This document shows, in pieces, positions 1 through 64,000 of a stretch of 64,000 nucleotides of DNA (positions are counted from its first letter, which is position 1; every line of letters starts with the position of its first letter). This stretch comes from Methylobacterium sp. (GTDB taxonomy: Bacteria; Pseudomonadota; Alphaproteobacteria; Rhizobiales; Beijerinckiaceae): NCBI GenBank assembly GCA_020253445.1, contig JADCBP010000003.1, positions 1 through 64,000 of the forward strand. Direction: 5' to 3'. The position numbers and the translations under genes are program-made. Below the pieces are notes generated by a model. The model did no database searches, was not told the DNA's origin, and saw only the letters and a list, made by a program, of their open reading frames with translations.

Positions 1-62
1 ACCAGCCGCGGCGCCGCTCGACCCCCGTCAATATCTCCAACCGTCTCACCCGAGCCCTCGTG

Positions 63-90
63 ACGTCGCTAAATATGGAATTAGCGACGT
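63..90. repeat. Perfect 10-bp inverted repeat (hairpin)
   Basis: ACGTCGCTAA (63-72) and TTAGCGACGT (81-90) are perfect reverse complements around an 8-nt loop. It lies just upstream of the truncated IS6 transposase remnant and no gene reads into it. It could be a terminator stem, an IS-associated hairpin or a protein-binding palindrome; no T-tract follows on either strand, so a terminator is not favoured. Confidence 0.5.
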
Positions 91-255
91 AACTTCAGCC
101 GTTCGCGGGAAATCGAAAAGGCGCGCTCACCGGACGATTACGATGGAACCGGTTCGGGACGATTTTCGCAGCTGAGATCCGGCGCAGCCGGATCCAGGCG
201 ATGCGGTCGTTCCGGCATCCGCGCTGGCACCTCGACGAGGTTTTCGTGAAGATCA

Positions 256-294
256 CATAGCAATACGGAACGGATTGCGTTCCGCAATCCTATG
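256..294. repeat. 39-bp imperfect palindrome inserted in the transposase remnant
   Basis: The insert starts CATAG and ends CTATG, with inner arms CGGAAC / GTTCCG, so the whole block folds as an imperfect hairpin. It separates the VFVKI codons from the QHSLWRAVDHEG codons, which are adjacent in IS6 transposases, and adds about 37 bp there. It looks like a small mobile palindromic element, different in sequence from the 25-bp element found three times further on in the same remnant. Confidence 0.55.
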
Positions 295-386
295 GGCGTG
301 CAGCACTCCCTCTGGCGCGCCGTCGATCACGAGGGCGAAGGGCTCGAACGCTTCGTCACAAAGCGCCGCGACAAGAAGGCAGCGTT

Positions 387-411
387 GAACCGGAGGTCCG
401 CGAAGCGAATT
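387..411 (+). repeat. 25-bp mini-element, copy 1
   Basis: Core GGAGGTCCGCGAAGCGAATT preceded by GAACC. It interrupts the transposase between the KKAALN codons and the FLRKSLRRHSPTET codons, which resume two bases out of frame. It is the first of three near-identical copies in this one remnant. Confidence 0.65.
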
Positions 412-609
412 TCCTCAGGAAATCGCTTCGCCGACACAGTCCGACCGAAACGATCGTGACGGATCGTTTGGCATCCTATGGCGCAGCCCTAAAAGAGCTC
501 GGCGCCATTGAAAAGCGCGAGGTCGGCCGCTGGATCAACAACCGCGCCGAGAATTCTCACCAGCCGTTTCGACGACGAGAGCGGGCGATGCTTCGCTTCC
601 GGCGGATGC

Positions 610-634
610 GAACCGGAGGTCCGCAGAGCAAATT
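610..634 (+). repeat. 25-bp mini-element, copy 2
   Basis: GAACC followed by GGAGGTCCGCAGAGCAAATT. It differs from copy 1 at a few positions. It sits between the RAMLRFRRM codons and the QKFAAVHGSVHN codons of the IS6 transposase and shifts the frame by two. Confidence 0.65.
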
Positions 635-674
635 TTGCAGAAATTCGCCGCAGTCCACGGCTCGGTTCACAACC

Positions 675-699
675 AATTCGCTTCGCGGACCTTCGGTTC
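675..699 (-). repeat. 25-bp mini-element, copy 3 (inverted)
   Basis: On the complementary strand this reads GAACC then GAAGGTCCGCGAAGCGAATT, so it is an inverted copy of the elements at 387 and 610. It separates the VHNQ codons from the FNQERHLSS codons and again shifts the frame by two. Confidence 0.65.
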
Positions 700-845
700 A
701 ACCAGGAACGACACCTCTCATCCATGCCAACATTCAAGGAACGACGCGCCGCTGCTCTCAACGAATGGCGTCAGCTTTGTGCGGCCTGATCCATGCCGGG
801 GTAGGGGACATTCCGAGACTTCTTGGATTTGTCTGACAGCACCCG

Positions 846-993
846 AGTCGATGCTCGATGTGGCCACGCTGCGCGAGGCGCTCGGAAAAAACTTCTGACG
901 CGTGAGTGGCACGGAGAGGCTTCGTAGACTGGGCGATCGAAGAGAAGGGCTATCCTCAGCGGCGCGCTTGCGTGCTCGTCGGTATGGAGCCGA
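846..993 (+). pseudogene. IS3-family OrfA end / OrfB start remnant
   Basis: Translation gives MLDVATLREALGKNF-stop, which looks like the C-terminus of an IS3-group OrfA (helix end '..LREvL.KkW'). About 25 bases on, another frame gives WAIEEKGYPQRRACVLVGM, resembling the start of OrfB (typically '..EE..SQRRACrLVGL'). The OrfB part stops after about 20 codons, where an IS6-type end begins. It is only a scrap, so the family assignment rests on short motifs. Confidence 0.55.
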
Positions 994-1033
994 AGGCAGT
1001 GTCAGAGGAAAGTGGGTGTGCGCCCTGAGGGCT
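994..1033 (+). mobile_element. Isolated IS6-type left end
   Basis: The sequence GTGTCAGAGGAAAGTGGG, followed by TGTGCGCCCTGAGG, matches the left end at 3751 (CTGTCAGAGGAAAATTGG, then TGTGCGCCCCGAG). No transposase follows. It marks an old insertion or recombination junction directly downstream of the flavin dehydrogenase gene. Confidence 0.55.
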
Positions 1034-1091
1034 GTGCGCAGGGTCCGCTTTGGCCATTGCCGCAAAAGGTCGGGGCAGCCATAGCCCGGCT

Positions 1092-3545
1092 TTACATCCG
1101 CACGCGCTGGCTCGACGGATCGTAAAACGGCTTCAGCGACACCTCGATCGGCACTGTCGCGCCGGCAATGTCGATGCTGAACCGATGCGTCGCCAGCCAC
1201 GCCTCATCAACAGGGCCATCGGGCCGATTCACCCAGCCAAGCCCGCAAATTGCGCCGAGCGTATAGCCATAAGCTGCCGAGGTGACCTCGCCGACCGGCC
1301 GGCCATCCGCCGCGATCATCTCGCCGCCCCAGGCCATGGGGGTTTCGGAATCAACAGCACGGAAACTGATGAGCCGCTTCGACAGCGGGCTCTGTCGTGC
1401 GGCCTGAAGGGCTTCCGTGCCGATGAATCCGCCGGGCTTGCCGCTCCGCACGGCGAAACCCATCCCGGCCTGCCAGGGCGTGACATCCGGCGTGAGTTCT
1501 GCGCCCCAGGCGCGGTAGCCCTTCTCGATGCGCAGGGAGTTTAGCGCGTAATAGCCGGCATCCCTGAGGCAGAGATCCAGCCCGGCGGCGACCAAAGTGT
1601 CATGGACAAGCCCAGCGAATTCGGTCGGCACGTAAAGTTCCCAGCCGAGTTCGCCAACATAGGAACGACGCGCCGCGAGCGCCGTGGCATGGCCGATGCC
1701 GATCTCGCGGATCGCGCCGAAGGGGAAGGCCTCATGGGCAAGCGGTGACGTGGTGACGCGCGAGAGAAGGTTGCGTGCTTTCGGCCCCATCACCCCGAGC
1801 ACGGCATAAGCCGAGGTGACATCGATGAGTGTTGCACGCGCTTCTGGCGGCAGATGGCGGCGGATATGGTCGGCATCGCGCGTGGCCTGCGCCGTACCGG
1901 TGATGATCAGAAACTGGTCCGTCGCCAGCCGCGCAACGGTGAGATCGCTTTCAAAGCCGCCCCGCGCATTGAGCAAGGGAGTGTAAACGGTTTGGCCGAT
2001 TGGCACGTCGATTTCATTCGCGGAGATCGCGTTCAGCGCCTGCACGGCATCGCGCCCCTGCAGCATGAATTTCGCAAAGGAAGTCAGATCGAACAGCGCG
2101 ACAGCCTCGCGGGCGGCGCGGTGCTCCTCCCCGACGGCCTCGAACCAGTTCTGTTTTCCGTAGGAATAGCGGATGGTCTTCTCATCCTCACAGCGCGCGA
2201 AGTAATTCGGCCTCTCCCAGCCCATCTTCGAGCCGAAAACCGCGCGTTTCGCGGCCAGCCGGTCATAGAGGGGCGAGCGGCGGAAGGGCCGCGCGCTCTC
2301 CAGCTCGCGGTTCGGCCAGGGCATCGCATAATGCAGGCCGAGCACCTCGGTGACGCGGTCCTTCAGCCAGGCATCATTGCCGTTGAACCGGGCAAAGCGG
2401 CGGATATCCACCGGCCAGAGATCAAGCGAAGGCGCGCCCTCGACCATCCATTCCGCGAGAGCCTTGCCCGCGCCGCCGCCCGAGGCGATGCCCATCGAGT
2501 TGAAGCCGGCGGCAACGAACACGTTCCGCACTTCCGGCGCCTCGCCAAGGATGTAGTTGTTATCCGCCGTGAAGCTCTCGGGACCGTTGAGGAAGGTCTT
2601 GATGTCCGCCGTCTCGAGAGCCGGCACGCGATGCAGCGCGTTCTTCATCAGGATTTCGAACTGCTCCCAATCGTCGGGCAGAAGCTGGAACTCGAACGGG
2701 TAGGGGATGCCGCCCATGCCCCATGGCTTCGCATTGGGTTCGAAGCCGCCCATCACGAGGCCGCCGACCTCCTCCTTGAAATAGATAAAGCCATCGGGGT
2801 CGCGCATCACCGGCAGGGATGGCGCCACACCCTCGATGCGCCCCGTGACGATGTACATGTGCTCGGCTGAATGGAGCGGGACGGTGACGCCGCACATCGC
2901 GCCGACTGCGCGCGACCATTGGCCGGCGCAGATCGCGATCTTCTCGCATGAAATCGCGCCCTGATCGGTTTCCACTGCAGTCACGCGGCCGCGATCGGTG
3001 CGGATCCCCGTCACCCGGGTGCGCTCGAAAATGCGCGCGCCGCGATTGCGCGCACCACGCGCCAGCGATTGGGTGATATCCGCCGGATTGGCCTTCCCGT
3101 CGCCCGGCAGCCAGACCGCGCCGACGAGATCATCCGTGCGCATGATCGGGAATTTCTCGCCCGCCTGCTCGGGCGTAAGGATGTCGATCGCGACATTCTG
3201 TGCCCGCGCGGCAGAGGCCGTGCGCTTCAACTGCGTCATGCGCTCCGGCGTGCGTGCCACGGTGAGCGAGCCGGTCTGCTTCCAGCCTGTCGCCAGCCCT
3301 GTTTCGGCTTCCAGCGATGCGTAAAGCTCGGTCGAATAACGGATGAGCCGCGTCATGTTGGGATGCGCGCGAAGTTGGCCCACAAGCCCGGCCGCATGCC
3401 AGGTCGTGCCGCAGGAAAGCGTCCCCTGTTCGAGAAGGACAACATCCCGCTTGCCGAGCTTCGTCAGGTGATAGGCGAGAGATGTACCAATGATGCCTCC
3501 CCCGATGACCACCATTTCCGCCTGGCTGGGGAGAGTGACGCTCAT
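1092..3545 (-). CDS. Dimethylglycine/sarcosine dehydrogenase-type FAD oxidoreductase with GcvT domains
   Basis: 817-aa two-part enzyme. The N-terminal half is a DAO-type FAD oxidoreductase (MVVIGGGIIGTSLAYHL dinucleotide-binding motif about 10 residues in; CGTTWHAAGLVGQLR flavin-attachment region). The C-terminal half is a GcvT/aminomethyltransferase fold (YVGELGWELYVP; ALNSLRIEKGYRAWGAELTP) that normally passes the demethylated carbon to tetrahydrofolate. Length and order fit the dimethylglycine/sarcosine dehydrogenase family, i.e. N-demethylation of dimethylglycine, sarcosine or a related methylamine; the exact substrate cannot be read. The ATG at 3545 is preferred because AAGGAC lies just upstream; a TTG seven codons further out is possible. 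It is a stand-alone gene between two IS-remnant zones, with no betaine or one-carbon genes beside it. Confidence 0.85.
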   Translation of the reverse strand: MSVTLPSQAEMVVIGGGIIGTSLAYHLTKLGKRDVVLLEQGTLSCGTTWHAAGLVGQLRAHPNMTRLIRYSTELYASLEAETGLATGWKQTGSLTVARTPERMTQLKRTASAARAQNVAIDILTPEQAGEKFPIMRTDDLVGAVWLPGDGKANPADITQSLARGARNRGARIFERTRVTGIRTDRGRVTAVETDQGAISCEKIAICAGQWSRAVGAMCGVTVPLHSAEHMYIVTGRIEGVAPSLPVMRDPDGFIYFKEEVGGLVMGGFEPNAKPWGMGGIPYPFEFQLLPDDWEQFEILMKNALHRVPALETADIKTFLNGPESFTADNNYILGEAPEVRNVFVAAGFNSMGIASGGGAGKALAEWMVEGAPSLDLWPVDIRRFARFNGNDAWLKDRVTEVLGLHYAMPWPNRELESARPFRRSPLYDRLAAKRAVFGSKMGWERPNYFARCEDEKTIRYSYGKQNWFEAVGEEHRAAREAVALFDLTSFAKFMLQGRDAVQALNAISANEIDVPIGQTVYTPLLNARGGFESDLTVARLATDQFLIITGTAQATRDADHIRRHLPPEARATLIDVTSAYAVLGVMGPKARNLLSRVTTSPLAHEAFPFGAIREIGIGHATALAARRSYVGELGWELYVPTEFAGLVHDTLVAAGLDLCLRDAGYYALNSLRIEKGYRAWGAELTPDVTPWQAGMGFAVRSGKPGGFIGTEALQAARQSPLSKRLISFRAVDSETPMAWGGEMIAADGRPVGEVTSAAYGYTLGAICGLGWVNRPDGPVDEAWLATHRFSIDIAGATVPIEVSLKPFYDPSSQRVRM

Positions 3546-3750
3546 GGTCGGGTCCTTTTTTTCCAAAGGCTATCGACCGGGGCGCGAAAGTGTCAATCAG
3601 AGGCGCAAACGATAGCGCAGATTTCCGCAGGCCAAACAAGAGACCGATTTTGGGCAATGCCTCAAGCAAAGTAACGGGCTAGCATGGGGGCGCGAAGCCG
3701 TCCAAAAAAATCGGGGCGTTTACCATTTCATTCGACAAGGTCGATCACCC

Positions 3751-3789
3751 GGGTACTGTCAGAGGAAAATTGGTGTGCGCCCCGAGCGG
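3751..3789 (+). mobile_element. IS6-type left end
   Basis: GGGTACTGTCAGAGGAAAAT begins an IS6-like element whose transposase starts at 3854. The right end at 832-845 reads GGGTGCTGTCAGAC on the complementary strand, so the two form a plausible terminal inverted repeat family. Confidence 0.55.
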
Positions 3790-3855
3790 GAGCCGGTAGC
3801 CTTCCGGGCATGAGCCGGTAGCCTTCCGGGCATGAGCCGGTAGCCTTCCGGGCAT
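3790..3855 (+). repeat. Three tandem copies of a 22-bp unit at the transposase start
   Basis: The unit starts GAGCCGGTAGCCTTCC and ends GGGCAT. Three perfect copies run 3790-3811, 3812-3833 and 3834-3855. The last two bases of the third copy are the first two of the transposase ATG at 3854. Each copy therefore contributes an ATGAGC at its junction. The array probably arose by replication slippage in the IS leader. Confidence 0.85.
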
Positions 3856-4267
3856 GAGCAATGCCCGCATCTTCCGCTACTTCAAGACGAGCCCCGAGAT
3901 CATCCGCCTGGCGGTGATGCTCTACATCCGCTTCCCGCTCTCCTTGCGGAAGGTGGAAGATCTGCTGCACGAGCGCGGGATCGACATCACGCACGAGGCG
4001 GTGCGGTTCTGGTGGAACCGGTTCGGCGCCATCTTCGCTGCCGAGATCCGTCGCAGTCGTGTTCAGGCGATGCGCTCCTTCTGGCATCGATTAACGGATA
4101 TAATTCAAGATCGGCTCGCGGAATTTTTTGTCGGCGGGGTAACAGCGCGAACCGCTGCCGACTTGCTCGGCGTGACCCGCAAGACGGCAACCTATTTCTG
4201 CCATCGGCTGCGGGAGAGCATCGCCGCACAGATCGAGGCAACCTGGACGGTTCCAAAAAAAACCTAG
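3854..4267 (+). pseudogene. Chimeric transposase ORF: IS6 N-terminus joined to an IS1595-type fragment
   Basis: The first about 75 codons are the IS6-family N-terminal helix-turn-helix region (MSNARIFRYFKTSPEII, LRKVEDLLHERGIDITHEAV, FWWNRFGAIFAAEIRRSRVQ). After ...QAMRSFWH (near 4087) the reading frame passes without a stop into an unrelated sequence, DRLAEFFVGGVTARTAADLL followed by GVTRKTATYFCHRLRE. That resembles the N-terminal region of IS1595/IS1016-type transposases ('..FVAGvTARTAA.L.GVNRkTA..Y.HRLR'). The 137-aa product lacks both catalytic domains, so it is a fusion of two truncated elements rather than a working gene. Confidence 0.7.
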
Positions 4268-4323
4268 CCATTTCAGCGAGATTTTGATTCAATGCCCTCA
4301 TTGGCACAGGGGGATGATGCAGG

Positions 4324-4780
4324 ATGCGGGGTCAGCCGGGGTTTTTCGATATCGACGAACGTTTGAAGCGCTTGAGTGACCCTGGCGATCAACTCGAAGC
4401 CTTTGCCGGAGCCGTTGATTTCGAGATATTCCGGGCTGACCTGGTAAAGGCGCTGGCCTATACCGATGGCTCCCAAGGCGGACGACCGCCCTTCGACCCC
4501 GTGATGATGTTCAAGGTGCTGGTGATCCAGGCCGCCAATAGTCTGTCCGACGAGAGGTGCGAGTTCCTGATCAGCGACCGATTGTCTTTCATGCGCTTCC
4601 TCGGACTTGGGCTTTCGGATCGCGTTCCGGATGCGCGGACGATCTGGCTGTTCCGGGAGAAGCTTACGAAGGCCGGAGTGATCCAGGCCTTGTTCGACCG
4701 GTTCGACGCCGCGCTGCGGGCCTCGGGCTATATCGCCATGGGCGGGCAGATCGTCGATGCCAGCCTGATCGCCGCGCCTC
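4324..4780 (+). pseudogene. IS5-family transposase, N-terminal fragment
   Basis: MRGQPGFFDIDERLKRLSDP, then GGRPPFDPVMMFKVLVIQA, LSFMRFLGLGLSDRVPDART and GYIAMGGQIVDASLIAAP is the conserved N-terminal part of IS5-group transposases (DUF772 region and the first catalytic Asp in QIVDAS). Homology stops at about 4780; the DDE C-terminal half is missing, and the frame runs on through unrelated sequence to 4908. The element was truncated before or during assembly of the region next to the glycosyltransferase gene. Confidence 0.8.
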
Positions 4781-4927
4781 GAGCTCCCCATGCTCGATCC
4801 GGCCGAGCTCTCCGATCGATGATGAAAGCAATCGACGCCTTGCCCAGCCAGACTGCGCGCTTCCGGGCAGGGAACGGTGCGGCGCCTAGCCCTGAATATC
4901 CCGCCTAACATTCGGAAACCGAGCACT

Positions 4928-6079
4928 ATGGAAGTTCTTTCACTGCATCAGGCTGGCGCCGAGGCTGCTCCGGTCCCCGCTGCAACCCTGGCGGTTCCCG
5001 AACTGACTGTCATCCTGCCCACCTATAATGAGCGCGCGAATGTACCCCTGATCGTGACGGCCCTGCGCAGGGCGCTGGCCGGAATTGCCTTTGAGGTGGT
5101 CTTTGTCGATGACAATTCGCCCGATGGAACCGCCGCGATAGCCCACGAGATTGCCGCAACGGATCCGCGCGTGCGTGTCATCCGCCGGATCGGCCGACGT
5201 GGTCTGGCAGGCGCCTGCATCGAGGGCATGCTTTCGTCCTCAGCCCCGTTTGTCGCGGTAATGGATGCAGACCTGCAGCACGACGAGACCTTGCTGCCGA
5301 AGATGCTGGCCGCCCTGAAGGCAGGTGACCTGGATCTGGCCGTGGCGAGCCGCAGGGCCGAAGGCGGGGCCATCGGCGAGGGCCTTTCAAAAGTCCGCGT
5401 GGCAGGCTCCAACCTCGCCAATACCCTGGCGCAGAGACTGCTGAAGGTGACCCTGACCGACCCGATGAGCGGGTTCTTCATGCTGCGCCGTCCGATTTTC
5501 GACGAGCTGGCGCCGAAACTGTCGGCGCAAGGCTTCAAGATCCTGCTCGACATCGTGGTGAGCGGCGAAGGCCGCCTGCGCATCGTCGAGTTTCCCTTTG
5601 TTTTCCGCGAGCGGCGCGAGGGCGAGAGCAAGCTCGATACGCTCGTGACGTTCGATTACCTGGGTTTGCTGGTGTCCAAGTATTTCGGCGACCGTGTGTC
5701 GGTCCGCTTCCTGATGTTCTCGCTGGTGGGGGCCAGCGGTGTGCTGGTGCATCTGTTGGCGCTGCGTGGCTCCATGATCGGGCTGGGGCTTGATTTCAAC
5801 ATGGCGCAGACGCTGGCGACCTTTGTCGCGATGACGACCAATTTTGCGCTCAACAACCGACTGACATATCGCGATCGCCGCCTCTCCGGCCTTGCGATGC
5901 TTCGGGGTCTCCTGACGTTCTACGCGGTGTGCAGCGCCGGCGTGCTGGCCAATGTTGGCGTCGCCAATATGATCTACCAGAGCGAGCCGGTCTGGTGGCT
6001 GGCCGGTATGGCAGGTGCGGCCATGGGCGCAGTCTGGAACTACAACGCCTCGTCGGTCCTCACCTGGCGCAAGCCATGA
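4928..6079 (+). CDS. GT2 polyprenyl-phosphate glycosyltransferase fused to a GtrA domain
   Basis: 383 aa. Residues about 20-245 form a DPM1/dolichol-phosphate-mannose-synthase-like GT2 domain: VILPTYNERANVPLIV, FVDDNSPDGTAAIA, and the metal-binding MDADLQHDETLLPKML. The C-terminal about 130 residues carry four hydrophobic segments with the GtrA/DPMS pattern (RFLMFSLVGASGVLVHLLAL; TFVAMTTNFALNNRLTYRDR). It probably transfers a sugar from a nucleotide donor to polyprenyl phosphate at the inner membrane. The ATG at 4928 is preferred because a GTG 17 codons upstream lies in IS-derived sequence. It overlaps the GT39 gene by 4 bp (ATGA), so the two are translationally coupled: one makes the lipid-linked sugar and the other uses it. 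Confidence 0.88.
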   Translation: MEVLSLHQAGAEAAPVPAATLAVPELTVILPTYNERANVPLIVTALRRALAGIAFEVVFVDDNSPDGTAAIAHEIAATDPRVRVIRRIGRRGLAGACIEGMLSSSAPFVAVMDADLQHDETLLPKMLAALKAGDLDLAVASRRAEGGAIGEGLSKVRVAGSNLANTLAQRLLKVTLTDPMSGFFMLRRPIFDELAPKLSAQGFKILLDIVVSGEGRLRIVEFPFVFRERREGESKLDTLVTFDYLGLLVSKYFGDRVSVRFLMFSLVGASGVLVHLLALRGSMIGLGLDFNMAQTLATFVAMTTNFALNNRLTYRDRRLSGLAMLRGLLTFYAVCSAGVLANVGVANMIYQSEPVWWLAGMAGAAMGAVWNYNASSVLTWRKP

Positions 6080-7623
6080 GCGGCCCGCGCGCCAGAATTG
6101 CCGCTCGGGACCATGGTGCCGGCGAACTGCCAGCTTGGCTCGCGCCGCAGTCGCTTTTGGTCCTCGTCGTGCTTCTGACCATGTTCCGCTTGTGGAGCGC
6201 GGCCAGCGCCGGGCTTGTCGAAGACGAAGCCTATTATCGATTATGGGGCCTGTTTCCGGCTATTGGCTACTATGACCATCCGCCAATGGTCGCCTGGTGG
6301 ATCTTCCTCGGCCAGGCGATCGCCGGCGACACGGCGCTGGGCCTTCGGTTGGTTGGCGTGCTGTCGGCGGCAGTCGGATCGCTGGTGCTGTGGCGGACGG
6401 CGGATATCCTGTTTGGCCGCAAGGTCGCGGGCCTTTCGGTGTTGTTTCTCCATGCGACGCCGCTCATCGGCGTTGGCGGGATCTTGATCACGCCGGATGC
6501 ACCCTCGGTGCTGTTCTGGGGCCTGACGCTTTGGGCCTTGGCGGAGCTGCAGGTTTCCGGGCGGGCCGACTGGTGGCTTGCCGTAGGCGTGTTCGCCGGT
6601 TGTGGCCTCCTGTCGAAGTATTCCGCTCTTTTTCTTGGCACGGGCATCGTGCTTTGGCTAATAGCCGTTCCTTCGGCGCGGCGCTGGTTCTTTTGCTGGC
6701 AATTGTGGCTGGGCGGTGCTCTGACGATTGCCTTGTTCACCCCTGTTCTTCTCTGGAATCACGCTTACGACTGGGCCTCGTTCTACAAGCAGTTCGGTCG
6801 TGCCGGGCGGAGCGACGGCTTCACTAGCAAGTATATCTTTGAGTTTCTTGGCGCGCTTTTCGGCCTGCTCAACCCGCTGATCGCTGTCCCTGCGGCTGCT
6901 GGGAGTGTGATGCTGATGCGGCGTCTGCGTCGGGGGGACGGGGCAGCCGGAATGCTGCTTCTGACCTCGCTGCCGTTCCTGGCCTATCTCTTGTTCCACT
7001 CGCTGCATTCCCGCGTACAGGGCAACTGGCCGGCACCGCTGTTCCCGGCAGCCTGCCTCATGGCGGCAGTGTTCATCGGCAGCCGAACGGACCGGATCTG
7101 GCGCGGCGTTGCCATTGGCGCGATCGTCTCCGGGCTTACGCTGGGAATTTTAGTGCAATTTCACGCTGTCGACGCCTTTACCGGCAGGTTTGCCCGCAAG
7201 GATCCGACGTTCCGGTTGCGTGGCTGGCCAGAAGTTGCCGGCGATATTGAACGGATTGCAGTGCGGCAAGGTGCAGCCTTCGTGGCGACCACCAGCTATG
7301 GCATGACTGGCCAGCTCGCCTTTGGCCTGCGCCAAACCGACTTGCCCGTCATTCCGCTCACCGAGCGTATCCGTTATGTGATGATGCCGGAGCCGGACCG
7401 GGAGCGGCTCGCGGCCACCGGCCTCTATGTCGCGGAGGCGCGGCGTGACGAAAGGGTCAAGCTTGAAGCGCTGTTTGGCGAGGTGACGCTTGTGGCGACG
7501 CTGACCCGCAATGTCCTTGGAATGCCGCTCGAGAGCATTGCGGTCTACAGGATATCGGGCCTGTTGCGGGATCCCTTGGAGCCGATTGACCCGCAGACGT
7601 GGCTTTCCGGCAACCCGCCTTAG
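6076..7623 (+). CDS. GT39/ArnT-like membrane glycosyltransferase
   Basis: 515-aa polytopic membrane protein with about 10-12 hydrophobic segments. The signature DEAYYRLWG followed by GYYDHPPMVAWW about 50-75 residues in is the first periplasmic loop of PMT/ArnT-family enzymes, where the acidic residue acts with the polyprenyl-phosphate sugar. It probably moves a sugar from a polyprenyl carrier to lipid A, another glycan or a protein on the periplasmic side. It overlaps the upstream GT2-GtrA gene by 4 bp, which could supply the lipid-linked donor. Acceptor and sugar are unknown. The start ATG is chosen for this overlap. Confidence 0.85.
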   Translation: MSGPRARIAARDHGAGELPAWLAPQSLLVLVVLLTMFRLWSAASAGLVEDEAYYRLWGLFPAIGYYDHPPMVAWWIFLGQAIAGDTALGLRLVGVLSAAVGSLVLWRTADILFGRKVAGLSVLFLHATPLIGVGGILITPDAPSVLFWGLTLWALAELQVSGRADWWLAVGVFAGCGLLSKYSALFLGTGIVLWLIAVPSARRWFFCWQLWLGGALTIALFTPVLLWNHAYDWASFYKQFGRAGRSDGFTSKYIFEFLGALFGLLNPLIAVPAAAGSVMLMRRLRRGDGAAGMLLLTSLPFLAYLLFHSLHSRVQGNWPAPLFPAACLMAAVFIGSRTDRIWRGVAIGAIVSGLTLGILVQFHAVDAFTGRFARKDPTFRLRGWPEVAGDIERIAVRQGAAFVATTSYGMTGQLAFGLRQTDLPVIPLTERIRYVMMPEPDRERLAATGLYVAEARRDERVKLEALFGEVTLVATLTRNVLGMPLESIAVYRISGLLRDPLEPIDPQTWLSGNPP

Positions 7624-7725
7624 AGCATCCGCCCGCCAAGTGGATAAAGGTTGGCGGAAAAAGCGGATGCGAAAACAAGAAGAGTGAGCGCCAGATCTCT
7701 TTCTGTCAGATCGGTTTGCGCTCTG
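7622..7725 (+). repeat. Interspersed repeat, copy A
   Basis: Begins at the GT39 stop codon with AGAGCATCCGCCCGCCAAGT. An inverted, nearly identical copy of about 105 bp lies at 46952-47056. The outer part (GCATCCGCCCG...CCAAGTGGATA) is also shared with the short copy at 60889. It is an intergenic non-coding repeat of the type scattered through Hyphomicrobiales genomes. Confidence 0.75.
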
Positions 7726-7826
7726 GAGCATCCGATCTGATTGAACGAGACCGTCCGTTCTCATTTCTTGTTACTTCACGCATTTTCTTCGACCAACCGG
7801 TATCCGATGGATCGGAAAATGCTCTA
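7726..7826 (+). repeat. Interspersed repeat, copy B
   Basis: About 100 bp, starting GAGCATCCGATCTGATTGAA and ending CGGTATCCGATGGATCGG then AAAATGCTCTAA. The same layout is seen at 16888-16991 (CGGTATCCAATGGATCG, then AAAAAATGCTCT). It abuts copy A and truncates the IS3 OrfA remnant at its right edge. Confidence 0.7.
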
Positions 7827-7827
7827 A

Positions 7828-7957
7828 GGGTCTGCGCCGTGCTGCCGATCTTGGCGGCGATCGAAGTGATCGCTGCCCATCGGGATGGATGCTCATGCTC
7901 GTGATCCAGCACCTGCCGGATCGCCCGCTCCGGCTTCGACCCGACTTTTCATCTGAC
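7828..7957 (-). pseudogene. IS3-family OrfA N-terminal fragment
   Basis: The minus strand reads [20 protein letters not shown] then [17 protein letters not shown], the helix-turn-helix region of IS3-group OrfA proteins ('eRAiRMVldh..e..S.WaAI.sIA.KiG.taeTLR.WV'). It is cut by interspersed repeat copy B at its 3' side and has no OrfB. The rest of the gap to 8043 shows nothing recognisable. Confidence 0.65.
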
Positions 7958-8043
7958 AGAGCCCGAATACCAGTCTCAGGACGCTGCGACCGATCAAATT
8001 CTGCCAGCCCACAAACGGGACGAGCAGTTCAGCGGCCGCAGTC

Positions 8044-8844
8044 TTATTTCAAGCTTGATGCCAAGAACGCTTTCAGGCGCTCGCTTCCAGGCGAGACCAG
8101 TACTTCTGCCGGCGCCCCCTCTTCCTCGATGACGCCCTTGTGTAGAAAGACCACACGGCTCGCCACTTCGCGAGCAAAGCCCATCTCATGGGTAACCACC
8201 AGCATGGTTCTGCCCTCCTCTGCAAGCGAGCGCATGACGCGCAAAACCTCGCCCACGAGTTCGGGGTCGAGCGCTGAAGTCGGCTCGTCAAACAGCATCA
8301 CCTCCGGTTCCATGGCAAGCGCGCGGGCGATCGCCACACGCTGCTGCTCGCCGCCGGACATGTGGGCGGGGTAGGCATTCTTCCGATGTGAGACGCCCAC
8401 GCGTGCGAGATAGCGCTCGGCGCGCGCCACCGCCGCGTCTTTCGGAAGGCCGAGCACCTGCATTGGTGCCTCGATGACGTTCTCCAGAGCCGTCATGTGA
8501 GACCAGAGATTGAACTGCTGGAACACCATGGAGAGCCGCGCACGCATGCGCTGCAATTGCACGGGATCAGCCGCGTTCAGCTCTCCCCGGCGATCCGGCA
8601 CAAGCCTCAATTCCTCGCCGCTCACAACAATGCGTCCAGCATTGGGCTTTTCAAGAAGGTTCAGGCAGCGCAGAACCGTGCTCTTGCCCGAGCCGGAGGA
8701 GCCGATCAACGCGATCACGTCGCCGGATTGGGCCGTGATCGTCACGCCCTTCAGCACCTCCACGGCGCCAAAGCTTTTGCGCAGGTCCTCGACACGCAGT
8801 TTCTCGCGGGTCTCGGATGCCTGTTTCAATGCGATTTCGGTCAT
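8044..8844 (-). CDS. Polar amino-acid ABC transporter ATPase
   Basis: 266 aa, HisP/GlnQ-type nucleotide-binding subunit. It has Walker A ([20 protein letters not shown]), Q-loop ([13 protein letters not shown]), signature ([16 protein letters not shown]), Walker B ([19 protein letters not shown]) and H-loop ([10 protein letters not shown]). It energises uptake of a basic or polar amino acid with the two permeases at 9967-11369 and the binding protein at 11481. GAGGAGG precedes the ATG. It is the last gene of the five-gene operon, separated from the permeases by the deacylase gene, an unusual order that ties the deacylase to the transported substrate. Confidence 0.92.
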
Positions 8845-8854
8845 CGAGACCTCC

Positions 8855-9970
8855 TCAGGGGCTCAACAGGGTGCCGGAGCGCAGGGGGTTCAGCCCGGCG
8901 ACCTTGCCGAGGCGGCGGCCCGGCGCCACGAAGCGCAGGGCAGTGCGGGCGAAGAACATGCCGTTGCAGGGGCTCACGATATCGGTTGCCTCGCCGGTGA
9001 TGGGGTCTGTGATTTCTGCAAGCACCTCGCCTCCAGCCACCTGCTGCCCGACCTCGCGGCGATAGGTGAGAATGCCGCCCATCGGAGCGATGATCGGCAG
9101 CGAGCCAGCGAGCGGTGTCGGCTCGCAGAGTGGCGCGGGTAACGGCTGCGCCGGGCCGGAAACTGCGCCGACATCCTGCAGAAAGCCGAGGATTGCAGTG
9201 GCATCGCGCTGCGCGAGGTCATCCGAGACGTCGTTTTGCCCGCGCAGTTCCACGGTCGTGGATTGGCAGGCGAAGGGTATGGGCATATCGGGTCGTGCGG
9301 CGGCGAGTTCCGCCCAGGGGCGGCTGATGGCCTCGTCGAAGGGATCGCCGCCGGAATTCTCCGCGATCAGGAAGGCCATGCAGCCGAGTCGCGCCGCAAG
9401 GGTGCTGAAGGTCGCGACCGAGGCCGAGTGGGTGTAGAGATGCATCGAGGCTTCGGCATCGCAATGCAGGTCGAGCACGAGATCGCAGGGGAGCGCGAGG
9501 CCCACCAGCGCTTTCTTCAGGTGTTCGGACGGCGTGGTCGCGCGATGTTCGTCGAGCAATCGCGCGAGGCTGTCACGCACCATCGCCACGTTGGCGGCTG
9601 CGTCGCGGCCGAGCCTTTCGCCTGCAGCTTCTCTCAGCGCGTCACCGAGCGCGGGAAAGTCCCGGTTGAAGTTCCCGCCATCGGTCAGGTCGAACCGGCC
9701 GATCGGGTTGCCCAGCACATTCTGTGCAAGCCCTATGGGATTGGCGACCGGCACGAGGATGATCTCGCCGCGGATGTCACCGGCCGCTTCCCGCGCAACG
9801 AGGGCACGACGCAGGGCCGCGACGCAGATCATGCCGGGGATTTCGTCGGCATGGAGCGAGGCCTGAATATAGATCGCCGGGCGCGCGCCGCGGTGGCCAA
9901 ACCGATGCAGCGTGAGGCGGTAGGCCGCACTGTTGCTGCCGGAGGGGATATCGATCTGCTCAGTGATCAT
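8855..9970 (-). CDS. Succinylglutamate desuccinylase/aspartoacylase-family zinc deacylase (DoeB-like)
   Basis: 371 aa, M14-like zinc amidohydrolase of the AstE/AspA family. The zinc ligands are visible: HADEIPG (His and Glu) about 40 residues in, and LDLHCD (His) about 170 in. A C-terminal beta-rich section ([31 protein letters not shown]) resembles the domain of N-acetyl-diaminobutyrate deacetylase (DoeB) and related proteins. It should remove an N-acyl group from an amino acid. Its stop overlaps nothing downstream, but its ATG overlaps the upstream permease stop by 4 bp, so it belongs to the transporter operon. The substrate is unknown; N-acetyl-diaminobutyrate or another N-acylated diamino acid is possible given arginase and ornithine cyclodeaminase nearby, but no other ectoine genes are present. 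Confidence 0.82.
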
Positions 9971-10683
9971 GCGCGCACCGGGGCCGGATCGGCCGATTTG
10001 GGCTGGAGATGGCGAAGAAAACGCCGCTCGAGAAGCTTCACGAGGCCCACGAGCGTGAAGGTAATCGCGAAGTAGAACACGGCCACGAGGCCAAAGGCTT
10101 CGAGCGGGGCGAGGTTGTTATAGTAGACGTCGCGTGCCGTCCGCGTGAGTTCAACGATCGTGACGGCGCTGGCGATCGAGGTCGCGTGCATCACCATCAC
10201 CAGTTCGTTGCCATATTGCGGCAGCGCACGGCGCACGGCGCTCGGCAGCAGGATGCGCCGGTAGATCGCGCCCGTGGACATGCCGAGGCTGCGCGCGGCT
10301 TCGATTTCGCCGTTGGGCGTCTGGCGCAGCGCACCGGCGAGGATTTCCGTCGTGTAGGCCGTGGAATTCAGCGCGAAGGCGAGCCAGGCGCAGAACCACG
10401 CATTGCGAAAGAGCGGCCAGGCCGCGCTTTCGCGGAGCCATTCGAACTGCGCGAGCCCAAAATAGATCATGTAGAGCTGCACCAGCAGCGGGGTGCCGCG
10501 CATCACATAGGTGTAGAGAAACACTGGCTTCGACAGCCATGGATTGCGCGAGACACGCGCAATCGCGAGCGGCACCGAGAGCACGAAGGATGCGCTGATC
10601 GAGATCAGCATCAGCAGCAGGCTGACCTGCAGGCCACGCCAGTAGGCGGGCAGGGATTCCGCAATGAGAGCCCAGTCGATCAT
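9967..10683 (-). CDS. Polar amino-acid ABC transporter permease (HisM-like)
   Basis: 238 aa, about five membrane segments, with the HisM/GlnP signature (SIGMSTGAIYRRILLPSAVR read as 'RSLGMSTGAIYRRILLPSAV') and the loop EYGNE-type 'LPQYGNELVMVMHATSIASA'. It pairs with the permease encoded immediately upstream (end-to-start junction at 10683) to form the channel for the amino acid bound by the 11481-12257 protein. The gene overlaps the deacylase by 4 bp, suggesting coupled translation. Confidence 0.9.
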   Translation of the reverse strand: MIDWALIAESLPAYWRGLQVSLLLMLISISASFVLSVPLAIARVSRNPWLSKPVFLYTYVMRGTPLLVQLYMIYFGLAQFEWLRESAAWPLFRNAWFCAWLAFALNSTAYTTEILAGALRQTPNGEIEAARSLGMSTGAIYRRILLPSAVRRALPQYGNELVMVMHATSIASAVTIVELTRTARDVYYNNLAPLEAFGLVAVFYFAITFTLVGLVKLLERRFLRHLQPKSADPAPVRA

Positions 10684-11369
10684 CAGAATTCCACCTTTCT
10701 GACGCCGAGCGAGAAGCGCCTTTCCAGCCAGCCGAGGCCAAGGATCGAGACCGTCGTCACCGCGAGGTAGATCCCGGCAATCGTCGCGTAGAAGGTGAAA
10801 GGCTGGCGTGTGGCGGCGGATGCGAGGTTCGCCCGGTGCACCATGTCATCAAGGCCGATGATCGAGAGCAGCGCTGTGGCCTTGATCATCACCAGCCAGT
10901 TATTCGTGAAACCGGGGATGGCGTGGCGCACCATCTGCGGCAGGGTGATACGGGTGAGCACCTGCATCCGCGTCATGCCATAGGCCAGGCCCGCCTCCAT
11001 CTGCCCGCGCGGGATGGCGAGAATCGCACCGCGGAAGGTTTCCGTGAGATAGGCTCCGAAGATGAAGCCGAGGGTCGTCGTGCCGGCAATGAAGGGGTTG
11101 ATGTCAATGTAGCCAAGCCCAGCCCGGTCGGCGAGCTTGTTGATCATGATCTGCCCGCCATAAAAGATCAGCAGCAGCAGCACGAGTTCGGGCAGGCCGC
11201 GGATGAGCGTGGTGTAGGCATCGACCAGGATGTTCGCCGCGCGTGAGTTAGAGAGCTTGGCGCTGGCACCCACGAGTCCGAACAGGCAGGCAATCGCCAA
11301 CGAGACCGCCGAGACCAGCAGCGTCGATCGCAATCCATCGAGAATGGCCGGGAGATAACCCTGCAGCAT
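10683..11369 (-). CDS. Polar amino-acid ABC transporter permease (HisQ-like)
   Basis: 228 aa, with about five membrane segments and the EAA-type loop (MEAGLAYGMTRMQVLTRITL, then PQMVRHAIPGFTNNWLVMIK). First of the two permease genes. It follows the binding-protein gene after a 110-bp gap that contains a terminator-like hairpin (11449-11474), so the permeases are probably expressed at a lower level than the binding protein. Substrate class is polar or basic amino acids. Confidence 0.9.
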   Translation of the reverse strand: MLQGYLPAILDGLRSTLLVSAVSLAIACLFGLVGASAKLSNSRAANILVDAYTTLIRGLPELVLLLLIFYGGQIMINKLADRAGLGYIDINPFIAGTTTLGFIFGAYLTETFRGAILAIPRGQMEAGLAYGMTRMQVLTRITLPQMVRHAIPGFTNNWLVMIKATALLSIIGLDDMVHRANLASAATRQPFTFYATIAGIYLAVTTVSILGLGWLERRFSLGVRKVEF

Positions 11370-11448
11370 GGACGTGCCTCCGGGCGCAGCGCGCCATGCC
11401 CCCGTCAGCGACGGGGAGAGGGCGGCCTCGCTCTGGGTGGAAGGAAAA

Positions 11449-11474
11449 GGCCGGAGCGAGCAGACGCTCCGGCC
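11449..11474 (-). terminator. Terminator-like hairpin between binding protein and permeases
   Basis: On the coding strand, GGCCGGAGC pairs with GCTCCGGCC across an 8-nt loop and is followed by TTTTCC. It lies 7 bases after the binding-protein stop codon and upstream of the permease. Partial termination here would raise binding protein over membrane subunits. A second small stem (CCCGTC...GACGGG) lies near 11401-11415. Confidence 0.7.
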
Positions 11475-11480
11475 GGCGGC

Positions 11481-12257
11481 TCACGAGCCGGAAATGTCGA
11501 AATCGAAATATTTGTCGGCGAGCTTCTTGTAGGTGCCGTTGGCCTTGATGGCTTTCAGCGCCGCATTGATGCGGTTGACCAGCGCCGTGTCATCCTTGCG
11601 CACGGCGATGCCCACGCCCGAGCCCGCGCCGATGCGGATCGCGGGGCCCAGCTGCGCATAGCCCTTGCCTTCCGGCTTCTTCAGGAACGCCTCGCCCGAG
11701 ACCACGGACGAGCCGAAGGCGACATCCGCGCGGCCCACCGCCAGTTCCATGTAGACCTCGGTTTCCTTGCCCGCGAGAACGACCTCGCTCTCCTTGTAGT
11801 TCTCGGCGAGATAGGTCGCGCGCGGCGAATTGCGCAGCACGACGATCTTCTTGCCCTTCAGGGCAGCCGGAGAATGATCCGCGAAGGCACCCTGCTTCGC
11901 AACAAAGCGCGAGGGCACGTCATAATAGGGATCGGAGAAATCAACCGATTTCTTGCGCGCTTCCGTGATCGTCATGGAGGCAACGATGAGATCGAACTTC
12001 CTCGCATTCAGCGCGGGGATGATGCCGTCGAATTCCTGCTGCACGAAGGTGCATTCCACCTTCATCTCAGCGCAGATGGCATTGGCGATGTCGATATCGA
12101 AGCCCTGGAGCTTTCCATCCGGCGCGATCATCGAAAATGGTGGATAATTGCCTTCAACACCGACGCGCAGCTTCTCGGTCTGGGCCATGGTCGTGGTCGC
12201 GAAGGTGGCGGTGAGCGCGGTGCCCATCAGGGCCGCAAGGAAGGTACGCTTGAGCAT
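11481..12257 (-). CDS. Periplasmic amino-acid-binding protein (HisJ/ArgT family)
   Basis: 258 aa, SBP_bac_3 family. A signal peptide (MLKRTFLAALMGTALTATFA ending TMAQ) is followed by LRVGVEGNYPPFSMIAPDGK and LQGFDIDIANAICAEM, the classic start of the polar amino-acid binding fold; further on are FDGIIPALNARKFDLIVASM and SVDFSDPYYDVPSRFV. The ATG at 12257 is chosen for the signal peptide and an upstream GGGAG; an in-frame ATG 17 codons upstream would bury it. First gene of the ABC operon, divergent from the RpiR regulator gene 80 bp away. The ligand may be arginine, ornithine, lysine or an acylated derivative. Confidence 0.9.
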   Translation of the reverse strand: MLKRTFLAALMGTALTATFATTTMAQTEKLRVGVEGNYPPFSMIAPDGKLQGFDIDIANAICAEMKVECTFVQQEFDGIIPALNARKFDLIVASMTITEARKKSVDFSDPYYDVPSRFVAKQGAFADHSPAALKGKKIVVLRNSPRATYLAENYKESEVVLAGKETEVYMELAVGRADVAFGSSVVSGEAFLKKPEGKGYAQLGPAIRIGAGSGVGIAVRKDDTALVNRINAALKAIKANGTYKKLADKYFDFDISGS

Positions 12258-12338
12258 GGTGAAGTCTCCCTGTTCTCCGGAAAGGTCCCCATTCCGATAT
12301 GACTTCACGGTGTCAGGAAATTTTCATATGGTCAAGTT

Positions 12339-13262
12339 ATGAAAACTTATCTTCACATATCCGGTGCCGTTGTCGGCGCGGGTGGCACGGCCTTCGCCAG
12401 TTCTCCCTTGGGCCAGCGGCTGCGTGAGCAGCAGGCGTCCGGCTCGACCTCCAATCGGGTGATCGCCGAATATCTGCTGCGAAATCCGGTGCATGGCACC
12501 TCGCTCTCCATCGAGGACATGGCGGCGGCCTGTGGCGTTTCCGCGGCTACGCTCTCGCGCTTTGCCAAGGCGCTGGATTTTCATGGGTATCCCGAACTGC
12601 GTGCCGCGCTGGCCGAGGCGTTGCAGGAAGTGCTGCGACCGGTGGAGAAGCTGCGCGGCGCATTGGCCCGGCAGGCCAGTGACGACCCCTTGCGCGCAAG
12701 CCTGCAGGATTCGCTCGCCAATCTCCGCGCGACGGCTGAGGGGCTGGATCCGGCGGTGCTCAGCCGCGCAGCGCAGAAGGTGTCAGAAGCTTCTTGCGTC
12801 TATGTTCTCGGCTTCGGGCTCTCCGCGCATCTCGCGGCTTTGCTCACGCTTGGCCTCCAGCCCTTCTGCCGACAACTCGTGAATGTGGTGGAGTATGGCG
12901 GCACGGAAGTGGCCGCCGGGCGCCTGATGAACCTTGAGGCGTCTGACCTGCTGATCGCGATTTCCTTCCCGCGCTACGCCGCGGATGCGGTGCATCTCAC
13001 GCGTTTCGCGCTTGATCGCGGGGCGAGCATCATCGCGCTGACGGATTCGATTGCCTCGCCCCTGGCGCCGCACGCGGGCGAGGTGCTCATCGCGCAATCC
13101 TCGCATCCCGTGCTCTCGTCCAGCAATGTTTCGGCCCTGCTGGTGATCGAGGCGCTGGTGACGGCCCTGATGGTGTCGAACAATGCGAATGTGGAGAAGG
13201 CCGCGCGCCTCACCGAGGCGATTTCGGCCTATCTCATCGCGCAGCCGGCGAAGGGGCGCTAG
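12339..13262 (+). CDS. RpiR/MurR-family transcriptional regulator with SIS domain
   Basis: 307 aa. Residues about 25-100 form an RpiR helix-turn-helix (SNRVIAEYLLRNP; SIEDMAAACGVSAATLSRFA, KALDFHGYPELR). Residues about 140-280 form a SIS sugar-phosphate-binding fold (ASCVYVLGFGLSAHLAALLT; DLLIAISFPRYAADAV). Such regulators often control sugar or amino-acid catabolism. It is divergent from the binding-protein gene with 81 bp between; that gap holds AT-rich half-sites (GAAATTTTCATATG, then TTATGAAAACTTAT) of the kind RpiR proteins bind, so it probably controls the transporter and itself. The first about 20 residues are poorly typical, so the true start could be internal. Its 3' end overlaps the convergent cyclodeaminase gene by 4 bp. 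Confidence 0.85.
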   Translation: MKTYLHISGAVVGAGGTAFASSPLGQRLREQQASGSTSNRVIAEYLLRNPVHGTSLSIEDMAAACGVSAATLSRFAKALDFHGYPELRAALAEALQEVLRPVEKLRGALARQASDDPLRASLQDSLANLRATAEGLDPAVLSRAAQKVSEASCVYVLGFGLSAHLAALLTLGLQPFCRQLVNVVEYGGTEVAAGRLMNLEASDLLIAISFPRYAADAVHLTRFALDRGASIIALTDSIASPLAPHAGEVLIAQSSHPVLSSSNVSALLVIEALVTALMVSNNANVEKAARLTEAISAYLIAQPAKGR

Positions 13263-14305
13263 GCGGCCTCGGCACGCAGCAGCATGCCAAAGAGGTCGCG
13301 CGGATCATCGGGATCAGCCAGCAGGTCGAGTTCGGCGAAGAGGTTTGTGCGGCCAACCTCATCCGCGAGCCAGCAGAGCGCCGAGAAATCCTCGATCGCG
13401 AAGCCGACGGAATCGAAGAGGGTGATCTGCCGGGCGTCGCGCCGTCCCTCGGCCTGACCGGCAATCACCTGCCACAGCTCCTTGACCGGGTGATCCGGCG
13501 CGAGTTGCTGGATTTCGCCTTCGATCCGCGTTTGTGGCGGATATTCCACGAAGATATCCGCGCGATGCAGGATATCCGCATGCAGTTCGGTCTTGCCGGG
13601 GCAATCACCGCCCACCGCGTTGATGTGCACGCCCGCGCCAACCATATTGTCCGTGAGGATCGTCGCATTCGCCTTGTCGGCGGTGACTGTGGTGATGATC
13701 TCGGCACCAAGCACTGCGGCTTCAGTTGAGCCGCAAATCTCGATCTCGAAGCCGTAGCGCGCGAGATTGCGGGCGCAGCGCCTGCTCGCCTGCGGGTCAA
13801 TATCGTGGAGGCGCAGGCGGTCCACGCCCAGCAGAGCCTTGAAGGCGAGCGCCTGGAATTCGGACTGCGCGCCATTGCCGATCAGCGCCATGGTTCGCGC
13901 GCCGGGCGGGGCGAGATGCCGCGCGGCAACCGCCGAGGTCGCCGCCGTGCGCAAGGCGGTGAGGATCGTCATCTCGGTCAGCAGCAGTGGATAGCCCGTT
14001 TCGACATCCGCCAGCACGCCGAAGGCGGTCACGGTCTGGCGGCCATCGCGGGTGTTCCTGGGGTGGCCGTTGACATATTTGAACGCGTATTGCCCGCCAT
14101 CGCTCGTGGGCATCAACTCGATCACGCCCTCCGCGCTATGCGAGGCCACGCGCGGGGTCTTGTCGAAACGTTCCCAGCGCCGGAAATCCGCTTCGATGCG
14201 CGCTGCGAGATCGGCGAGAACCTGTTCGACACCAAGCTGGAGCACGAGCTTCATCATCGCATCCACGCTAACGAAGCGAACGATATTGAGCTTGCGGGGG
14301 TCCAT
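13259..14305 (-). CDS. Ornithine cyclodeaminase
   Basis: 348 aa, ornithine cyclodeaminase/mu-crystallin family: converts L-ornithine to L-proline and ammonia using NAD. The N-terminal substrate-binding region has MPTSDGGQYAFKYVNGHPRN, and the Rossmann core has TMALIGNGAQSEFQALAFKA then LLGVDRLRLHDIDP. The C-terminal KELWQVIAGQAEGRRDARQI then TLFDSVGFAIEDFSAL is typical of bacterial OCD. It lies one base after the arginase gene, so arginine to ornithine to proline is encoded as a unit. Confidence 0.92.
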   Translation of the reverse strand: MDPRKLNIVRFVSVDAMMKLVLQLGVEQVLADLAARIEADFRRWERFDKTPRVASHSAEGVIELMPTSDGGQYAFKYVNGHPRNTRDGRQTVTAFGVLADVETGYPLLLTEMTILTALRTAATSAVAARHLAPPGARTMALIGNGAQSEFQALAFKALLGVDRLRLHDIDPQASRRCARNLARYGFEIEICGSTEAAVLGAEIITTVTADKANATILTDNMVGAGVHINAVGGDCPGKTELHADILHRADIFVEYPPQTRIEGEIQQLAPDHPVKELWQVIAGQAEGRRDARQITLFDSVGFAIEDFSALCWLADEVGRTNLFAELDLLADPDDPRDLFGMLLRAEAA

Positions 14306-14306
14306 C

Positions 14307-15236
14307 TCAGTAGCTCCGGGTGGGGCGGTCGAGCACCGAGCGGCCCATCAGGCTCGCCGTGAGATCGACCATGAGGCGCGCGGTGCGCCCGCGATCATCG
14401 AGAAAGGGGTTCAGTTCCACGAGGTCGAGGCTCGTCACGCGGCCGCAATCATGCAGCATCTCCATGATGAGATGCGCCTCGCGGAAGGTCGCACCGCCGG
14501 GTACCGTGGTGCCGACGCCCGGTGCGATTTCGGGATCGAGGAAGTCCACGTCCAAGCTTACATGCAGCAGGCCATCCTGCCGCTCCACCTCATCGAGGAA
14601 GCCGCGAAGCAGGGAAGCGACGCCATTCTCGTCGATCGCACGCATGTCGTGGACGCGGATGCCCAACTCGCCGAGCAGGCGCCGCTCGGCCGGATCAACG
14701 CTGCGCAGGCCGATCATGCAGACGCGGGACGGTTCCAGCGGGGTGTGCAGCGGCGGGAAATGGCCGGCGAAACCGGGTAACCCCAGCGCATAGGCCATAG
14801 GCACGCCATGCAGGTTGCCACTCGTGGTGGTCTCCAGCGTGTGCATATCCGGGTGGGCGTCGAGCCAGAGGACGAAGAGTTTCCGGCTGGCCATCGCCGC
14901 GCGACGGGCATGGCCGGAGAGGGTGCCGGCCGCAAGGCTGTGATCACCCCCGAGCACGATTGGAAGCCCGCGCGGGCCAGCTTCTTCCACCGCCTGCGCG
15001 AGTGTTTCGGTCCAGGCCGCGATTTCGCCCAGCGCACGGATTGCCGGATTGCGATGGGGAACAGACGCGACCGCACCGATCGACAGGTTGCCCTGATCCA
15101 CCACGCCATGTCCGAGCGAGGCGAGCGCCGGGCCGATGCCCGCCGCCCGAAAGGCGCTGGGGCCCATGTCGCAGCCGAGGCGGCCGGTGCCATCCTGCAC
15201 CGGGGCGCCAATCAGAATGCAGGTCTTCAACTCCAT
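14307..15236 (-). CDS. Arginase
   Basis: 309 aa, ureohydrolase family: hydrolyses arginine to ornithine and urea. Manganese ligands are visible in GGDHSLAAG, LDAHPDMHT and SLDVDFLDPEIAPG, and the arginase-specific SGNLHGVPMAY is present. The ATG at 15236 has AAGGAGA upstream; a longer frame reaching 15362 would start inside a 9-bp tandem repeat and is not credible. It is followed directly by ornithine cyclodeaminase. The 137-bp gap to the divergent Lrp-type gene probably holds the arginine-responsive promoter. Confidence 0.93.
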   Translation of the reverse strand: MELKTCILIGAPVQDGTGRLGCDMGPSAFRAAGIGPALASLGHGVVDQGNLSIGAVASVPHRNPAIRALGEIAAWTETLAQAVEEAGPRGLPIVLGGDHSLAAGTLSGHARRAAMASRKLFVLWLDAHPDMHTLETTTSGNLHGVPMAYALGLPGFAGHFPPLHTPLEPSRVCMIGLRSVDPAERRLLGELGIRVHDMRAIDENGVASLLRGFLDEVERQDGLLHVSLDVDFLDPEIAPGVGTTVPGGATFREAHLIMEMLHDCGRVTSLDLVELNPFLDDRGRTARLMVDLTASLMGRSVLDRPTRSY

Positions 15237-15327
15237 CGCGGCTCTCCTTTCAAAAAATGATACCGCAAAGCTCCGGCGATCTGAACGAACCAGATTGCTC
15301 CATCGGCAAGCATGATCTACCAATCTG

Positions 15328-15363
15328 ATCAGCAATATCAGCAATATCAGCAATATCAGCAAA
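15328..15363. repeat. 9-bp tandem repeat in the arginase/Lrp promoter region
   Basis: The unit TCAGCAATA occurs three times in a row followed by a partial fourth copy (TCAGCAAAT). It lies in the intergenic region between the divergent arginase and Lrp-type genes, about 10-45 bases before the regulator start. The repeats could alter promoter spacing or form regulator sites. Confidence 0.75.
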
Positions 15364-15373
15364 TCGGCAGAAC

Positions 15374-15622
15374 ATGGACGATCTCGATCAGCGGCTCATC
15401 ACCCTGTTGCGCCATGACGGGCGACGCAACATCTCCGATCTCGCCCTCGCGCTGGATGCCTCCCGCGCCACCATCCGCGCCCGGATGCAGCGGCTCGAAG
15501 CCTCCGGAGAAGTCATCGGATACACGGTCGTGCTGAAGGCGGATGTGGTCTCGGCACCCGTCCGGGGCATCACGCTGATCGAGGTCGAGGGCCGCGCGAA
15601 AGATCGGTCATCTCTGCTGTGA
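15374..15622 (+). pseudogene. Lrp/AsnC-family regulator, C-terminally truncated
   Basis: 82 aa. The helix-turn-helix domain is intact (MDDLDQRLITLLRHDGRRNI, SDLALALDASRATIRARMQR, LEASGEVIGYTVV), and the first strand of the ligand-binding RAM domain begins (RGITLIEVEGRAKDRS), but the frame ends there. Full-length members are about 150 aa. No continuation of the RAM domain was found in any frame in the next 190 bases. Divergent from arginase, so it was presumably the arginine-catabolism activator. It may now be inactive, or may act as a DNA-binding-only protein lacking its ligand-binding and oligomerisation domain. Confidence 0.8.
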
Positions 15623-15818
15623 CCCCGGCTGGTCATCCGGCTGACGCCAGAGTCCTTTGGTGAGAATGGCGCGTGTGCGCAGAAAGAGGGCCATTCGAGG
15701 CTTGAAGCTTCGCCGCACGAGGCCGATATCAATCAGCAACGGGATCGGGCGGCCGAATGAAGGCCGTGTCCGGCACCGGGCCCACAGACCGGGCTTAAGT
15801 TCAGGGAGGAGCGACAGG

Positions 15819-16889
15819 TTGTTCTGGAGAAGCGTGGCTCTCGCGGCCCTGGCCCTTTGCGCAATGCTGATCGGCGAGCGTTATGTGCGGGATTTTCTGT
15901 ATCGGGCAGACGAGCCTCGCCCGGTGACGGTGCGCGCTGAACTCGATGTTGACGAGAAGCGAACGACCGCCTTGTTCGCCGCAATCGCCCCTTCGGTTGT
16001 TTCTATCCAGACCATGAGTGGCACCAATCCCTTCGGTTCCGAGGAGGGCGGTGGCGCCGGTTCGGGATTCATCTGGGACAGGGCCGGCCATATCGTCACC
16101 AACCATCATGTCATCCAGAATGCGCGGCGCGTGCAGGTGGTGCTGAATGACGGGCAGACCTTGCCCGCTCGCCTGATCGGCAGCGCGCCCTGGACCGACC
16201 TCGCCGTACTGAAGATCGATTCCACCTTGGCGAGCCTCAGGCCCATCCAGGTGGGAAGCTCGGGCGATCTGCTCGTGGGCCAGACTGTCTTCGCCATCGG
16301 CAATCCGTTCGGGCTGTCGCAGACGCTGACCCAGGGCATCGTGAGCGCGCTGGGGCGTCGCCTTCCAACGGAGGCCGGTCGCGAGATCGCCAATGTCATC
16401 CAGACCGATGCCGCGATCAATCCGGGCAATTCCGGCGGTCCGCTGGTGGATAGCGCCGGCCGGCTTGTGGGGGTCAATACCGCCATTCTCTCGCCGGCGG
16501 GCGCATCGGCCGGTGTCGGCTTCGCAATTCCAGTGGATACGGTCAACCGCATCGTGGCTGAGCTGATCCGCACGGGTCGTGCGCCGCTTCCAGGCATCGG
16601 AATTGCCATGTTGCCAGAAGAAATGGCTGCGCGGGCTGGAATTCGCGGCATCGTGATTCGCGATGTGCGCCCTGGCGGTGCTGCGCAGCGGGCAGGGCTG
16701 CAGGGCCTTGGGCCGAACGGCGCGCTGGGGGATGTGATTGTCGCAGTGAATGGCAGGCCCGTGAACCTTTTATCGGACCTCACGTCCGAACTTGAACGCG
16801 TTGGAATCGGCAATGCCTTAACTCTTTCCGTCATCCGCGACGGGCGAATGCGCGAGGTCGGCCTGACCATTCAGGATATTGCGCAGTAG
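15819..16889 (+). CDS. HtrA/DegP-type trypsin-like serine protease with one PDZ domain
   Basis: 356 aa from the TTG at 15819, chosen because AGGGAGGA lies 8 bases upstream; an ATG frame reaching 15657 would add 54 uncharacteristic residues. One N-terminal membrane anchor (SVALAALALCAMLIG) is followed by a trypsin fold with catalytic His97 (VTNHHV), Asp127 (WTDLAVLK) and Ser205 (NPGNSGGPL), then a single PDZ domain (RDVRPGGAAQRAGLQGLGPN). It is an envelope quality-control or signalling protease anchored with its active site in the periplasm, like DegS or rhizobial DegP paralogues. No partner gene adjoins it. Confidence 0.88.
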   Translation: MFWRSVALAALALCAMLIGERYVRDFLYRADEPRPVTVRAELDVDEKRTTALFAAIAPSVVSIQTMSGTNPFGSEEGGGAGSGFIWDRAGHIVTNHHVIQNARRVQVVLNDGQTLPARLIGSAPWTDLAVLKIDSTLASLRPIQVGSSGDLLVGQTVFAIGNPFGLSQTLTQGIVSALGRRLPTEAGREIANVIQTDAAINPGNSGGPLVDSAGRLVGVNTAILSPAGASAGVGFAIPVDTVNRIVAELIRTGRAPLPGIGIAMLPEEMAARAGIRGIVIRDVRPGGAAQRAGLQGLGPNGALGDVIVAVNGRPVNLLSDLTSELERVGIGNALTLSVIRDGRMREVGLTIQDIAQ

Positions 16890-16991
16890 AGCGTTTTCGG
16901 CCTGATGAGATTTGGATCAGATGCTTTGTCTCTTTTCTTGATCGCATTTTCTTTGCGCGAACCGGTATCCAATGGATCGAAAAAATGCTCT
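16888..16991 (+). repeat. Interspersed repeat, copy C
   Basis: Begins inside the protease stop codon with AGAGCGTTTTCGGCC and ends with CCGGTATCCAATGGATCG then AAAAAATGCTCT, the same terminal pattern as copy B at 7726-7826. Its ends are roughly complementary (AGAGCrTTTT / AAAATGCTCT). Confidence 0.7.
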
Positions 16992-17286
16992 CACTCGATC
17001 TGGCCCATTTCGAAAAACCATTCGCTCAGATATTCGATTATCTGACGGGGACCGGCACGCGATCCCCATCGGGGCTAGCGATCCCATCGGGGCCAAGGGT
17101 GATGACCCGCGTCGACAGGCCCGACAAATGGCCGATCCCTGTCTCAACCCCCGGTCCCTGTCTCGACCCCCGATCCCTGTCTCGACCCAAAGCCAAACCC
17201 AAGGCCTGAACCAAGGGAGCCGTCCACACACGACAATTCCTACCGGAGAGTTCGAGATTTCAGAGGCTTGCAGACCCGACAACCTG
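16992..17286. other. Gene-free gap with a short tandem repeat
   Basis: No credible gene. At 17133-17188 the 19-bp unit CGATCCCTGTCTCGACCCC occurs three times with one or two substitutions per copy. The stretch before it (17050-17100) is rich in 'gatcccatcggggc' motifs. There is no recognisable promoter or RNA. Confidence 0.6.
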
Positions 17287-17595
17287 TCACTGCTGGGAAA
17301 GAATCCACTTTACCAGAGTTTCGGCTTCTGCCGGCGTCAGATTTGATTGCGGGGGCATCGGCGTCTGGCCCCAGTTTCCGACGCCGCCCTTGATCACCTT
17401 TTCATTCAAGGCCTTGGCGGCTGATTCATCCTTGGCGTAGCGCTCGGCGATGGCCTTGTAGGATGGCCCGATCATCTTGCGTTCCATATGATGGCAGGCA
17501 ACGCAATTCTTGCTCCGAGCCAACTCCGGGCTGGCCAGTGCCGTCTGAGACACCAGAAGGGCGAGAGTGACCGTAGCAACATAGTGCATCTTCAT
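17287..17595 (-). CDS. Small periplasmic class I cytochrome c
   Basis: 102 aa with signal peptide (MKMHYVATVTLALLVSQTALA) and a single heme c site (NCVACHHMERKMIGPSYKAI). The distal Met ligand is likely in GQTPMPPQSNLTPAEAETLV. It resembles cytochrome c551/c552 (about 80 mature residues). It follows the PQQ sugar dehydrogenase gene on the same strand after a strong hairpin and probably accepts electrons from it. The second ATG is chosen for the signal peptide; starting four codons earlier is also possible. Confidence 0.85.
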   Translation of the reverse strand: MKMHYVATVTLALLVSQTALASPELARSKNCVACHHMERKMIGPSYKAIAERYAKDESAAKALNEKVIKGGVGNWGQTPMPPQSNLTPAEAETLVKWILSQQ

Positions 17596-17651
17596 TCGAC
17601 TTCCCATTATGAACGGCCCCTCGAAAGGGCCAGGTCGACCTTCAGGGCGCT

Positions 17652-17683
17652 CGGCCGCGCCGCCAGGGCTGGCGGCGCGGCCG
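17652..17683 (-). terminator. GC-rich hairpin after the sugar dehydrogenase gene
   Basis: CGGCCGCGCCGCC pairs perfectly with GGCGGCGCGGCCG across a 6-nt loop, 14 bases beyond the dehydrogenase stop. No T-run follows, so it may slow or stop transcription Rho-dependently or protect the upstream mRNA, rather than act as a simple intrinsic terminator. The cytochrome gene lies just beyond. Confidence 0.6.
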
Positions 17684-17696
17684 ACCTTGTCCTTAC

Positions 17697-18977
17697 TCAG
17701 TTCGGCTTGAGTTGATAGACTTCACCCGTATCGGTTGACACGTACATGTTCCCGTCCGGACCCTGCGCAACGGAACGGAAGCGACCCGCCGGCATCGGAA
17801 GCGACACCGTCGTGCGGGAGGCAGAGGCTCCATCCGCGCTGATGTTGAGCACATCGAGGCGGTTGCCCACCGGCGTTCCGTGGATACCAATGCCGGTGAA
17901 GGTCACCACCATCCTGCCGTTCCAGTCCTTCCATTGGGGACCGTTCAAGAAGGTGCAACCCATCATCCCCTGAGACAGCCCATCGTTGTTCCAGGCTGGC
18001 TTCATCGCATTCGGGTAGGCCTTCGTGTCGGTCATCGGCATGAAGGCCGACCGCTCTGCAGGGGGCATGGCACCCATTTGGTTTGGCGAGTAACCGCAGT
18101 AATTGTCCGGGCAGGGGCCGCGACCATTGACGTTCGGGCGAGGATCCCAACCGGCGTTTCCGCCGGCCACAAGCGCCGTCACCTCGTCACTGTGCCACGG
18201 GCCGTTCTCGGAAGTGAAGGGTTGATTGGTGCCGGGCCGGAAGCAGATGCCCTGCGGATTACGGTGCCCATAGGTGAAGACCCGGGGATCGAAGCCTTGC
18301 GGGGGGTTATTGCCGGGCGCCGCTCTGCCCTCGCGATCGATGCGGAGCACCTTGCCCCCGATCAAGGTCGGGCTCTGTGGAACCGCGCCGTTATGGGTGT
18401 CTCCCGTCGTCACATAGAGGAAGCCATCCGCCGGACCGAAGCGGAGGCGCCCCCCGTTATGCGCGCCAGGGTCACCGAACGGATGATCGCTCTTGGCAGG
18501 CTTGTAGGCGATATCGGTGACGATATCCTGCCGGTTCGAAACGCTCCTCAGGTCGGGACTGACCGTCAGGCGCAACACGCGGTTGCTGCCAGGAGCCGTC
18601 ATGCTCGACGCAGAGTAGACGTAGATGAACCGGTTGGTCGCGAAATCAGGATCGATCGCCACACCAGCCATGCCCGCCTGTCCGCTGCAGAACAGATCCG
18701 AAGCGACTTGAGGAAAGCCCTTGGAGTCCTTGATCCCCAGGAGCGGAATAACCGTGCCGGAGGGCTGGCGAACGGAGAGGCCACCGCAGCGTTCGGTGAA
18801 GAACATGGTGCCGTCGGGCAGGAACGCCAGGTCCCAGACGACATTGTCGCGATCCTTGAGCACCGTCGTGCTGGTCAAGGTCGGTGTTCCGCCTGCGGTC
18901 TGCGCGATCGCTGTTCCGGAGAAGGCGACCGAGGCCAATAACATACAAGGCAAGAAGCGCCGGATAGGTTTCATCAT
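17697..18977 (-). CDS. PQQ-dependent sugar (glucose/sorbosone) dehydrogenase
   Basis: 426 aa, soluble GSDH/sorbosone-dehydrogenase beta-propeller family. A signal peptide (MMKPIRRFLPCMLLASVAFS ending TAIA) precedes NVVWDLAFLPDGTMFFTERC, GMAGVAIDPDFATNRFIYVY, and FVYGHRN-type 'VFTYGHRNPQGICFRPGTNQ' with HSDEVTALVAGGNAGWDPR, all typical of PQQ sites in this family. It should oxidise an aldose or related sugar in the periplasm and pass electrons to a cytochrome c (17287-17595). ATG at 18977 has GGGAGGAAA upstream. It is divergent from pqqABCDE, which makes its cofactor. Sugar specificity cannot be read. Confidence 0.88.
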   Translation of the reverse strand: MMKPIRRFLPCMLLASVAFSGTAIAQTAGGTPTLTSTTVLKDRDNVVWDLAFLPDGTMFFTERCGGLSVRQPSGTVIPLLGIKDSKGFPQVASDLFCSGQAGMAGVAIDPDFATNRFIYVYSASSMTAPGSNRVLRLTVSPDLRSVSNRQDIVTDIAYKPAKSDHPFGDPGAHNGGRLRFGPADGFLYVTTGDTHNGAVPQSPTLIGGKVLRIDREGRAAPGNNPPQGFDPRVFTYGHRNPQGICFRPGTNQPFTSENGPWHSDEVTALVAGGNAGWDPRPNVNGRGPCPDNYCGYSPNQMGAMPPAERSAFMPMTDTKAYPNAMKPAWNNDGLSQGMMGCTFLNGPQWKDWNGRMVVTFTGIGIHGTPVGNRLDVLNISADGASASRTTVSLPMPAGRFRSVAQGPDGNMYVSTDTGEVYQLKPN

Positions 18978-19439
18978 CAATGTTTCCTCCCATTTTTCTT
19001 GCTTCCCCCAGCGGGCCGGCAAGGCGCCGTGACTTGAACGTCTTGATCCTTTGGCGCCCAAAATTTCTAGGGCCATTGCCGGTATTCCGCAAGCCTGTAT
19101 TGCGCTGACGGCACCCGCGAAGGACGGCGAGGGCAGCCGAGTGCAATCGAGAAGAGCGGCTCGACAAGACATCGACCATCACGTCCGTCGGGGGACGTGT
19201 GACCCGGTCGGCGAGCCGCCCCGACGTCTCCGGCTGCGCAGCGCGCCGCTTCTTTCAAGATTGCATTGCTGCGATCTGCATCTCCACGAAGATGGCGATC
19301 GATCATCGGGCGGGACACCAGAACAAGGGCTTGCCGAGAGCTTTTCTTGCCGCAATAATGAACGAGTGACATCCGCCCCGTCACATGGATTTCTGAATGA
19401 TGAAAAAAATGGGGCGGTTCAGATCGCGAGGAGGATAAG
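18978..19439. promoter_or_regulatory. Divergent intergenic region between sugar dehydrogenase and pqqA
   Basis: 462 bases without a credible gene. It must contain the promoters for both directions. The only clear structure is an inverted repeat CACGTCC (19180-19186) / GGACGTG (19193-19199) with a 6-nt spacer, a candidate operator. GAGGAGG just before 19440 is the pqqA ribosome-binding site. Confidence 0.35.
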
Positions 19440-19532
19440 ATGAAGTGGGCTAAGCCGGTTGTTCAGGAAGTCTGCGTTGGCATGGAAGTGACGAGCTACG
19501 AGTCGGCGGAAATCGATACGGTCCTGCTGTGA
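19440..19532 (+). CDS. pqqA: PqqA precursor peptide for PQQ
   Basis: 30-aa peptide starting MKWAKPVVQEVCVGMEVTS and containing the E-V-T-S-Y core whose Glu and Tyr side chains are joined by PqqE and become the PQQ backbone. It ends DTVLL rather than the more usual DTFN-type tail. AGGAGG is perfectly placed upstream. It is the first gene of pqqABCDE, short and highly translated as expected. The call is firm from sequence and position. Confidence 0.95.
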   Translation: MKWAKPVVQEVCVGMEVTSYESAEIDTVLL

Positions 19533-19575
19533 TGGCGTCGCGAATCTAACTGCCGAGGCATTGCGCTGGGAACCG

Positions 19576-20511
19576 ATGCAAACGATCGTTCTCGGTTCGG
19601 CGGCGGGCGGCGGCGTTCCCCAGTGGAATTGCCGCTGCCCCGTCTGCAGCCTTGCCTGGGCGGGTGATCCGCGCGTCAGGCCGCGGACCCAGTCGGGCCT
19701 CGCGGTTTCGCGCGATGGTGAAGCATGGCTCCTCGTCAATGCTTCGCCCGATATTCGCCAGCAGATCGCCGCGACACCCGTGCTTCATCCAAGATCCGGT
19801 CTGCGGCATTCCCCGATCCAGGCGGTGCTTCTCACCAACGGTGATATCGATCACGTGGCGGGCCTGTTCACCTTGCGGGAGAACCAGCGTTTCGATCTCT
19901 TCGCGACAGCCGAGATCCTCGGCGCGATTGCCGCGAACCGGGTCTTCGATGTGGTGAACCCTGCTTGCGTGGCGCGCCGTGAGGTGCAACTCGAGGCCAC
20001 ATTCGAGCCCTTGCCAGGCTTGCGGGCAACTCTTTTTCCGGTCCCTGGAAAGGTCCCGCTTTGGCTGGAGGGCGCAGATCCGGTGATCGGCATGGTGGGC
20101 GAAAGCACGGTCGGCGTCATGTTCGAAGCCGATGGGCGGCGCATCGCCTACGTGCCGGGCTGCGCCCGGATATCGGACGATTTACGCCAGAGAGTGGACG
20201 GGGTCGACGCTTTGCTGTTCGACGGCACTGTTCTGGAGGATGACGACCTCATCCGCGCGGGCGTCGGCGTCAAGACAGGCTGGCGAATGGGTCATGTGCC
20301 CATCAATGGCGCCAACGGCTCCATTGCCAAACTGGCCGACTGCCATATCGGACAACGCGTGTTTGTTCATATCAACAACACCAACCCCATCCTTGTCGAT
20401 CACTCCGCAGAGCGCCGCCAGGTGGAAGAAACGGGCTGGACCGTCGCTTACGACGGGCTCACGCTTCATTTTGCAACCTCGGCAAACCTCGTCAAGGGCA
20501 ACCCGGAATAG
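19576..20511 (+). CDS. pqqB: PqqB, metallo-beta-lactamase-fold PQQ biosynthesis protein
   Basis: 311 aa. N-terminal VLGSAAGGGVPQWNCRCPVC is the PqqB hallmark (with the Cys-x-Cys-x2-Cys zinc knuckle), and a metallo-hydrolase motif follows (LLTNGDIDHVAGLF). PqqB is thought to hydroxylate the Glu-Tyr cross-linked intermediate. ATG at 19576 gives the usual family start; a TTG five codons upstream is possible. 43 bases after pqqA; a stem in that gap could allow differential pqqA expression but none is obvious. Confidence 0.95.
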   Translation: MQTIVLGSAAGGGVPQWNCRCPVCSLAWAGDPRVRPRTQSGLAVSRDGEAWLLVNASPDIRQQIAATPVLHPRSGLRHSPIQAVLLTNGDIDHVAGLFTLRENQRFDLFATAEILGAIAANRVFDVVNPACVARREVQLEATFEPLPGLRATLFPVPGKVPLWLEGADPVIGMVGESTVGVMFEADGRRIAYVPGCARISDDLRQRVDGVDALLFDGTVLEDDDLIRAGVGVKTGWRMGHVPINGANGSIAKLADCHIGQRVFVHINNTNPILVDHSAERRQVEETGWTVAYDGLTLHFATSANLVKGNPE

Positions 20512-20514
20512 GCA

Positions 20515-21312
20515 ATGAGTTCAGCTGTCCCCTTCTTCGCCGCCTCGTTGCCGACCGCTTCGGCTGAGGCAGACCGGCTCCTCGATCCCGATGAACTCGA
20601 GGCAGCCCTGCGCAACATCGGCGCCAGACGCTACCACAACCTCCATCCCTTTCATCGTTTGCTTCACGGGGGCAGGCTGAACCAGGATCAGGTCCGGGCC
20701 TGGGCGCTGAACCGCTATTATTACCAGGCCATGATCCCGGTGAAGGATGCTTCAATCATCGCCCGGATGGAAGACGCGTCGCTTCGCCGCATCTGGCGCC
20801 AACGCATCGTCGACCATGACGGCGAGGTGGAGGGCGACGGTGGCATCGAGCGCTGGCTCAAGCTGACCGACAGCCTCGGCTTTTCGCGAGCCTATGTCAT
20901 TTCCACGAAAGGCATCCTCCCGGCCACGCGTTTTGCGGTGGAGGCCTATGTGCATTTCGTGCGGGAGCGCAGCCTTCTGGAGGCGATCGCCTCATCATTG
21001 ACCGAGATGTTCGCCCCGAAAATCATCTCCGAACGGGTCGCGGGAATGCTCGGAGCTTATGATTTCGTCTCGAAGGATACGCTCGCCTACTTCGACAAGC
21101 GCATGACCCAGGCCCCCCGCGACGCCGATTTCGCGCTGGCCTACGTCAAGGCCCACGCCATGACGCCCTCGCTTCAAGCGCAGGCTCTGGGTGCCTTGAG
21201 CTTCAAATGCGACGTCTTGTGGAGCCAGTTGGATGCGCTGCATCATGCCTATGTCGATCCGGGTCTGCCCCCTCCGGGCGCTTGGACGCCGGGCGGGGAG
21301 GCGATTGCATGA
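20515..21312 (+). CDS. pqqC: PqqC, pyrroloquinoline-quinone synthase
   Basis: 265 aa, heme-oxygenase-like all-helical fold. Carries out the last ring-closing oxidation giving PQQ. Typical stretches are YHNLHPFHRLLHGGRLNQDQ, RVWALNRYYYQ-type 'VRAWALNRYYYQAMIPVKDA' and RRIWRQRIVDHDGEVEGDGG. Begins 3 bases after pqqB and overlaps pqqD by 4 bp. Confidence 0.96.
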   Translation: MSSAVPFFAASLPTASAEADRLLDPDELEAALRNIGARRYHNLHPFHRLLHGGRLNQDQVRAWALNRYYYQAMIPVKDASIIARMEDASLRRIWRQRIVDHDGEVEGDGGIERWLKLTDSLGFSRAYVISTKGILPATRFAVEAYVHFVRERSLLEAIASSLTEMFAPKIISERVAGMLGAYDFVSKDTLAYFDKRMTQAPRDADFALAYVKAHAMTPSLQAQALGALSFKCDVLWSQLDALHHAYVDPGLPPPGAWTPGGEAIA

Positions 21313-21590
21313 CGGAGGTTCTTCGCCTGGACGACGTGCCGCGCGTGCCCCGCGGGGTTCGCCTGCGTTTCGACGAGGTCAGGGGCACCCATTTGCTGCT
21401 CGCTCCCGAGCGTAGTTTTGACCTCGATGCCGTGGCGGCCGATGTGCTCGGCCTGGTGGACGGAATACGCAGCGTCGACGACATTATCACCGCGCTTGCC
21501 GAGAAATATCTGGAAGACCGGGCCGTGATCGAGCGCGACGTGATCGGCCTGCTGGATGAGCTCTGGAGGAAACGGGTGCTCGATCGATGA
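21309..21590 (+). CDS. pqqD: PqqD, PqqA-binding chaperone
   Basis: 93 aa, RiPP-recognition-element protein that presents PqqA to PqqE. Typical winged-helix start ([28 protein letters not shown]-type [20 protein letters not shown]) and end ([16 protein letters not shown]). ATG at 21309 overlaps pqqC by 4 bp, and its stop overlaps the pqqE start by 4 bp, so the three are coupled. Confidence 0.95.
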
Positions 21591-22708
21591 ACGCACCAGC
21601 TCCTGAATTGCCCGCGCCAATCGGCCTTCTGGCTGAACTGACCCATCGCTGCCCTTTGCGCTGCCCTTATTGCTCGAACCCGCTGGAACTCGACAAGCGC
21701 TCGGGCGAGCTCGACACGGCGACCTGGCGGCGCGTCCTTTCGGAAGCGGCGGCGCTCGGCGTCCTGCACGTGCACCTGTCTGGCGGCGAGCCGACCATCC
21801 GGACCGATATCGTCGAAATCACGGCGCATTGCGCGCAGAGCGGTCTTTACTCCAATCTCATCACATCGGGTGTTGGCGGCGCGCTGGAAAAGCTCGATGC
21901 GCTGGCGGATGCGGGGCTCGACCACGTGCAACTGTCCTTCCAGGCGGTGGACAAGGCCAATGCCGAACGGATCGGCGGATTCGTCAACGCACAAGCGCAG
22001 AAGATGGCCTTCGCCGGCCGGGTCACGGCGCTCGGGCTCCCTTTGACGCTCAACGCCGTGATCCACCGCGGCAATATCGATGAGATGGATCGCATCATCG
22101 ACCTTGCGGTGGCGCTCGGCGCCCGGCGGTTGGAAGTGGCCCACACGCAGTATTACGGCTGGGCCTCCCTGAACCGCGCCGCCCTCATGCCAACCAGGGC
22201 CGATGTCGATCGCTCCATCCAGATCGTGGAGACTGCACGCAAGGCGCTCGAGGGGCGGCTCGTGATCGACTTCGTCGTGCCAGATTATTACGCGACTTAT
22301 CCCAAGGCCTGTGCTGGCGGTTGGGGACGGCGGCTCATGAACGTCACCCCTTCGGGCCGCGTCCTGCCCTGCCATGCGGCCGAGACGATCCCCGGTCTGG
22401 AGTTCTGGTCGGTGAGGGACCGGTCGCTGGCCGACATCTGGACGTCGTCGCCAGCCTTCATGGCCTATCGCGGGACAGACTGGATGCTTGAGCCCTGCCG
22501 GTCCTGCGATCGCAAGGAGCGCGACTGGGGCGGCTGCCGCTGCCAGGCCCTTGCGCTGACGGGAGATGCATCCGCCACCGACCCGGTCTGCGTCTACTCG
22601 CCCCACCACGCCCGCATCAAGGCGCTTGCTGCGGCGGAAGCCGGTGCCAGCGCCGATCATGCCTATGTTTACCGCTCCTTCAGCTCCGGCGATCGCTCTG
22701 CGCCTTGA
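21587..22708 (+). CDS. pqqE: PqqE, radical SAM PqqA cross-linking enzyme
   Basis: 373 aa. Radical-SAM cluster CPLRCPYC about 20 residues in, then [10 protein letters not shown] (SAM-binding GGEP). The C-terminal SPASM domain has the cysteine set [20 protein letters not shown] then CHAAE and [18 protein letters not shown]. It forms the Glu-Tyr C-C bond in PqqA. Last gene of the cluster; no pqqF protease gene follows in this window. Confidence 0.96.
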
Positions 22709-23052
22709 CTCCTGGAACAGACCCGGGCGGCCGGCGATGAGGAAGTGAATCTTCCGGGCGGGCGGACGCGCCTCGGCGCCTCGCAGCGAAGGGGTCATTG
22801 GCAGCGAAGGGTCATTGGCAGCGAAGGGGCATTGGCAGCGAAGGGTTCATTGTTGGACGCTGATGGGGTTTGGCTTTGCGAGCCAATCGACATTCAACAA
22901 AACCGGCAGCAGGCCAAATGTCCGGCTTCGGCCTATTCTCTTCGGGCAACGAGCGGCTCTTTTGGGGCGCGAAGGAGCCAAGAGGCAAGCGGAGGAGAAA
23001 GGGCCACTCAGGTTGGAGACCATTGCCAGCGGCCAAGCCGTTGCTGAGGCTC
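22709..23052. other. Gap between convergent pqqE and phn operon ends
   Basis: 344 bases with no gene. It contains the tandem repeat at 22783-22852. The two operons converge here. No strong terminator stem was recognised on either strand. Confidence 0.5.
22783..22852 (+). repeat. Four tandem copies of a 17-18-bp unit
   Basis: Unit GCAGCGAAGGGGTCATTG. Copies at 22783-22800, 22801-22817, 22818-22834 and 22835-22852 differ by one inserted or missing base in the G-run or TT. It lies between the 3' ends of pqqE and the phn operon. Confidence 0.85.
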
Positions 23053-23763
23053 TCATGCACCAAGCGGGTAGCGCTGGCGGATTCGAAATCGTGCGCCGGG
23101 CTCATGTTGCTCGAAGAGCAGCAGCGATCGGCAAGCCAGCGTCAGTAGCGCAGGTTCATTGGCCAGCTGTTGAGCCAATGCGTCCCTCAAGGGTGAATCT
23201 GGCGCAATGGGCCCGGTCAGCGAGAGATGCGGGCGGAAGCAATCGAGTACGTGCGGATAGCCGTAGATTTCAAGATAGTCGCGTTCCTTGCGTCCGAGCC
23301 GCTCCGGCTTGCGCCGTGCAATTTCTCCTGCCTTGAGCGGCGCGCGGAAGGGATCGAGTGTCACGACGGCATCTGCTTCCAGCCGATGCAGGTGAGGCTG
23401 AGTTTCGGCCGGAGCGAGACAAAGGAAGATTCGATCCTCTCCCGCCTTTCGTGCTTCCAAAGTCAGCGGGAAGGAGGCGACCGGATCATGCCGTTGCGCC
23501 ACAACCTCGACTGCTCGCTGGAATTCGTCAACTGTGATGCCATCCGCCAAACGAAAGGGTGCTTTCAGCGTCACGTGCAGCCCGTAAAGGCGGGGATGGG
23601 CGGTCGCCTCGCGGATGGTTTCCGGGGCAATTCCAGGCAGGACCGGATGCGTCACATCCGCGCCTGTCACCGCATCATAGCCAAGCCAGGCCGAGCCGAA
23701 CTGCCAGAGCGGCTCATGCGGTTCCGGCGCGAGATAAACTGCATAGCGCGGCTCGGGGATCAT
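23053..23763 (-). CDS. DUF1045 phosphonate-operon protein (2H phosphoesterase-like)
   Basis: 236 aa, DUF1045 family found at the end of many C-P lyase operons. Two H-x-S/T motifs (GLHVTLKAPF and PHLSLTGPI) about 130 residues apart match the 2H phosphoesterase arrangement, so it may be a cyclic phosphodiesterase, possibly acting on ribose 1,2-cyclic phosphate 5-phosphate in place of PhnP, which is not present here. That role is an inference. It overlaps phnN by 4 bp (ATGA) and is the last gene of the operon. Confidence 0.85.
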   Translation of the reverse strand: MIPEPRYAVYLAPEPHEPLWQFGSAWLGYDAVTGADVTHPVLPGIAPETIREATAHPRLYGLHVTLKAPFRLADGITVDEFQRAVEVVAQRHDPVASFPLTLEARKAGEDRIFLCLAPAETQPHLHRLEADAVVTLDPFRAPLKAGEIARRKPERLGRKERDYLEIYGYPHVLDCFRPHLSLTGPIAPDSPLRDALAQQLANEPALLTLACRSLLLFEQHEPGARFRIRQRYPLGA

Positions 23764-24329
23764 GCGGAGCGGCGCTCCCGACCGGCGAGCGGCATAAGCG
23801 CTTCCATGAGGGCGCTCACGGCGCTGTCGATCGAACCGTTATTCTCGATGCGGATATCTGCCTCCACCTCGCGATCGAGCGCTTCCCCGCGCAGGAGCCG
23901 CGATTGCTGGTCCGCGTCAAACTCGCGGCCACGGGCCCGCAAGCGCTGCTCCAGCATATCTGCGCGGGCAGTGACATGCACGACCAGCACGGGCAGGCCT
24001 TTCAACCTCAGGAGTTGCGGCACGGAACGGGAAAGGTTGACGATGACATGCCGCCCCTGTTCGAGATCCCGCCGAACAGAAGCCGGAATGGCATAGCACA
24101 AACCATGGGCTTCCCAATCGATGAGGAAGTCGCCGCGCCCGCGCGCGAGCGGAAATTCATCCGCCGCGAGGTAGGCGCTGGCCTCGTTTCCATCCGCCGG
24201 GCGCGAGATGATGCGCGTGGGAAAGGCGAAATGCGCGGGCGGCAACAGTGTTTTCAGCCGCGCGACAAGCGTGTCCTTGCCCACCCCGCTCGGGCCAACG
24301 ACGGCGATCAGCAGCCCCGAGCGGATCAT
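23760..24329 (-). CDS. phnN: PhnN, ribose 1,5-bisphosphate phosphokinase
   Basis: 189 aa, guanylate-kinase-like P-loop kinase with Walker A VVGPSGVGKDTLVARL. Converts ribose 1,5-bisphosphate from the C-P lyase pathway to PRPP using ATP. Further family features: IISRPADGNEASAYLAADEF and the W-E-AHG segment (DFLIDWEAHGLCYAIP). ATGA overlaps with phnM upstream and the DUF1045 gene downstream. Confidence 0.93.
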   Translation of the reverse strand: MIRSGLLIAVVGPSGVGKDTLVARLKTLLPPAHFAFPTRIISRPADGNEASAYLAADEFPLARGRGDFLIDWEAHGLCYAIPASVRRDLEQGRHVIVNLSRSVPQLLRLKGLPVLVVHVTARADMLEQRLRARGREFDADQQSRLLRGEALDREVEADIRIENNGSIDSAVSALMEALMPLAGRERRSA

Positions 24330-25468
24330 GAAACGCGACGTCCCTCACGCCAGGCCGCGCGGATGACGGGCTGGCCGCTCGCGGCATCGACCCGGATGAG
24401 ATCGGCCCGTTTGCTCTCGACAATTTCGCCGCGATCGGTGAGGCCAGCAGCATCCGCCGGGTTCTTGCTCACGAGGCGGATGGCGCCCGGCAGGCCACCG
24501 ATGGCCTCGACATCATGGAGCGCAAAGGCACCCATCAGCAGGCTCGTCGGCACGTAATCCGAGGAGAGCACGTCGAGCACGCCATTCTCGGCCAGAGCGC
24601 GGGCGCTGACATTGCCGGAATGCGAACCGCCGCGCACCACGTTCGGCGCACCCATCAGCACCTTCAGCCCTGCCTCATGGGAGGCTGCTGCTGCCTCCAC
24701 CGTGGTGGGGAATTCGGCGATGTGCATGCCGTCGGCGATCGCTTCCTCGACATGGTCGAGGGTGGCGTCGTCATGGCTGGCGAGGATCACGCCATGGCTC
24801 TGGCAGAGATCGACGATCGCGCGGCGATTGGCCTGCGCGAATTGCGCGTGGATAGCGCGACGCCTGATGATCCGCTCGTTCATCTCGGCTTCTGATGCAC
24901 CCCGCTTGCCGGCATAGTAGGACTTCCACTTGGAAACATCGGTGAATTGCCGCTGGCCCGGCGTGTGATCCATCACCGAGACGAGCTTCAGTTGCGGATC
25001 GGTGAGGAAGGGCTGCATCTCCTCCACCACATCGGCGCAGGAGATTTCGCACCGCAGATGCACGAAATGCTCGGCGCGCGTGAGCCCCTTGTCCTTCGCA
25101 GCCGCAATGGCCCCGGCGAGCTTCTTCATGCGCGCGCCGAATTTCTCGTCATCGTAATCGTTGCCGACGCGCAGGGCATCGAACACCGTGGTGATGCCTG
25201 CGCCGATCACCTGCGCATCATGCGCGAGCACGGCGGAAATCGCGGGCCATTCGACCTTGGGGCGCGGCATGAAATGCACCTCGAGATGATCCGTGTGCAA
25301 TTCCACGAGGCCGGGCAGCAGGAAATCGCCGCTGAAATCCACGCCCGCTTCCGGCGCGCGCCCCTCGCCGATCTCGACGATGCGCCCATCCTGCACCACC
25401 ACAAAGCCGCGGAACTGGTGTTCGGCCGTGACGATCTCGGCATTGGAGAGAACGAGCGTTTCGCTCAT
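24326..25468 (-). CDS. phnM: PhnM, ribose 1-methylphosphonate 5-triphosphate diphosphatase
   Basis: 380 aa, amidohydrolase superfamily. Metal ligands appear in [20 protein letters not shown] and [17 protein letters not shown]-terminal [20 protein letters not shown] then RADLIRVD is typical. It removes pyrophosphate from the PhnGHIL product to give the PhnJ substrate. Coupled by 4-bp overlaps to its neighbours. Confidence 0.94.
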
Positions 25469-26145
25469 CGCGTGACCTCATGGGGCTGGTTTTCCTGACG
25501 ATCGAGGAAGGCCTCGATGGACAGCGTGCGGAAATCCTCGAGTGCGGCGCGCAGGCGGGCATGGCTCCAATCCCACCAGGCGAGGGCCTCGAGACGGGCG
25601 GCGATCTCTTCAGAAAAGCGGCGCCTTATCGGCTTCGCGGGCACGCCCGCGACGATGGTGTAGGGCTCGACATCGCGGCTCACGACCGCGCCGGCGCCGA
25701 TGACTGCGCCATTGCCCACTGTCACTCCCGGCAGGATCGTGACGCCGTGGCCGAGCCAGACATCATGCCCGATGGTCACCTTATGCTCGCGCCGCCACTC
25801 GAAGAATTCGGCCTCAGCTTCGGCATCCGGCCAGTAATTCTCGGCGCGATAGGTGAAGTGGTGAAGCGTCGCCCGCCAGGTCGGGTGGTTCGGTGCGTTG
25901 ATGCGGGCATGGGAGGCGATGTTCACGAACTTGCCGATCGTCGCGCACCAGATCTCGCCATCGCGCACCACGTAGGAATAATCGCCGATCGCGCTATCAG
26001 CGATCGTGCAACGCTCGTAGATCTCGGTGTAGCGGCCGAGCGTGGTGTTGCGCACGTCAGCGGTCGGATGAACGAGCGGCATCTCGGAGAGCTTGGTCTT
26101 GCGGATGGGCTTGATCTCGGCGCTGCCTTGTCTCTCGCTCATCAT
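25465..26145 (-). CDS. Phosphonate-operon hexapeptide-repeat acetyltransferase
   Basis: 226 aa, left-handed beta-helix transferase ([40 protein letters not shown] then [17 protein letters not shown]), the class commonly found inside phn operons. It may N-acetylate aminoalkylphosphonates or detoxify an intermediate, as PhnO does in E. coli, but it is a different fold from PhnO. ATG at 26145 overlaps the phnL stop (ATGA); a second ATG follows immediately. Confidence 0.85.
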
Positions 26146-26855
26146 GCGGCGATCTCCCGCATGGGCGAGAAGCGCGTGACATCGAGGATGCGATCCGCGA
26201 CGCGCTCGCGCACATCCTGATCGTGAAAGATGCCGAGAAAGGCCGTGCCTTGCGCCTTCCGCTCGGCGATCAGCGCGATCACCGCCTCGCGGTTCTTGGC
26301 ATCCAGCGAGGCCGTGGGTTCGTCGAGGATCAGGAAGCGATGGTTGCCCGCGAAGCCACGCGCGATATTCACGCGCTGCTGCTCGCCGCCGGAGAAGGTG
26401 GCCGGCGGCAGGTTCCAGAGCCGTTCCGGCAGGTTGAGATGGGCGAGGAGACGGCCCGCGCGCTCACGGGCCTCATCGGGCGGGAACCCTGCGGCACGCG
26501 CCGCTTCGGCTACGATTTCCAGCGCCGGCACACGCGGAATAACCCGCAGGAACTGGCTGACATAGCCCATCATGTGCCGCCGCAACGCGATGATCGCGCC
26601 GGGCGAGGCGGTGACCACATCCACCCTCTTCTCGCCATCATCGAGGATGATCGCACCGGAATTCGCGAGATAATTCCCGTAGATCGCCTTGAGGATGGAG
26701 GATTTGCCGGCACCTGACGGACCGCCGAGCACGACGCATTCACCCGGCAGCACGATGAAATCCACGCCCTCGACCACCGGCAGGTGCTTGCCGCCGTGGA
26801 GATGCAGGTGAAACGCCTTCGCGAGGCCGGAGACTTGCAGAACAGGGTTCATCAT
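26142..26855 (-). CDS. phnL: PhnL, C-P lyase ABC-type subunit
   Basis: 237 aa, ATPase of the C-P lyase complex. Walker [21 protein letters not shown], signature [15 protein letters not shown], Walker [21 protein letters not shown]. Required for the PhnGHIL reaction that joins ATP ribose to the phosphonate. The start is uncertain: GTG at 26864 overlaps the phnK stop, while ATG at 26855 or 26852 lies just after GAGGG; the ATG is used here. Confidence 0.92.
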
Positions 26856-26860
26856 GGCCC

Positions 26861-27646
26861 TCACGCGGCGAGCACGGACGAGACGAGAAGCTGGGTGTAG
26901 GCCTCCTGCGGATCATCGAGCACGCGATCCGTCAGGCCCGCCTCGATCACATGGCCGTCCTTCATCACGAGGATGCGATGCGACAGGAGCCGCGCGACCG
27001 AGAGATCATGCGTGACCAGCACCACCGCGAGGCCAAGATCGGCCACGAGGCCGCGGATGAGATCGAGCAGGCGCGCCTGCACCGAGACATCGAGCCCGCC
27101 GGTCGGCTCGTCCATGAAGACGAGGCGCGGATGCGTGACGAGATTGCGCGCAATCTGCAGGCGCTGGCGCATGCCGCCGGAGAATTGCGTCGGCTTGTCG
27201 TCGATGCGGGAGATGTCGATTTCCACGCGGCTCAACCAGCCCTGCGCCGTTTCGCGGATGCGCCCATAATGCCGGTCGCCCACGCCCATCAGCCGCTCGC
27301 CGATATTGCCGCCGGCGGAAACGCCCATCCTGAGGCCATTGCGCGCATCCTGATGCACGAAGCCCCAATCGGTGCGGGCGAGAAATCGCCTTTCGGCCTC
27401 GGTGAGATCGAGCAGGTTTTTCGTTTCGCCATCGCGCATGCGATAGCGCACGGCACCGGCATCTGGGGCCAGTTGGCCCGAAAGCAGGTTCAGCAGCGTC
27501 GTCTTGCCGGAGCCGGATTCGCCCACGATCGCCAGCACCTCGCCGGGTTCAAGAGCGAAGCTCACATTCCGGCAGCCGATGCGCAGGCCGTAGAATTTCG
27601 AAAGTCCCTCGGCCACGAGAAGCGGAGAAGCAGAAAGATTGGTCAT
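26861..27646 (-). CDS. phnK: PhnK, C-P lyase ABC-type subunit
   Basis: 261 aa. ATPase that docks on PhnJ in the C-P lyase core. Walker A VGESGSGKTTLLNLLSGQL, signature FSGGMRQRLQIARNLVTHPR, Walker B LVFMDEPTGGLDVSVQARLL. It resembles oligopeptide transporter ATPases, as PhnK does generally. ATG at 27646 overlaps the phnJ stop by 4 bp; a longer frame would run into phnJ coding sequence. Confidence 0.93.
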   Translation of the reverse strand: MTNLSASPLLVAEGLSKFYGLRIGCRNVSFALEPGEVLAIVGESGSGKTTLLNLLSGQLAPDAGAVRYRMRDGETKNLLDLTEAERRFLARTDWGFVHQDARNGLRMGVSAGGNIGERLMGVGDRHYGRIRETAQGWLSRVEIDISRIDDKPTQFSGGMRQRLQIARNLVTHPRLVFMDEPTGGLDVSVQARLLDLIRGLVADLGLAVVLVTHDLSVARLLSHRILVMKDGHVIEAGLTDRVLDDPQEAYTQLLVSSVLAA

Positions 27647-28536
27647 TCGGCAGCCTCCGTCACGGGCGTGCCGAGAGTGCCGACATGGCCCTCGGCGCGA
27701 CGCGTTTCGCAATGGTGGGTGTCGGAGCAGACGAACATCCTGCCGCCGCGATCATCCGTGATGACCTCGTCGAGATAGCTGTCGGTCGCGCCACAGAGCG
27801 CGCAGGGCTGGTCGAATTTCGTTGCCTCGAAGGGGTGATCCTCGAAATCGAGGCTCACCACCTTTGTGTGCGGCGGGATGGCGTAGATCCGCTTCTCGCG
27901 CCCCGCGCCGAAGAGCTGCAAGGCGGCGCTCTCGTGCATTTTGGGGTTGTCGAATTTCGGGATGGGCGAGGGGTCCATCACGTAGCGATCGGCCACCAGC
28001 ACCGGATAGGCATAGGTCTTCGCGATATGCCCGTGCTGGGCGATATCCTCGTAGAGCCGCACATGCATCAGGCCATATTCGGCGAGGGCATGCAGCGTGC
28101 GTGTCTCGGTCTCGCGCGGCTCAAGAAAGCGCAGCGGCTCGGGGATCGGCACCTGATAGACCAGAACCTGATGAGCCTGAAGCTTCGCCTCGGGAATGCG
28201 GTGGCGGGTCTGGATGACCGTCGCCTTCTCGGTTTCTGTCGTGGTTTCCACACCGGCCGTCTTCTCGAAGAACTGGCGGATGGAGACGGCGTTGGTCGTG
28301 TCATCCGCGCCCTGGTCGATCACCTTCAGCACGTCGGTGGGTCCGAGGATCGCTGCCGTCACCTGCACGCCGCCGGTGCCCCAGCCATAGGGCATGGGCA
28401 TTTCACGGCTCGCGAAGGGCACCTGGTAGCCGGGAATGGCGATCGCCTTGAGGATCGCGCGGCGGATCATCCTTTTCGTCTGCTCGTCGAGATAGGCGAA
28501 GTTGTATCCGCGATAGTTTTCGGCTGTCCGGCTCAT
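27643..28536 (-). CDS. phnJ: PhnJ, radical SAM C-P lyase
   Basis: 297 aa. The enzyme that breaks the carbon-phosphorus bond. The unusual cysteine set of PhnJ is intact: Cys245 and Cys248 (CALC), then 21 residues to Cys270, plus the catalytic Cys276 (CSDTHHC). Also N-terminal YLDEQTKRMIRRAILKAIAI and MPYGWGTGGVQVTAA. ATG at 28536 overlaps the phnI stop by 4 bp. Confidence 0.96.
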   Translation of the reverse strand: MSRTAENYRGYNFAYLDEQTKRMIRRAILKAIAIPGYQVPFASREMPMPYGWGTGGVQVTAAILGPTDVLKVIDQGADDTTNAVSIRQFFEKTAGVETTTETEKATVIQTRHRIPEAKLQAHQVLVYQVPIPEPLRFLEPRETETRTLHALAEYGLMHVRLYEDIAQHGHIAKTYAYPVLVADRYVMDPSPIPKFDNPKMHESAALQLFGAGREKRIYAIPPHTKVVSLDFEDHPFEATKFDQPCALCGATDSYLDEVITDDRGGRMFVCSDTHHCETRRAEGHVGTLGTPVTEAAE

Positions 28537-29630
28537 TCCGCGGCCTCCGGGTGGGTGTTGCGCGAGGTGAGCTCGCGGCGCATCTGCCGGAGCAGCGCGA
28601 GTTCGGCCTGGAAATCGACGTAATGCGGCAGTTTCAGGTGCTCGACGAAGCCGGTCGCCTGGATGTTGTCGGAGTGCGAGAGCACAAACTCCTCGTCCTG
28701 CGCCGGGCTCGTGCGCTCCTCGCTGAGTTCGTCCGCCCGAAGGGCGCGATCCACCAGTGCCATCGACATGGCGCGCCGCTCGCAATGGCCGAAGGAGAGG
28801 CCGTAGCCGCGCGTGAATTTGGCGGGCTCGGTGAGCGAACCCTTGAACTGGTTCACCATCTGGCATTCGGTGAGCGTGACCTCGCCGAGGGCGACCGTGA
28901 GGCCGAGTTCGGGGATCTCGAATTCCACCTCCACCTCGCCCATGCGGATTTCGCCCACGAAGGGATGGTTGCGGCCATAGCCGCGCTGGGTGGAATAACC
29001 GAGCGCCAGCAGGAAACCCTCATCGCCACGCGCGAGGTTCTGCAGGCGCAGATCGCGTTCCGCCGGGAATGCGAGGGGCTCGCGCGTGAGGTCACCCACG
29101 GGCTTGGCCGGATCGGTCGGCGGGTTGCGTTCGATCAGGTCATCCTGCGCGATAAGGTCCGTCACGCGTGGGAAGCGCTCTTCCGGGTCGACTGGCGCCG
29201 TGACCGGCGCGGCAGGCTCACCCTCCGCTGCCAGCGCGAAATCGAGCAGTCGATGCGTGTAATCGAAGGTCGGGCCGAGAACCTGCCCGCCCGGCAGATC
29301 CTTGTAGGTGGAGGAAATGCGCCGGCGGATCGCCATCGCGCCCGTATCGAGCGGCACGGAGAAGCCAAAGCGCGGCAGGGTCGTGCGATAGGCGCGGATG
29401 AGGAAGATCGCCTCGATGAGATCGCCACGCGCCTGTTTGATCGCGAGAGATGCAAGCCCGCGATCATAGAGCGAGCCCTCGCTCATCACGCGATCGACCG
29501 CCAGGCTCAGTTGCTGCTCGATCTGGTCCGTGCCGATCTCCGGCACTTTGCGATCGCCGCGCCGCTCGTGTTCGAGCAGCCGATGGGCATTGGCGATGGC
29601 GCGTTCGCCACCTTTCACAGCGACATACAT
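28533..29630 (-). CDS. phnI: PhnI, C-P lyase nucleosidase subunit
   Basis: 365 aa. With PhnG, PhnH and PhnL it displaces adenine from ATP to attach the phosphonate to ribose. N-terminus MYVAVKGGERAIANAHRLLE is characteristic, as are QLSLAVDRVMSEGSLYDRGL and LALGYSTQRGYGRNHPFVGE. ATG at 29630 coincides with the phnH stop codon region, so the genes are coupled. Confidence 0.95.
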   Translation of the reverse strand: MYVAVKGGERAIANAHRLLEHERRGDRKVPEIGTDQIEQQLSLAVDRVMSEGSLYDRGLASLAIKQARGDLIEAIFLIRAYRTTLPRFGFSVPLDTGAMAIRRRISSTYKDLPGGQVLGPTFDYTHRLLDFALAAEGEPAAPVTAPVDPEERFPRVTDLIAQDDLIERNPPTDPAKPVGDLTREPLAFPAERDLRLQNLARGDEGFLLALGYSTQRGYGRNHPFVGEIRMGEVEVEFEIPELGLTVALGEVTLTECQMVNQFKGSLTEPAKFTRGYGLSFGHCERRAMSMALVDRALRADELSEERTSPAQDEEFVLSHSDNIQATGFVEHLKLPHYVDFQAELALLRQMRRELTSRNTHPEAAE

Positions 29631-30214
29631 CAGCGCGCCTCCCCAAGGATGCGCGTGGAGCGCGGCAGGCCGAGAACGGCCTCGTTGGTCGTGAAGAGGA
29701 GGTCGACTCCGAGCGGAGCGCGCGCGGCATTCGCGGCCCATTGCGCGATGAAATCCGCCGGAAGGCCGGGGATTGCGAGTTCGCGCGTGCCCGGAATGCC
29801 CGGTCCGTCGATCGCGAGCGTGGGACCACCTGCGAGGCTTTCGACCTTCAGGATGATTGTTGTCGAGCGATCGGGATATTCCGGCGTGCCCTGCGCGTAG
29901 CGCGCGAGATCCAGCGCGTCATGGGCGCAATCGACGAAGGCGAAGTCGGCTTCATCAGCCCGGTCCGCGAGCCGCGACCCGGTATGGAAGGTGATGTCGC
30001 TTTCCGCCGCTGCAAGGCTCGGCGAGAGGTGGTAGCGCACTTCGAAATCGAGCAGGCTGAGCGCAATCGCGCGGGCCACGGGGCCAAGGGGCGAAGCCTC
30101 CCCCACCATCGCGCCAGAGGGCACGATGCAGCCAGGCTCGGCCAAAGCCTGCATCACGGCACGGAACGCCGCCTGCTGGTCGAGAACGGGATTTGGGAAA
30201 CCGGCGAGGCTCAT
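29630..30214 (-). CDS. phnH: PhnH, C-P lyase subunit
   Basis: 194 aa, structural and catalytic subunit of the PhnGHI complex. Typical PhnH stretches are GFPNPVLDQQAAFRAVMQAL and GTPEYPDRSTTIILKVESLA, GPGIPGTREL. Lies 2 bases after phnG and overlaps phnI by one base. Confidence 0.94.
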   Translation of the reverse strand: MSLAGFPNPVLDQQAAFRAVMQALAEPGCIVPSGAMVGEASPLGPVARAIALSLLDFEVRYHLSPSLAAAESDITFHTGSRLADRADEADFAFVDCAHDALDLARYAQGTPEYPDRSTTIILKVESLAGGPTLAIDGPGIPGTRELAIPGLPADFIAQWAANAARAPLGVDLLFTTNEAVLGLPRSTRILGEAR

Positions 30215-30216
30215 CC

Positions 30217-30684
30217 TCAGCCCTCCGCACGCACGAGAGTGAAGAAATCGACGCGCGTGGCCGCAGTTTCGGCGCGCTTGCGCTGCGCTTCCTCCTGAAG
30301 GCGCTGGCGGATGGGTGCGAGCACCGCGCGCTCCACCATCTCGCGATCCGCTTCGCGCTGCGCGAGCGCCTCGAGGATCGCCGCCTGCTCCGCGCGCGTC
30401 GGGTCACGGCCGAGGAACTGGCCGTAGCCACGCTCGCCGGTCTCGAGTTCCACCACGGCGCGCGTCACGGTTGCTTCGCCAAGGTTGAAGGGGGCGCCAT
30501 CCCCGCCCATGCGACCGCGCAGCATCACGAGGCCGATTTCCGGCGCGCGAATGGTGGCAAAAGCGAGGTTCGGCCAATGGGCGCTCAAGGGCAGGGCGAG
30601 TTCCTTGCGCGTCGCGCGGGCCAGCAGGGCCATGGTCGCAGCGCGGGGATCAGGGTTTGGCCTTGCGGCCTCGGCATCGGGCAT
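30217..30684 (-). CDS. phnG: PhnG, C-P lyase subunit
   Basis: 155 aa, first gene of the phnGHIJKL block. Family stretches: RAATMALLARATRKELA, VMLRGRMGGDGAPFNLGEAT, then VTRAVVELETGERGYGQFLG and RDPTRAEQAA. Its start lies 89 bases from the permease stop; this gap carries the 11-bp repeat array proposed as a Pho box, suggesting an internal promoter for the catalytic genes. No phnF regulator is present. Confidence 0.93.
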   Translation of the reverse strand: MPDAEAARPNPDPRAATMALLARATRKELALPLSAHWPNLAFATIRAPEIGLVMLRGRMGGDGAPFNLGEATVTRAVVELETGERGYGQFLGRDPTRAEQAAILEALAQREADREMVERAVLAPIRQRLQEEAQRKRAETAATRVDFFTLVRAEG

Positions 30685-30730
30685 TTCACGTCATCCGATC
30701 AGTCAGGATGGCTGCTCTTCCACCCCGCGG

Positions 30731-30768
30731 ATGACGTGCCGATGATGCTGCGATGACGCTTCGGTGAC
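30731..30768 (-). promoter_or_regulatory. Putative Pho box: four 11-bp-spaced direct repeats upstream of phnG
   Basis: On the phn coding strand the pentamers GTCAC, GTCAT, ATCAT, GTCAT recur at exact 11-bp spacing (plus-strand ATGAC 30731, ATGAT 30742, ATGAC 30753, GTGAC 30764). PhoB binds 11-bp direct repeats of CTGTCAT type, so this fits a Pho box giving phosphate-starvation control. It ends about 45 bases before phnG. Confidence 0.65.
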
Positions 30769-30773
30769 AGCGC

Positions 30774-31628
30774 TCAGGCTTCAGCGCGCCGGAGGCCGAT
30801 GAGCCGCGTACGCAGCCGCGAGGAGAAGAAATCGATTACCGCCACCGTCGCGAGGATCATCAGGATGATGAAGGCCACGCGATCCCATTCGTAGGTGCGG
30901 ATCATCTCCGCGAGATGGAGCCCGATGCCGCCCGCCCCCACGATGCCGATGATGGTGGCTGAGCGCGTGTTCGATTCGAAATAGTAGAGCGTCTGGCTGA
31001 TCAGCACGGGCATCACCTGCGGCAGCACGCCGAAGCGCATGACATGCAGGCGATTGCCGCCGGTGGAGGTGACACCCTCGGCCGGTTTGCGATCCGTCGC
31101 CTCGATGGCTTCCGAGAATAGCTTCGTGAAGGAGCCGATATCGCTGGTCATGATGGCGAGCACGCCCGCGAAGGGGCCGAGCCCCACCACATTGATCCAG
31201 ATGAGCGCCCAGATCAGCGTATCCACCCCGCGAATGGTGTCGGAGAAGCGGCGCGTGAGGAAACGCATCGCCCATCCGCCGATCATGCCCTGCGCGGCCA
31301 GGAAGCCGAGCGGCAGCGCGATGATCGCCGCGAGCAGGGTGCCGAGGAAGGCGATGGCAACCGTCTCTCCGAGCGCCTTGAAGAAGGTTGCCGCAGAGCC
31401 ACCGGCTGACGGTGGGACCATGAGGCCGAGGAAGGTCGCGAGCTGCGCCATGCCGCTGCCCAGCCGGGCGAAGGAGAATTCCAGGCGGGCGAAAGCGAAG
31501 ATCGCGACGCCGACCATTCCGGCCACGACAAGGCTCGTGATGATCCGCGTTTTCAGCGACGGCCGGATTAGACCCGGATGGTTCCGCCGCGCTGAATCGC
31601 GGTCGAGAAGCGAGGCTTTCGGGTTCAT
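30774..31628 (-). CDS. phnE: Phosphonate ABC transporter permease (PhnE, second copy)
   Basis: 284 aa, PhnE-type inner-membrane permease with about six hydrophobic segments; EAA-like loop GGNRLHVMRFGVLPQVMPVL and C-terminal ATIIGIVGAGGIGLHLAEMI. Partners with the adjacent permease at 31625, which it overlaps by 4 bp, to import phosphonates bound by PhnD. Two distinct PhnE subunits are common in rhizobia. Confidence 0.92.
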   Translation of the reverse strand: MNPKASLLDRDSARRNHPGLIRPSLKTRIITSLVVAGMVGVAIFAFARLEFSFARLGSGMAQLATFLGLMVPPSAGGSAATFFKALGETVAIAFLGTLLAAIIALPLGFLAAQGMIGGWAMRFLTRRFSDTIRGVDTLIWALIWINVVGLGPFAGVLAIMTSDIGSFTKLFSEAIEATDRKPAEGVTSTGGNRLHVMRFGVLPQVMPVLISQTLYYFESNTRSATIIGIVGAGGIGLHLAEMIRTYEWDRVAFIILMILATVAVIDFFSSRLRTRLIGLRRAEA

Positions 31629-32509
31629 CGGCGCTGCTCCCCGGCAATCAGGCGGTGGCGGATGCGTTCGGTCACAAGGTCGATCACCATCACGGTCGCG
31701 ATGATGAGCAGAAGAATGGCCGAGACATCCGAGTAGTAGAATTTGCGCACGGCCTCGATCAGCTCCTGGCCGATGCCGCCTGCGCCAACGAAGCCCATCA
31801 CGGATGCCCCGCGCACGTTGATTTCAAAGCGCAGCAGGCTGTAGCTCGCGAAATTCGAGAGCACCTGCGGCACGGCCGCGTAGCGGATCACCTGCCAGCG
31901 GCTGGCCCCCGTGGCAATGGCGCCATCCACCGGTTTCATGTCGATGTTCTCGACCACTTCCGCGAAGAGCTTGCCGAGCGCGCCAAAGGTGTGGATCGCG
32001 ATCGCGAGCACGCCCGGCATGGGGCCGAGCCCGAAGGCCACCACGAAAATGAGCGCGAAAACGAGTTCCGGAACCGTGCGGCAGAATTCCAGCACGCGCC
32101 GTGCGACGAAGCGTGTCGTGCTGTTCGGCGAGAGGTTCGAGGAGGCCGCGAAACAGGCAAGGAAGGCCGCCACCGCGCCCAGAAGCGTGCCGAGATAGGC
32201 AATCAGCAGCGTATCGCCGATATGGATGAGCCACTTCTTCCAGCCCCAGAACCATTCGGCGGGGTCGGTCAACACGAATTGCCCGTTATCGAGGTAGAAA
32301 ATACGGCCGATATAGCTCGTGAGCTGGTGGATATTGCCTGCGAATTTCCCCGGATCGACCTCCGCGACATGGCTCGCGACGAGGACCAGCACCAGCAGGA
32401 TGGCAAGGCTGAACAGGCTCGCGCGGCGCTTCGCGGCCTGCTCGCGATCATAGGCGGCGAGATGGGGCGCGATCTGGCTCGGGGGGAGGCGGGTGACAGC
32501 CGTGGCCAT
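31625..32509 (-). CDS. phnE: Phosphonate ABC transporter permease (PhnE, first copy)
   Basis: 294 aa, PhnE-type permease with a longer cytoplasmic N-terminus; EAA-like loop IATGASRWQVIRYAAVPQVL, and VRGASVMGFVGAGGIGQELI near the end. Separated from phnD by 123 bases containing a terminator-like hairpin (32592-32613). Confidence 0.92.
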   Translation of the reverse strand: MATAVTRLPPSQIAPHLAAYDREQAAKRRASLFSLAILLVLVLVASHVAEVDPGKFAGNIHQLTSYIGRIFYLDNGQFVLTDPAEWFWGWKKWLIHIGDTLLIAYLGTLLGAVAAFLACFAASSNLSPNSTTRFVARRVLEFCRTVPELVFALIFVVAFGLGPMPGVLAIAIHTFGALGKLFAEVVENIDMKPVDGAIATGASRWQVIRYAAVPQVLSNFASYSLLRFEINVRGASVMGFVGAGGIGQELIEAVRKFYYSDVSAILLLIIATVMVIDLVTERIRHRLIAGEQRR

Positions 32510-32591
32510 GATGTTGCTCTTGAAGGTGCCGCTGGACGGGCTCGTTCGGGTTGAAAATCACGGGCGCGAAGACATTATCGGCGCGCGAAAA

Positions 32592-32613
32592 AGGCCGGGG
32601 CGAACCCCGGCCT
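32592..32613 (-). terminator. UUCG-capped terminator-like hairpin between phnD and phnE
   Basis: Coding strand: AGGCCGGGG, loop TTCG, CCCCGGCCT, followed by TTTTCGCG. The stem is a perfect 9 bp with a stable UUCG tetraloop and a short T-run. It lies about 20 bases after the phnD stop. Partial termination would favour binding protein over permease. Confidence 0.8.
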
Positions 32614-32632
32614 CGCGTCCGTCAGTCTGGCG

Positions 32633-33541
32633 TTACGAGCCCTTCTTGCGCAGCGAATCCACGAACTTCTGCAGATCCTCCGTCACCTTGTAGTCGGAAT
32701 GCTTCGCCGGTGCGAAGCCGGGCGACTTGCCATCCGTGAGGCGCTTGAAGGCGTCCGGCGCCTTGTTCGGCGCATCGAAGAAGGCCTTTGCGATCGCGGC
32801 CTTGAGGTCGGCTGGAAGGCTCGTCAGCACGGCATAGGGCGAACCGGGGATCTTCTCGGAGCGGAAGACGATCTTGAAATCGTCCTTCTTCACCATGCCC
32901 TTGTTCGCCATGCGCGAGAGGTTGGAATCCTCTTCTGAATTCCACCAGTTGAAGGCGAGATCGCAGGTGCCCTGCTGCACGGCCATCACCGCATTCTCGT
33001 GGCTTCCGGCATTCGTCACCTTGGCGAAGAACTTGGCCGGGTCGATGTTCATCTTGTGCATCTGGAAGAGCGGCACATTGTTGCCCGAGGTCGAGTTCGG
33101 ATCGACAAGGCAGAGGTTCTTGCCCTTGAAATCATCGAGCTTCGTGCCGGTGGCTTCCTTCTTGGCATAGGCGACCGCAAAGTACCCGGTCGAGCCATCC
33201 GCCGCGCGCATCGTGGCGAAGGCCTCGACGCCGCCATTCGAGACGGTGTGGGCGCGCACATAGGAAGACGGGCCGTAATCACCGATATGGATGGTGCCGG
33301 CACGCTGGCCCTCGATCACCGCCGCGTAATCCGCCGCGATGCGCAGCGTGACCTTCACGCCTAGTTCGCGCGAGAGATATTCCATGAAGGGACCGAAGCG
33401 CTCGGTCACGCCCGAGGCGTTCTCGGCGGGAACGGTGGCATAGACGATTTCGGGGTATTTGGCCTTCCAGTCCTGCGCGAAGGCGGGAGCGGCAAGGCTG
33501 ATCAAGGCGGCAACAAGCACCGCACGACGGGGAAGCGTCAT
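32633..33541 (-). CDS. phnD: PhnD, phosphonate-binding periplasmic protein
   Basis: 302 aa, with signal peptide (AVLVAALISLAAPAFAQ) and the PhnD fold: YATVPAENASGVTERFGPFM, EYLSRELGVKVTLRIAADYA, and the ligand-loop region CLVDPNSTSGNNVPLFQMHK. Binds phosphonates in the periplasm and delivers them to the PhnE/PhnC transporter. phnC lies 30 bases upstream. Confidence 0.94.
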   Translation of the reverse strand: MTLPRRAVLVAALISLAAPAFAQDWKAKYPEIVYATVPAENASGVTERFGPFMEYLSRELGVKVTLRIAADYAAVIEGQRAGTIHIGDYGPSSYVRAHTVSNGGVEAFATMRAADGSTGYFAVAYAKKEATGTKLDDFKGKNLCLVDPNSTSGNNVPLFQMHKMNIDPAKFFAKVTNAGSHENAVMAVQQGTCDLAFNWWNSEEDSNLSRMANKGMVKKDDFKIVFRSEKIPGSPYAVLTSLPADLKAAIAKAFFDAPNKAPDAFKRLTDGKSPGFAPAKHSDYKVTEDLQKFVDSLRKKGS

Positions 33542-33571
33542 GTTCAGATCCTTCTTCGAGGAGGGGAAAGT

Positions 33572-34375
33572 TCAGGCGACGGCTGCCAGCCCGGGTAGAC
33601 GAGCGGGCACGGAAGGCGGAAGCACGTTCATCGCGTCCTCGGCCTCAAGGCCGTAGAGTTCGCGGGCGGTTGCCTCCGTGAGGGCCTCGGGCGCACCGTC
33701 GAACACGATGCGGCCCTGCGCCATGCCCACGAGGCGGTCGCAATAGTCCTTGGCGATGTCGAGATCGTGCAGGTTGCAGATCACGGTGATGCCGAAATGC
33801 CTGTTCAACCGCTGCAGCGCATCCATGACGATGCGGGTGTTGCGCGGGTCCAGCGAGGCGATAGGCTCGTCGGCGAGCACCAGTTCCGGCTCCTGCACGA
33901 GGGCGCGGGCAATCGCCACGCGCTGCTGCTGGCCGCCGGAGAGAGTTTCCGCCCTTTGCGCCGCGAGGTTCGCGATGTCGAACTGCTCCAAGGCCGAAAC
34001 AGCGAGCGCGCGGTCTTCCTCGGCCCAGAGCTTCAGCATCGAGCGGGCCATGGAGGTGGCATGCAACCGGCCCATCAGCACGTTCGTCAGCACATCGAGG
34101 CGTCCCACGATGTTGAATTGCTGGAAGATCATGGCGCAGGAGGTGCGCCAGCGGCGCAGATCGCGGCCCGCAAGCGCGGTCACCGGCAGGCCATTCCAGT
34201 AGATCTCGCCGGACGAAGGCTCCTGCAGGCGGTTGATCATGCGCAGAAGCGTCGATTTACCCGCGCCGGAGCGCCCGATCACGCCGACGAAGCTTCCCTT
34301 CGCAATCTGAAGCGACACGTCGTCCACCGCGCGCTTCTCTCCAAACCGCCGTGAAAGATTCCGGATCTCAAGCAT
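33572..34375 (-). CDS. phnC: PhnC, phosphonate ABC transporter ATPase
   Basis: 267 aa. Walker [22 protein letters not shown]-loop [20 protein letters not shown], signature [20 protein letters not shown], Walker [21 protein letters not shown]. First gene of the phn operon. ATG at 34375 is chosen (GCGAGG 8 bases upstream, normal family start); an in-frame start at 34408 would add 11 residues. Immediately upstream are an imperfect Pho-box-like array and then an IS6 deletion remnant, so the native promoter has at most about 130 bases. Confidence 0.93.
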
Positions 34376-34435
34376 CTCAATCCTCGCTCGAAGGGTGGCT
34401 GACCCCATCCGATAGAGAGGATGCGCAACAGTTCG

Positions 34436-34462
34436 ATGACGTTCGGACGACGATCCTGTGGC
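34436..34462 (-). promoter_or_regulatory. Possible degenerate Pho box upstream of phnC
   Basis: Plus strand ATGAC (34436), ACGAC (34447) and GTGGC (34458) recur at exact 11-bp spacing. The stretch CGATGACGTTCGGACGAC resembles CGATGACGCTTCGGTGAC in the stronger array at 30751. It is placed 61 bases before the phnC ATG. The match is weaker than at phnG. Confidence 0.4.
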
Positions 34463-34510
34463 GATGCTGGATCAGGATGGGATTCTCGTCGGCGGTTCGG
34501 ACAATGGCAC

Positions 34511-34645
34511 GGGCACTGTCAGGGGAAAATCGGTTTGCCGCCGGTTCAAGGGCCACCCCGCCACAGCAGTTGCCGCTTGGCGTCAACTCTGCGCGGCCTG
34601 ATCCATTGCCGCGGCGGGGGACTTTCCGAGACCGACTGGTTTGTC
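34511..34645 (+). mobile_element. IS6 internal-deletion remnant (MITE-like)
   Basis: Starts with the IS6-type left end GGGCACTGTCAGGGGAAAAT and, after about 60 bases, jumps to the transposase end (AWRQLCAA-stop codons at about 34574-34603) and the conserved right flank GACTTTCCGAGAC, as seen at 765-825. The right terminal repeat itself is lost where the cytochrome gene ends. It separates the phn operon from the sulfite dehydrogenase operon. Confidence 0.65.
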
Positions 34646-35030
34646 ACTTGATCGGGATGCTCGCAGCCTTCGCTGCATCCAAAGTGGCCGTGGCTGGAAT
34701 TGCCCCGTGGTTGGACAGGAGGTACGCGACCACCGACAACTTCTGTTCATCCGTCAGCATTGCAGGATTGTTGAACGGCATCAGTTGCATGTAGTCGATC
34801 AGGCCTTGGGCGGTGCCGAATTTCGTGGCGATCAAGGAGCCCTCGCCCCAGATCGGGGTCTGGAAACCTTCGCCGCGCTTGCCATCGGCACCATGGCATA
34901 GCGCACAGGCCTCGGCATAAAGCGTCTTTCCTTCGGCAACCTGCTTCGACGGAGCCGCTGCCTGCAGCACGCCGGCAAACAGGATGGCAACTCCCGAAAC
35001 AAGCCCGATCAGTCCGAATGTTTTCTTCAT
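34644..35030 (-). CDS. Periplasmic class I cytochrome c, likely sulfite dehydrogenase partner
   Basis: 128 aa with signal peptide (GLIGLVSGVAILFAGVLQAA) and one heme c site (CALCH); probable Met ligand in YMQLMPFNNPAMLTDEQ. Follows the molybdopterin sulfite-dehydrogenase-like gene by 72 bases on the same strand. This order matches SorA-SorB type sulfite dehydrogenases, in which the heme subunit takes electrons from the molybdenum subunit. ATG at 35030 is chosen for the signal peptide. Confidence 0.82.
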   Translation of the reverse strand: MKKTFGLIGLVSGVAILFAGVLQAAAPSKQVAEGKTLYAEACALCHGADGKRGEGFQTPIWGEGSLIATKFGTAQGLIDYMQLMPFNNPAMLTDEQKLSVVAYLLSNHGAIPATATLDAAKAASIPIK

Positions 35031-35102
35031 TGGTCCACTATTTCGATCATGCTGATGAAGAATGGACGCACCCCATAGGAGTGCGTCCACCGGGAGAACG
35101 TG

Positions 35103-36485
35103 TCAGGCGACCTGGATCTTGAACTTCGGGATCGACCAGTTTGCCATGCCGAGGCTGTTCAGCGGAATCTTCTCCGGCTGGGACGTTCCGGCATGATCGG
35201 TGGTGCGCGTCTCGATCACATGCGTGCCAGCCGTGGCATCCCATGGGAAGTCGAACCGCACCCAAGTGTACTTTCCGAGGTTGGGCTGTCGCAGGGTGGC
35301 CATCTGCCAGGTGCCGCCATTCACGCGGTACTCGACATGCTTCACTCCGTGCTGGGGTGCCCAGGCATAGCCGCGCATTGTGTGCCGTCCGGCTGCCATT
35401 TTCGGCAATTCGCCCTTCTTCAGCGGATAATTGACGGGGATCGACGGCGATTGCTCGAGCACCAGAGGGACAGTGATCAGGGATTTGGGCGGCATCCAGG
35501 TCACCATCGGACCCTTGATATCCGCCGGCGTGATGCCGGGCAGGAACTCGTCATTCGCCGCATCGAATTCCGGCGCCTGATAATCCGGACCAAGGAACAC
35601 CTCGCCCTTGGTGTTGAGGCGCGTCCAGATGCGCTTGTCGGACACGCGGATCTCGGTCACCCATTTGATCGAAGCCGTGCCGCCCCAGCCCGGCACGACC
35701 ACGCGCACGGGCGCGCCGTGATCCGGAGTCAGCGGATTGCCATTCATGGCGTAGCAGATGCCCATATCGTGCTGCTGTGCGAGGACATCGGCGAATGGCA
35801 TCGGGCGGCCCATGTCATTGCCGTCTACACCCGACCAGAACAGGACTGTTCGCGCATTCGGCCTGATGCCGCAGCGGGCAAAAATCTCGGCCATCGAGAC
35901 ATACTGCCATTCGGCCTGTCCCACCGCACCAAGCACCCAGTTGCCACCGCCTACCTGCTGTCCGGTGAAGCCGCCCTGTTCCCAGAACAGGGTTCGACCA
36001 TTGCCATGGCATTCCATCGTCGCGATGATCGTCTTTGAAGGCATCTTGAGCAGATCTTCATAGCTGATCTCGAGCGGCCGCTCGACCGAAGAGCCATGGA
36101 TCTTCAGCTTCCAGTTCGCGCGATCAAGAACCGGCTTCTGGTCGACGGTTGGCGTCGGATAATGGTTGCGGACATAGAATTCCTCGACCGGGGTCATGAA
36201 GGTCGAGAAATTCCAGTAATTGCCCGAGCGCACCGTCGCGCCGATATTCAGGACGCGGCTGTCATCCTTGATCAGGATGCGGCGTGCCGGGGCTGCGGGA
36301 GCGGCGGGGGCGGCCGGCGCCGGCGCAGCAGGCGCCTGCTGCGCGCTCGCCTCCGAGCCGACCATCGCCGCCGCGCCGAAGGCGCTGGCGGCAACGAATA
36401 GACTCCGACGATCCATATTCGTCCCGTTTTTCAGGACGTCCTTCACAAGCGCTTCTGCCGCTGCGCGCTGACGTGTCTCCGACAT
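35103..36485 (-). CDS. Periplasmic sulfite dehydrogenase-like molybdoenzyme (SorA/SoxC family)
   Basis: 460 aa, sulfite-oxidase superfamily. A long Tat-type leader (MDRRSLFVAASAFGAAAMVG after a 23-residue extension) and an Ala/Pro-rich linker precede the Mo-cofactor domain, with the molybdenum-ligating Cys at position 159 (IIATMECHGNGR). The C-terminal dimerisation domain follows (RGYAWAPQHGVKHVEYRVNG; WVRFDFPWDATAGTHVIETR). It should oxidise sulfite to sulfate in the periplasm and reduce the cytochrome at 34644. GGAGGGG lies 5 bases before the ATG at 36485, deciding the long start. A sigma-54-type promoter lies 59 bases upstream, and the NtrC-type regulator gene is the next gene upstream. 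SoxC is an alternative name, but no other sox genes are present. Confidence 0.85.
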   Translation of the reverse strand: MSETRQRAAAEALVKDVLKNGTNMDRRSLFVAASAFGAAAMVGSEASAQQAPAAPAPAAPAAPAAPARRILIKDDSRVLNIGATVRSGNYWNFSTFMTPVEEFYVRNHYPTPTVDQKPVLDRANWKLKIHGSSVERPLEISYEDLLKMPSKTIIATMECHGNGRTLFWEQGGFTGQQVGGGNWVLGAVGQAEWQYVSMAEIFARCGIRPNARTVLFWSGVDGNDMGRPMPFADVLAQQHDMGICYAMNGNPLTPDHGAPVRVVVPGWGGTASIKWVTEIRVSDKRIWTRLNTKGEVFLGPDYQAPEFDAANDEFLPGITPADIKGPMVTWMPPKSLITVPLVLEQSPSIPVNYPLKKGELPKMAAGRHTMRGYAWAPQHGVKHVEYRVNGGTWQMATLRQPNLGKYTWVRFDFPWDATAGTHVIETRTTDHAGTSQPEKIPLNSLGMANWSIPKFKIQVA

Positions 36486-36543
36486 CGACTTCCCCTCCGA
36501 TCGTTCTGGTGAAGCGCTCTGGTTGGCGCCCGTTCGGAGGAGA

Positions 36544-36559
36544 TGCAGTCAGAGTGCCA
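36544..36559 (-). promoter_or_regulatory. Sigma-54 (-24/-12) promoter for the sulfite dehydrogenase operon
   Basis: Coding strand TGGCACTCTGACTGCA matches the sigma-54 consensus TGGCAC-N5-TTGCA, with the invariant GG and GC exactly 10 bases apart. The predicted start is about 45 bases before the ATG at 36485. A sigma-54 activator is encoded directly upstream. Confidence 0.75.
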
Positions 36560-36672
36560 TGGTGCTTTGCACAATCGGCCCCAAAAAATGCTGTTTTTTC
36601 AATGCTGATACAGTGGGCCCGTCCACGTTTTCGGATTGCGACAGGATGATCGGTCCGATTTTCCGGACTGGC

Positions 36673-38034
36673 TCAGCCCTCGTAGCGGATATCGAGCCGT
36701 CGGATCTTCTCGAACAGGGTTGATCGGGACACGTCGAGCCTCTGGGCGGCGAGAGTAACGTCCCCCTTGGTCAGCGCGAGCGCTGCCAGGATGGCGCGGC
36801 GTTCAGCGTTGTCGCGGCTCTGCTGGAGGGAAAGAACCGGGTCGGAGCTGTCGCCACGATGCACCTTCTCGGGAAAAAGATCGGCCGGACCAATCAGGTC
36901 AGTCTCGGCCAACGCAACCGCGCGCTCGATCCTATTGCGCAACTCGCGGATGTTCCCCGGATAATCATGGGCAAGGAGGGCATCCTCCGCGAGGAAGGAG
37001 AACTGCTTCTGGCCGGTGCCAAAACTTGAGCAGAACTCGCCCAGGAATCGGTTGGCCAACGCGAGGATGTCTTCCGGACGTGCACGCAATGCGGGAATGT
37101 CGACGACGATCACGGCCAGCCTGTAGTAGAGATCCTCGCGAAAGCGCCCATCCTTCACCCGCTGGGTCAGGTCGGCATTGGTCGCGGCAATGACCCGGGC
37201 CCGGAAGCTCGTCAGGCGGTCACCGCCGACACGCATGAATGTCCGCTCCTGCAGCAGTCGCAGAAGCTTGGCCTGCATGGTCTGGGGAAGATCGGCGACC
37301 TCATCGAGAAAGAGTATGCCATCACCCGCCTGCTCGGCATATCCGATCCGACGCGCCTGCGCGCCAGTGAACGCGCCTTTTTCGTGGCCGAAAATCTCGC
37401 TTTCCAGCAATTCTGCCGGTATGGCCGCGCAATTGATGGCCATGAAGGGCTGGGGGTGCCGCTGTCCCTTCGCATGCAGGAAGCGCGCGGCAACTTCCTT
37501 TCCGGCACCGCTTGGGCCAGTCAACAGCACGGTGGAATCAACCGTCGCCAGCCGTCGCAACTGACGCTCGACGATCGCGATGGCGGGAGAATTGCCGAGT
37601 TCGTAGCCCTCGGTCAGCGCCCAACGCGACGCGATGAGCTTTTCAATCCGCTGGAGCAGCGCATCGATTTCAAAGGGCTTGGTCATGTAATCGGCTGCCC
37701 CCGCCTTCATGAGGCGGACAGCCTGGTCAATCTCGCCAAATCCCGTTATGAAAAGGATAGGCGTGCCAAAGACTTGCGGCGCAATAACCTTGAAAATCTC
37801 TTCGCCCGTCAGGTCTGGCAGACGGATATCACAGAGGATCACATCAGGATCGGTATCACCGAGTTTCTGGATGGCATCGCGCCCCGTTCGGAACCACTCA
37901 GTCCGGTAGCCCTCGATATTGAACCACTCGATGAGGGACTGCCCCATCACAGGATCATCCTCGATGAGGACAACCAGCGGTCCGCGCCCCAGGATGGGAA
38001 GCCTAGGCCGCGGTTCGGAGATCTGGCTGAGCAT
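36673..38034 (-). CDS. NtrC-family sigma-54-dependent response regulator
   Basis: 453 aa. Receiver domain first (VVLIEDDPVMGQSLIEWF; phospho-acceptor Asp in VILCDIRLPDLTGEEIF), then AAA+ domain with Walker A LTGPSGAGKEVAARFLHAKG and the sigma-54-contacting GAFTGA loop (HEKGAFTGAQARRIG), Walker B DGILFLDEVADLPQ, and a Fis-type helix-turn-helix (LTKGDVTLAAQRLDVSRSTL). ATG at 38034 is chosen because it yields the receiver start; it overlaps the kinase gene by 32 bp. It probably activates the sigma-54 promoter at 36544 in response to the adjacent kinase and periplasmic sensor. Confidence 0.93.
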   Translation of the reverse strand: MLSQISEPRPRLPILGRGPLVVLIEDDPVMGQSLIEWFNIEGYRTEWFRTGRDAIQKLGDTDPDVILCDIRLPDLTGEEIFKVIAPQVFGTPILFITGFGEIDQAVRLMKAGAADYMTKPFEIDALLQRIEKLIASRWALTEGYELGNSPAIAIVERQLRRLATVDSTVLLTGPSGAGKEVAARFLHAKGQRHPQPFMAINCAAIPAELLESEIFGHEKGAFTGAQARRIGYAEQAGDGILFLDEVADLPQTMQAKLLRLLQERTFMRVGGDRLTSFRARVIAATNADLTQRVKDGRFREDLYYRLAVIVVDIPALRARPEDILALANRFLGEFCSSFGTGQKQFSFLAEDALLAHDYPGNIRELRNRIERAVALAETDLIGPADLFPEKVHRGDSSDPVLSLQQSRDNAERRAILAALALTKGDVTLAAQRLDVSRSTLFEKIRRLDIRYEG

Positions 38035-39439
38035 GAGGGATCCTGATGGTGATCGCGGTACCAGGTGGACCTTCGATGGAAATGGTGGCTCGCTGATCCG
38101 AGACAATCCGCGCGACGATCCACAAGCCAAGGCCGCCATTGGCATCATGCGCCGATGTCGCGCCCGCGGTAAGGAGCATCGCGCGTGAATCCGCAGGCAG
38201 CCCTGGCCCCTCGTCGGAGATATGCAGCACAGTCTGATCGCGATCGGAACGGACGCTGAAACAGACCCGGCCTCCCGGTGGCGAAGCCGCGCAGGCATTG
38301 AGCGCGAGATTGAGGGCCATCTGGCGGAACGGCTGGGCGGCGATGGAGGATTCGGTGCCAAGTTCGTTGAGCCATTCGAGCGTCAAATCGCGGCGCAACG
38401 CCTCGCTCTCGACCAGAAAGCGCAGATCTTCGATGTCGCTGGTTGTCAAGGTTTGATGATCCGTCTCGCCACGCCAGACAACCAGCGAGGCTCGGACAAT
38501 GTTGCGGATCCCGGTCAGGCCGCGTTCGAGCAGCGTCGCGGCACGATCGCGCCGCTCGGGATCATCACCATAGCGCTGGATCATCCGCACCGCGTTGAAC
38601 AAGCCGCCCAGCGGATTGTTGACCTCATGGGCGATGGCCGATGCGTACCGCCCGAGCAAGGCCCGACGTTCCTGATCGGCCAAACGGTGCAACAGGGCCT
38701 CCCGCTCGCTCACGGCGAGAGCCGCAGCATTGTAACGGCGATAGACCTTGCCAGCCTCGGTATCCGGAGGCGGAAGCTTGCTTTCTGGAATAGGTTCCAG
38801 CCGTCCATCGCCAGCACGGGCCAGATAGGTGGAAAGTCGGAGTAGGGGCCTCAGCGTACGGTGGACGACGAACCAGCCCAACCCGGCGAAAAGAAGTGTC
38901 AGCGCACCATTGACGCCAAGCAGGGTCCAGAACGTTTCCTGTCGGACCTGCTGGATTTTCGAGATGTCGATCTCAGCCGCAATCCTCCCGATCTCCTTGC
39001 CGCCCTCGCGCAAGGTCCTGTGGACCCAGACATGCCCGCCGGGATCACCGAGATCCGGCTCGCCGCGATCAGCGCGAGCTTTCTCCGGTGCCTTCAGGCC
39101 TACGGGATAGGTGGCCGGATCGAGGGCCGCCAGAACGGTCTCATTCGGCAGGATCACCAGGACAATTCGCGGGTTTACCCCGGAATATTTGTGGCGCGCG
39201 CGGTCGAGCACATCGAATGCCTCCCAAGGCTCCTGCCGGATGACCGGCGAATGGAGAGCCGTCGAGAGCCCGTCAAGGTAGGCTCCTGTCAGTTGCCTGA
39301 AGCTCTGGGCCTGGTCCCTCGCCAGCCGATCAAGGACAACCTTCGAAATTGCTGCTGCGATGCCGATCATCAGCAGGGCCACGACCAGCGGTGCCCGGAC
39401 GGCCAGCGGCCACCGTTGGGGGTGGAAAGCCGCGATCAT
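38003..39439 (-). CDS. Membrane sensor histidine kinase
   Basis: 478 aa. Two membrane segments (about residues 15-40 and 165-185) flank a periplasmic domain, followed by a HAMP-like linker (TLRPLLRLSTYLARAGDGRL), H-box with phospho-acceptor His (SAIAHEVNNPLGGLFNAVRM), and HATPase with N-box (ALNLALNACAASPPGGR) and G-boxes (ISDEGPGLPADSR; GGLGLWIVARIV). The start overlaps the periplasmic-binding-protein stop by 4 bp, and its end overlaps the regulator. The periplasmic loop probably receives the signal from that binding protein. Confidence 0.92.
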   Translation of the reverse strand: MIAAFHPQRWPLAVRAPLVVALLMIGIAAAISKVVLDRLARDQAQSFRQLTGAYLDGLSTALHSPVIRQEPWEAFDVLDRARHKYSGVNPRIVLVILPNETVLAALDPATYPVGLKAPEKARADRGEPDLGDPGGHVWVHRTLREGGKEIGRIAAEIDISKIQQVRQETFWTLLGVNGALTLLFAGLGWFVVHRTLRPLLRLSTYLARAGDGRLEPIPESKLPPPDTEAGKVYRRYNAAALAVSEREALLHRLADQERRALLGRYASAIAHEVNNPLGGLFNAVRMIQRYGDDPERRDRAATLLERGLTGIRNIVRASLVVWRGETDHQTLTTSDIEDLRFLVESEALRRDLTLEWLNELGTESSIAAQPFRQMALNLALNACAASPPGGRVCFSVRSDRDQTVLHISDEGPGLPADSRAMLLTAGATSAHDANGGLGLWIVARIVSDQRATISIEGPPGTAITIRIPHAQPDLRTAA

Positions 39440-40314
39440 CCCAGTTCCTGAACCCGCTTCCAATGTTCGGCGATACTGTCAAACAGGCTGGATTCACCCG
39501 CGACAAAACCGTCGAGCCGCAACATGCTGAGAATTGCCCGGCCGTTCGGATCATCCGGCATGCTGATCAAAGCCGCAGCAATTGCACTCCGCAAAACAGG
39601 GTCCACCCCGCGCGCCGCCGCAACCGGCGGGAAGCCCATGGGGTCGGAAATGTGCTGGATGCGCGTCCCCAAAACCAGCGCAGGTTCGATCTCGCGCATG
39701 ACATCCCAGACATAGCCGTCCACAGATCCCGAATGTGCAAGCCCGGAGGCCACCGCGCGGATCACGTTCCGATGCCCGAAGGTGAAAAAGGTCCGGGCAA
39801 AGAAAGTCGAAGGACTTTCGCGCAAGCCTGCCAGCAAGGACCGCGTCGCCAGAAAACCCGAATTGCTGTCGGGGTCCGAGAAGGCGTGAATGTCGCCGCG
39901 CAAGGCATGGATGGTCTCGCTCTCCCGCCCGGCCCGCGTGACGATGTAGGCCCGGTACAGGGGCGCGCGCCTGTAAAGCGGAACCGCAACCAGCCTGAGA
40001 TGCTCCCGGTTCTGAACAAACGGAAAGCCGCAGATCCACGCGGCATCAAGCTGGTTGGCGACCAGAAGCGACGTGATTTCCTGATAGGTCCGGCGCTTCA
40101 CCAGTTGGACAGGCCGCCCGATATGGCGCGACAGATAGCGCTCGAGATCAGCAATCAGCTGGATGTCCGAGTCCAAGAATACAGGGGTCAGACCAAAGAG
40201 TACCGGCCGCGCCGCGCGAACGATCGTCGGGAATTTCAAGGCAGCGGTTGCAAGTCCTCCGGCGAGGATATGACGGCGGGACGCGTCTTTTGGCCGGGCC
40301 TTTGCTGACAGCAT
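39436..40314 (-). CDS. PhnD/AioX-like periplasmic binding protein, putative ligand sensor
   Basis: 292 aa. Twin-arginine-type leader (SRRHILAGGLATAAL) followed by a PhnD-superfamily fold (LFGLTPVFLDSDIQLIADLE; VANQLDAAWICGFPFVQNRE; FSDPDSNSGFLATRSLLAGL). It lacks any transporter gene beside it and is translationally coupled to a histidine kinase and an NtrC-type regulator. That is the arrangement of AioX-AioS-AioR, where a PhnD-like protein binds arsenite in the periplasm and triggers the kinase. A Cys at residue 95 (AWICGFPF) could bind a thiophilic oxyanion. The neighbouring target suggests sulfite or a related oxyanion as ligand; this is inference. Confidence 0.8.
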   Translation of the reverse strand: MLSAKARPKDASRRHILAGGLATAALKFPTIVRAARPVLFGLTPVFLDSDIQLIADLERYLSRHIGRPVQLVKRRTYQEITSLLVANQLDAAWICGFPFVQNREHLRLVAVPLYRRAPLYRAYIVTRAGRESETIHALRGDIHAFSDPDSNSGFLATRSLLAGLRESPSTFFARTFFTFGHRNVIRAVASGLAHSGSVDGYVWDVMREIEPALVLGTRIQHISDPMGFPPVAAARGVDPVLRSAIAAALISMPDDPNGRAILSMLRLDGFVAGESSLFDSIAEHWKRVQELG

Positions 40315-40563
40315 GGAACCCTCCCCTGATGCCCCGTCTTTCGCGTGGCTTTTCGCAAACTGATCGAGAATTCATCGGCGATCAAGCGGTCGGGCGCTGT
40401 CAGATCAAAAATCGGCTTGCCTCCGGGATGGGCGTGGTTACCCTCGATGGCATGAGCGACGCCCGCCCGCTTTGGCTGGCGATGACCATGGGGCTCATGG
40501 GTAGCAGTGTGCCGAAACGATGAGCCGCGACCCAATTGCCATTCGGCCATGGAGGAGATGATT
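40315..40563. mobile_element. Intergenic region with an IS6-end-like scar
   Basis: 249 bases between the divergent sensor operon and dehalogenase. At 40392-40422 it reads GGGCGCTGTCAGATCAAAAA then TCGGCTTGCC, close to the left end at 34511. No transposase sequence follows. The sensor operon promoter and dehalogenase promoter must lie here. Confidence 0.4.
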
Positions 40564-41472
40564 GTGGACTTCTTGCGAACTCCCGATGCGCGCTTTGCCA
40601 CCTTGCCGGGCTTTGACTATCGGCCCGACTATGTCAGCGACCTGCCCGGCTATGAAGGATTGCGCGCGGCCGTGATTGATGAAGGCCCTGCCGATGCAGC
40701 CCATGTCTTCCTATGCCTGCATGGTCAACCCACTTGGAGCTATCTCTATCGCAAGATGATCCCGGCGTTTCTGGCCAGCGGTGCGCGTGTGGTAGCCCCT
40801 GATCTTTTTGGCTTTGGCCGGTCTGACAAGCCGATGGGAGAAGAAATCTATGGATTTGACTTTCATCGCCAATTCCTGATCAGGCTGATCGAACGGCTGG
40901 ACTTAAGGAATATCACTTTGGTGGTCCAAGATTGGGGCGGGCTGTTGGGGCTGACGCTGCCCATCCATGCCGGCATGGCTCAACGCATTGAACGCCTGCT
41001 GATCATGAACACCACTTTGGCCACTGGCCACCCGCCCAGTGCGGGTTTTCTGGCTTGGCGGGCCTTTGCCGGGGCGCGACCTGATCTGGATATTGGCGCG
41101 CTCCTCAAGCGATCGGCCCCACATCTCACGCCTGAAGAGATCGCCGCTTATGAAGCCCCCTTCCCCGACCAAACCTACAAGGCTGGCGTCAGGGCTTTTC
41201 CCAAGCGGGTGATGACGGAACCTGGCATGGAAGGTGTTGACGTGTCGCTCGCAGCGCGGACCTTTTGGGCCGAGCAGTGGCGGGGTAAGAGCTTCATGGC
41301 ATGGGGTGCGGCTGATCCGGTCTTCGGGCGAGATGTCATGGAGGATATGCATAAACTCATCCACGGCTGCCCGGCTCCGCTGATCATCCACGAAGGCGGC
41401 CATTTCGTGCAGGAATGGGGCCACGACATTGCGACCGCAGCGCTGAGCTACTTTGAGCGGACGAAAGATTAG
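40564..41472 (+). CDS. Haloalkane dehalogenase, subfamily I
   Basis: 302 aa, alpha/beta hydrolase. Catalytic triad as in DhlA-type enzymes: nucleophile Asp123 in VVQDWGG, acid Asp251 in WGAADPVFG, base His280 in GGHFVQEWG. Halide-stabilising tryptophans are probably Trp124 and Trp165 (FLAWRAF). It hydrolyses a C-halogen bond to an alcohol and halide without cofactor. The oxyanion-region motif is HGQPTW where HGEPTW is usual. GTG at 40564 is preferred: it gives the family start MDFLRTPDARFATLP, and GGAGGAG sits 6-7 bases upstream; ATG codons at 40549 and 40558 are alternatives. It lies alone between IS remnants, suggesting acquisition by transfer. Confidence 0.85.
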   Translation: MDFLRTPDARFATLPGFDYRPDYVSDLPGYEGLRAAVIDEGPADAAHVFLCLHGQPTWSYLYRKMIPAFLASGARVVAPDLFGFGRSDKPMGEEIYGFDFHRQFLIRLIERLDLRNITLVVQDWGGLLGLTLPIHAGMAQRIERLLIMNTTLATGHPPSAGFLAWRAFAGARPDLDIGALLKRSAPHLTPEEIAAYEAPFPDQTYKAGVRAFPKRVMTEPGMEGVDVSLAARTFWAEQWRGKSFMAWGAADPVFGRDVMEDMHKLIHGCPAPLIIHEGGHFVQEWGHDIATAALSYFERTKD

Positions 41473-41478
41473 GTCGTA

Positions 41479-41772
41479 TGGACAAACCTGATCCAGCATC
41501 GGATCGTGGCGAGTTGCACGAAGCCGAGGAAGCTGGACGCGAGCTTGTCGTAGCGGGTTGCCAAACGGCGTGAGTGCTTGATCCCCGGATCAAGTCCGAG
41601 GACAAGCCCTGTCGCAGAAGCGTTCGATGCGGTTGCGCATGGCGTCGATCGTCTTGTCGATGGCCCGCTGGACCTTCCGGTTCGGCTTGGTCGGGATCAC
41701 CGGGTCGATGCCACGCCGTTCGAGATCGGAGCGAATGGCGTCGCTGTCATAGCCCTTATCGCCCGATGCAGA
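41479..41772 (-). pseudogene. IS5-family transposase C-terminal remnant
   Basis: Minus strand gives DKGYDSDAIRSDLERRGIDP then VIPTKPNRK and RNRIERFC, and after an interruption KHSRRLATRYDKLASSFLGF and VQLATIRCWIRFVHTT-stop: the DDE C-terminal part of IS427-type IS5 transposases. The interruption (about 41574-41600) is the palindrome CTTGATCCCCGGATCAAG plus flank, inserted between the catalytic Glu helix and the C-terminus. Confidence 0.75.
41577..41594. repeat. Perfect 18-bp palindrome inserted in the IS5 remnant
   Basis: CTTGATCCCCGGATCAAG is nearly its own reverse complement (arms CTTGATCC / GGATCAAG). With its flank TCCGAGGACAAGCCCT it forms a short element of a type I recall as repeated in Hyphomicrobiales genomes. 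It splits the RNRIERF and KHSRRLATRYDK codons of the transposase. Confidence 0.65.
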
Positions 41773-41965
41773 ACGCCGCTGGGTCTGATCGTCGAGCCAG
41801 ACCTGCACCGCCTCGAATAACGCTTCCGAAACGATCGCCTTATGTTGGCTCGGGTAAGTCTGGCGTTTGTGCGAAATCTCCCCGCGATAGAGGCGATTGC
41901 GCAGGAGGTGGAACAGGGCACCGCGGCTGAAGGCCACGCCACCCCGCTTGCCAACATCCCAAGAC
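41773..41965 (-). pseudogene. Large serine recombinase internal fragment
   Basis: Minus strand: FSRGALFHLLRNRLYRGEIS then HKRQTYPSQHKAIVSEALFE and AVQVWLDDQ. This is the conserved 'recombinase' domain of large serine integrases/resolvases ('..l..iL.Np.Y.Geiv.k...ypgqHeaIvd..lwe.vq..L'). It is fused in frame to the IS5 remnant, lacks the catalytic Ser domain, and is non-functional. Confidence 0.7.
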
Positions 41966-42011
41966 AACGTTAGCCCTTCACTTGATGAAACGTTCATTTG
42001 GGGATTGTCGA

Positions 42012-42839
42012 ATGAAATTGTTTTCGGGATTTCGGATTCCCTCATCATTGGGCTTGCCGCAGAGATCCAGGTTGCTCATCGGCCTTGCGGTGCCGATGGC
42101 AATGATTGCTGTTTCGCTCCCTGCCAGAGGAGCGGAACAAACCGCCGCGATGGACGCCTCGTTCGCGCCGCGATGGACGTTTACGGTGAACGTCTATGCC
42201 TGGCTGTCAGGCATCAACGGGCGCTTGCGCACCATTCCGCCTTTGCCTGCCGTCGACGTGAACATCAGCTTCGGCACGGTGCTTCGGAACCTTGATGGCG
42301 CCTTGATGGGGACGGCCGAGGCCCGGTTCGACCGCTACATCTTCCTGACCGACCTCGTAGCCTCCCGCATCTCTCCCAAGAAGGCTATCGCGCTGCCGGT
42401 CGGTCCGGTCAGCGTCCGCGTCGAGAGCGGAGCGGTGATCGGGAGCGGCCTCGTCGGCTACCGGTTCCTGGAAACGACCAATGTCAGCCTCGATGTCCTC
42501 GTAGGCGCCCGATTGTTCGCGCTCAACAACACTCTGAGTGTCACCGGCGGGCCCGTGTCCCCCTCCTTCGGCAAGAGCGAGCGCTGGGTAGACGGCGTTG
42601 CCGGAATCCGAGGGATCGCGACGCTCTCGGACCGGCTTTTCATGACCGTCATCGCCATTGGCGGAGGCCTCTCATCCAGATACGAGTGGGACCTGTTCGG
42701 CGGCCTTGGCTACCGCTTCAGCGATCGCTGGAGCGCGATTGCGGGATATCGGGCGCTCAAGGTCGATTACCGGAGAGGCGACTTTATCTACAACGTGCTG
42801 CAGCATGGTCCGGTGCTGGGTGCGCAGTTTCGTTTTTAA
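42012..42839 (+). CDS. Outer-membrane beta-barrel-like protein
   Basis: 275 aa from ATG 42012 (an in-frame ATG lies at 41982). The N-terminal region has a signal-peptide-like segment (LLIGLAVPMAMIAVSLPARG). The remainder is rich in alternating hydrophobic strands with Gly/aromatic ends (VGYRFLETTNVSLDVLVGAR; LFGGLGYRFSDRWSAIAGYR) and ends in aromatic QFRF, the classic outer-membrane assembly signal. Specific family unknown. It ends 24 bases before the alkylsulfatase gene on the same strand, so it may provide a pore for long-chain substrates. Confidence 0.65.
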   Translation: MKLFSGFRIPSSLGLPQRSRLLIGLAVPMAMIAVSLPARGAEQTAAMDASFAPRWTFTVNVYAWLSGINGRLRTIPPLPAVDVNISFGTVLRNLDGALMGTAEARFDRYIFLTDLVASRISPKKAIALPVGPVSVRVESGAVIGSGLVGYRFLETTNVSLDVLVGARLFALNNTLSVTGGPVSPSFGKSERWVDGVAGIRGIATLSDRLFMTVIAIGGGLSSRYEWDLFGGLGYRFSDRWSAIAGYRALKVDYRRGDFIYNVLQHGPVLGAQFRF

Positions 42840-42863
42840 CCCAGAAGATCGTTGGAGGTTCCT

Positions 42864-44963
42864 ATGTCGACGCGCCGTGATTTCGTCCAGGCACTGCCTG
42901 CCTTGGGAGCAGCCTTCGCAGTCGGTTCAAGCATAACTCTGAACGAAAGTTCGGCACAGACCATGCCGTCGCCGCTCAGTGGCCACTTTCATCCCAAAGG
43001 CAAGGCGCCGACGAGCCACACCATTGCGGCGATCAAGCGCTCTTCCGCCAATCTCCCCTTTGCCGATGCGCGCGATTTCGAGGAGTTGAGGAAGGGCTTC
43101 ATCGCGCCGATGCCGGATCTCGTCATCAAGGCCGATGCGGGCCATGACGCCGTCGACATGAAGCGCTTCCAGTTCCTGAACGAGAACAGGGAATTCGACA
43201 GCATTCATCCCTCGATGCTGCGCATCGCCAGGCTGAACAACAACTATGGCCTCTACGAGGTCATGCCCGGCATCTACCAGGTGCGCGGCGTGGATCTCTC
43301 CGATATCACCTTCGTGCGCGGCAAGACCGGCTGGATCGTCTTCGATCCGCTCGTCTCCGCTGAAGCGACGCGCGCTGCGACGAAACTGTTCCAGGAGAAG
43401 GTCGGCGAGGGCCGACCGATCAAGGCGGTCATCTATTCCCACACTCATGGCGACCACTGGGGAGGCGTGCGAGGCCTCGACCTGAAAGATGAGGACGTGG
43501 CGTCCGGCAAGGTGCAGATCATCGCGCCGGTCGACTTCATGGAGTTCACGGTCGCCGAGAACGTGTTCGCCGGCAACGCCATGAACCGGCGGCTGTTCTA
43601 TCAATACGGCATGCTGCTGCCGGTATCGGCGCATGGCTTCGTCACGCAGGGGCTGGGGCACAAGATCTCCGCCGGACAGACCGGCCTCATCGCGCCGACG
43701 CGCCTCGTCTCCGAGCCCATCGAGGAGTTTGAGGTCGACGGCGTGCGGATGATCTTCCAGAACACGCCGAACACCGAAGCGCCGCGCGAGATGAACACCT
43801 ACTTCCCGGACATGAAGGCCCTGTGGATGGCCGAGAATGTGTCGGCGACCCTGCACAACATCTACACGCTGCGCGGCGCGCAGGTGCGCGACGCGTTGCG
43901 CTGGTCGAAATACCTCAATGAGGCATTGCATCGCTTCGGCAAGGAAGCCGAGGTCATGTTCACCGCGCACCATTGGCCTCGCTGGGGCAATGCGCGCATC
44001 CAGGAGATCCTGCGCGACCAGCGCGACCTCTATGCGCATATGAACAACCAGGTTCTGCATCTCGCCAACCAGGGTGTCACCATCAACCAAATCCACAATG
44101 TCTACCGGCTGCCGGGTTCGATCCTGCAGAAATGGCATTGCCGCGGCTATCACGGCTCGCCCGAGCATAACGCGCGCGGTGTCGTCCAGCGGTTCCTGGG
44201 CTTCTGGGACTGCAACCCGGCGACGCTCGTGCCGCTTTCGCCGGAGGAATCGGCTCCGCTCTATGTGGAGATGATGGGCGGTTCGGCGAAGATCATCGCT
44301 CGCGGACAGGAATTGTTCAACGAGGGCAAGTATCTGCTGGCGATGGAGATCATGAACAAGCTGGTGCAGGCCGAGCCGCAGAACCAGGCCGCGAAGGATC
44401 TTCTCGCCGACATCTTCGAGCAGCTGGGCTATCAGCAGGAGAACCCGGGGATTCGCAACAGCTACCTCTCGGGCGCCTACGAACTGCGCTCCGGCATCCC
44501 GCAGGGCGAGACGGCGAGTTCCAGCAGCCCCGACGTCATCAGGGCCATGTCGACCGAGCTGTTCCTCAACTTCCTCGGCATCAAGATGGACAGCCGCAAG
44601 GCGGAGGGGTTGCGCTTCGCCATCAACCTCGTCACGCCGGACAATGGCGAGAAGTTCCTGATCGAACTCGAAAACGCCACGCTCACCAACATCGCCGGCT
44701 TCCAGGCCGAGAAGCCGGACCTCACTCTCACCATCAACCGCTCCGAGCTCGAACTCACGATGATGGGCGTCAAGAAGCTTGAGGATCAACTGAAGGACGG
44801 AACCGCCAAAGCGGTAGGGGACGTGAGCATCCTCGGCAAGCTGGCGGCAACCATGGTGGAGTTCGATCCGCGCTTCGAAGTGATGCCAGGCACAAAAGCC
44901 CGGACGGCAAAGGTTGCATCCGATGCCTACGAAGCGGAGATCGGCGCAGTTATTCCGGAGTAG
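42864..44963 (+). CDS. Alkylsulfatase, metallo-beta-lactamase type (SdsA1/BDS1 family)
   Basis: 699 aa. Tat-like leader (STRRDFVQALPALGAAFAVG) predicts periplasmic export. The zinc motif SHTHGDHWGG (HxHxDH) about 195 residues in identifies the metallo-hydrolase domain; TAHHWPRWGN and the dimerisation domain follow, and the C-terminal about 130 residues form an SCP2-like domain (INLVTPDNGEKFLIELENAT; PDLTLTINRSELELTMMGVK). It hydrolyses primary or secondary alkyl sulfates (SDS-like) to alcohol and sulfate. GGAGG lies 6 bases before ATG 42864. An inverted-repeat hairpin follows the stop at 44984-45005. Tandem with the beta-barrel gene. Confidence 0.9.
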   Translation: MSTRRDFVQALPALGAAFAVGSSITLNESSAQTMPSPLSGHFHPKGKAPTSHTIAAIKRSSANLPFADARDFEELRKGFIAPMPDLVIKADAGHDAVDMKRFQFLNENREFDSIHPSMLRIARLNNNYGLYEVMPGIYQVRGVDLSDITFVRGKTGWIVFDPLVSAEATRAATKLFQEKVGEGRPIKAVIYSHTHGDHWGGVRGLDLKDEDVASGKVQIIAPVDFMEFTVAENVFAGNAMNRRLFYQYGMLLPVSAHGFVTQGLGHKISAGQTGLIAPTRLVSEPIEEFEVDGVRMIFQNTPNTEAPREMNTYFPDMKALWMAENVSATLHNIYTLRGAQVRDALRWSKYLNEALHRFGKEAEVMFTAHHWPRWGNARIQEILRDQRDLYAHMNNQVLHLANQGVTINQIHNVYRLPGSILQKWHCRGYHGSPEHNARGVVQRFLGFWDCNPATLVPLSPEESAPLYVEMMGGSAKIIARGQELFNEGKYLLAMEIMNKLVQAEPQNQAAKDLLADIFEQLGYQQENPGIRNSYLSGAYELRSGIPQGETASSSSPDVIRAMSTELFLNFLGIKMDSRKAEGLRFAINLVTPDNGEKFLIELENATLTNIAGFQAEKPDLTLTINRSELELTMMGVKKLEDQLKDGTAKAVGDVSILGKLAATMVEFDPRFEVMPGTKARTAKVASDAYEAEIGAVIPE

Positions 44964-44983
44964 GGGCTTGCATCAATCTGAAC

Positions 44984-45005
44984 CGCCCCCGGTTTGCCGG
45001 GGGCG
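44984..45005 (+). terminator. GC-rich hairpin after the alkylsulfatase gene
   Basis: CGCCCCCGG / CCGGGGGCG with loop TTTG, 21 bases past the stop codon. There is no T-run, so it is a possible Rho-dependent or attenuating structure. Confidence 0.55.
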
Positions 45006-45019
45006 CGCCGGAGGGGCGC

Positions 45020-45379
45020 GAGGCGACCAGCAGGGTTGCGGGTGCGCTCACCTTTGTCGTTGCGGCGCTGCTGAGGCTGTCGCAGGGCATCGGCGTCTAT
45101 TGGCCGGCGGGGGAAAAAAACTTCGTCACCGCGGAAACGTTCATCCATGCGGCGGAAGGCTTTGGCCGGGGCGAGGGGCCGCCGGTGATGGCATGGGTTC
45201 GGCTTTACGCGGCTCAGGCTGATGCCGGGATTGTGCTCTCGACGCGCGGTTTGCGACCCTTCATCGGGCGCGAACTCGATTTTGCGCCCTCGACGCTGCA
45301 ACTCGGTGAGCTGATGCGGAACGCACGGAGCATCGCTGTTAATCGGGTCCAGATCATCCATACAAAATTCGTCCAGTAA
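45020..45379 (+). pseudogene. DUF4261-like C-terminal remnant
   Basis: In one frame, without its own start, the sequence reads LTFVVAALLRLSQGIGVYWP, VTAETFIHAAEGFG, PVMAWVRLYAAQADAGIVLS, TRGLRPFIGRELDFAPSTLQ. It resembles the C-terminal half of DUF4261 proteins ('..a.gVyW....', '..tTGL..fG..ELEf.Ps'). The 5' half is gone and the end runs into an unrelated tail. I recall the family from short conserved motifs only. Confidence 0.5.
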
Positions 45380-45407
45380 CTCAGGAAGCAATCGAGATTC
45401 CGGTTTT

Positions 45408-45917
45408 ATGGTCGCTACTCTTGAAGCAGAAAAAAGAAATTGGCCATTCATAATAATGGTAATAGTATTTTTTTCTGTTTTTTTTGATTTTAATGTCGTA
45501 CTTTTAAACTGGTCAAGCCCTATCATAAATTCATATATTTTACAAAAAGATTTATTGTCTATTTTACAAGTTGCCATCAAGATGAATATTACACATATTA
45601 CTCTATATGCTTATGTCTTGATTTTTATCAATGCATTTGCGCTTTACTTTGTAAAAATAAAAAATAGTGTTATAAATGTCATTGTAAATATGTTTATAGC
45701 AGTATTGTTTCTTGCAAGCTTTTTTGGATTGTGTTCATCAATTTATTATGTTTTATTTATGTGGGATAGTGAAAGCTGGGAATTTGATAGAAAAGGTGTA
45801 TTTTTTACAGTCATTTTTATTGGGCTGATGTGCTGTGCAATATTCATGCTTATCGTTCTTGATTTGTTGATACGATTACTTGCAAGGTTATTCATCGGGA
45901 AAAAGGCGGAGGGTTGA
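45408..45917 (+). CDS. AT-rich small membrane protein of unknown function
   Basis: 169 aa. Three or four hydrophobic segments: about residues 13-33 (FIIMVIVFFSVFFDFNVVLL), 65-82 (ITLYAYVLIFINAFALYF), 88-115 (VINVIVNMFIAVLFLASFFG) and 132-160 (FFTVIFIGLMCCAIFMLIVL), ending in a basic tail (ARLFIGKKAEG). Composition is strongly AT-rich with many ATA and TTA codons, quite unlike neighbouring genes at over 60% GC, indicating recent transfer. No family recognised. The first and last few codons are GC-richer, as though the AT-rich piece was spliced into host sequence. Confidence 0.6.
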   Translation: MVATLEAEKRNWPFIIMVIVFFSVFFDFNVVLLNWSSPIINSYILQKDLLSILQVAIKMNITHITLYAYVLIFINAFALYFVKIKNSVINVIVNMFIAVLFLASFFGLCSSIYYVLFMWDSESWEFDRKGVFFTVIFIGLMCCAIFMLIVLDLLIRLLARLFIGKKAEG

Positions 45918-45923
45918 TGGATG

Positions 45924-46261
45924 GCTAGGGTCAGGACCCATAAACAGGTTCCCGATATTGATCTTGTGTGATTCAACAATCCGATGATTCGTTTGGAGAA
46001 TTGTTGATGGAGCCCCATCATTTTTGGCTGTCGGACACCCAATTCGAGCGCCTCAGGCGACTTCTTCCGAACAAGGAACGGGGCGTCAAGCGTGTTGATG
46101 ACTGTCGGGTGATCAGCGGGATCATCCATGTGATCCGGAACGGCCTGATGTGGCGCGATGCGCCTGCGAGCTACGGTCCAGCCAAAACCCTGTATAATCG
46201 CTTCATTCGATGGAGCCGGGCGGGATATTCAACGGGATTTTCGCCGCCCTGGCGGCCGGCA
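45924..46261 (+). pseudogene. IS5-family (IS427-type) 5' remnant
   Basis: An IS5-type end (GGCTAGGGTCAGGACCCATA) at about 45924 precedes ATG 46007, which begins MEPHHFWLSDTQFERLRRLL, then VDDCRVISGIIHVIRNGLMW and RDAPASYGPAKTLYNRFIRW, the N-terminal DUF4096 region of IS5 transposases. Homology ends about 46261, after which the same frame continues in AT-rich foreign DNA. The DDE region is missing here; a C-terminal IS5 piece of the same general type lies 4.5 kb upstream on the other strand. Confidence 0.75.
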
Positions 46262-46885
46262 GGCATAATTAAGGATTTTGAGATGTTAATTTTCGACCAT
46301 ATTCGATGCTGTTGGACATCAAAGCAAAGTAAGGCTGATTATAAATATAAGAATGAAAAAATAGATTTTTTTATATTTTGGCATCATTGCTTTCTTGTTT
46401 CCGTATATTTTCATTTCAATAATATTCGAAAAGGCCCTGCTTGCAACGATATAATTCAAAATATATTTTATTTTTTTGGATTTATATTAAATGTATTTTT
46501 TAACTATGTAGACTTATTAGTTTACAATATTAAAAACATCCTTTTTCCGAGGAATATTTTCTTCTTAACCTCATACTGTTATTTTAAAAGAGGCGGAATA
46601 ACATTAATCTGTTGTTTCGGCGAAGAAGAAATAAAAGGAATTAATGCATCAGAGTTGATAAACAAAATAAATATTTTATTGGTGGCGTCGAATTCTACTC
46701 AATTAGTGCATGGGATGGATGGTCACATAATTTTTAGAAAAAATAATAATCAAATTTTATTTGAATTTTTCGTCGGCAAAAAACGCCCTGTTAAGCAGCA
46801 TTGGGGAAAATTGGATGAATATAAATTAAAAGAATTTTGTAATAGACTGGAAACTGAATTAGAACCGCTTTACAAAGACATGTGA
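46262..46885 (+). other. AT-rich foreign segment, open in frame with the IS5 remnant
   Basis: 624 bases of strongly AT-rich DNA whose frame is open from the IS5 fragment to a stop at 46885. The first two-thirds translate to very hydrophobic Phe/Ile/Asn-rich sequence. The last about 100 codons look more protein-like (EEEIKGINASELINKINILL; KPVKQHWGK-type 'KRPVKQHWGKLDEYKLKEFC'). No separate start with a good ribosome-binding site was found, and no family is recognised. It may be the 3' part of a transferred gene truncated by the IS5 insertion. Confidence 0.45.
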
Positions 46886-46951
46886 GGAAACATTAGACGC
46901 TCAATTTCGCCCTGGCAGCAATCAAGTTCTGGCTACCCTTTGTCCACGAAG

Positions 46952-47056
46952 CCGAGAGCGCAAACCGATCTGAGAGAAAGAGATCTGGCGCCCTGTCTTC
47001 TCGTTTTCGCATCCGCTTTTTCCGCCAACCTTTATCCACTTGGCGGGCGGATGCTC
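46952..47056 (-). repeat. Interspersed repeat, inverted copy of 7622-7725
   Basis: Reads GTTTTCGCATCCGCTTTTTC then CGCCAACCTTTATCCACTTG, the reverse complement of the repeat after the GT39 gene. It lies between the AT-rich island and the GntR gene and marks the right edge of the island. Confidence 0.8.
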
Positions 47057-47067
47057 CAGGTGTTTCG

Positions 47068-47826
47068 TCACCGCAGGGTGTTCACATAGGAGCATTCGTC
47101 CGTTCGGCAGAGCGAGCGGCGCCATTCCACCGGCGCGCCGTCTATGGCGGTCGCGATCCTGTCGATCGCGAGCACGGGCGCGCCGGACTCGAGACCCAGC
47201 AGTTCCGCGTCCTCGGGCGAACTCAGGACGGCCTTCACCCGCTCGCGCGCGCCCGCTACCGTGATGCCGAAGCGCGAGGCGAAGAGGTCGTAGAGGTTGT
47301 TCTCGACCGCCACGGCCTCGCCGAGCCCCGGAAACAGCCGCTCCGGAAGGCTGAGATACTCGGAAATGACCGGCTTGCCGGCAAGCGAGCGCAGGCGCGC
47401 GATCCGGATGACCCGTTGGCCGGGATCGAGCCCCAGCGCCCGGCGCTCGTCCGCATCGGCAGGGGCCTTCGTCACCCGCCGCAACTCGCTCTCGGGGAAA
47501 ACCGCCACCCCGTCGTCCGGTGCCAGTTTGAAGAACTGGAAGAGGATGCGCGCTTCGTCGTGCCGCGCCACGAAGGTGCCGCGACCCTGCCGGCGGGTAA
47601 GCAGACGCTCTGCCGTCATTTCGTCAAGCGCCTTGCGGACCGTACCTTGGCTGACACCCAGTTCCGCGGCGATCTGATGCTCGGACGGGATCAGTTCGCC
47701 CGGCTGCCAGACCCGGTCCGCAATGCGGCGGGACAAGAGTTCCTTCACCTGCCGGTAGAGCGGGCGAAGCCCGGGGCTCTCCGCAGCTTTGGGCGCCAGA
47801 TGGGCAGGCTTGCGAGTGTCCGTCAT
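47068..47826 (-). CDS. GntR-family regulator, HutC subfamily
   Basis: 252 aa. N-terminal winged helix (PLYRQVKELLSRRIADRVWQ, PGELIPSEHQIAAELGVSQG, TVRKALDEMTAERLLTRRQG) and C-terminal UTRA ligand domain (YLSLPERLFPGLGEAVAVEN; GAPVLAIDRIATAIDGAPVE, WRRSLCRTDE). Divergent from suyAB with 136 bases between; probably represses suyAB until a sulfonate-derived inducer binds. Confidence 0.88.
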   Translation of the reverse strand: MTDTRKPAHLAPKAAESPGLRPLYRQVKELLSRRIADRVWQPGELIPSEHQIAAELGVSQGTVRKALDEMTAERLLTRRQGRGTFVARHDEARILFQFFKLAPDDGVAVFPESELRRVTKAPADADERRALGLDPGQRVIRIARLRSLAGKPVISEYLSLPERLFPGLGEAVAVENNLYDLFASRFGITVAGARERVKAVLSSPEDAELLGLESGAPVLAIDRIATAIDGAPVEWRRSLCRTDECSYVNTLR

Positions 47827-47856
47827 CGAGGAGTGTCTCGCTCCGTTCGGGTCCGA

Positions 47857-47891
47857 TTGACAGCTTAAATGATCTTATGTCTTATACAAGA
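47857..47891 (+). promoter_or_regulatory. Candidate suyAB promoter and GntR site
   Basis: TTGACA at 47857-47862, then 18 bases to CTTATA (47881-47886), fits a sigma-70-type promoter. TCTTATGTCTTATACAAGA at 47873-47891 overlaps the -10 and is a partial palindrome (TCTT...AAGA), a possible GntR operator. Confidence 0.45.
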
Positions 47892-47962
47892 GTTCGACGG
47901 CGCAGGTGGCCAGGCGGCCCTTGGTCCGGCGCCGGTTCCACCTGAGACAGGAAGCAATCCGC

Positions 47963-48250
47963 ATGGCGATCCCGCATCTGCTCGTGCACGAGCCAAAGGA
48001 CACGGTCGGCGTCGTGGTGGTCGAGGGCTTGAATGCCGGGACCGACATGCTCGCCGTTGTTACCCACGACAATTCGGATTTCCGCATCACCGCAAAGATG
48101 GACATCCCCATCGGCCACAAGGTCGCGCTGAAGGAAATCAAGAAGGGCGACACGATCTGGAAATACGGCCAGGACATCGGCAAGGCCATCGCCGACATTG
48201 CCATGGGCGAGCATGTCCACGTCCACAACGTCAAGACCAAGCGCTGGTGA
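47963..48250 (+). CDS. suyA: (R)-sulfolactate sulfo-lyase small subunit
   Basis: 95 aa, UxaA/SAF-like domain ([54 protein letters not shown]). Subunit of the enzyme that splits (2R)-3-sulfolactate into pyruvate and sulfite. The same domain occurs in altronate dehydratase, but as a separate 95-aa gene directly before a suyB-type partner and a sulfite/sulfate exporter the SuyA assignment is preferred. AGGAAG precedes ATG. Confidence 0.88.
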
Positions 48251-48264
48251 GAAGGAACAGCCCC

Positions 48265-49557
48265 ATGGCGAGCGCACCCATCGTCGCGAACTTCTCCCTC
48301 AACCAGAACAAGCTGGCCGCCGTGAAGGGCCGGAAGATCGAGGCCCCGGCCTTCAAGTCACCGGTTGCCCCCAAGCGGCGCGGCGCGCTCGTCTCCGACG
48401 CCGTGATGGCGTGGCGGCGTGAGAACGGCCGCGTCGGCGTGCGCAACCATGTCGTCATGCTTCCGCTCGACGACCTCTCGAACACGGCGTGCGAGGCGGT
48501 TGCCAACAACGTCAAGGGGGTCCTCGCCCTGCCTCACGCCTATGGTCGCCTGCAGTTCGGCAAGGATCTCGAACTGCATTTCCGCACCCTGATCGGCATC
48601 GGCTCGAACCCGAATGTGGCGGCCGTGGTCGTGATCGGCATCGAGGACGGCTGGACAAAGATCGTGGTCGACGGCATCGCAAAGACCGGGAAGCCCGTGG
48701 TCGGTTTCGGCATCGAGGGCCACGGCGACATCGCAGTGATCGCCAAGGCTTCCTACGTCGCCAAGGAATTCGTGCAGTGGGCCACGGAGCTGCAGCGCGA
48801 GAAGTGCCCGGTCTCCGACCTCTGGGTCTCGACCAAGTGTGGCGAAAGCGACACCACGACCGGCCTGTCCTCCTGTCCGGCGGTCGGCAACATGTACGAC
48901 AAGCTGATCCCGAAGGGCATTTACGGTGTCTTCGGCGAGACCTCGGAGATCACGGGCGCCGAACATCTGTGCAAGGCGCGGGCGGCGACTCCGGAAGTCG
49001 GCGAGCGCTGGTTCAAGATGTGGAAGGCCTATCAGGACGAGGTGATCGAGGCGCACAAGACTTCCGACCTGTCCGACAGCCAGCCCACCAAGGGCAACAT
49101 CGCGGGCGGGCTCACCACCATCGAGGAGAAGGCGCTGGGCAATCTCGAGAAGATCGGTCGCGAATGCCGCTACATCGACATCCTGGAGCCGGCCGAGGCG
49201 CCTGCGAAGGGACCGGGGCTCTACTTCATGGACACGTCCTCGGCGGCGGCCGAATGCGTGACACTGATGGCGGCGGGCGGCTACGTCATCCACACCTTCC
49301 CGACAGGACAGGGCAATGTGATCGGCAACCCGATTGTTCCCGTCATCAAGATCACCGGCAACCCGAAGACCATGCGCACCATGCCGGAGCACATCGATGT
49401 CGACGTCTCCGGCATCCTGCGCCGGGACATGACGATCAGCCAGGCCGGAGATGCCCTGATCGACAATATCGTGCGCACGGCGAACGGACGGCTGACGGCG
49501 GCGGAGGCCCTCGGCCACCGTGAATTCGTCATGACGAAGCTCTACCGGAGCGCATGA
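48265..49557 (+). CDS. suyB: (R)-sulfolactate sulfo-lyase large subunit
   Basis: 430 aa, altronate-dehydratase-like (UxaA C-terminal) catalytic subunit: [80 protein letters not shown]. Likely uses an iron or iron-sulfur centre via conserved cysteines (Cys in TKCGESD, SSCPAV). Releases sulfite from (R)-sulfolactate. 14 bases after suyA. HpsN, which makes (R)-sulfolactate, is encoded in the same island. Confidence 0.9.
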
Positions 49558-49564
49558 CGCGGCG

Positions 49565-50617
49565 ATGACGAAGGCCGCCACAAACGGCTTGGCGCAGGCC
49601 CGGTCACTCGCTCCGGGCCTGCTCCTGTCGGCGGCCGTGGCGCTGGCTTCCGTGCTCGCCGCGCCGCTGATCAAGTCCGCGACCGGCGGGCGCATTCTCC
49701 TGCCGGACATGGTGATCGCGCTCATCTTCGGCATCGCGCTGCACCGGCTCGCGATCCTCGCGCGGTTCCAGGCGGGCATCACCTGCGCCGTCAAGACCCT
49801 GCTGCGCCATGCGATCGCGCTGCTCGGCCTCAGAATCGCCTTCGGCGATATCGCCGCGCTGGGCCTCGGCTTGGCGGTCCTCGTTGTCGCGGTCATGGCG
49901 ACCACCTTGGCATCGGCCTTCCTGCTGGCACGCCTGTTCGACCGCGAGGCCGGGCTCGGCGCGCTCGCGGGCGCGGCGAACGCGGTGTGTGGCGCCTCCG
50001 CCACGCTGGCGACCGCGACCGTGGTTCCTGATTACAGGACCAGGAGCGCCGACATCGCCTTCACGGTGGTCATGGCCAACGCGGTCTCGACCGTGGTCAT
50101 GCTCGCCTATCCCCCGCTCTGCGCCTGGCTTGGCCTGACTGCGACCGAGACGGGGATCATGCTGGGGCTCACCATCCAGGACATGGCGCAGGTCGTGGGC
50201 GCGGCCTACGCCGTCTCCGAGCCTGTCGGCAACACGGCGGTCATCGTCAAGCTGCTGCGCGTGATGCTGCTCCTGCCGGTGGTGCTGGCCATCGGCTGGT
50301 ACTTCATGCGTCGCGGCGAGAAGACGGGCGAGGCGAGGGTGCCCGTGCCGATGTTCGCGTTTGTCTTCATCCTGCTCGCGCTCGTCAACTCCATCCTGCC
50401 CTCCACCGGGCTCGCGGGCGTTTACCATCCGGTCAAGGCGGTTCTGGGAGAGGTCTCGCGCTGGGGTCTCCTGATCGCCATCGCCGCGCTGGGGCTCGGC
50501 ACCTCCGTCACGCAGCTCCTGTCGATCGGCTGGCGTCACGTCGTGATCTTCTGCGGAGCGGGCCTCGTCATTCTCGTCGCCGGAACCGGCGGCATCCTGC
50601 TTCTAAGATCGACATGA
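49565..50617 (+). CDS. YeiH-type putative sulfate/sulfite exporter (UPF0324)
   Basis: 350 aa, about ten hydrophobic segments, PSE family: IALLGLRIAFGDIAALGLGL, LAGAANAVCGASATLATATV, LTIQDMAQVVGAAYAVSE. This family is repeatedly found beside sulfo-lyase genes and is thought to export sulfite or sulfate. 7 bases after suyB; overlaps the next gene by 4 bp. Confidence 0.88.
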   Translation: MTKAATNGLAQARSLAPGLLLSAAVALASVLAAPLIKSATGGRILLPDMVIALIFGIALHRLAILARFQAGITCAVKTLLRHAIALLGLRIAFGDIAALGLGLAVLVVAVMATTLASAFLLARLFDREAGLGALAGAANAVCGASATLATATVVPDYRTRSADIAFTVVMANAVSTVVMLAYPPLCAWLGLTATETGIMLGLTIQDMAQVVGAAYAVSEPVGNTAVIVKLLRVMLLLPVVLAIGWYFMRRGEKTGEARVPVPMFAFVFILLALVNSILPSTGLAGVYHPVKAVLGEVSRWGLLIAIAALGLGTSVTQLLSIGWRHVVIFCGAGLVILVAGTGGILLLRST

Positions 50618-51612
50618 CCGGAACGACCCTCACCATCGCCGAAGCCGAGCATCTCGTCGCATCCGCGCTCGAGAGGTGTGATACCTCGCCCGCCAACGCC
50701 GCGATCGTCGCCCGCGCGCTGGTTGCCGCCGAGGCGGACGGGCTGAAGGGGCACGGGCTCTCGCGGGCGCCGAGCTACGCGGCCCAGGCGCGCATCGGCA
50801 AGGTCGACGGGCATGCCGAGCCTGACCTTGAGCGCGTGACTCGGGCCCTGGCGCGCATCGACGCGCGGCACGGCTTCGCCTATCCCGCGATCGACATGGC
50901 GGCCGCGTTCCTCGCGGAGGCGGCTCCAGCGATGGGGATCGCCTCTGCCGCGATCCGCCGCTCGCATCATTGTGGTGTCGCCGGGCATCCCGTGGAGCGG
51001 CTGGCGGAGGCCGGTCTCGTCGCCATGCTGTTCGCCAACACACCGGCCGCCATGGCGCCGTGGGGCGGAAGAATCGCCGTGTTTGGCACCAACCCGATCG
51101 CCTTCGCCTGCCCCTTGCCGGATCAGCCGCCGATCGTCGTTGATCTCTCGCTGTCCAAGGTGGCGCGCGGCAACATCCTGGCCGCGAGGCAAAAGGGGGA
51201 GGCCATCCCCGAGGGCTGGGCGCTCGACGCGCGGGGCGATCCCACGACGGACCCGGAGGCGGCTCTCGCGGGGACGATGCTCCCGCTCGCCGATGCCAAG
51301 GGCACGGCGCTCGCGCTGATGGTCGAACTCCTCGCTGCGGGGCTCACCGGCGCCAACTACGCCGCGGATGCGACTTCGTTCCTCGACGACCGGGGCGGGC
51401 CGCCGGGAACGGGGCAACTCCTCATCGCCTTCGATCCGAGGCTGATGGGCGGACCTGCGACGATCGCCCATTTCGGGCGGCTGGCCGCCCGGATCACGGG
51501 TCAGCGCGGCGCGCGGCTGCCGGGAGCCCGGCGTCTCGGGTTGCGCGAGGCGGCCCTTCGCGAGGGGCTGACGATCCAGTCCGCGCTCGTCGCGGAGATC
51601 GCCAACCTCTGA
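50614..51612 (+). CDS. comC: Ldh2-family dehydrogenase, probable (R)-sulfolactate dehydrogenase
   Basis: 332 aa, malate/L-sulfolactate dehydrogenase family (Ldh2/ComC): ARIDARHGFAYPAIDMAAAF, SHHCGVAGHPVERLAEAGLV, GTNPIAFACPLPDQPPIVVD. Interconverts sulfopyruvate and (R)-sulfolactate with NAD(P)H. In known sulfolactate pathways ComC works with SlcC to isomerise (S)- to (R)-sulfolactate; no slcC is in this window. Last gene of the suy operon (coupled by 4-bp overlap). The symbol is by context; general malate/ureidoglycolate activity cannot be excluded. Confidence 0.78.
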   Translation: MTGTTLTIAEAEHLVASALERCDTSPANAAIVARALVAAEADGLKGHGLSRAPSYAAQARIGKVDGHAEPDLERVTRALARIDARHGFAYPAIDMAAAFLAEAAPAMGIASAAIRRSHHCGVAGHPVERLAEAGLVAMLFANTPAAMAPWGGRIAVFGTNPIAFACPLPDQPPIVVDLSLSKVARGNILAARQKGEAIPEGWALDARGDPTTDPEAALAGTMLPLADAKGTALALMVELLAAGLTGANYAADATSFLDDRGGPPGTGQLLIAFDPRLMGGPATIAHFGRLAARITGQRGARLPGARRLGLREAALREGLTIQSALVAEIANL

Positions 51613-51620
51613 CGCGCCTC

Positions 51621-52640
51621 TCAATTCTGATCCGGCGCCCTGCAGCAGGAGCGGCGAACGATCAGCTCGATGGGCAGATCAGCGTGTTCAACGCGGCCGG
51701 GCTCCGCGATCGCGCCCAGCACCAGATCGGCCGCCTTGTGGCCGATGCGCGCGGTGGGAATGTGCACGGTGGTCAGGGGCGGCATCACGTGAGCGGCCAT
51801 GTCGATATCGTCGATGCCTGCCACCGAAAGATCCCGCGGCACGGCGAGGCCGCGCGCCTGCGCCTCCAGCATGCAGCCGATGGCGATCATGTCGATGCCG
51901 CCGATGACCGCCGTCGGCGGCTCCGCCAGATCGAGCAGTGCCGCGCACCCGGCCCGGCCGCCGGCGAGGGTGAGGCTCTGCTCGCTGACGCGGCTGTCCG
52001 GCAGCGCCAGGCCCGCCCGCTTCATCGCCGCCCGCGCCCCGGCCAATCGGCCGTTCTGCCTGTCGTTGAAGGCGAGGTGTCCGACGACCATGCCGATCCG
52101 GCGGTGCCCCAGGCCGATGAGGTGCTCCGCGGCGAGCGCGCCCGCCTTCTCGTTGTCCACCGTCACCGCCGCGTCGGCGGGATGGCCGCACCAGGTCAGG
52201 ACCACTGGCACCCCGGCGCCTGCGAGAAGGCCTGCGGTCTCGCGGGAGCGCTCGGCGCCGACGAGCACGAGGCCGTCGATCCCGCGCGCCAAGAGCGTCC
52301 GCACGGCCTCGGTCTCCGCGGCGGGGCTCATCTCGTGGGAGGCGACGAGGAGCTGGAAGCCCTCGCGCGCCAGGGCGAGCTGCATGCTCTGGAGGAAGCG
52401 GGCGAAGATCGGTGAGTCGAGCATCGGCACGATGGCCCCGACCGTCATGGTCCGCCCCGAGGCGAGGGCGCGCGCCATGCCGTCCGGCCGGTAGCCCAGC
52501 CGCGCAGCCGCGGCGTGCACCCGCTCGCGGGTCTCCTCCGCCACGAGTTTGGGCTGCGTGATCGCGCGCGAAACCGTGGCCGGCGAGACGCCAGCCGCCT
52601 GTGCGACGTCGACCAAGCGGGGCTTTTTCCTTTCTGGCAT
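51621..52640 (-). CDS. LacI-family repressor
   Basis: 339 aa. N-terminal HTH and hinge (RLVDVAQAAGVSPATVSRAI; ALGYRPDGMARALASGRT-type segment) and a periplasmic-binding-like inducer domain (TMTVGAIVPMLDSPIFARFL; GLGHRRIGMVVGHLAFNDRQ). Convergent with the suy operon (8-base gap) and divergent from the transport/hps operon. Two perfect palindromes lie in the 161-bp divergent gap; one, TGAAAGCGCTTTCA, is a classic LacI-family operator. It probably represses the transporter/hps operon and itself. Confidence 0.9.
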   Translation of the reverse strand: MPERKKPRLVDVAQAAGVSPATVSRAITQPKLVAEETRERVHAAAARLGYRPDGMARALASGRTMTVGAIVPMLDSPIFARFLQSMQLALAREGFQLLVASHEMSPAAETEAVRTLLARGIDGLVLVGAERSRETAGLLAGAGVPVVLTWCGHPADAAVTVDNEKAGALAAEHLIGLGHRRIGMVVGHLAFNDRQNGRLAGARAAMKRAGLALPDSRVSEQSLTLAGGRAGCAALLDLAEPPTAVIGGIDMIAIGCMLEAQARGLAVPRDLSVAGIDDIDMAAHVMPPLTTVHIPTARIGHKAADLVLGAIAEPGRVEHADLPIELIVRRSCCRAPDQN

Positions 52641-52649
52641 GAAAGAAGT

Positions 52650-52665
52650 ATGAAAAATTTTTCAT
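52650..52665. promoter_or_regulatory. Palindrome ATGAAAAATTTTTCAT near the lacI-type start
   Basis: Perfect 16-bp palindrome 10 bases before the repressor ATG. Shape resembles the operator at 52752, but with an A/T centre. Possible autoregulatory site; it would overlap the repressor's own ribosome-binding region. Confidence 0.5.
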
Positions 52666-52751
52666 CGCCTGTCGAGATGGGATGGCCATCCGGATCATCA
52701 TTTCCAAGGCTTTATGGTATTGACTCCCGGCATTCGATCTGGGAGCCTGAC

Positions 52752-52765
52752 TGAAAGCGCTTTCA
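52752..52765. promoter_or_regulatory. LacI-family operator TGAAAGCGCTTTCA
   Basis: Perfect palindrome with the central CG typical of LacI/GalR-family sites, 36 bases before the first permease ATG. It overlaps the probable promoter of the transporter/hps operon. Confidence 0.8.
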
Positions 52766-52801
52766 TAAATGCTTTCTGGAAGAACCGTGGGAGGATGCCG
52801 A

Positions 52802-53578
52802 ATGATCGGCCGACGGGGATGGATCGGTCTGGCGACCGTCGCGGCCCTTCTGGCGCTGTGGTTCGTCCTGACCACTCTCACCGGGCAGATCACCAGCGCG
52901 CGCTTCCCCTCTCCGGCCGAATTCTCGGCTTCGCTGACGCAGATCAACACCCGCGGCTATGCCGGTGCTGTCCTTCTGAGCCATGCCTGGCACAGCCTCC
53001 TGCTGGTGCTGATGGGCTTCGCGGTTGCGGTTGGTACGGGCGTTCCGCTCGGCCTGTGGATGGGCTGGAACCGGCGGGTCGAGGCCTTGGTCAACCCGGT
53101 CTTCCTCATCATCCGTCCCATCCCGCCGCTCGCCTGGATTCCCCTCGCCATCCTCTGGCTGGGGCTTGGCGATGCGGCGAAGATCATGGTGATCTGGTTT
53201 GCCGCCTTCGTGCCTTCCGTCATCAACGCCTTCACCGGTGTGCGCACCATCGATCGCCCGGTTTTCGAGGCGGCGCGCATGCTGGGGACGCCGCCCTGGC
53301 GCATGGTATGCGAGGTGATCGTGCCGGCCGCTTCGCCCATGATTTTCACCGGCCTGCGCCTGTCCCTGCAGGCGAGTTGGACGACGCTCGTCGCCGCCGA
53401 ACTGGTGGGCGCGCTCGTCGGCGTCGGCTTCGTCCTGAACATGGCCCAGCAGGATATTTATCCGGGCATGATCCTGGTCGGCATGCTCACGGTCGGCGTG
53501 CTGGGCTTCATCACGACGCTGGCGCTGGGCCACGCTGAGCGGCGGGCGCTGGCCTGGAACGTGGCGGCGACGGACTGA
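52802..53578 (+). CDS. TauC/SsuC-type ABC permease 1
   Basis: 258 aa with about six membrane segments; binding-protein-dependent permease with EAA loop (AARMLGTPPWRMVCEVIVPA) and IIRPIPPLAWIPLAILWLGL, typical of nitrate/sulfonate/taurine transporters. ATG at 52802 follows GGGAGG; an in-frame start at 52769 is less good. First gene of the operon. Together with 53582 it forms a heterodimeric channel. Confidence 0.88.
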   Translation: MIGRRGWIGLATVAALLALWFVLTTLTGQITSARFPSPAEFSASLTQINTRGYAGAVLLSHAWHSLLLVLMGFAVAVGTGVPLGLWMGWNRRVEALVNPVFLIIRPIPPLAWIPLAILWLGLGDAAKIMVIWFAAFVPSVINAFTGVRTIDRPVFEAARMLGTPPWRMVCEVIVPAASPMIFTGLRLSLQASWTTLVAAELVGALVGVGFVLNMAQQDIYPGMILVGMLTVGVLGFITTLALGHAERRALAWNVAATD

Positions 53579-53581
53579 GCG

Positions 53582-54370
53582 ATGAACAGCCCGCCTCTCA
53601 CGTTCCGCGAAAGCTTTCTCTACGGCGCCGCCGGCCTGTTTCTCTTCGTGGGACTCTGGACCCTGCTGTCGGTCACGGGCCTGGTGCCGCGCCAGTTCCT
53701 GCCCTCACCCTTCGAGGTGGCCGGGCGGTTCTTCTTCCTCCTGACCTCACCCTTCGCCGGCGCGACCCTGCCCGAGCATCTGAGCGCCAGCTTCATGCGC
53801 TACGCCTACGGCGTGGTTCTTGCCGCCGCCATCGGCATTCCGCTCGGCCTGCTGATGGGCTGGTTCCGCCTTCTCGACGATATCGTCTCGCCGATCTTCG
53901 ACGGGCTGCGCTTCATCGCCCCCATCGCCTGGGTGCCCTTCGCCGCCCTCTGGTTCGGCACCGGCATCGGCGGCCCGGTCATGATCATCTTCGCCGGCGC
54001 TTTTCCGCCCTGCCTGATCAACGCCTATCGCGGTGCCCGTTTCGTGGAGCCCCGGCTGATCGAGGCGGCGCGGATGCTCGGCACCGGCCACGTCCGCATG
54101 ATCCTCGAGATCCTGCTGCCTGCTGCCGTGCCCTCGATCATCGCCGGCCTTCGCGTTTCGGCGGGTTTGGGCTGGCAGTCGCTCGTCGGCGCGGAGCTGA
54201 TCGTCGCGGCGGCGGGGGTGGGTTTCATGATGGTCCAGGCCCAGGGCTCGGTCCAGACGCCGACGGTCATGGCCGGGATGGTCGCCATCGGCCTCGTCGG
54301 AATGGTCATCGATATCCTGCTGCGGCGGGGCGAAGGCTGGCTGCGGCGCAGACGCGGCCTGGAGGCGTGA
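53582..54370 (+). CDS. TauC/SsuC-type ABC permease 2
   Basis: 262 aa permease of the same family: MLGTGHVRMILEILLPAAVP (EAA loop), FDGLRFIAPIAWVPFAALWF. Three bases after permease 1. Two different permeases in one sulfonate-type transporter is a little unusual; most Tau/Ssu systems use a homodimer. Confidence 0.88.
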   Translation: MNSPPLTFRESFLYGAAGLFLFVGLWTLLSVTGLVPRQFLPSPFEVAGRFFFLLTSPFAGATLPEHLSASFMRYAYGVVLAAAIGIPLGLLMGWFRLLDDIVSPIFDGLRFIAPIAWVPFAALWFGTGIGGPVMIIFAGAFPPCLINAYRGARFVEPRLIEAARMLGTGHVRMILEILLPAAVPSIIAGLRVSAGLGWQSLVGAELIVAAAGVGFMMVQAQGSVQTPTVMAGMVAIGLVGMVIDILLRRGEGWLRRRRGLEA

Positions 54371-54378
54371 GGTCAGGC

Positions 54379-55167
54379 ATGGGTTCGATCCGTTTCCAGG
54401 GCGTCGGCAAGGTTTTCGGTGGCAAGATCACCGTGCTCGAGGACATCGAACTCGACATCGCCGAGAAGGAGTTCGTGGCCATCGTGGGCCCGTCGGGCTG
54501 CGGCAAGACCACCTGCCTGCGCATGGTGGCGGGCTTCGAGGCTCCATCCTCGGGCACGGTGAGCGTCAGCGGCAGGACCGTCACCGCGCCCGGACCCGAC
54601 CGGGCCGTTGTGTTCCAGCAATTCGCGCTGTTCCCCTGGAAGACCGTGCGCGCGAACATCGAGTTCGGCCTTCGGAACAGGAGAATCCCCGCAGCGGAGC
54701 GCGAGAGCCTGATCGCCGGCGCGCTCAAGCTGATGAATCTCGAATCCTACGCGGAGGCATTCCCCCACCAGCTCTCCGGCGGCATGCAGCAGCGCGTGGC
54801 GATCGCACGGGCCTATGTGCTCGATCCGGAAGTGCTCCTGATGGACGAGCCCTTCGGCGCCCTCGACGCGCAGACGCGCGTGGTGATGCAGGAAGAGCTG
54901 GTGCGCCTTGCGCGCCGCAACCCGCGCACGGTGCTGTTCATCACCCACGCGGTGGAGGAGGCGGTCTATCTCGCCGACCGGGTCGTGATCATGACCCGCC
55001 GCCCCGGGCGCATCAAGGAGGTCCTCAACGTCAGGTCGATCCGCGAGAACGAGGACTGGGACCGCTTCCAGAAGATCGAGGACGTCATGGATCTCGAATC
55101 CTTCGTGCACCTGCGCACCCATATCTGGAAATCGCTGCGCGAGGAGAAAGGCCCCGCCGGTGTCTGA
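54379..55167 (+). CDS. TauB/SsuB-type ABC ATPase
   Basis: 262 aa. Walker A IVGPSGCGKTTCLRMVAGFE, Q-loop VVFQQFALFPWKTVRANIEF, signature [20 protein letters not shown], Walker B VLLMDEPFGALDAQTRVVMQ, H-loop LFITHAVEEAVYLADRV. Energises sulfonate import. ATG 54379 is used; a GTG four codons upstream is an alternative. Overlaps the DegT gene by 8 bp. Confidence 0.9.
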   Translation: MGSIRFQGVGKVFGGKITVLEDIELDIAEKEFVAIVGPSGCGKTTCLRMVAGFEAPSSGTVSVSGRTVTAPGPDRAVVFQQFALFPWKTVRANIEFGLRNRRIPAAERESLIAGALKLMNLESYAEAFPHQLSGGMQQRVAIARAYVLDPEVLLMDEPFGALDAQTRVVMQEELVRLARRNPRTVLFITHAVEEAVYLADRVVIMTRRPGRIKEVLNVRSIRENEDWDRFQKIEDVMDLESFVHLRTHIWKSLREEKGPAGV

Positions 55168-56443
55168 GCCTCGCGCGATCCTGACCCGCGACCTGACCGA
55201 GCCGGAGCCGGTGCCGGAGGCGGGTATCGCGCGCGCCGTCGAGCTGATGCGATCGGGCCGTCTGTTTCGCTACGGCGAGATGGGCGCCGACCAGCAGGAT
55301 GCCGCGCTGCTCGAGCTTGAATTCGCCGCGCTTGTCGGGCGGCGCTTCTGCGTGGCGGTGAATTCGGGCGGGAGCGCCCTGTTCCTCGCGCTGAAGGTGG
55401 CCGGCGTGGCCCCGGGCGATCCCGTCCTTGTCAACGGCTTCACCCTGGCGCCGGTGCCGGGTGCCATCGTCCATGCCTGCGCGAGGCCTGTGATCGTCGA
55501 GATTGGCGACGATCTCGTCATCGACCCGGAGGACCTGCGCGCCAAGGCGCGCGCGAGCGGTGCGAAGGCGCTGCTCCTGTCGCACATGCGCGGCCACATC
55601 GCCGACATGGACGCGGTCATGGAGGTGGCCGATTCCTGCGGCCTCGCCGTGATCGAGGATTGCGCCCACGCGCTCGGCGCGCGCTGGAAGGGCCGGACGA
55701 TCGGCACGTTCGGGTTTGCGGCAGGCTTCAGCGCGCAGACCTACAAGCATCTCAATGCCGGCGAGGGTGGTTTTCTCGTCCTCGACGACGAGGCGGCCGC
55801 GGCGCGCGCGATCCTCCATTCGGGAAGCTACATGCTGCACCATCAGCATGCGAGCCGGCCCGACGGCGCCTTTCTCGACGCGGCGAGCGGCGAGACCGCA
55901 AATTTCAGCCTGCGCATGACGGCGCTGGCGGCGGCGATCCTGCGACCGCAATTGCGGGAATTGCCGCGGCGTCTGGCGCGCTGGTCGCAGATCCAGGCGC
56001 GCATCGCGGACGGCCTGCGGCGCAGCCAGTTCGTTGCCCTGCCCATCCGCCACGAGGGCGCCGACCCCGCGCCGACCTCGGTGCAGTTCCGCGTCCCCTC
56101 CTTCGACGCGGGCGCGATGCAGGACTTCCTCGCCGAGGCCGCCTCGCGCGGCCTGCCGGTGAAATGGTTCGGCGCCGCGCGCCAGATCGGCTTCACCAGC
56201 GCGCCGCGCCACTGGAGCTACGCGCGCTCCGACGATGCGCTGGCGCGCACCCACGACGTCCTGGCGACGCTCTGCGACATCCGCACGCCGGTAACCCTCT
56301 CCGATTCCGAATGCGACCTGATCGCCCGGATCGTCCGCGAAGCCCTTGAGACCGTCGCGGATGCGCGGTCCGGAGGCGGCGGACCAACAGAACGGCCCCA
56401 GGCCGTGACGTCAGCCCGACACCAAACGTCCCAAGGGAGGTAA
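55160..56443 (+). CDS. DegT/DnrJ/EryC1/StrS-family PLP aminotransferase
   Basis: 427 aa, GTG start overlapping the ATPase stop. Fold-type I PLP enzyme: FCVAVNSGGSALFLALKVAG, GFTLAPVPGAIVHACARPVI, VIEDCAHALGARW (PLP-ring Asp), and the Schiff-base Lys in SAQTYKHLNAGEGGFLVL, as in sugar aminotransferases. It sits between the ATPase and binding-protein genes of the sulfonate transporter, so it presumably acts on the imported compound. No nucleotide-sugar genes are near. A role in interconverting a C3 amino-sulfonate (for example cysteinolate) and the ketone handled by the SDR/MDR enzymes downstream is an inference. The last about 30 residues are low-complexity. Confidence 0.85.
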   Translation: MSEPRAILTRDLTEPEPVPEAGIARAVELMRSGRLFRYGEMGADQQDAALLELEFAALVGRRFCVAVNSGGSALFLALKVAGVAPGDPVLVNGFTLAPVPGAIVHACARPVIVEIGDDLVIDPEDLRAKARASGAKALLLSHMRGHIADMDAVMEVADSCGLAVIEDCAHALGARWKGRTIGTFGFAAGFSAQTYKHLNAGEGGFLVLDDEAAAARAILHSGSYMLHHQHASRPDGAFLDAASGETANFSLRMTALAAAILRPQLRELPRRLARWSQIQARIADGLRRSQFVALPIRHEGADPAPTSVQFRVPSFDAGAMQDFLAEAASRGLPVKWFGAARQIGFTSAPRHWSYARSDDALARTHDVLATLCDIRTPVTLSDSECDLIARIVREALETVADARSGGGGPTERPQAVTSARHQTSQGR

Positions 56444-56447
56444 CACC

Positions 56448-58901
<2,454 letters not shown>

Positions 58902-58902
<1 letters not shown>

Positions 58903-59675
58903 TGACCTTTCGTCTCTCCGATCTGTTCGACCTTACGGGGCGCACGGCGCTCGTGACCGGTGGCAACAGCGGCATCGGTCTGGCGATGGCGCGTGCGCTC
59001 GGACTGGCTGGCTCCAGATTGATCCTCGTCGCGCGCCGGGCCGACGCCTTGGAGCACGCGGCGCGGGACCTCGCGGGCGCGGGCATCGAGGCCGAGGCGA
59101 TCGCGGCTGATCTCGCCGATCCCGGCTGCGGCGCGCGGATCGGCGCGGCCTGCATCGAACGCCAGCGCAAGGTGGACATCCTCGTCAACGCGGCGGGCAT
59201 GAATCTGCGCCAGCCATTCCAGGAGGTCGGCGTGGAAGGATTCGACCTGCACATGGCCGTGCATCTTCGCGCGCCGTTCCTGCTCACCCAGGCGCTGGCA
59301 CCCGGCATGGCGGAGCGGGGGTTCGGCCGCATCCTCAACATCGCCTCGCTGCAGAGCTATCGCGCCTTCGCCGACAGCGCGCCTTACGGCGCGGCCAAGG
59401 GCGGGGTCGTGCAGCTCACCCGCGCCATCGCCGAGGCCTGGTCCCGCCACGGCGTCACCTGCAACGCCATCGCGCCCGGGTTCTTTCCCACGCCGCTGAC
59501 CGCGCCGGTTTTCGCCGATCCGCAGCGCGCCCAGCGCAACGCCGCGCAGACGGCGATCGGGCGCAACGGCGAGCTCGACGATCTCATCGGCGCGACGGTG
59601 TTCCTGGCCTCCAAGGCCTCCGCCTACGTCACGGGCCAGACGCTCGCGGTGGATGGCGGCTTCTCGGCGAAATAG
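58902..59675 (+). CDS. SDR-family dehydrogenase (HpsO/HpsP-like role)
   Basis: 257 aa short-chain dehydrogenase: TALVTGGNSGIGLAMARALG (TGxxxGIG), LVNAAGMNLRQPF, catalytic Ser-Tyr-Lys in ASLQSYRAFADSAPYGAAKG, and VTGQTLAVDGGFSAK end. ATG overlaps the hpsN stop (TGATG). In DHPS pathways two 2-dehydrogenases isomerise (S)- to (R)-DHPS via the 2-keto compound; this gene and the MDR gene downstream fit that pair, though which enantiomer it uses is unknown. Confidence 0.82.
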
Positions 59676-59683
59676 GCATCGGC

Positions 59684-60685
59684 ATGAAAGCGCTCGTCTA
59701 CACCGCGCCTTACGCGCTCGCGTACCGCGATGAACCCGACCCGGTCGCCAACCCCGGCGAACTGCTCGTGAAGATCGAGGCGGTCGGCATCTGCGGCTCG
59801 GACATGCACGCCTATCACGGCCATGACAGCCGCCGGCCGCCGCCGCTCGTCCTTGGCCACGAGGCCGCAGGCCGCATCGTTGGGGGGCCGCGCGACGGCG
59901 AGCGCGTCACCATCAATCCGCTGGTGGTCGATCCCGCCTGCCCCTATGCGCGGGAGGGACGCTGGCACCTCTCGCCGACACGCCAGATCCTATCCATGCC
60001 GCCGCGCCCTGGCGCCTTCGCGGAGTATGTCACGATCCCGGAGGGCAACCTCGTCGCCGTTCCCGACGGCCTGCCCATCGCCCACGCGGCCCTCGCCGAG
60101 CCCATCGCGGTATCCTGGCATGCGGTCCGGCTGGGCATGCAGAAGCTCCATCTGCCGCTCGCCGCAGCCCGAGTCGTGATCCTCGGCGGGGGTGCCATCG
60201 GGCTCGCGGCGGCCATCGTGGCGCGGCTTTTCGGCGCGGGCGAGATCCTGATCTGCGAGGCCAATCCCCTGCGCAAGGCGGCGATCACGCGGACCGAGGG
60301 CTTCGCCACCCATGCGCCGGGCGACGTGTTCTCGCCCGCCGCCAATTCCATCGACCTCGTGATCGATGCGGTCGGCGCGGGCGCGACTCGCGCGGCGGCC
60401 TGCGCCATGGTCCGGCCCGGCGGCGTCATCGTGCATCTCGGGCTCCTGCCGGGGCACGAGGGCCTCGACATCCGCAAGATCACCCTTCAGGAGATCACTC
60501 TCACCGGCTCCTATTGCTACACGCCGCAGGACTTCATCCATGGCGTGGACGCGCTGGCTGCCGGCCGCCTCGGGGAGTTGGGCTGGATCGAGGAGCGGCC
60601 CCTGCGCGAGGGCGCTGCCGCTTTCGCCGACATCGACGCGGGCAGGGCGATCGCCGCCAAGATCGTGCTGCGGCCCGCCGCCTGA
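59684..60685 (+). CDS. MDR-family alcohol dehydrogenase without the structural-zinc cysteines
   Basis: 333 aa, zinc alcohol dehydrogenase superfamily: VGICGSDMHAYHG (catalytic zinc Cys) and LGHEAAGRIVG (His-Glu), NAD-binding VVILGGGAIGLAAAIVARLF. The lobe that normally holds four structural-zinc cysteines (CxxCxxCxxxxxxxC) reads PACPYAREGRWHLSPTRQIL, so only one Cys is left. It probably works with the SDR as the second DHPS 2-dehydrogenase; substrate unproven. Last gene of the operon. Confidence 0.8.
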   Translation: MKALVYTAPYALAYRDEPDPVANPGELLVKIEAVGICGSDMHAYHGHDSRRPPPLVLGHEAAGRIVGGPRDGERVTINPLVVDPACPYAREGRWHLSPTRQILSMPPRPGAFAEYVTIPEGNLVAVPDGLPIAHAALAEPIAVSWHAVRLGMQKLHLPLAAARVVILGGGAIGLAAAIVARLFGAGEILICEANPLRKAAITRTEGFATHAPGDVFSPAANSIDLVIDAVGAGATRAAACAMVRPGGVIVHLGLLPGHEGLDIRKITLQEITLTGSYCYTPQDFIHGVDALAAGRLGELGWIEERPLREGAAAFADIDAGRAIAAKIVLRPAA

Positions 60686-60708
60686 AGGGCTTGTCGCGTT
60701 TTCCACGC

Positions 60709-60890
60709 GGGGTGCCGCCCGCGCCATCCTGCTCGAGCGGAACGAGGAATGGGCCGTCCGGCGCGCCCGTTGCCTGACACCGGAAACCATCGCGCCGATG
60801 AGCCACAAGCCCCTTGTCAGCCTGCTCGACGCAGCAGCACGAGACTGCTCGACCCTCTCCGTCGGCAGGTCCGTGGTGATCAGATGCTAG
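60709..60890 (+). pseudogene. IS256-family transposase C-terminal remnant
   Basis: AARAILLERNEEWAVRRARC then LTPETIAPMSHKPLVSLLDA resembles the C-terminus of IS256-family transposases ('..a.LleqnDEWaVqRARYMtLEtia...'). Ends at a stop at 60888-60890, inside the start of an interspersed repeat. Only the last about 60 codons remain. Confidence 0.75.
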
Positions 60891-60932
60891 AGCATTTTCC
60901 GCCAACCGGTATCCACTTGCCGGGCGGATGCC
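60889..60932 (+). repeat. Interspersed repeat, short copy D
   Basis: AGAGCATTTTCCGCCAACCG then GTATCCACTTGCCGGGCGGATG combines the outer motif of copy B (AGAGCATTTTC, CCGGTATCC) with that of copy A (CCAACC, TCCACTTG, CGGGCGGATG). About 44 bp. The rest up to 61117 holds no gene. Confidence 0.65.
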
Positions 60933-61117
60933 CTGAACCACGCATGGGGGCCTCACCGACACTTTCAAGGAGTGGCGGCGGCCCCGAGACAGGGATCGGT
61001 GATGTGCCCGGCCTGTTGACGCGGTTTGACGGATCAGCAACGAGGCTTTCCGAACCCGGCATGAAGACGGCGCGCCGGCCTGGCGAGGAACGAAAAACCT
61101 CTGAAACATGAGACGCC

Positions 61118-61996
61118 TTACGGCTCGACCTTCCGCCCCAATGAAAGCGTGTCGCTCGAAAGCACATTCTTCAAGACATCGAGATCGATGTGGGGCTGGA
61201 TGAGCTTGCGAAAGGCCTTTTCCACCTGCTGGAATTCGTCGGCACAGCTTTCCGCTCGATCGGCGGGCAAGGCGCCGCGTTCAACGGCTTCCCTGAATAC
61301 AGCAGGATTTGCGCCATAGGCGAGGCAGAGCGTGTTGTACATCCGCTGCAATGGCAGACTGTGCACATCGGCATGCTGCTTGTGATCGACGATGCGAAGC
61401 CTCTTGCGATTGAGGACCGAGAAATCGCGGACGCCCGCTTCGTTCAGGTAGATGTAGATGATGCCTGCCATGAGTTGGGGCGTATCCTGCCGACCAAGGC
61501 TCAGCAGCATATAGGCTGCGAACTGATCGGCCGCATCCTCTTCCCGGCCAAAGATGGGGATGTCGAGATAATCGAAGAGGGCATGTCCGACCTCGTGCAG
61601 GAACACATCAATCATGGCGCCCATGATCGCGTGGTGTTCGCTCACCCATTCCGGGCGCTTCCAGCTTGCGGCACTTTCGAACACATATTCGATGTATTCA
61701 TAACAGACCGTGACGGAATCCAGTTCGAACCAGGCATTGATCTCGCCATCACAACCCGCCGTGCGGATGGTCAGCGGCCGCGGCAGGCGAAAAGGGGACA
61801 GGAGCATCTGGATTCGTTCGAGGGCGCCCTTCTGCTTCAGCCTCTCGTAAAGGGCCCGATGCGCAGGGTTGGACGGTGCGCTGTAATCGATGAGAATCCG
61901 ATTGGTTTCCGGCGCTTGTGCCAGAGAAACGCTTGCGAAAAAAGAAATGCCACCCAGCAGCACAATGATGCGCGCGAGCCTGCACATGCCGGTCAT
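61118..61996 (-). CDS. DUF4344-type putative metalloprotease, exported
   Basis: 292 aa. Signal peptide (IIVLLGGISFFASVSLAQA) and a zincin-like motif FLHEVGHALFDYLDIPIFG with a downstream acidic REEDAADQFAAYMLL, the DUF4344 pattern (HExxH with a third E/D ligand in EDxAD). Conserved Cys residues (AGCDGEINAW; VCYEYIEYV) fit an envelope protein. Function unknown in the family; hydrolase activity is inferred. GGAGGGAG precedes ATG 61996; a longer frame to 62203 has no such site. Confidence 0.75.
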   Translation of the reverse strand: MTGMCRLARIIVLLGGISFFASVSLAQAPETNRILIDYSAPSNPAHRALYERLKQKGALERIQMLLSPFRLPRPLTIRTAGCDGEINAWFELDSVTVCYEYIEYVFESAASWKRPEWVSEHHAIMGAMIDVFLHEVGHALFDYLDIPIFGREEDAADQFAAYMLLSLGRQDTPQLMAGIIYIYLNEAGVRDFSVLNRKRLRIVDHKQHADVHSLPLQRMYNTLCLAYGANPAVFREAVERGALPADRAESCADEFQQVEKAFRKLIQPHIDLDVLKNVLSSDTLSLGRKVEP

Positions 61997-62496
61997 GTTG
62001 CGCTCCCTCCTGCTCAGGCCGGAAATGGTAGATGAGCGACGATAATCATCAAGGCAAAACTGCCAAAAAGGTTCGTTTCCAAAGGAGAAGCCGGTCCCTG
62101 CCTGATCTTCCCTTCCGGCAAATTCGGATTTACCCCTTTTCCCGTGTCGACGGAGGAGCGAATTGACACTTCCGCGCCGACCGATACCTTGGTCCGACGG
62201 CATCCTTCGGTAAGGTGCTCTCCTGGGGCAAACCCGAGATGTTGTTCATGGTCTGCCCCTTGCGGCATTGCCGCTTGCGTCGCCGGGTGGCGAAGCACGC
62301 GCCGCAAGATAGAGCTTCCAAATCCGGTATGGGCAGCCCGCTGCCAACCGGGCGCCGAACGAGGCCCGCCAACGAGAGTTGAGGGGATCATGAGCGAGGT
62401 TGCTGAGTTCAGGCATGGGGTCGCGCCAGGCTGGGATGTCAATGGAAAATCGGGGTCAAGTATTTGTCGCTGAAGGCTGATACCCGCCGCGTGGTG
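61997..62496. other. 500-base gap, nothing firmly recognised
   Basis: Between the divergent DUF4344 and alpha/beta-hydrolase genes. Short frames here have no family match and no convincing start. A stretch near 62434-62460 (GATGTCAATGGAAAATCGGG) is slightly reminiscent of IS ends elsewhere in the window but too weak to call. Promoters of both genes must lie here. Confidence 0.4.
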
Positions 62497-64000
62497 ATGC
62501 TGCAGTCGTTTTCAGGTATAGGCCTGATGATTGGCACGCTATTCTTCGCCGCATCGTTGACTCCGAGCCTGGTGCCGCGATCGCCCGTCATCCAGGGGCT
62601 GCTGGGCGGCTTCTGCTTGGTTGCCGGCTACGGGACGGGGGTTCTTCTCCGCAGCCTCTGGCTTTGGCTTGAATTGCCGGTTTTCGAGGGGCGGGTCCGT
62701 GCGTTCGGCAATGGGCTGGCGATCCTTGCCTGCACCGGTGCGAGCGCTCTGGCGTTATGGTGGGCCTCTGGATGGCAGAACCGGCTCCGAGCCCTGATGG
62801 ACATGCCGCCCGTGGATGGCGGCAGTTCCCTGTTTATCGCGGGGCTTGCCTTCGGTTTGTTCCTTGTGCTGCTTCTGATCGGGCGATTGATCCGGTTTAC
62901 GGCGCAAAGCCTCACATTCCGCCTTGGACGCCTTGTTCCGGGCCCGCAGGCGGCCTTGTTCGGTATCGCACTCACTGCGGCGCTTTTCTGGATGATCGGG
63001 AACGGCGTGCTCGCCGCCAGCGCCCTGCGCCTGCTCGACGCTTCCTACCAGAAGCTCAATGCGCTCTTCGAGGAAGCGAGTCCGCAGCCAACGGAGGCCT
63101 ACAAGACCGGAGGCCCCGGTTCGCTGGTTGCCTGGCTGGGCCTGGGGCGTGCCGGGCGGGAATTTGTTTCCTCCGGCCCGAATGCCATGCGGATTTCCGA
63201 GCTTTCAGGTTTGACTGCGCGCGAACCCTTGCGGGTCTATGTCGGGCTCAATTCAGCTGAAAATCCCGTTGCGCGCGCGGAGCTGGCGCTGGCCGAGCTG
63301 ATCCGCATCGGGGCATTCGACAGGGCGAACCTCGTCATCGTCACGCCCACCGGCACAGGCTGGGTCGATCCAGAGAGCCAGACCGCACTTGAGCATGTTC
63401 TTCGCGGTGATGTCGCGACTGTTTCAGTGCAGTATTCCTATCTGGCGAGCTGGATTGCGTTGCTGACCGAGCCGGCCTATGGCGCGGAGACGGCACGCGC
63501 CGTGTTCGCTGCCGTTTACGGGCACTGGACGCGCTTGCCGAGCGAGAGCCGCCCCCGCCTTTTCCTTCATGGCCTGAGCCTTGGTGCCTATAATTCCGAT
63601 CTCAGTCATGATCTCCATCAGGTGATCGCCGATCCCTATGCGGGTGCCTTGTGGGCCGGTCCACCTTTCGCGAGCCAGACTTGGCGCAACATCACCGCGA
63701 ACCGGAATGCCGGAAGTCCAGCCTGGCTGCCGCGGTTCCGCGATGGCTCCGTCATCCGCTTCACCGCCCAACAGAACCATCTCGGCGATTCCCATAAGCC
63801 CTGGGGACCGTATCGCATCATCTTCCTGCAATATGCGAGCGATGCGATTGTCTTCTACGATCCGCGTTCACTCTGGCGACGCCCCGCATGGATGGCGCAG
63901 CCGATGGGACCGGATGTTTCACCCGATTTCGTATGGATCCCGATCGTTACGTTCCTCCAGCTGACATTCGACGTCATGCTGGCCACCCTGCCGCCGAAAG
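62497..64000 (+). CDS. Membrane-anchored alpha/beta hydrolase (Abhydrolase_9 type), 3' end outside window
   Basis: At least 501 aa, still open at the window end. The N-terminal about 190 residues carry about five membrane segments (SFSGIGLMIGTLFFAASLTP; LFIAGLAFGLFLVLLLIGRL; ALFGIALTAALFWMIGNGVL). Residues about 240-500 form the alpha/beta hydrolase domain (REPLRVYVGLNSAENPVARA; VSVQYSYLASWIALLTEPAY; nucleophile elbow FLHGLSLGAYNS with Ser in G-L-S-L-G). Matches the Abhydrolase_9 / 9_N family of unknown substrate. ATG at 62497 is used; in-frame TTG 62464 and GTG codons just upstream are possible. Confidence 0.8.
   Translation, partial: MLQSFSGIGLMIGTLFFAASLTPSLVPRSPVIQGLLGGFCLVAGYGTGVLLRSLWLWLELPVFEGRVRAFGNGLAILACTGASALALWWASGWQNRLRALMDMPPVDGGSSLFIAGLAFGLFLVLLLIGRLIRFTAQSLTFRLGRLVPGPQAALFGIALTAALFWMIGNGVLAASALRLLDASYQKLNALFEEASPQPTEAYKTGGPGSLVAWLGLGRAGREFVSSGPNAMRISELSGLTAREPLRVYVGLNSAENPVARAELALAELIRIGAFDRANLVIVTPTGTGWVDPESQTALEHVLRGDVATVSVQYSYLASWIALLTEPAYGAETARAVFAAVYGHWTRLPSESRPRLFLHGLSLGAYNSDLSHDLHQVIADPYAGALWAGPPFASQTWRNITANRNAGSPAWLPRFRDGSVIRFTAQQNHLGDSHKPWGPYRIIFLQYASDAIVFYDPRSLWRRPAWMAQPMGPDVSPDFVWIPIVTFLQLTFDVMLATLPPK

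Follow-up and report, generated by a model that had tools for sequence, protein, structure and literature searches.

The window (the whole 64,000-nucleotide stretch of Methylobacterium sp. DNA analysed) carries, all on its minus strand, the five genes recognized in a preliminary description, which we confirmed, assigning their families with Pfam and NCBIfam. Together with the predicted regulatory sites, they are:

39436..40314, minus strand: aioX-like periplasmic binding protein (292 aa; N-terminus SRRHILAGG, twin-arginine by eye; Cys95 equivalent to AioX Cys106)
38003..39463, minus strand: aioS-like sensor histidine kinase (486 aa; two transmembrane segments by eye)
36673..38034, minus strand: aioR-like regulator of the NtrC type (453 aa; a receiver, an AAA+ sigma-54 domain carrying GAFTGA, and a helix-turn-helix of the Fis type)
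36653..36668, minus strand: upstream box 1, GTCCGGAAAATCGGAC, predicted regulator site (10/10 to GTCCG-N6-CGGAC)
36621..36636, minus strand: upstream box 2, ATCCGAAAACGTGGAC, predicted regulator site (8/10 to GTCCG-N6-CGGAC; 32 bp from box 1)
36544..36559, minus strand: predicted sigma-54 promoter, TGGCACTCTGACTGCA (-24/-12 site, 9/10; 58 bp ahead of the molybdoenzyme start)
35103..36485, minus strand: sulfite-oxidase-family molybdoenzyme, hereafter MO, predicted to be an arsenite oxidase (460 aa; twin-arginine signal by eye; Cys159 as predicted Mo ligand)
34644..35030, minus strand: monohaem cytochrome c, predicted electron acceptor of MO (128 aa from ATG; one CALCH haem site; Sec-type signal by eye)

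The three regulatory genes (hereafter the trio) overlap, as already noted in the preliminary description: the kinase gene shares 28 bp with the aioX-like gene and the regulator gene 32 bp with the kinase gene. In relatives, the kinase stays beside the sensor gene. The listed open reading frame of the cytochrome c begins at 35090 (GTG), upstream of the ATG at 35030. A phn operon, with its own PhnD at 33541-32633, adjoins the locus.

The best PDB match of the binding protein was AioX (6esv, E 1.3e-82), followed by ArrX (6e-39), with the transport-type binders trailing (HtxB, about 3e-7; a phosphonate binder, 3.5e-6). With sensor, kinase and NtrC-type regulator encoded together, the likeness to AioX-AioS-AioR proposed earlier was thereby borne out. 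The sequence comparison with both AioX and PhnD placed the sensor closest to AioX, and its score against the PhnD model (54.6 bits) fell below the cut-off of 261.1. Phosphonate or phosphite sensing, a candidate prompted by the neighbouring phn operon, was dropped on account of this low score, the same model giving 312.8 bits for the PhnD encoded there.

The arsenite pocket described for AioX comprises Y88, C106, Y131, S161, N162, S163, H192, D210, Y212 and P240, Cys106 being the arsenite-linked residue (PMC5908839). All ten residues are kept in the window sensor (Y77, C95, Y120, S150, N151, S152, H181, D199, Y201 and P229), including Cys95, which had been suspected of lying in a pocket and sits in the stretch WICGFPF. 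They are also identical in 25/25 MO-linked and 54/54 AioBA-linked sensors; in this set, the Val-Phe-Leu loop of AioX deviates in one AioBA-linked sensor only. Arsenite is the likely ligand of the sensor. The preliminary description had instead taken sulfite, or else another oxyanion, as the signal and MO as an enzyme of sulfite oxidation, a model against which this identity with the pocket of AioBA-linked AioX proteins argues.

The sigma-54 promoter reported ahead of the molybdoenzyme operon was recovered as well. Across the window, TGGCACN6TGCW is matched without mismatch by TGGCACTCTGACTGCA alone; allowing one mismatch gives 10 matches versus 8.1 expected by chance. The site nevertheless stands above chance because, as a consensus-based prediction, it recurs upstream of MO in 23/27 MO loci. 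The same 23 loci have, ahead of MO, a pair of GTCCG-N6-CGGAC boxes at a spacing of 31-32 bp. In none of the four exceptions does MO adjoin a regulator whose sigma-54 domain is intact: GAFTGA is degenerate in L051, the AAA+ domain is missing in L142 and L143, and no trio adjoins MO in L153. In Rhizobium NT-26, the aioBA operon likewise contains a cytochrome c gene and is preceded by a sigma-54 promoter, TGGCACAACGATTGCA (PMC6011840). The predicted enhancer, in contrast, is not the one typical of aioBA: an exact GTCCG box in the 400 bp that follow the regulator gene was present at only 2/53 AioA loci. An aioBA-type enhancer common to MO and AioA loci was sought and not found.

The promoter and boxes also bear on whether MO could be a periplasmic enzyme for oxyanions or sulfoxides in general, linked to AioX-AioS-AioR by chance capture. 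MO relatives lacking the trio do exist: L153 encodes MO and the cytochrome c with no trio beside them, and three distant relatives (47-49 %) have neither the trio nor any of the searched arsenic genes nearby. However, a survey of other genomes upheld the linkage, with the trio or its visible part adjoining MO in 26/27 loci, most of which were found via the sensor. Added to the recurrent promoter and boxes, and to a sensor tree on which MO became associated more than once (see below), this makes chance capture highly improbable.

MO is a member of the sulfite-oxidase family and not of the DMSO-reductase family that contains the Aio and Arx catalytic subunits. MO scored far under the three curated NCBIfam cut-offs for sulfite and sulfane dehydrogenases (SoxC, 158.7 versus 420 bits; SorT, 155 versus 570; SorA, 145.4 versus 600), so that the earlier label 'sulfite dehydrogenase' is too strong. 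The MO rows of our alignment formed their own clade (100/100), apart from 16 other sulfite-oxidase-family members. An AlphaFold2 (AF2) model, used for the fold only (pLDDT 72.7, with residues 29-108 under 50), was consistent with the sulfite-oxidase type. The predicted Mo ligand Cys159, in a C-x-G-N-type motif, is present in 120/121 MO rows and falls in the same alignment column as Cys104 of SorA and the Cys of SorT; Arg106 and Arg164 also stand at SorA positions. Thr292 and Glu295 are invariant (121/121), and the stretch bearing the family's Tyr is differently spaced. A conserved active-site Tyr characterizes the sulfite-oxidase family (Y343 in the human enzyme, Y236 in SorA). It lies 21-22 residues past a conserved Lys in 17/17 relatives, whereas none of the 121 MO rows has it there. 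Since 105 of these rows hold a Tyr one residue later, at +23 (Phe in the other 16, the window included), the Tyr may not have been lost, and its absence from the canonical place is no clear evidence against sulfite.

MO thus resembles SorAB, SorTU and SoxCD in its fold, its Mo-ligand Cys, the nearby Arg residues and the cytochrome c encoded alongside the enzyme, as SorT is paired with SorU (PMC4760952), and differs from them in its scores, its separate clade and the spacing of the Tyr stretch. These resemblances, together with the Tyr near the canonical place in most rows, are what speaks for sulfite as substrate, as do sox-type genes near one MO locus. On the other side, the genome already has a separate SoxC, above its cut-off and elsewhere than this locus, and searched arsenic genes lie near MO in 8/26 relative loci and near AioA in 19/53 AioA loci (5/23 MO loci when the three that supplied query proteins are left out). 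ArsJ, its GAPDH and ACR3 at MO loci were all above the NCBIfam cut-offs. None of the searched arsenic genes was found near MO in the window itself or in 18/26 relatives, and the genome has no ArsJ. The sox-type genes are those of L142, where sulfide-dehydrogenase, SoxY-like, SoxZ and SoxA genes lie past an IS5 transposase.

We compared the best 80 of 433 AioX loci by tblastn (AioA >40 % identity, MO >60 %): 53 had AioA, 20 had MO, none had both, and seven had neither nearby. Among the seven, six genomes have an AioA match above the cut-off elsewhere (a weak one in one case, 405 versus 359) and one has none. AioA (TIGR02693) was found in 0/27 MO genomes, in a search with this one family model. 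In the genome studied here, it returned six weak matches (the best with 86 bits), none above the cut-off. As to a hidden AioA among them, one of the two strongest open frames was a formate dehydrogenase over its cut-off, and the other was nearest to formate dehydrogenase models, below the cut-offs of these. Fifteen of 61 relatives possess the sensor: five with MO and without AioA, nine with AioA and without MO, and one with neither, in a contig-end fragment. Two more of these 61 genomes have AioA without the sensor, and one genome of the same genus uses AioBA. Placing the MO label on the AioX tree requires four changes, all forced by starred branches; as read from this sequence tree, the partner of AioX has switched between AioA and MO more than once.

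Sulfite as both signal and substrate was not supported by these comparisons: the sensor pocket is that of AioX, MO stands in AioA's place and was not found together with it in the loci and genomes compared, arsenic genes occur among its neighbours at some loci, and a SoxC is available elsewhere in the genome. We consider this model quite improbable; arsenite has the better support as ligand and is the more probable substrate of MO. A different possibility is that the trio responds to arsenite and regulates MO, which would act on a co-occurring compound (thioarsenate, antimonite, or sulfite freed under arsenic stress). The sensor and promoter evidence holds for this possibility too; the substrate of MO is deduced from its replacing AioA, and the Mo-site residues are sulfite-oxidase-like. 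Nevertheless, a complementary enzyme should sometimes co-occur with AioA, and MO never does so in the best 80 loci or in the 27 MO genomes; the repeated switching of partners on the sensor tree also speaks against it. We regard such a substrate as unlikely.

Because the sensor has a pocket matching that of AioX and MO occupies the position that AioA has in many related bacteria, we predict that MO is an arsenite oxidase. That the operon is arsenite-induced, and that in it AioBA is replaced by MO as an arsenite-oxidising enzyme not belonging to the DMSO-reductase family, seems to us fairly probable. We favour, a little less firmly, the further proposal that no arsenite oxidase from outside that family precedes MO, which would have a sulfite-oxidase fold and would have displaced AioBA under AioX more than once. 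It would represent an unrelated and probably undescribed kind of arsenite oxidase, its activity being predicted from the replacement of AioBA. According to this proposal, arsenite would bind the sensor at Cys95, the kinase would phosphorylate the regulator, and the latter would occupy the GTCCG-N6-CGGAC boxes and turn on the MO and cytochrome c genes via sigma-54. Both products, predicted to be periplasmic, would then take over from AioBA the conversion of arsenite to arsenate, MO giving oxygen to As(III) and handing electrons to the cytochrome c. Where GAPDH-ArsJ adjoins, arsenate might exit as 1-arseno-3-phosphoglycerate.

The closest known system is AioX-AioS-AioR with AioBA in Rhizobium NT-26, which shares the sensor family with a complete pocket, the kinase and an AtoC/NtrC-type regulator (PMC6011840, PMC5908839). 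Here, however, the target operon encodes MO and a cytochrome c instead of AioBA, and the output belongs to the sulfite-oxidase family whereas AioBA belongs to the DMSO-reductase family. ArxXSR-ArxA and ArrXSR-ArrAB are similar in that the same kind of XSR module governs several molybdoenzymes of arsenic metabolism (PMC5908839), although both ArxA and ArrA, unlike MO, are DMSO-reductase family members. In fact, all the arsenite-oxidation and arsenate-respiration enzymes named in PMC5908839 are of that family. Another enzyme proposed to oxidise arsenite without Aio is the SoeABC-like candidate of Thioalkalivibrio; it differs from MO in being a cytoplasmic enzyme of the DMSO-reductase family, was put forward on the basis of transcriptomes, and is described in the cited passages without mention of an AioX-type regulon (PMC6620896). 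If our prediction is correct, a second molybdoenzyme family for arsenite oxidation would alter the counting of arsenite oxidisers, since aioA is a widely used marker (PMC8527091), and aioA-based surveys would overlook a whole group of arsenite-oxidising bacteria. One sensor module would be wired to unrelated enzymes, and a simple two-gene oxidase would be gained.

MO was found on no plasmid at E 1e-60 and, in a phylum sample of 398 genomes, in the genome studied here only. An order sample gave 5/397 at E 1e-100 (this genome, two with MO at 78 % and two with a distant form at about 50 %), and a sample around a Roseomonas genome 12/397. MO may also occur outside Alphaproteobacteria, Burkholderiales being among the source names. 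The operon is present in the genomes of Elioraea tepidiphila DSM 17972, Roseococcus suduntuyensis DSM 19979 and Roseomonas sp. MO-31.

In the window, the genes of an AioX-like sensor, a histidine kinase and an NtrC-type regulator (the trio) precede those of a sulfite-oxidase-family molybdoenzyme (MO) and a cytochrome c:

40314-39436, minus strand: AioX-like binding protein, first gene in transcription order
39463-38003, minus strand: histidine kinase, second gene
38034-36673, minus strand: NtrC-type regulator, third gene
36668-36653 and 36636-36621, minus strand: two GTCCG-N6-CGGAC-like boxes, in the 187-bp intergenic gap (minus strand) between regulator and MO
36559-36544, minus strand: -24/-12 site, in the same gap
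36485-35103, minus strand: MO, sulfite-oxidase-family molybdoenzyme
35030-34644, minus strand: monohaem cytochrome c, last of the five genes
34408-27643, minus strand: phosphonate operon, directly 3' of the cytochrome c gene
33572-34408, minus strand: PhnC-like ATPase, named by eye
32633-33541, minus strand: PhnD, scoring above its cut-off

Twin-arginine N-termini were recognised by eye on the sensor and MO. The rest of the phosphonate operon comprises two PhnE-like permeases, a PhnG-sized ORF (PhnE and PhnG also named by eye), PhnH and PhnJ. PhnC and PhnD genes likewise lie downstream of MO in the same-genus locus L002, and phn genes have been described from Aio/arsenic islands (PMC3834237). 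On the plus strand, a haloalkane dehalogenase-like protein (40507-41472; 319 bits, above the cut-off of 265) is encoded divergently from the sensor gene, and a 703-aa alkylsulfatase of the metallo-beta-lactamase type lies at 42852-44963.

By sequence comparison, the sensor is AioX-like. Its closest solved structures are those of AioX (6esv, 6esk and 8ed5, E 1.3e-82 to 1.2e-78), followed by ArrX (6e-39); HtxB and phosphonate binders come next, at 3e-7 or weaker. For AioX, the residues that grip the ligand, with arsenite linked to Cys106, and a Val56-Phe57-Leu58 loop that closes on it were named by Badilla et al. 2018 (PMC5908839). The window sensor keeps every one of these named pocket and loop residues, each offset by 11, Cys106 becoming Cys95. 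Ten pocket residues are invariant in 79 sensors (25 MO-linked, 54 AioBA-linked), and the loop deviates once among them (Phe46 to Cys, in an AioBA-linked sensor); two columns outside pocket and loop split the MO-linked from the AioBA-linked sensors (>80% in each group). Arsenite is very probably the ligand of this sensor. At L005:10001-10874, a frameshift in the assembly splits the sensor gene between two frames (residues 1-236 and 235-292).

MO occupies the position of the arsenite oxidase AioBA in the sensor loci. We scanned GTDB genome contigs, kept the best 80 of 433 sensor relatives, and called partners by tblastn on the DNA around the sensor (>40% identity for AioA, the catalytic subunit; >60% for MO). 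AioA was found at 53 of these 80 loci, MO at 20 and neither at seven, and at none of the 80 did both occur together. At other sites, six of the seven 'neither' genomes do have an AioA match that passes the cut-off, though weakly in one case (405 vs 359 bits); the genome of the seventh locus, L020, yielded no AioA, and this locus ends 1.5 kb past the sensor. Further searches added six MO loci (L142, L143, L152-L155). AioA was detected in none of the 27 MO genomes, namely the window's own genome (none over the cut-off) and 19 plus seven others (none at E 1e-50); it could be missed in some drafts, because completeness figures exist for only seven of them (own genome and G783, 100%; G614, 99%; the same-genus genomes matched to L002-L005, 99, 100, 99 and 83%). 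Among 61 relatives, 15 have the sensor: five with MO and no AioA, nine with AioA and no MO, and one contig-end fragment with neither; two further genomes have AioA matches and no sensor. Both arrangements occur within a single genus, that of the window's source.

In a maximum-likelihood phylogeny of 86 sensors, four gains or losses of the MO partner are required, all four forced by starred branches. The main MO-linked group is a clade of 20 that includes the window; L063 and L154 form an MO-linked pair adjoining an AioBA-linked Neoroseomonas sensor, L142 and L143 share an open fork with AioBA-linked Bosea sensors, and L051 falls within the Bosea group (support 97/54, exact place unsure). Since one sensor type accompanies either enzyme, a common substrate would best explain the use of MO and AioBA, and it seems fairly likely that MO oxidises arsenite. 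One MO locus, L012, is filed as a Bacteroidetes MAG and is probably mis-binned, as its sensor and MO fall among Acetobacteraceae and Roseomonas rows in the trees.

MO itself is predicted to adopt a sulfite-oxidase fold (AF2, pLDDT 72.7), and Foldseek placed the model closest to SorA (6e-26) and SorT (1e-25). It is a distinct enzyme type. MO and three distant relatives form one clade (100/100), separate from 16 other family members. In an alignment of 121 rows, made up of the window and 120 database relatives (the best of 410), Cys159, aligned with SorA Cys104, is present in 120, and Arg106 and Arg164, aligned with SorA Arg55 and Arg109, in all 121 (SorA numbers counted along the printed chain). 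A Tyr stands 21-22 residues past a conserved Lys in 17/17 other, mostly uncharacterised family members and in 0/121 MO rows; one residue beyond, MO has Tyr (105/121) or Phe (16/121, including the window). The stretch is thus remodelled, and the Tyr may have been lost. The motifs RNHY, CHGN.R.LFWE and WSG.DG.D.GRP are invariant and MO-specific. Relatives with 47-49% identity (L144:9665-11080, L145:11432-12775 and L146:7704-9143; family f2, same order) have neither the trio nor the searched arsenic genes nearby.

The trio in all likelihood controls the MO operon through sigma-54. Of 27 loci, 23 have a -24/-12 site (8-10/10) upstream of MO. Its distance to the assumed start is 49-65 bp in 21 of them, 38 bp in L155 and 11 bp in L063; its score was reached in 0 to 42 of 500 single-locus shuffles. 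The same 23 loci carry two boxes (8-10/10) 31-32 bp apart. Two boxes also arose in 2 to 60 of 300 single-locus shuffles, so the weight lies on their fixed position across many loci, which are not 23 independent cases because many are close relatives. At three MO loci, all with sensors on the Bosea side of the tree, the regulators lack sigma-54 features:

L051, 3048-4382: regulator, GAFTGA degenerate
L142, 11411-11932: regulator, receiver only
L143, 8249-8899: regulator, receiver and Fis HTH, AAA+ domain missing

The -24/-12 scan found no sigma-54 site before MO in any of them, which fits the loss of the AAA+ domain (L142, L143) or of the GAFTGA loop (L051). Promoter anatomy, as read from these sequences, thus tracks regulator type, yet the regulators of L007 and L152 have GAFTHA and perfect sites. 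In L153 (7872-9813), MO and cytochrome c stand in 14.3 kb devoid of the trio, and site and boxes are absent as well; this MO either has another mode of control or is a remnant. The boxes are not general to aioBA: an exact box occurs within 400 bp after the regulator in just 2 of 53 AioA loci.

Arsenic genes adjoin several MO loci. An ArsR-ArsC fusion, an ArsJ-associated GAPDH and ArsJ neighbour five of them; GAPDH and ArsJ exceed NCBIfam cut-offs in all three scanned (L002, L016, L019) and are 91-94% matches in L003 and L004. ACR3 exceeds its cut-off in L011 and L019, L007 has an ACR3-like fragment, and L051 an ArsP-family permease and a small thioredoxin. With five neighbour proteins as tblastn queries (>=40% over 85 residues), at least one was found in 8/26 MO loci vs 19/53 AioA loci, a count including self-matches of the source loci L002, L011 and L051 (5/23 without them); none was found in the window or in six other loci (three distant MO relatives, three own-genome loci). 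Arsenate leaves by the GAPDH-ArsJ route as 1-arseno-3-phosphoglycerate, which would give the product of an arsenite oxidase a suitable way out. GAPDH-ArsJ makes cells resistant to arsenate (Chen et al. 2016, cited in PMC6620896).

Among the open-access PMC papers listed, titles and abstract openings mentioned neither a sulfite-oxidase-family arsenite oxidase nor an AioX-linked enzyme of that family, a weak indication of novelty. The alternative enzyme for arsenite oxidation proposed by Ahn et al. 2019 (PMC6620896) is SoeABC-like and belongs to the DMSO family. The window's own genome encodes a SoxC over the cut-off (contig C15, L147:8724-9995; 634.6 bits vs 420) and, at a distance of ~23 kb on that contig, a further SorA-like protein that scores below cut-off (L148). 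At L142:4161-8160, genes for flavocytochrome c sulfide dehydrogenase, a SoxY-related protein, SoxZ and SoxA are convergent with the MO operon, from which an IS5-type transposase separates them.
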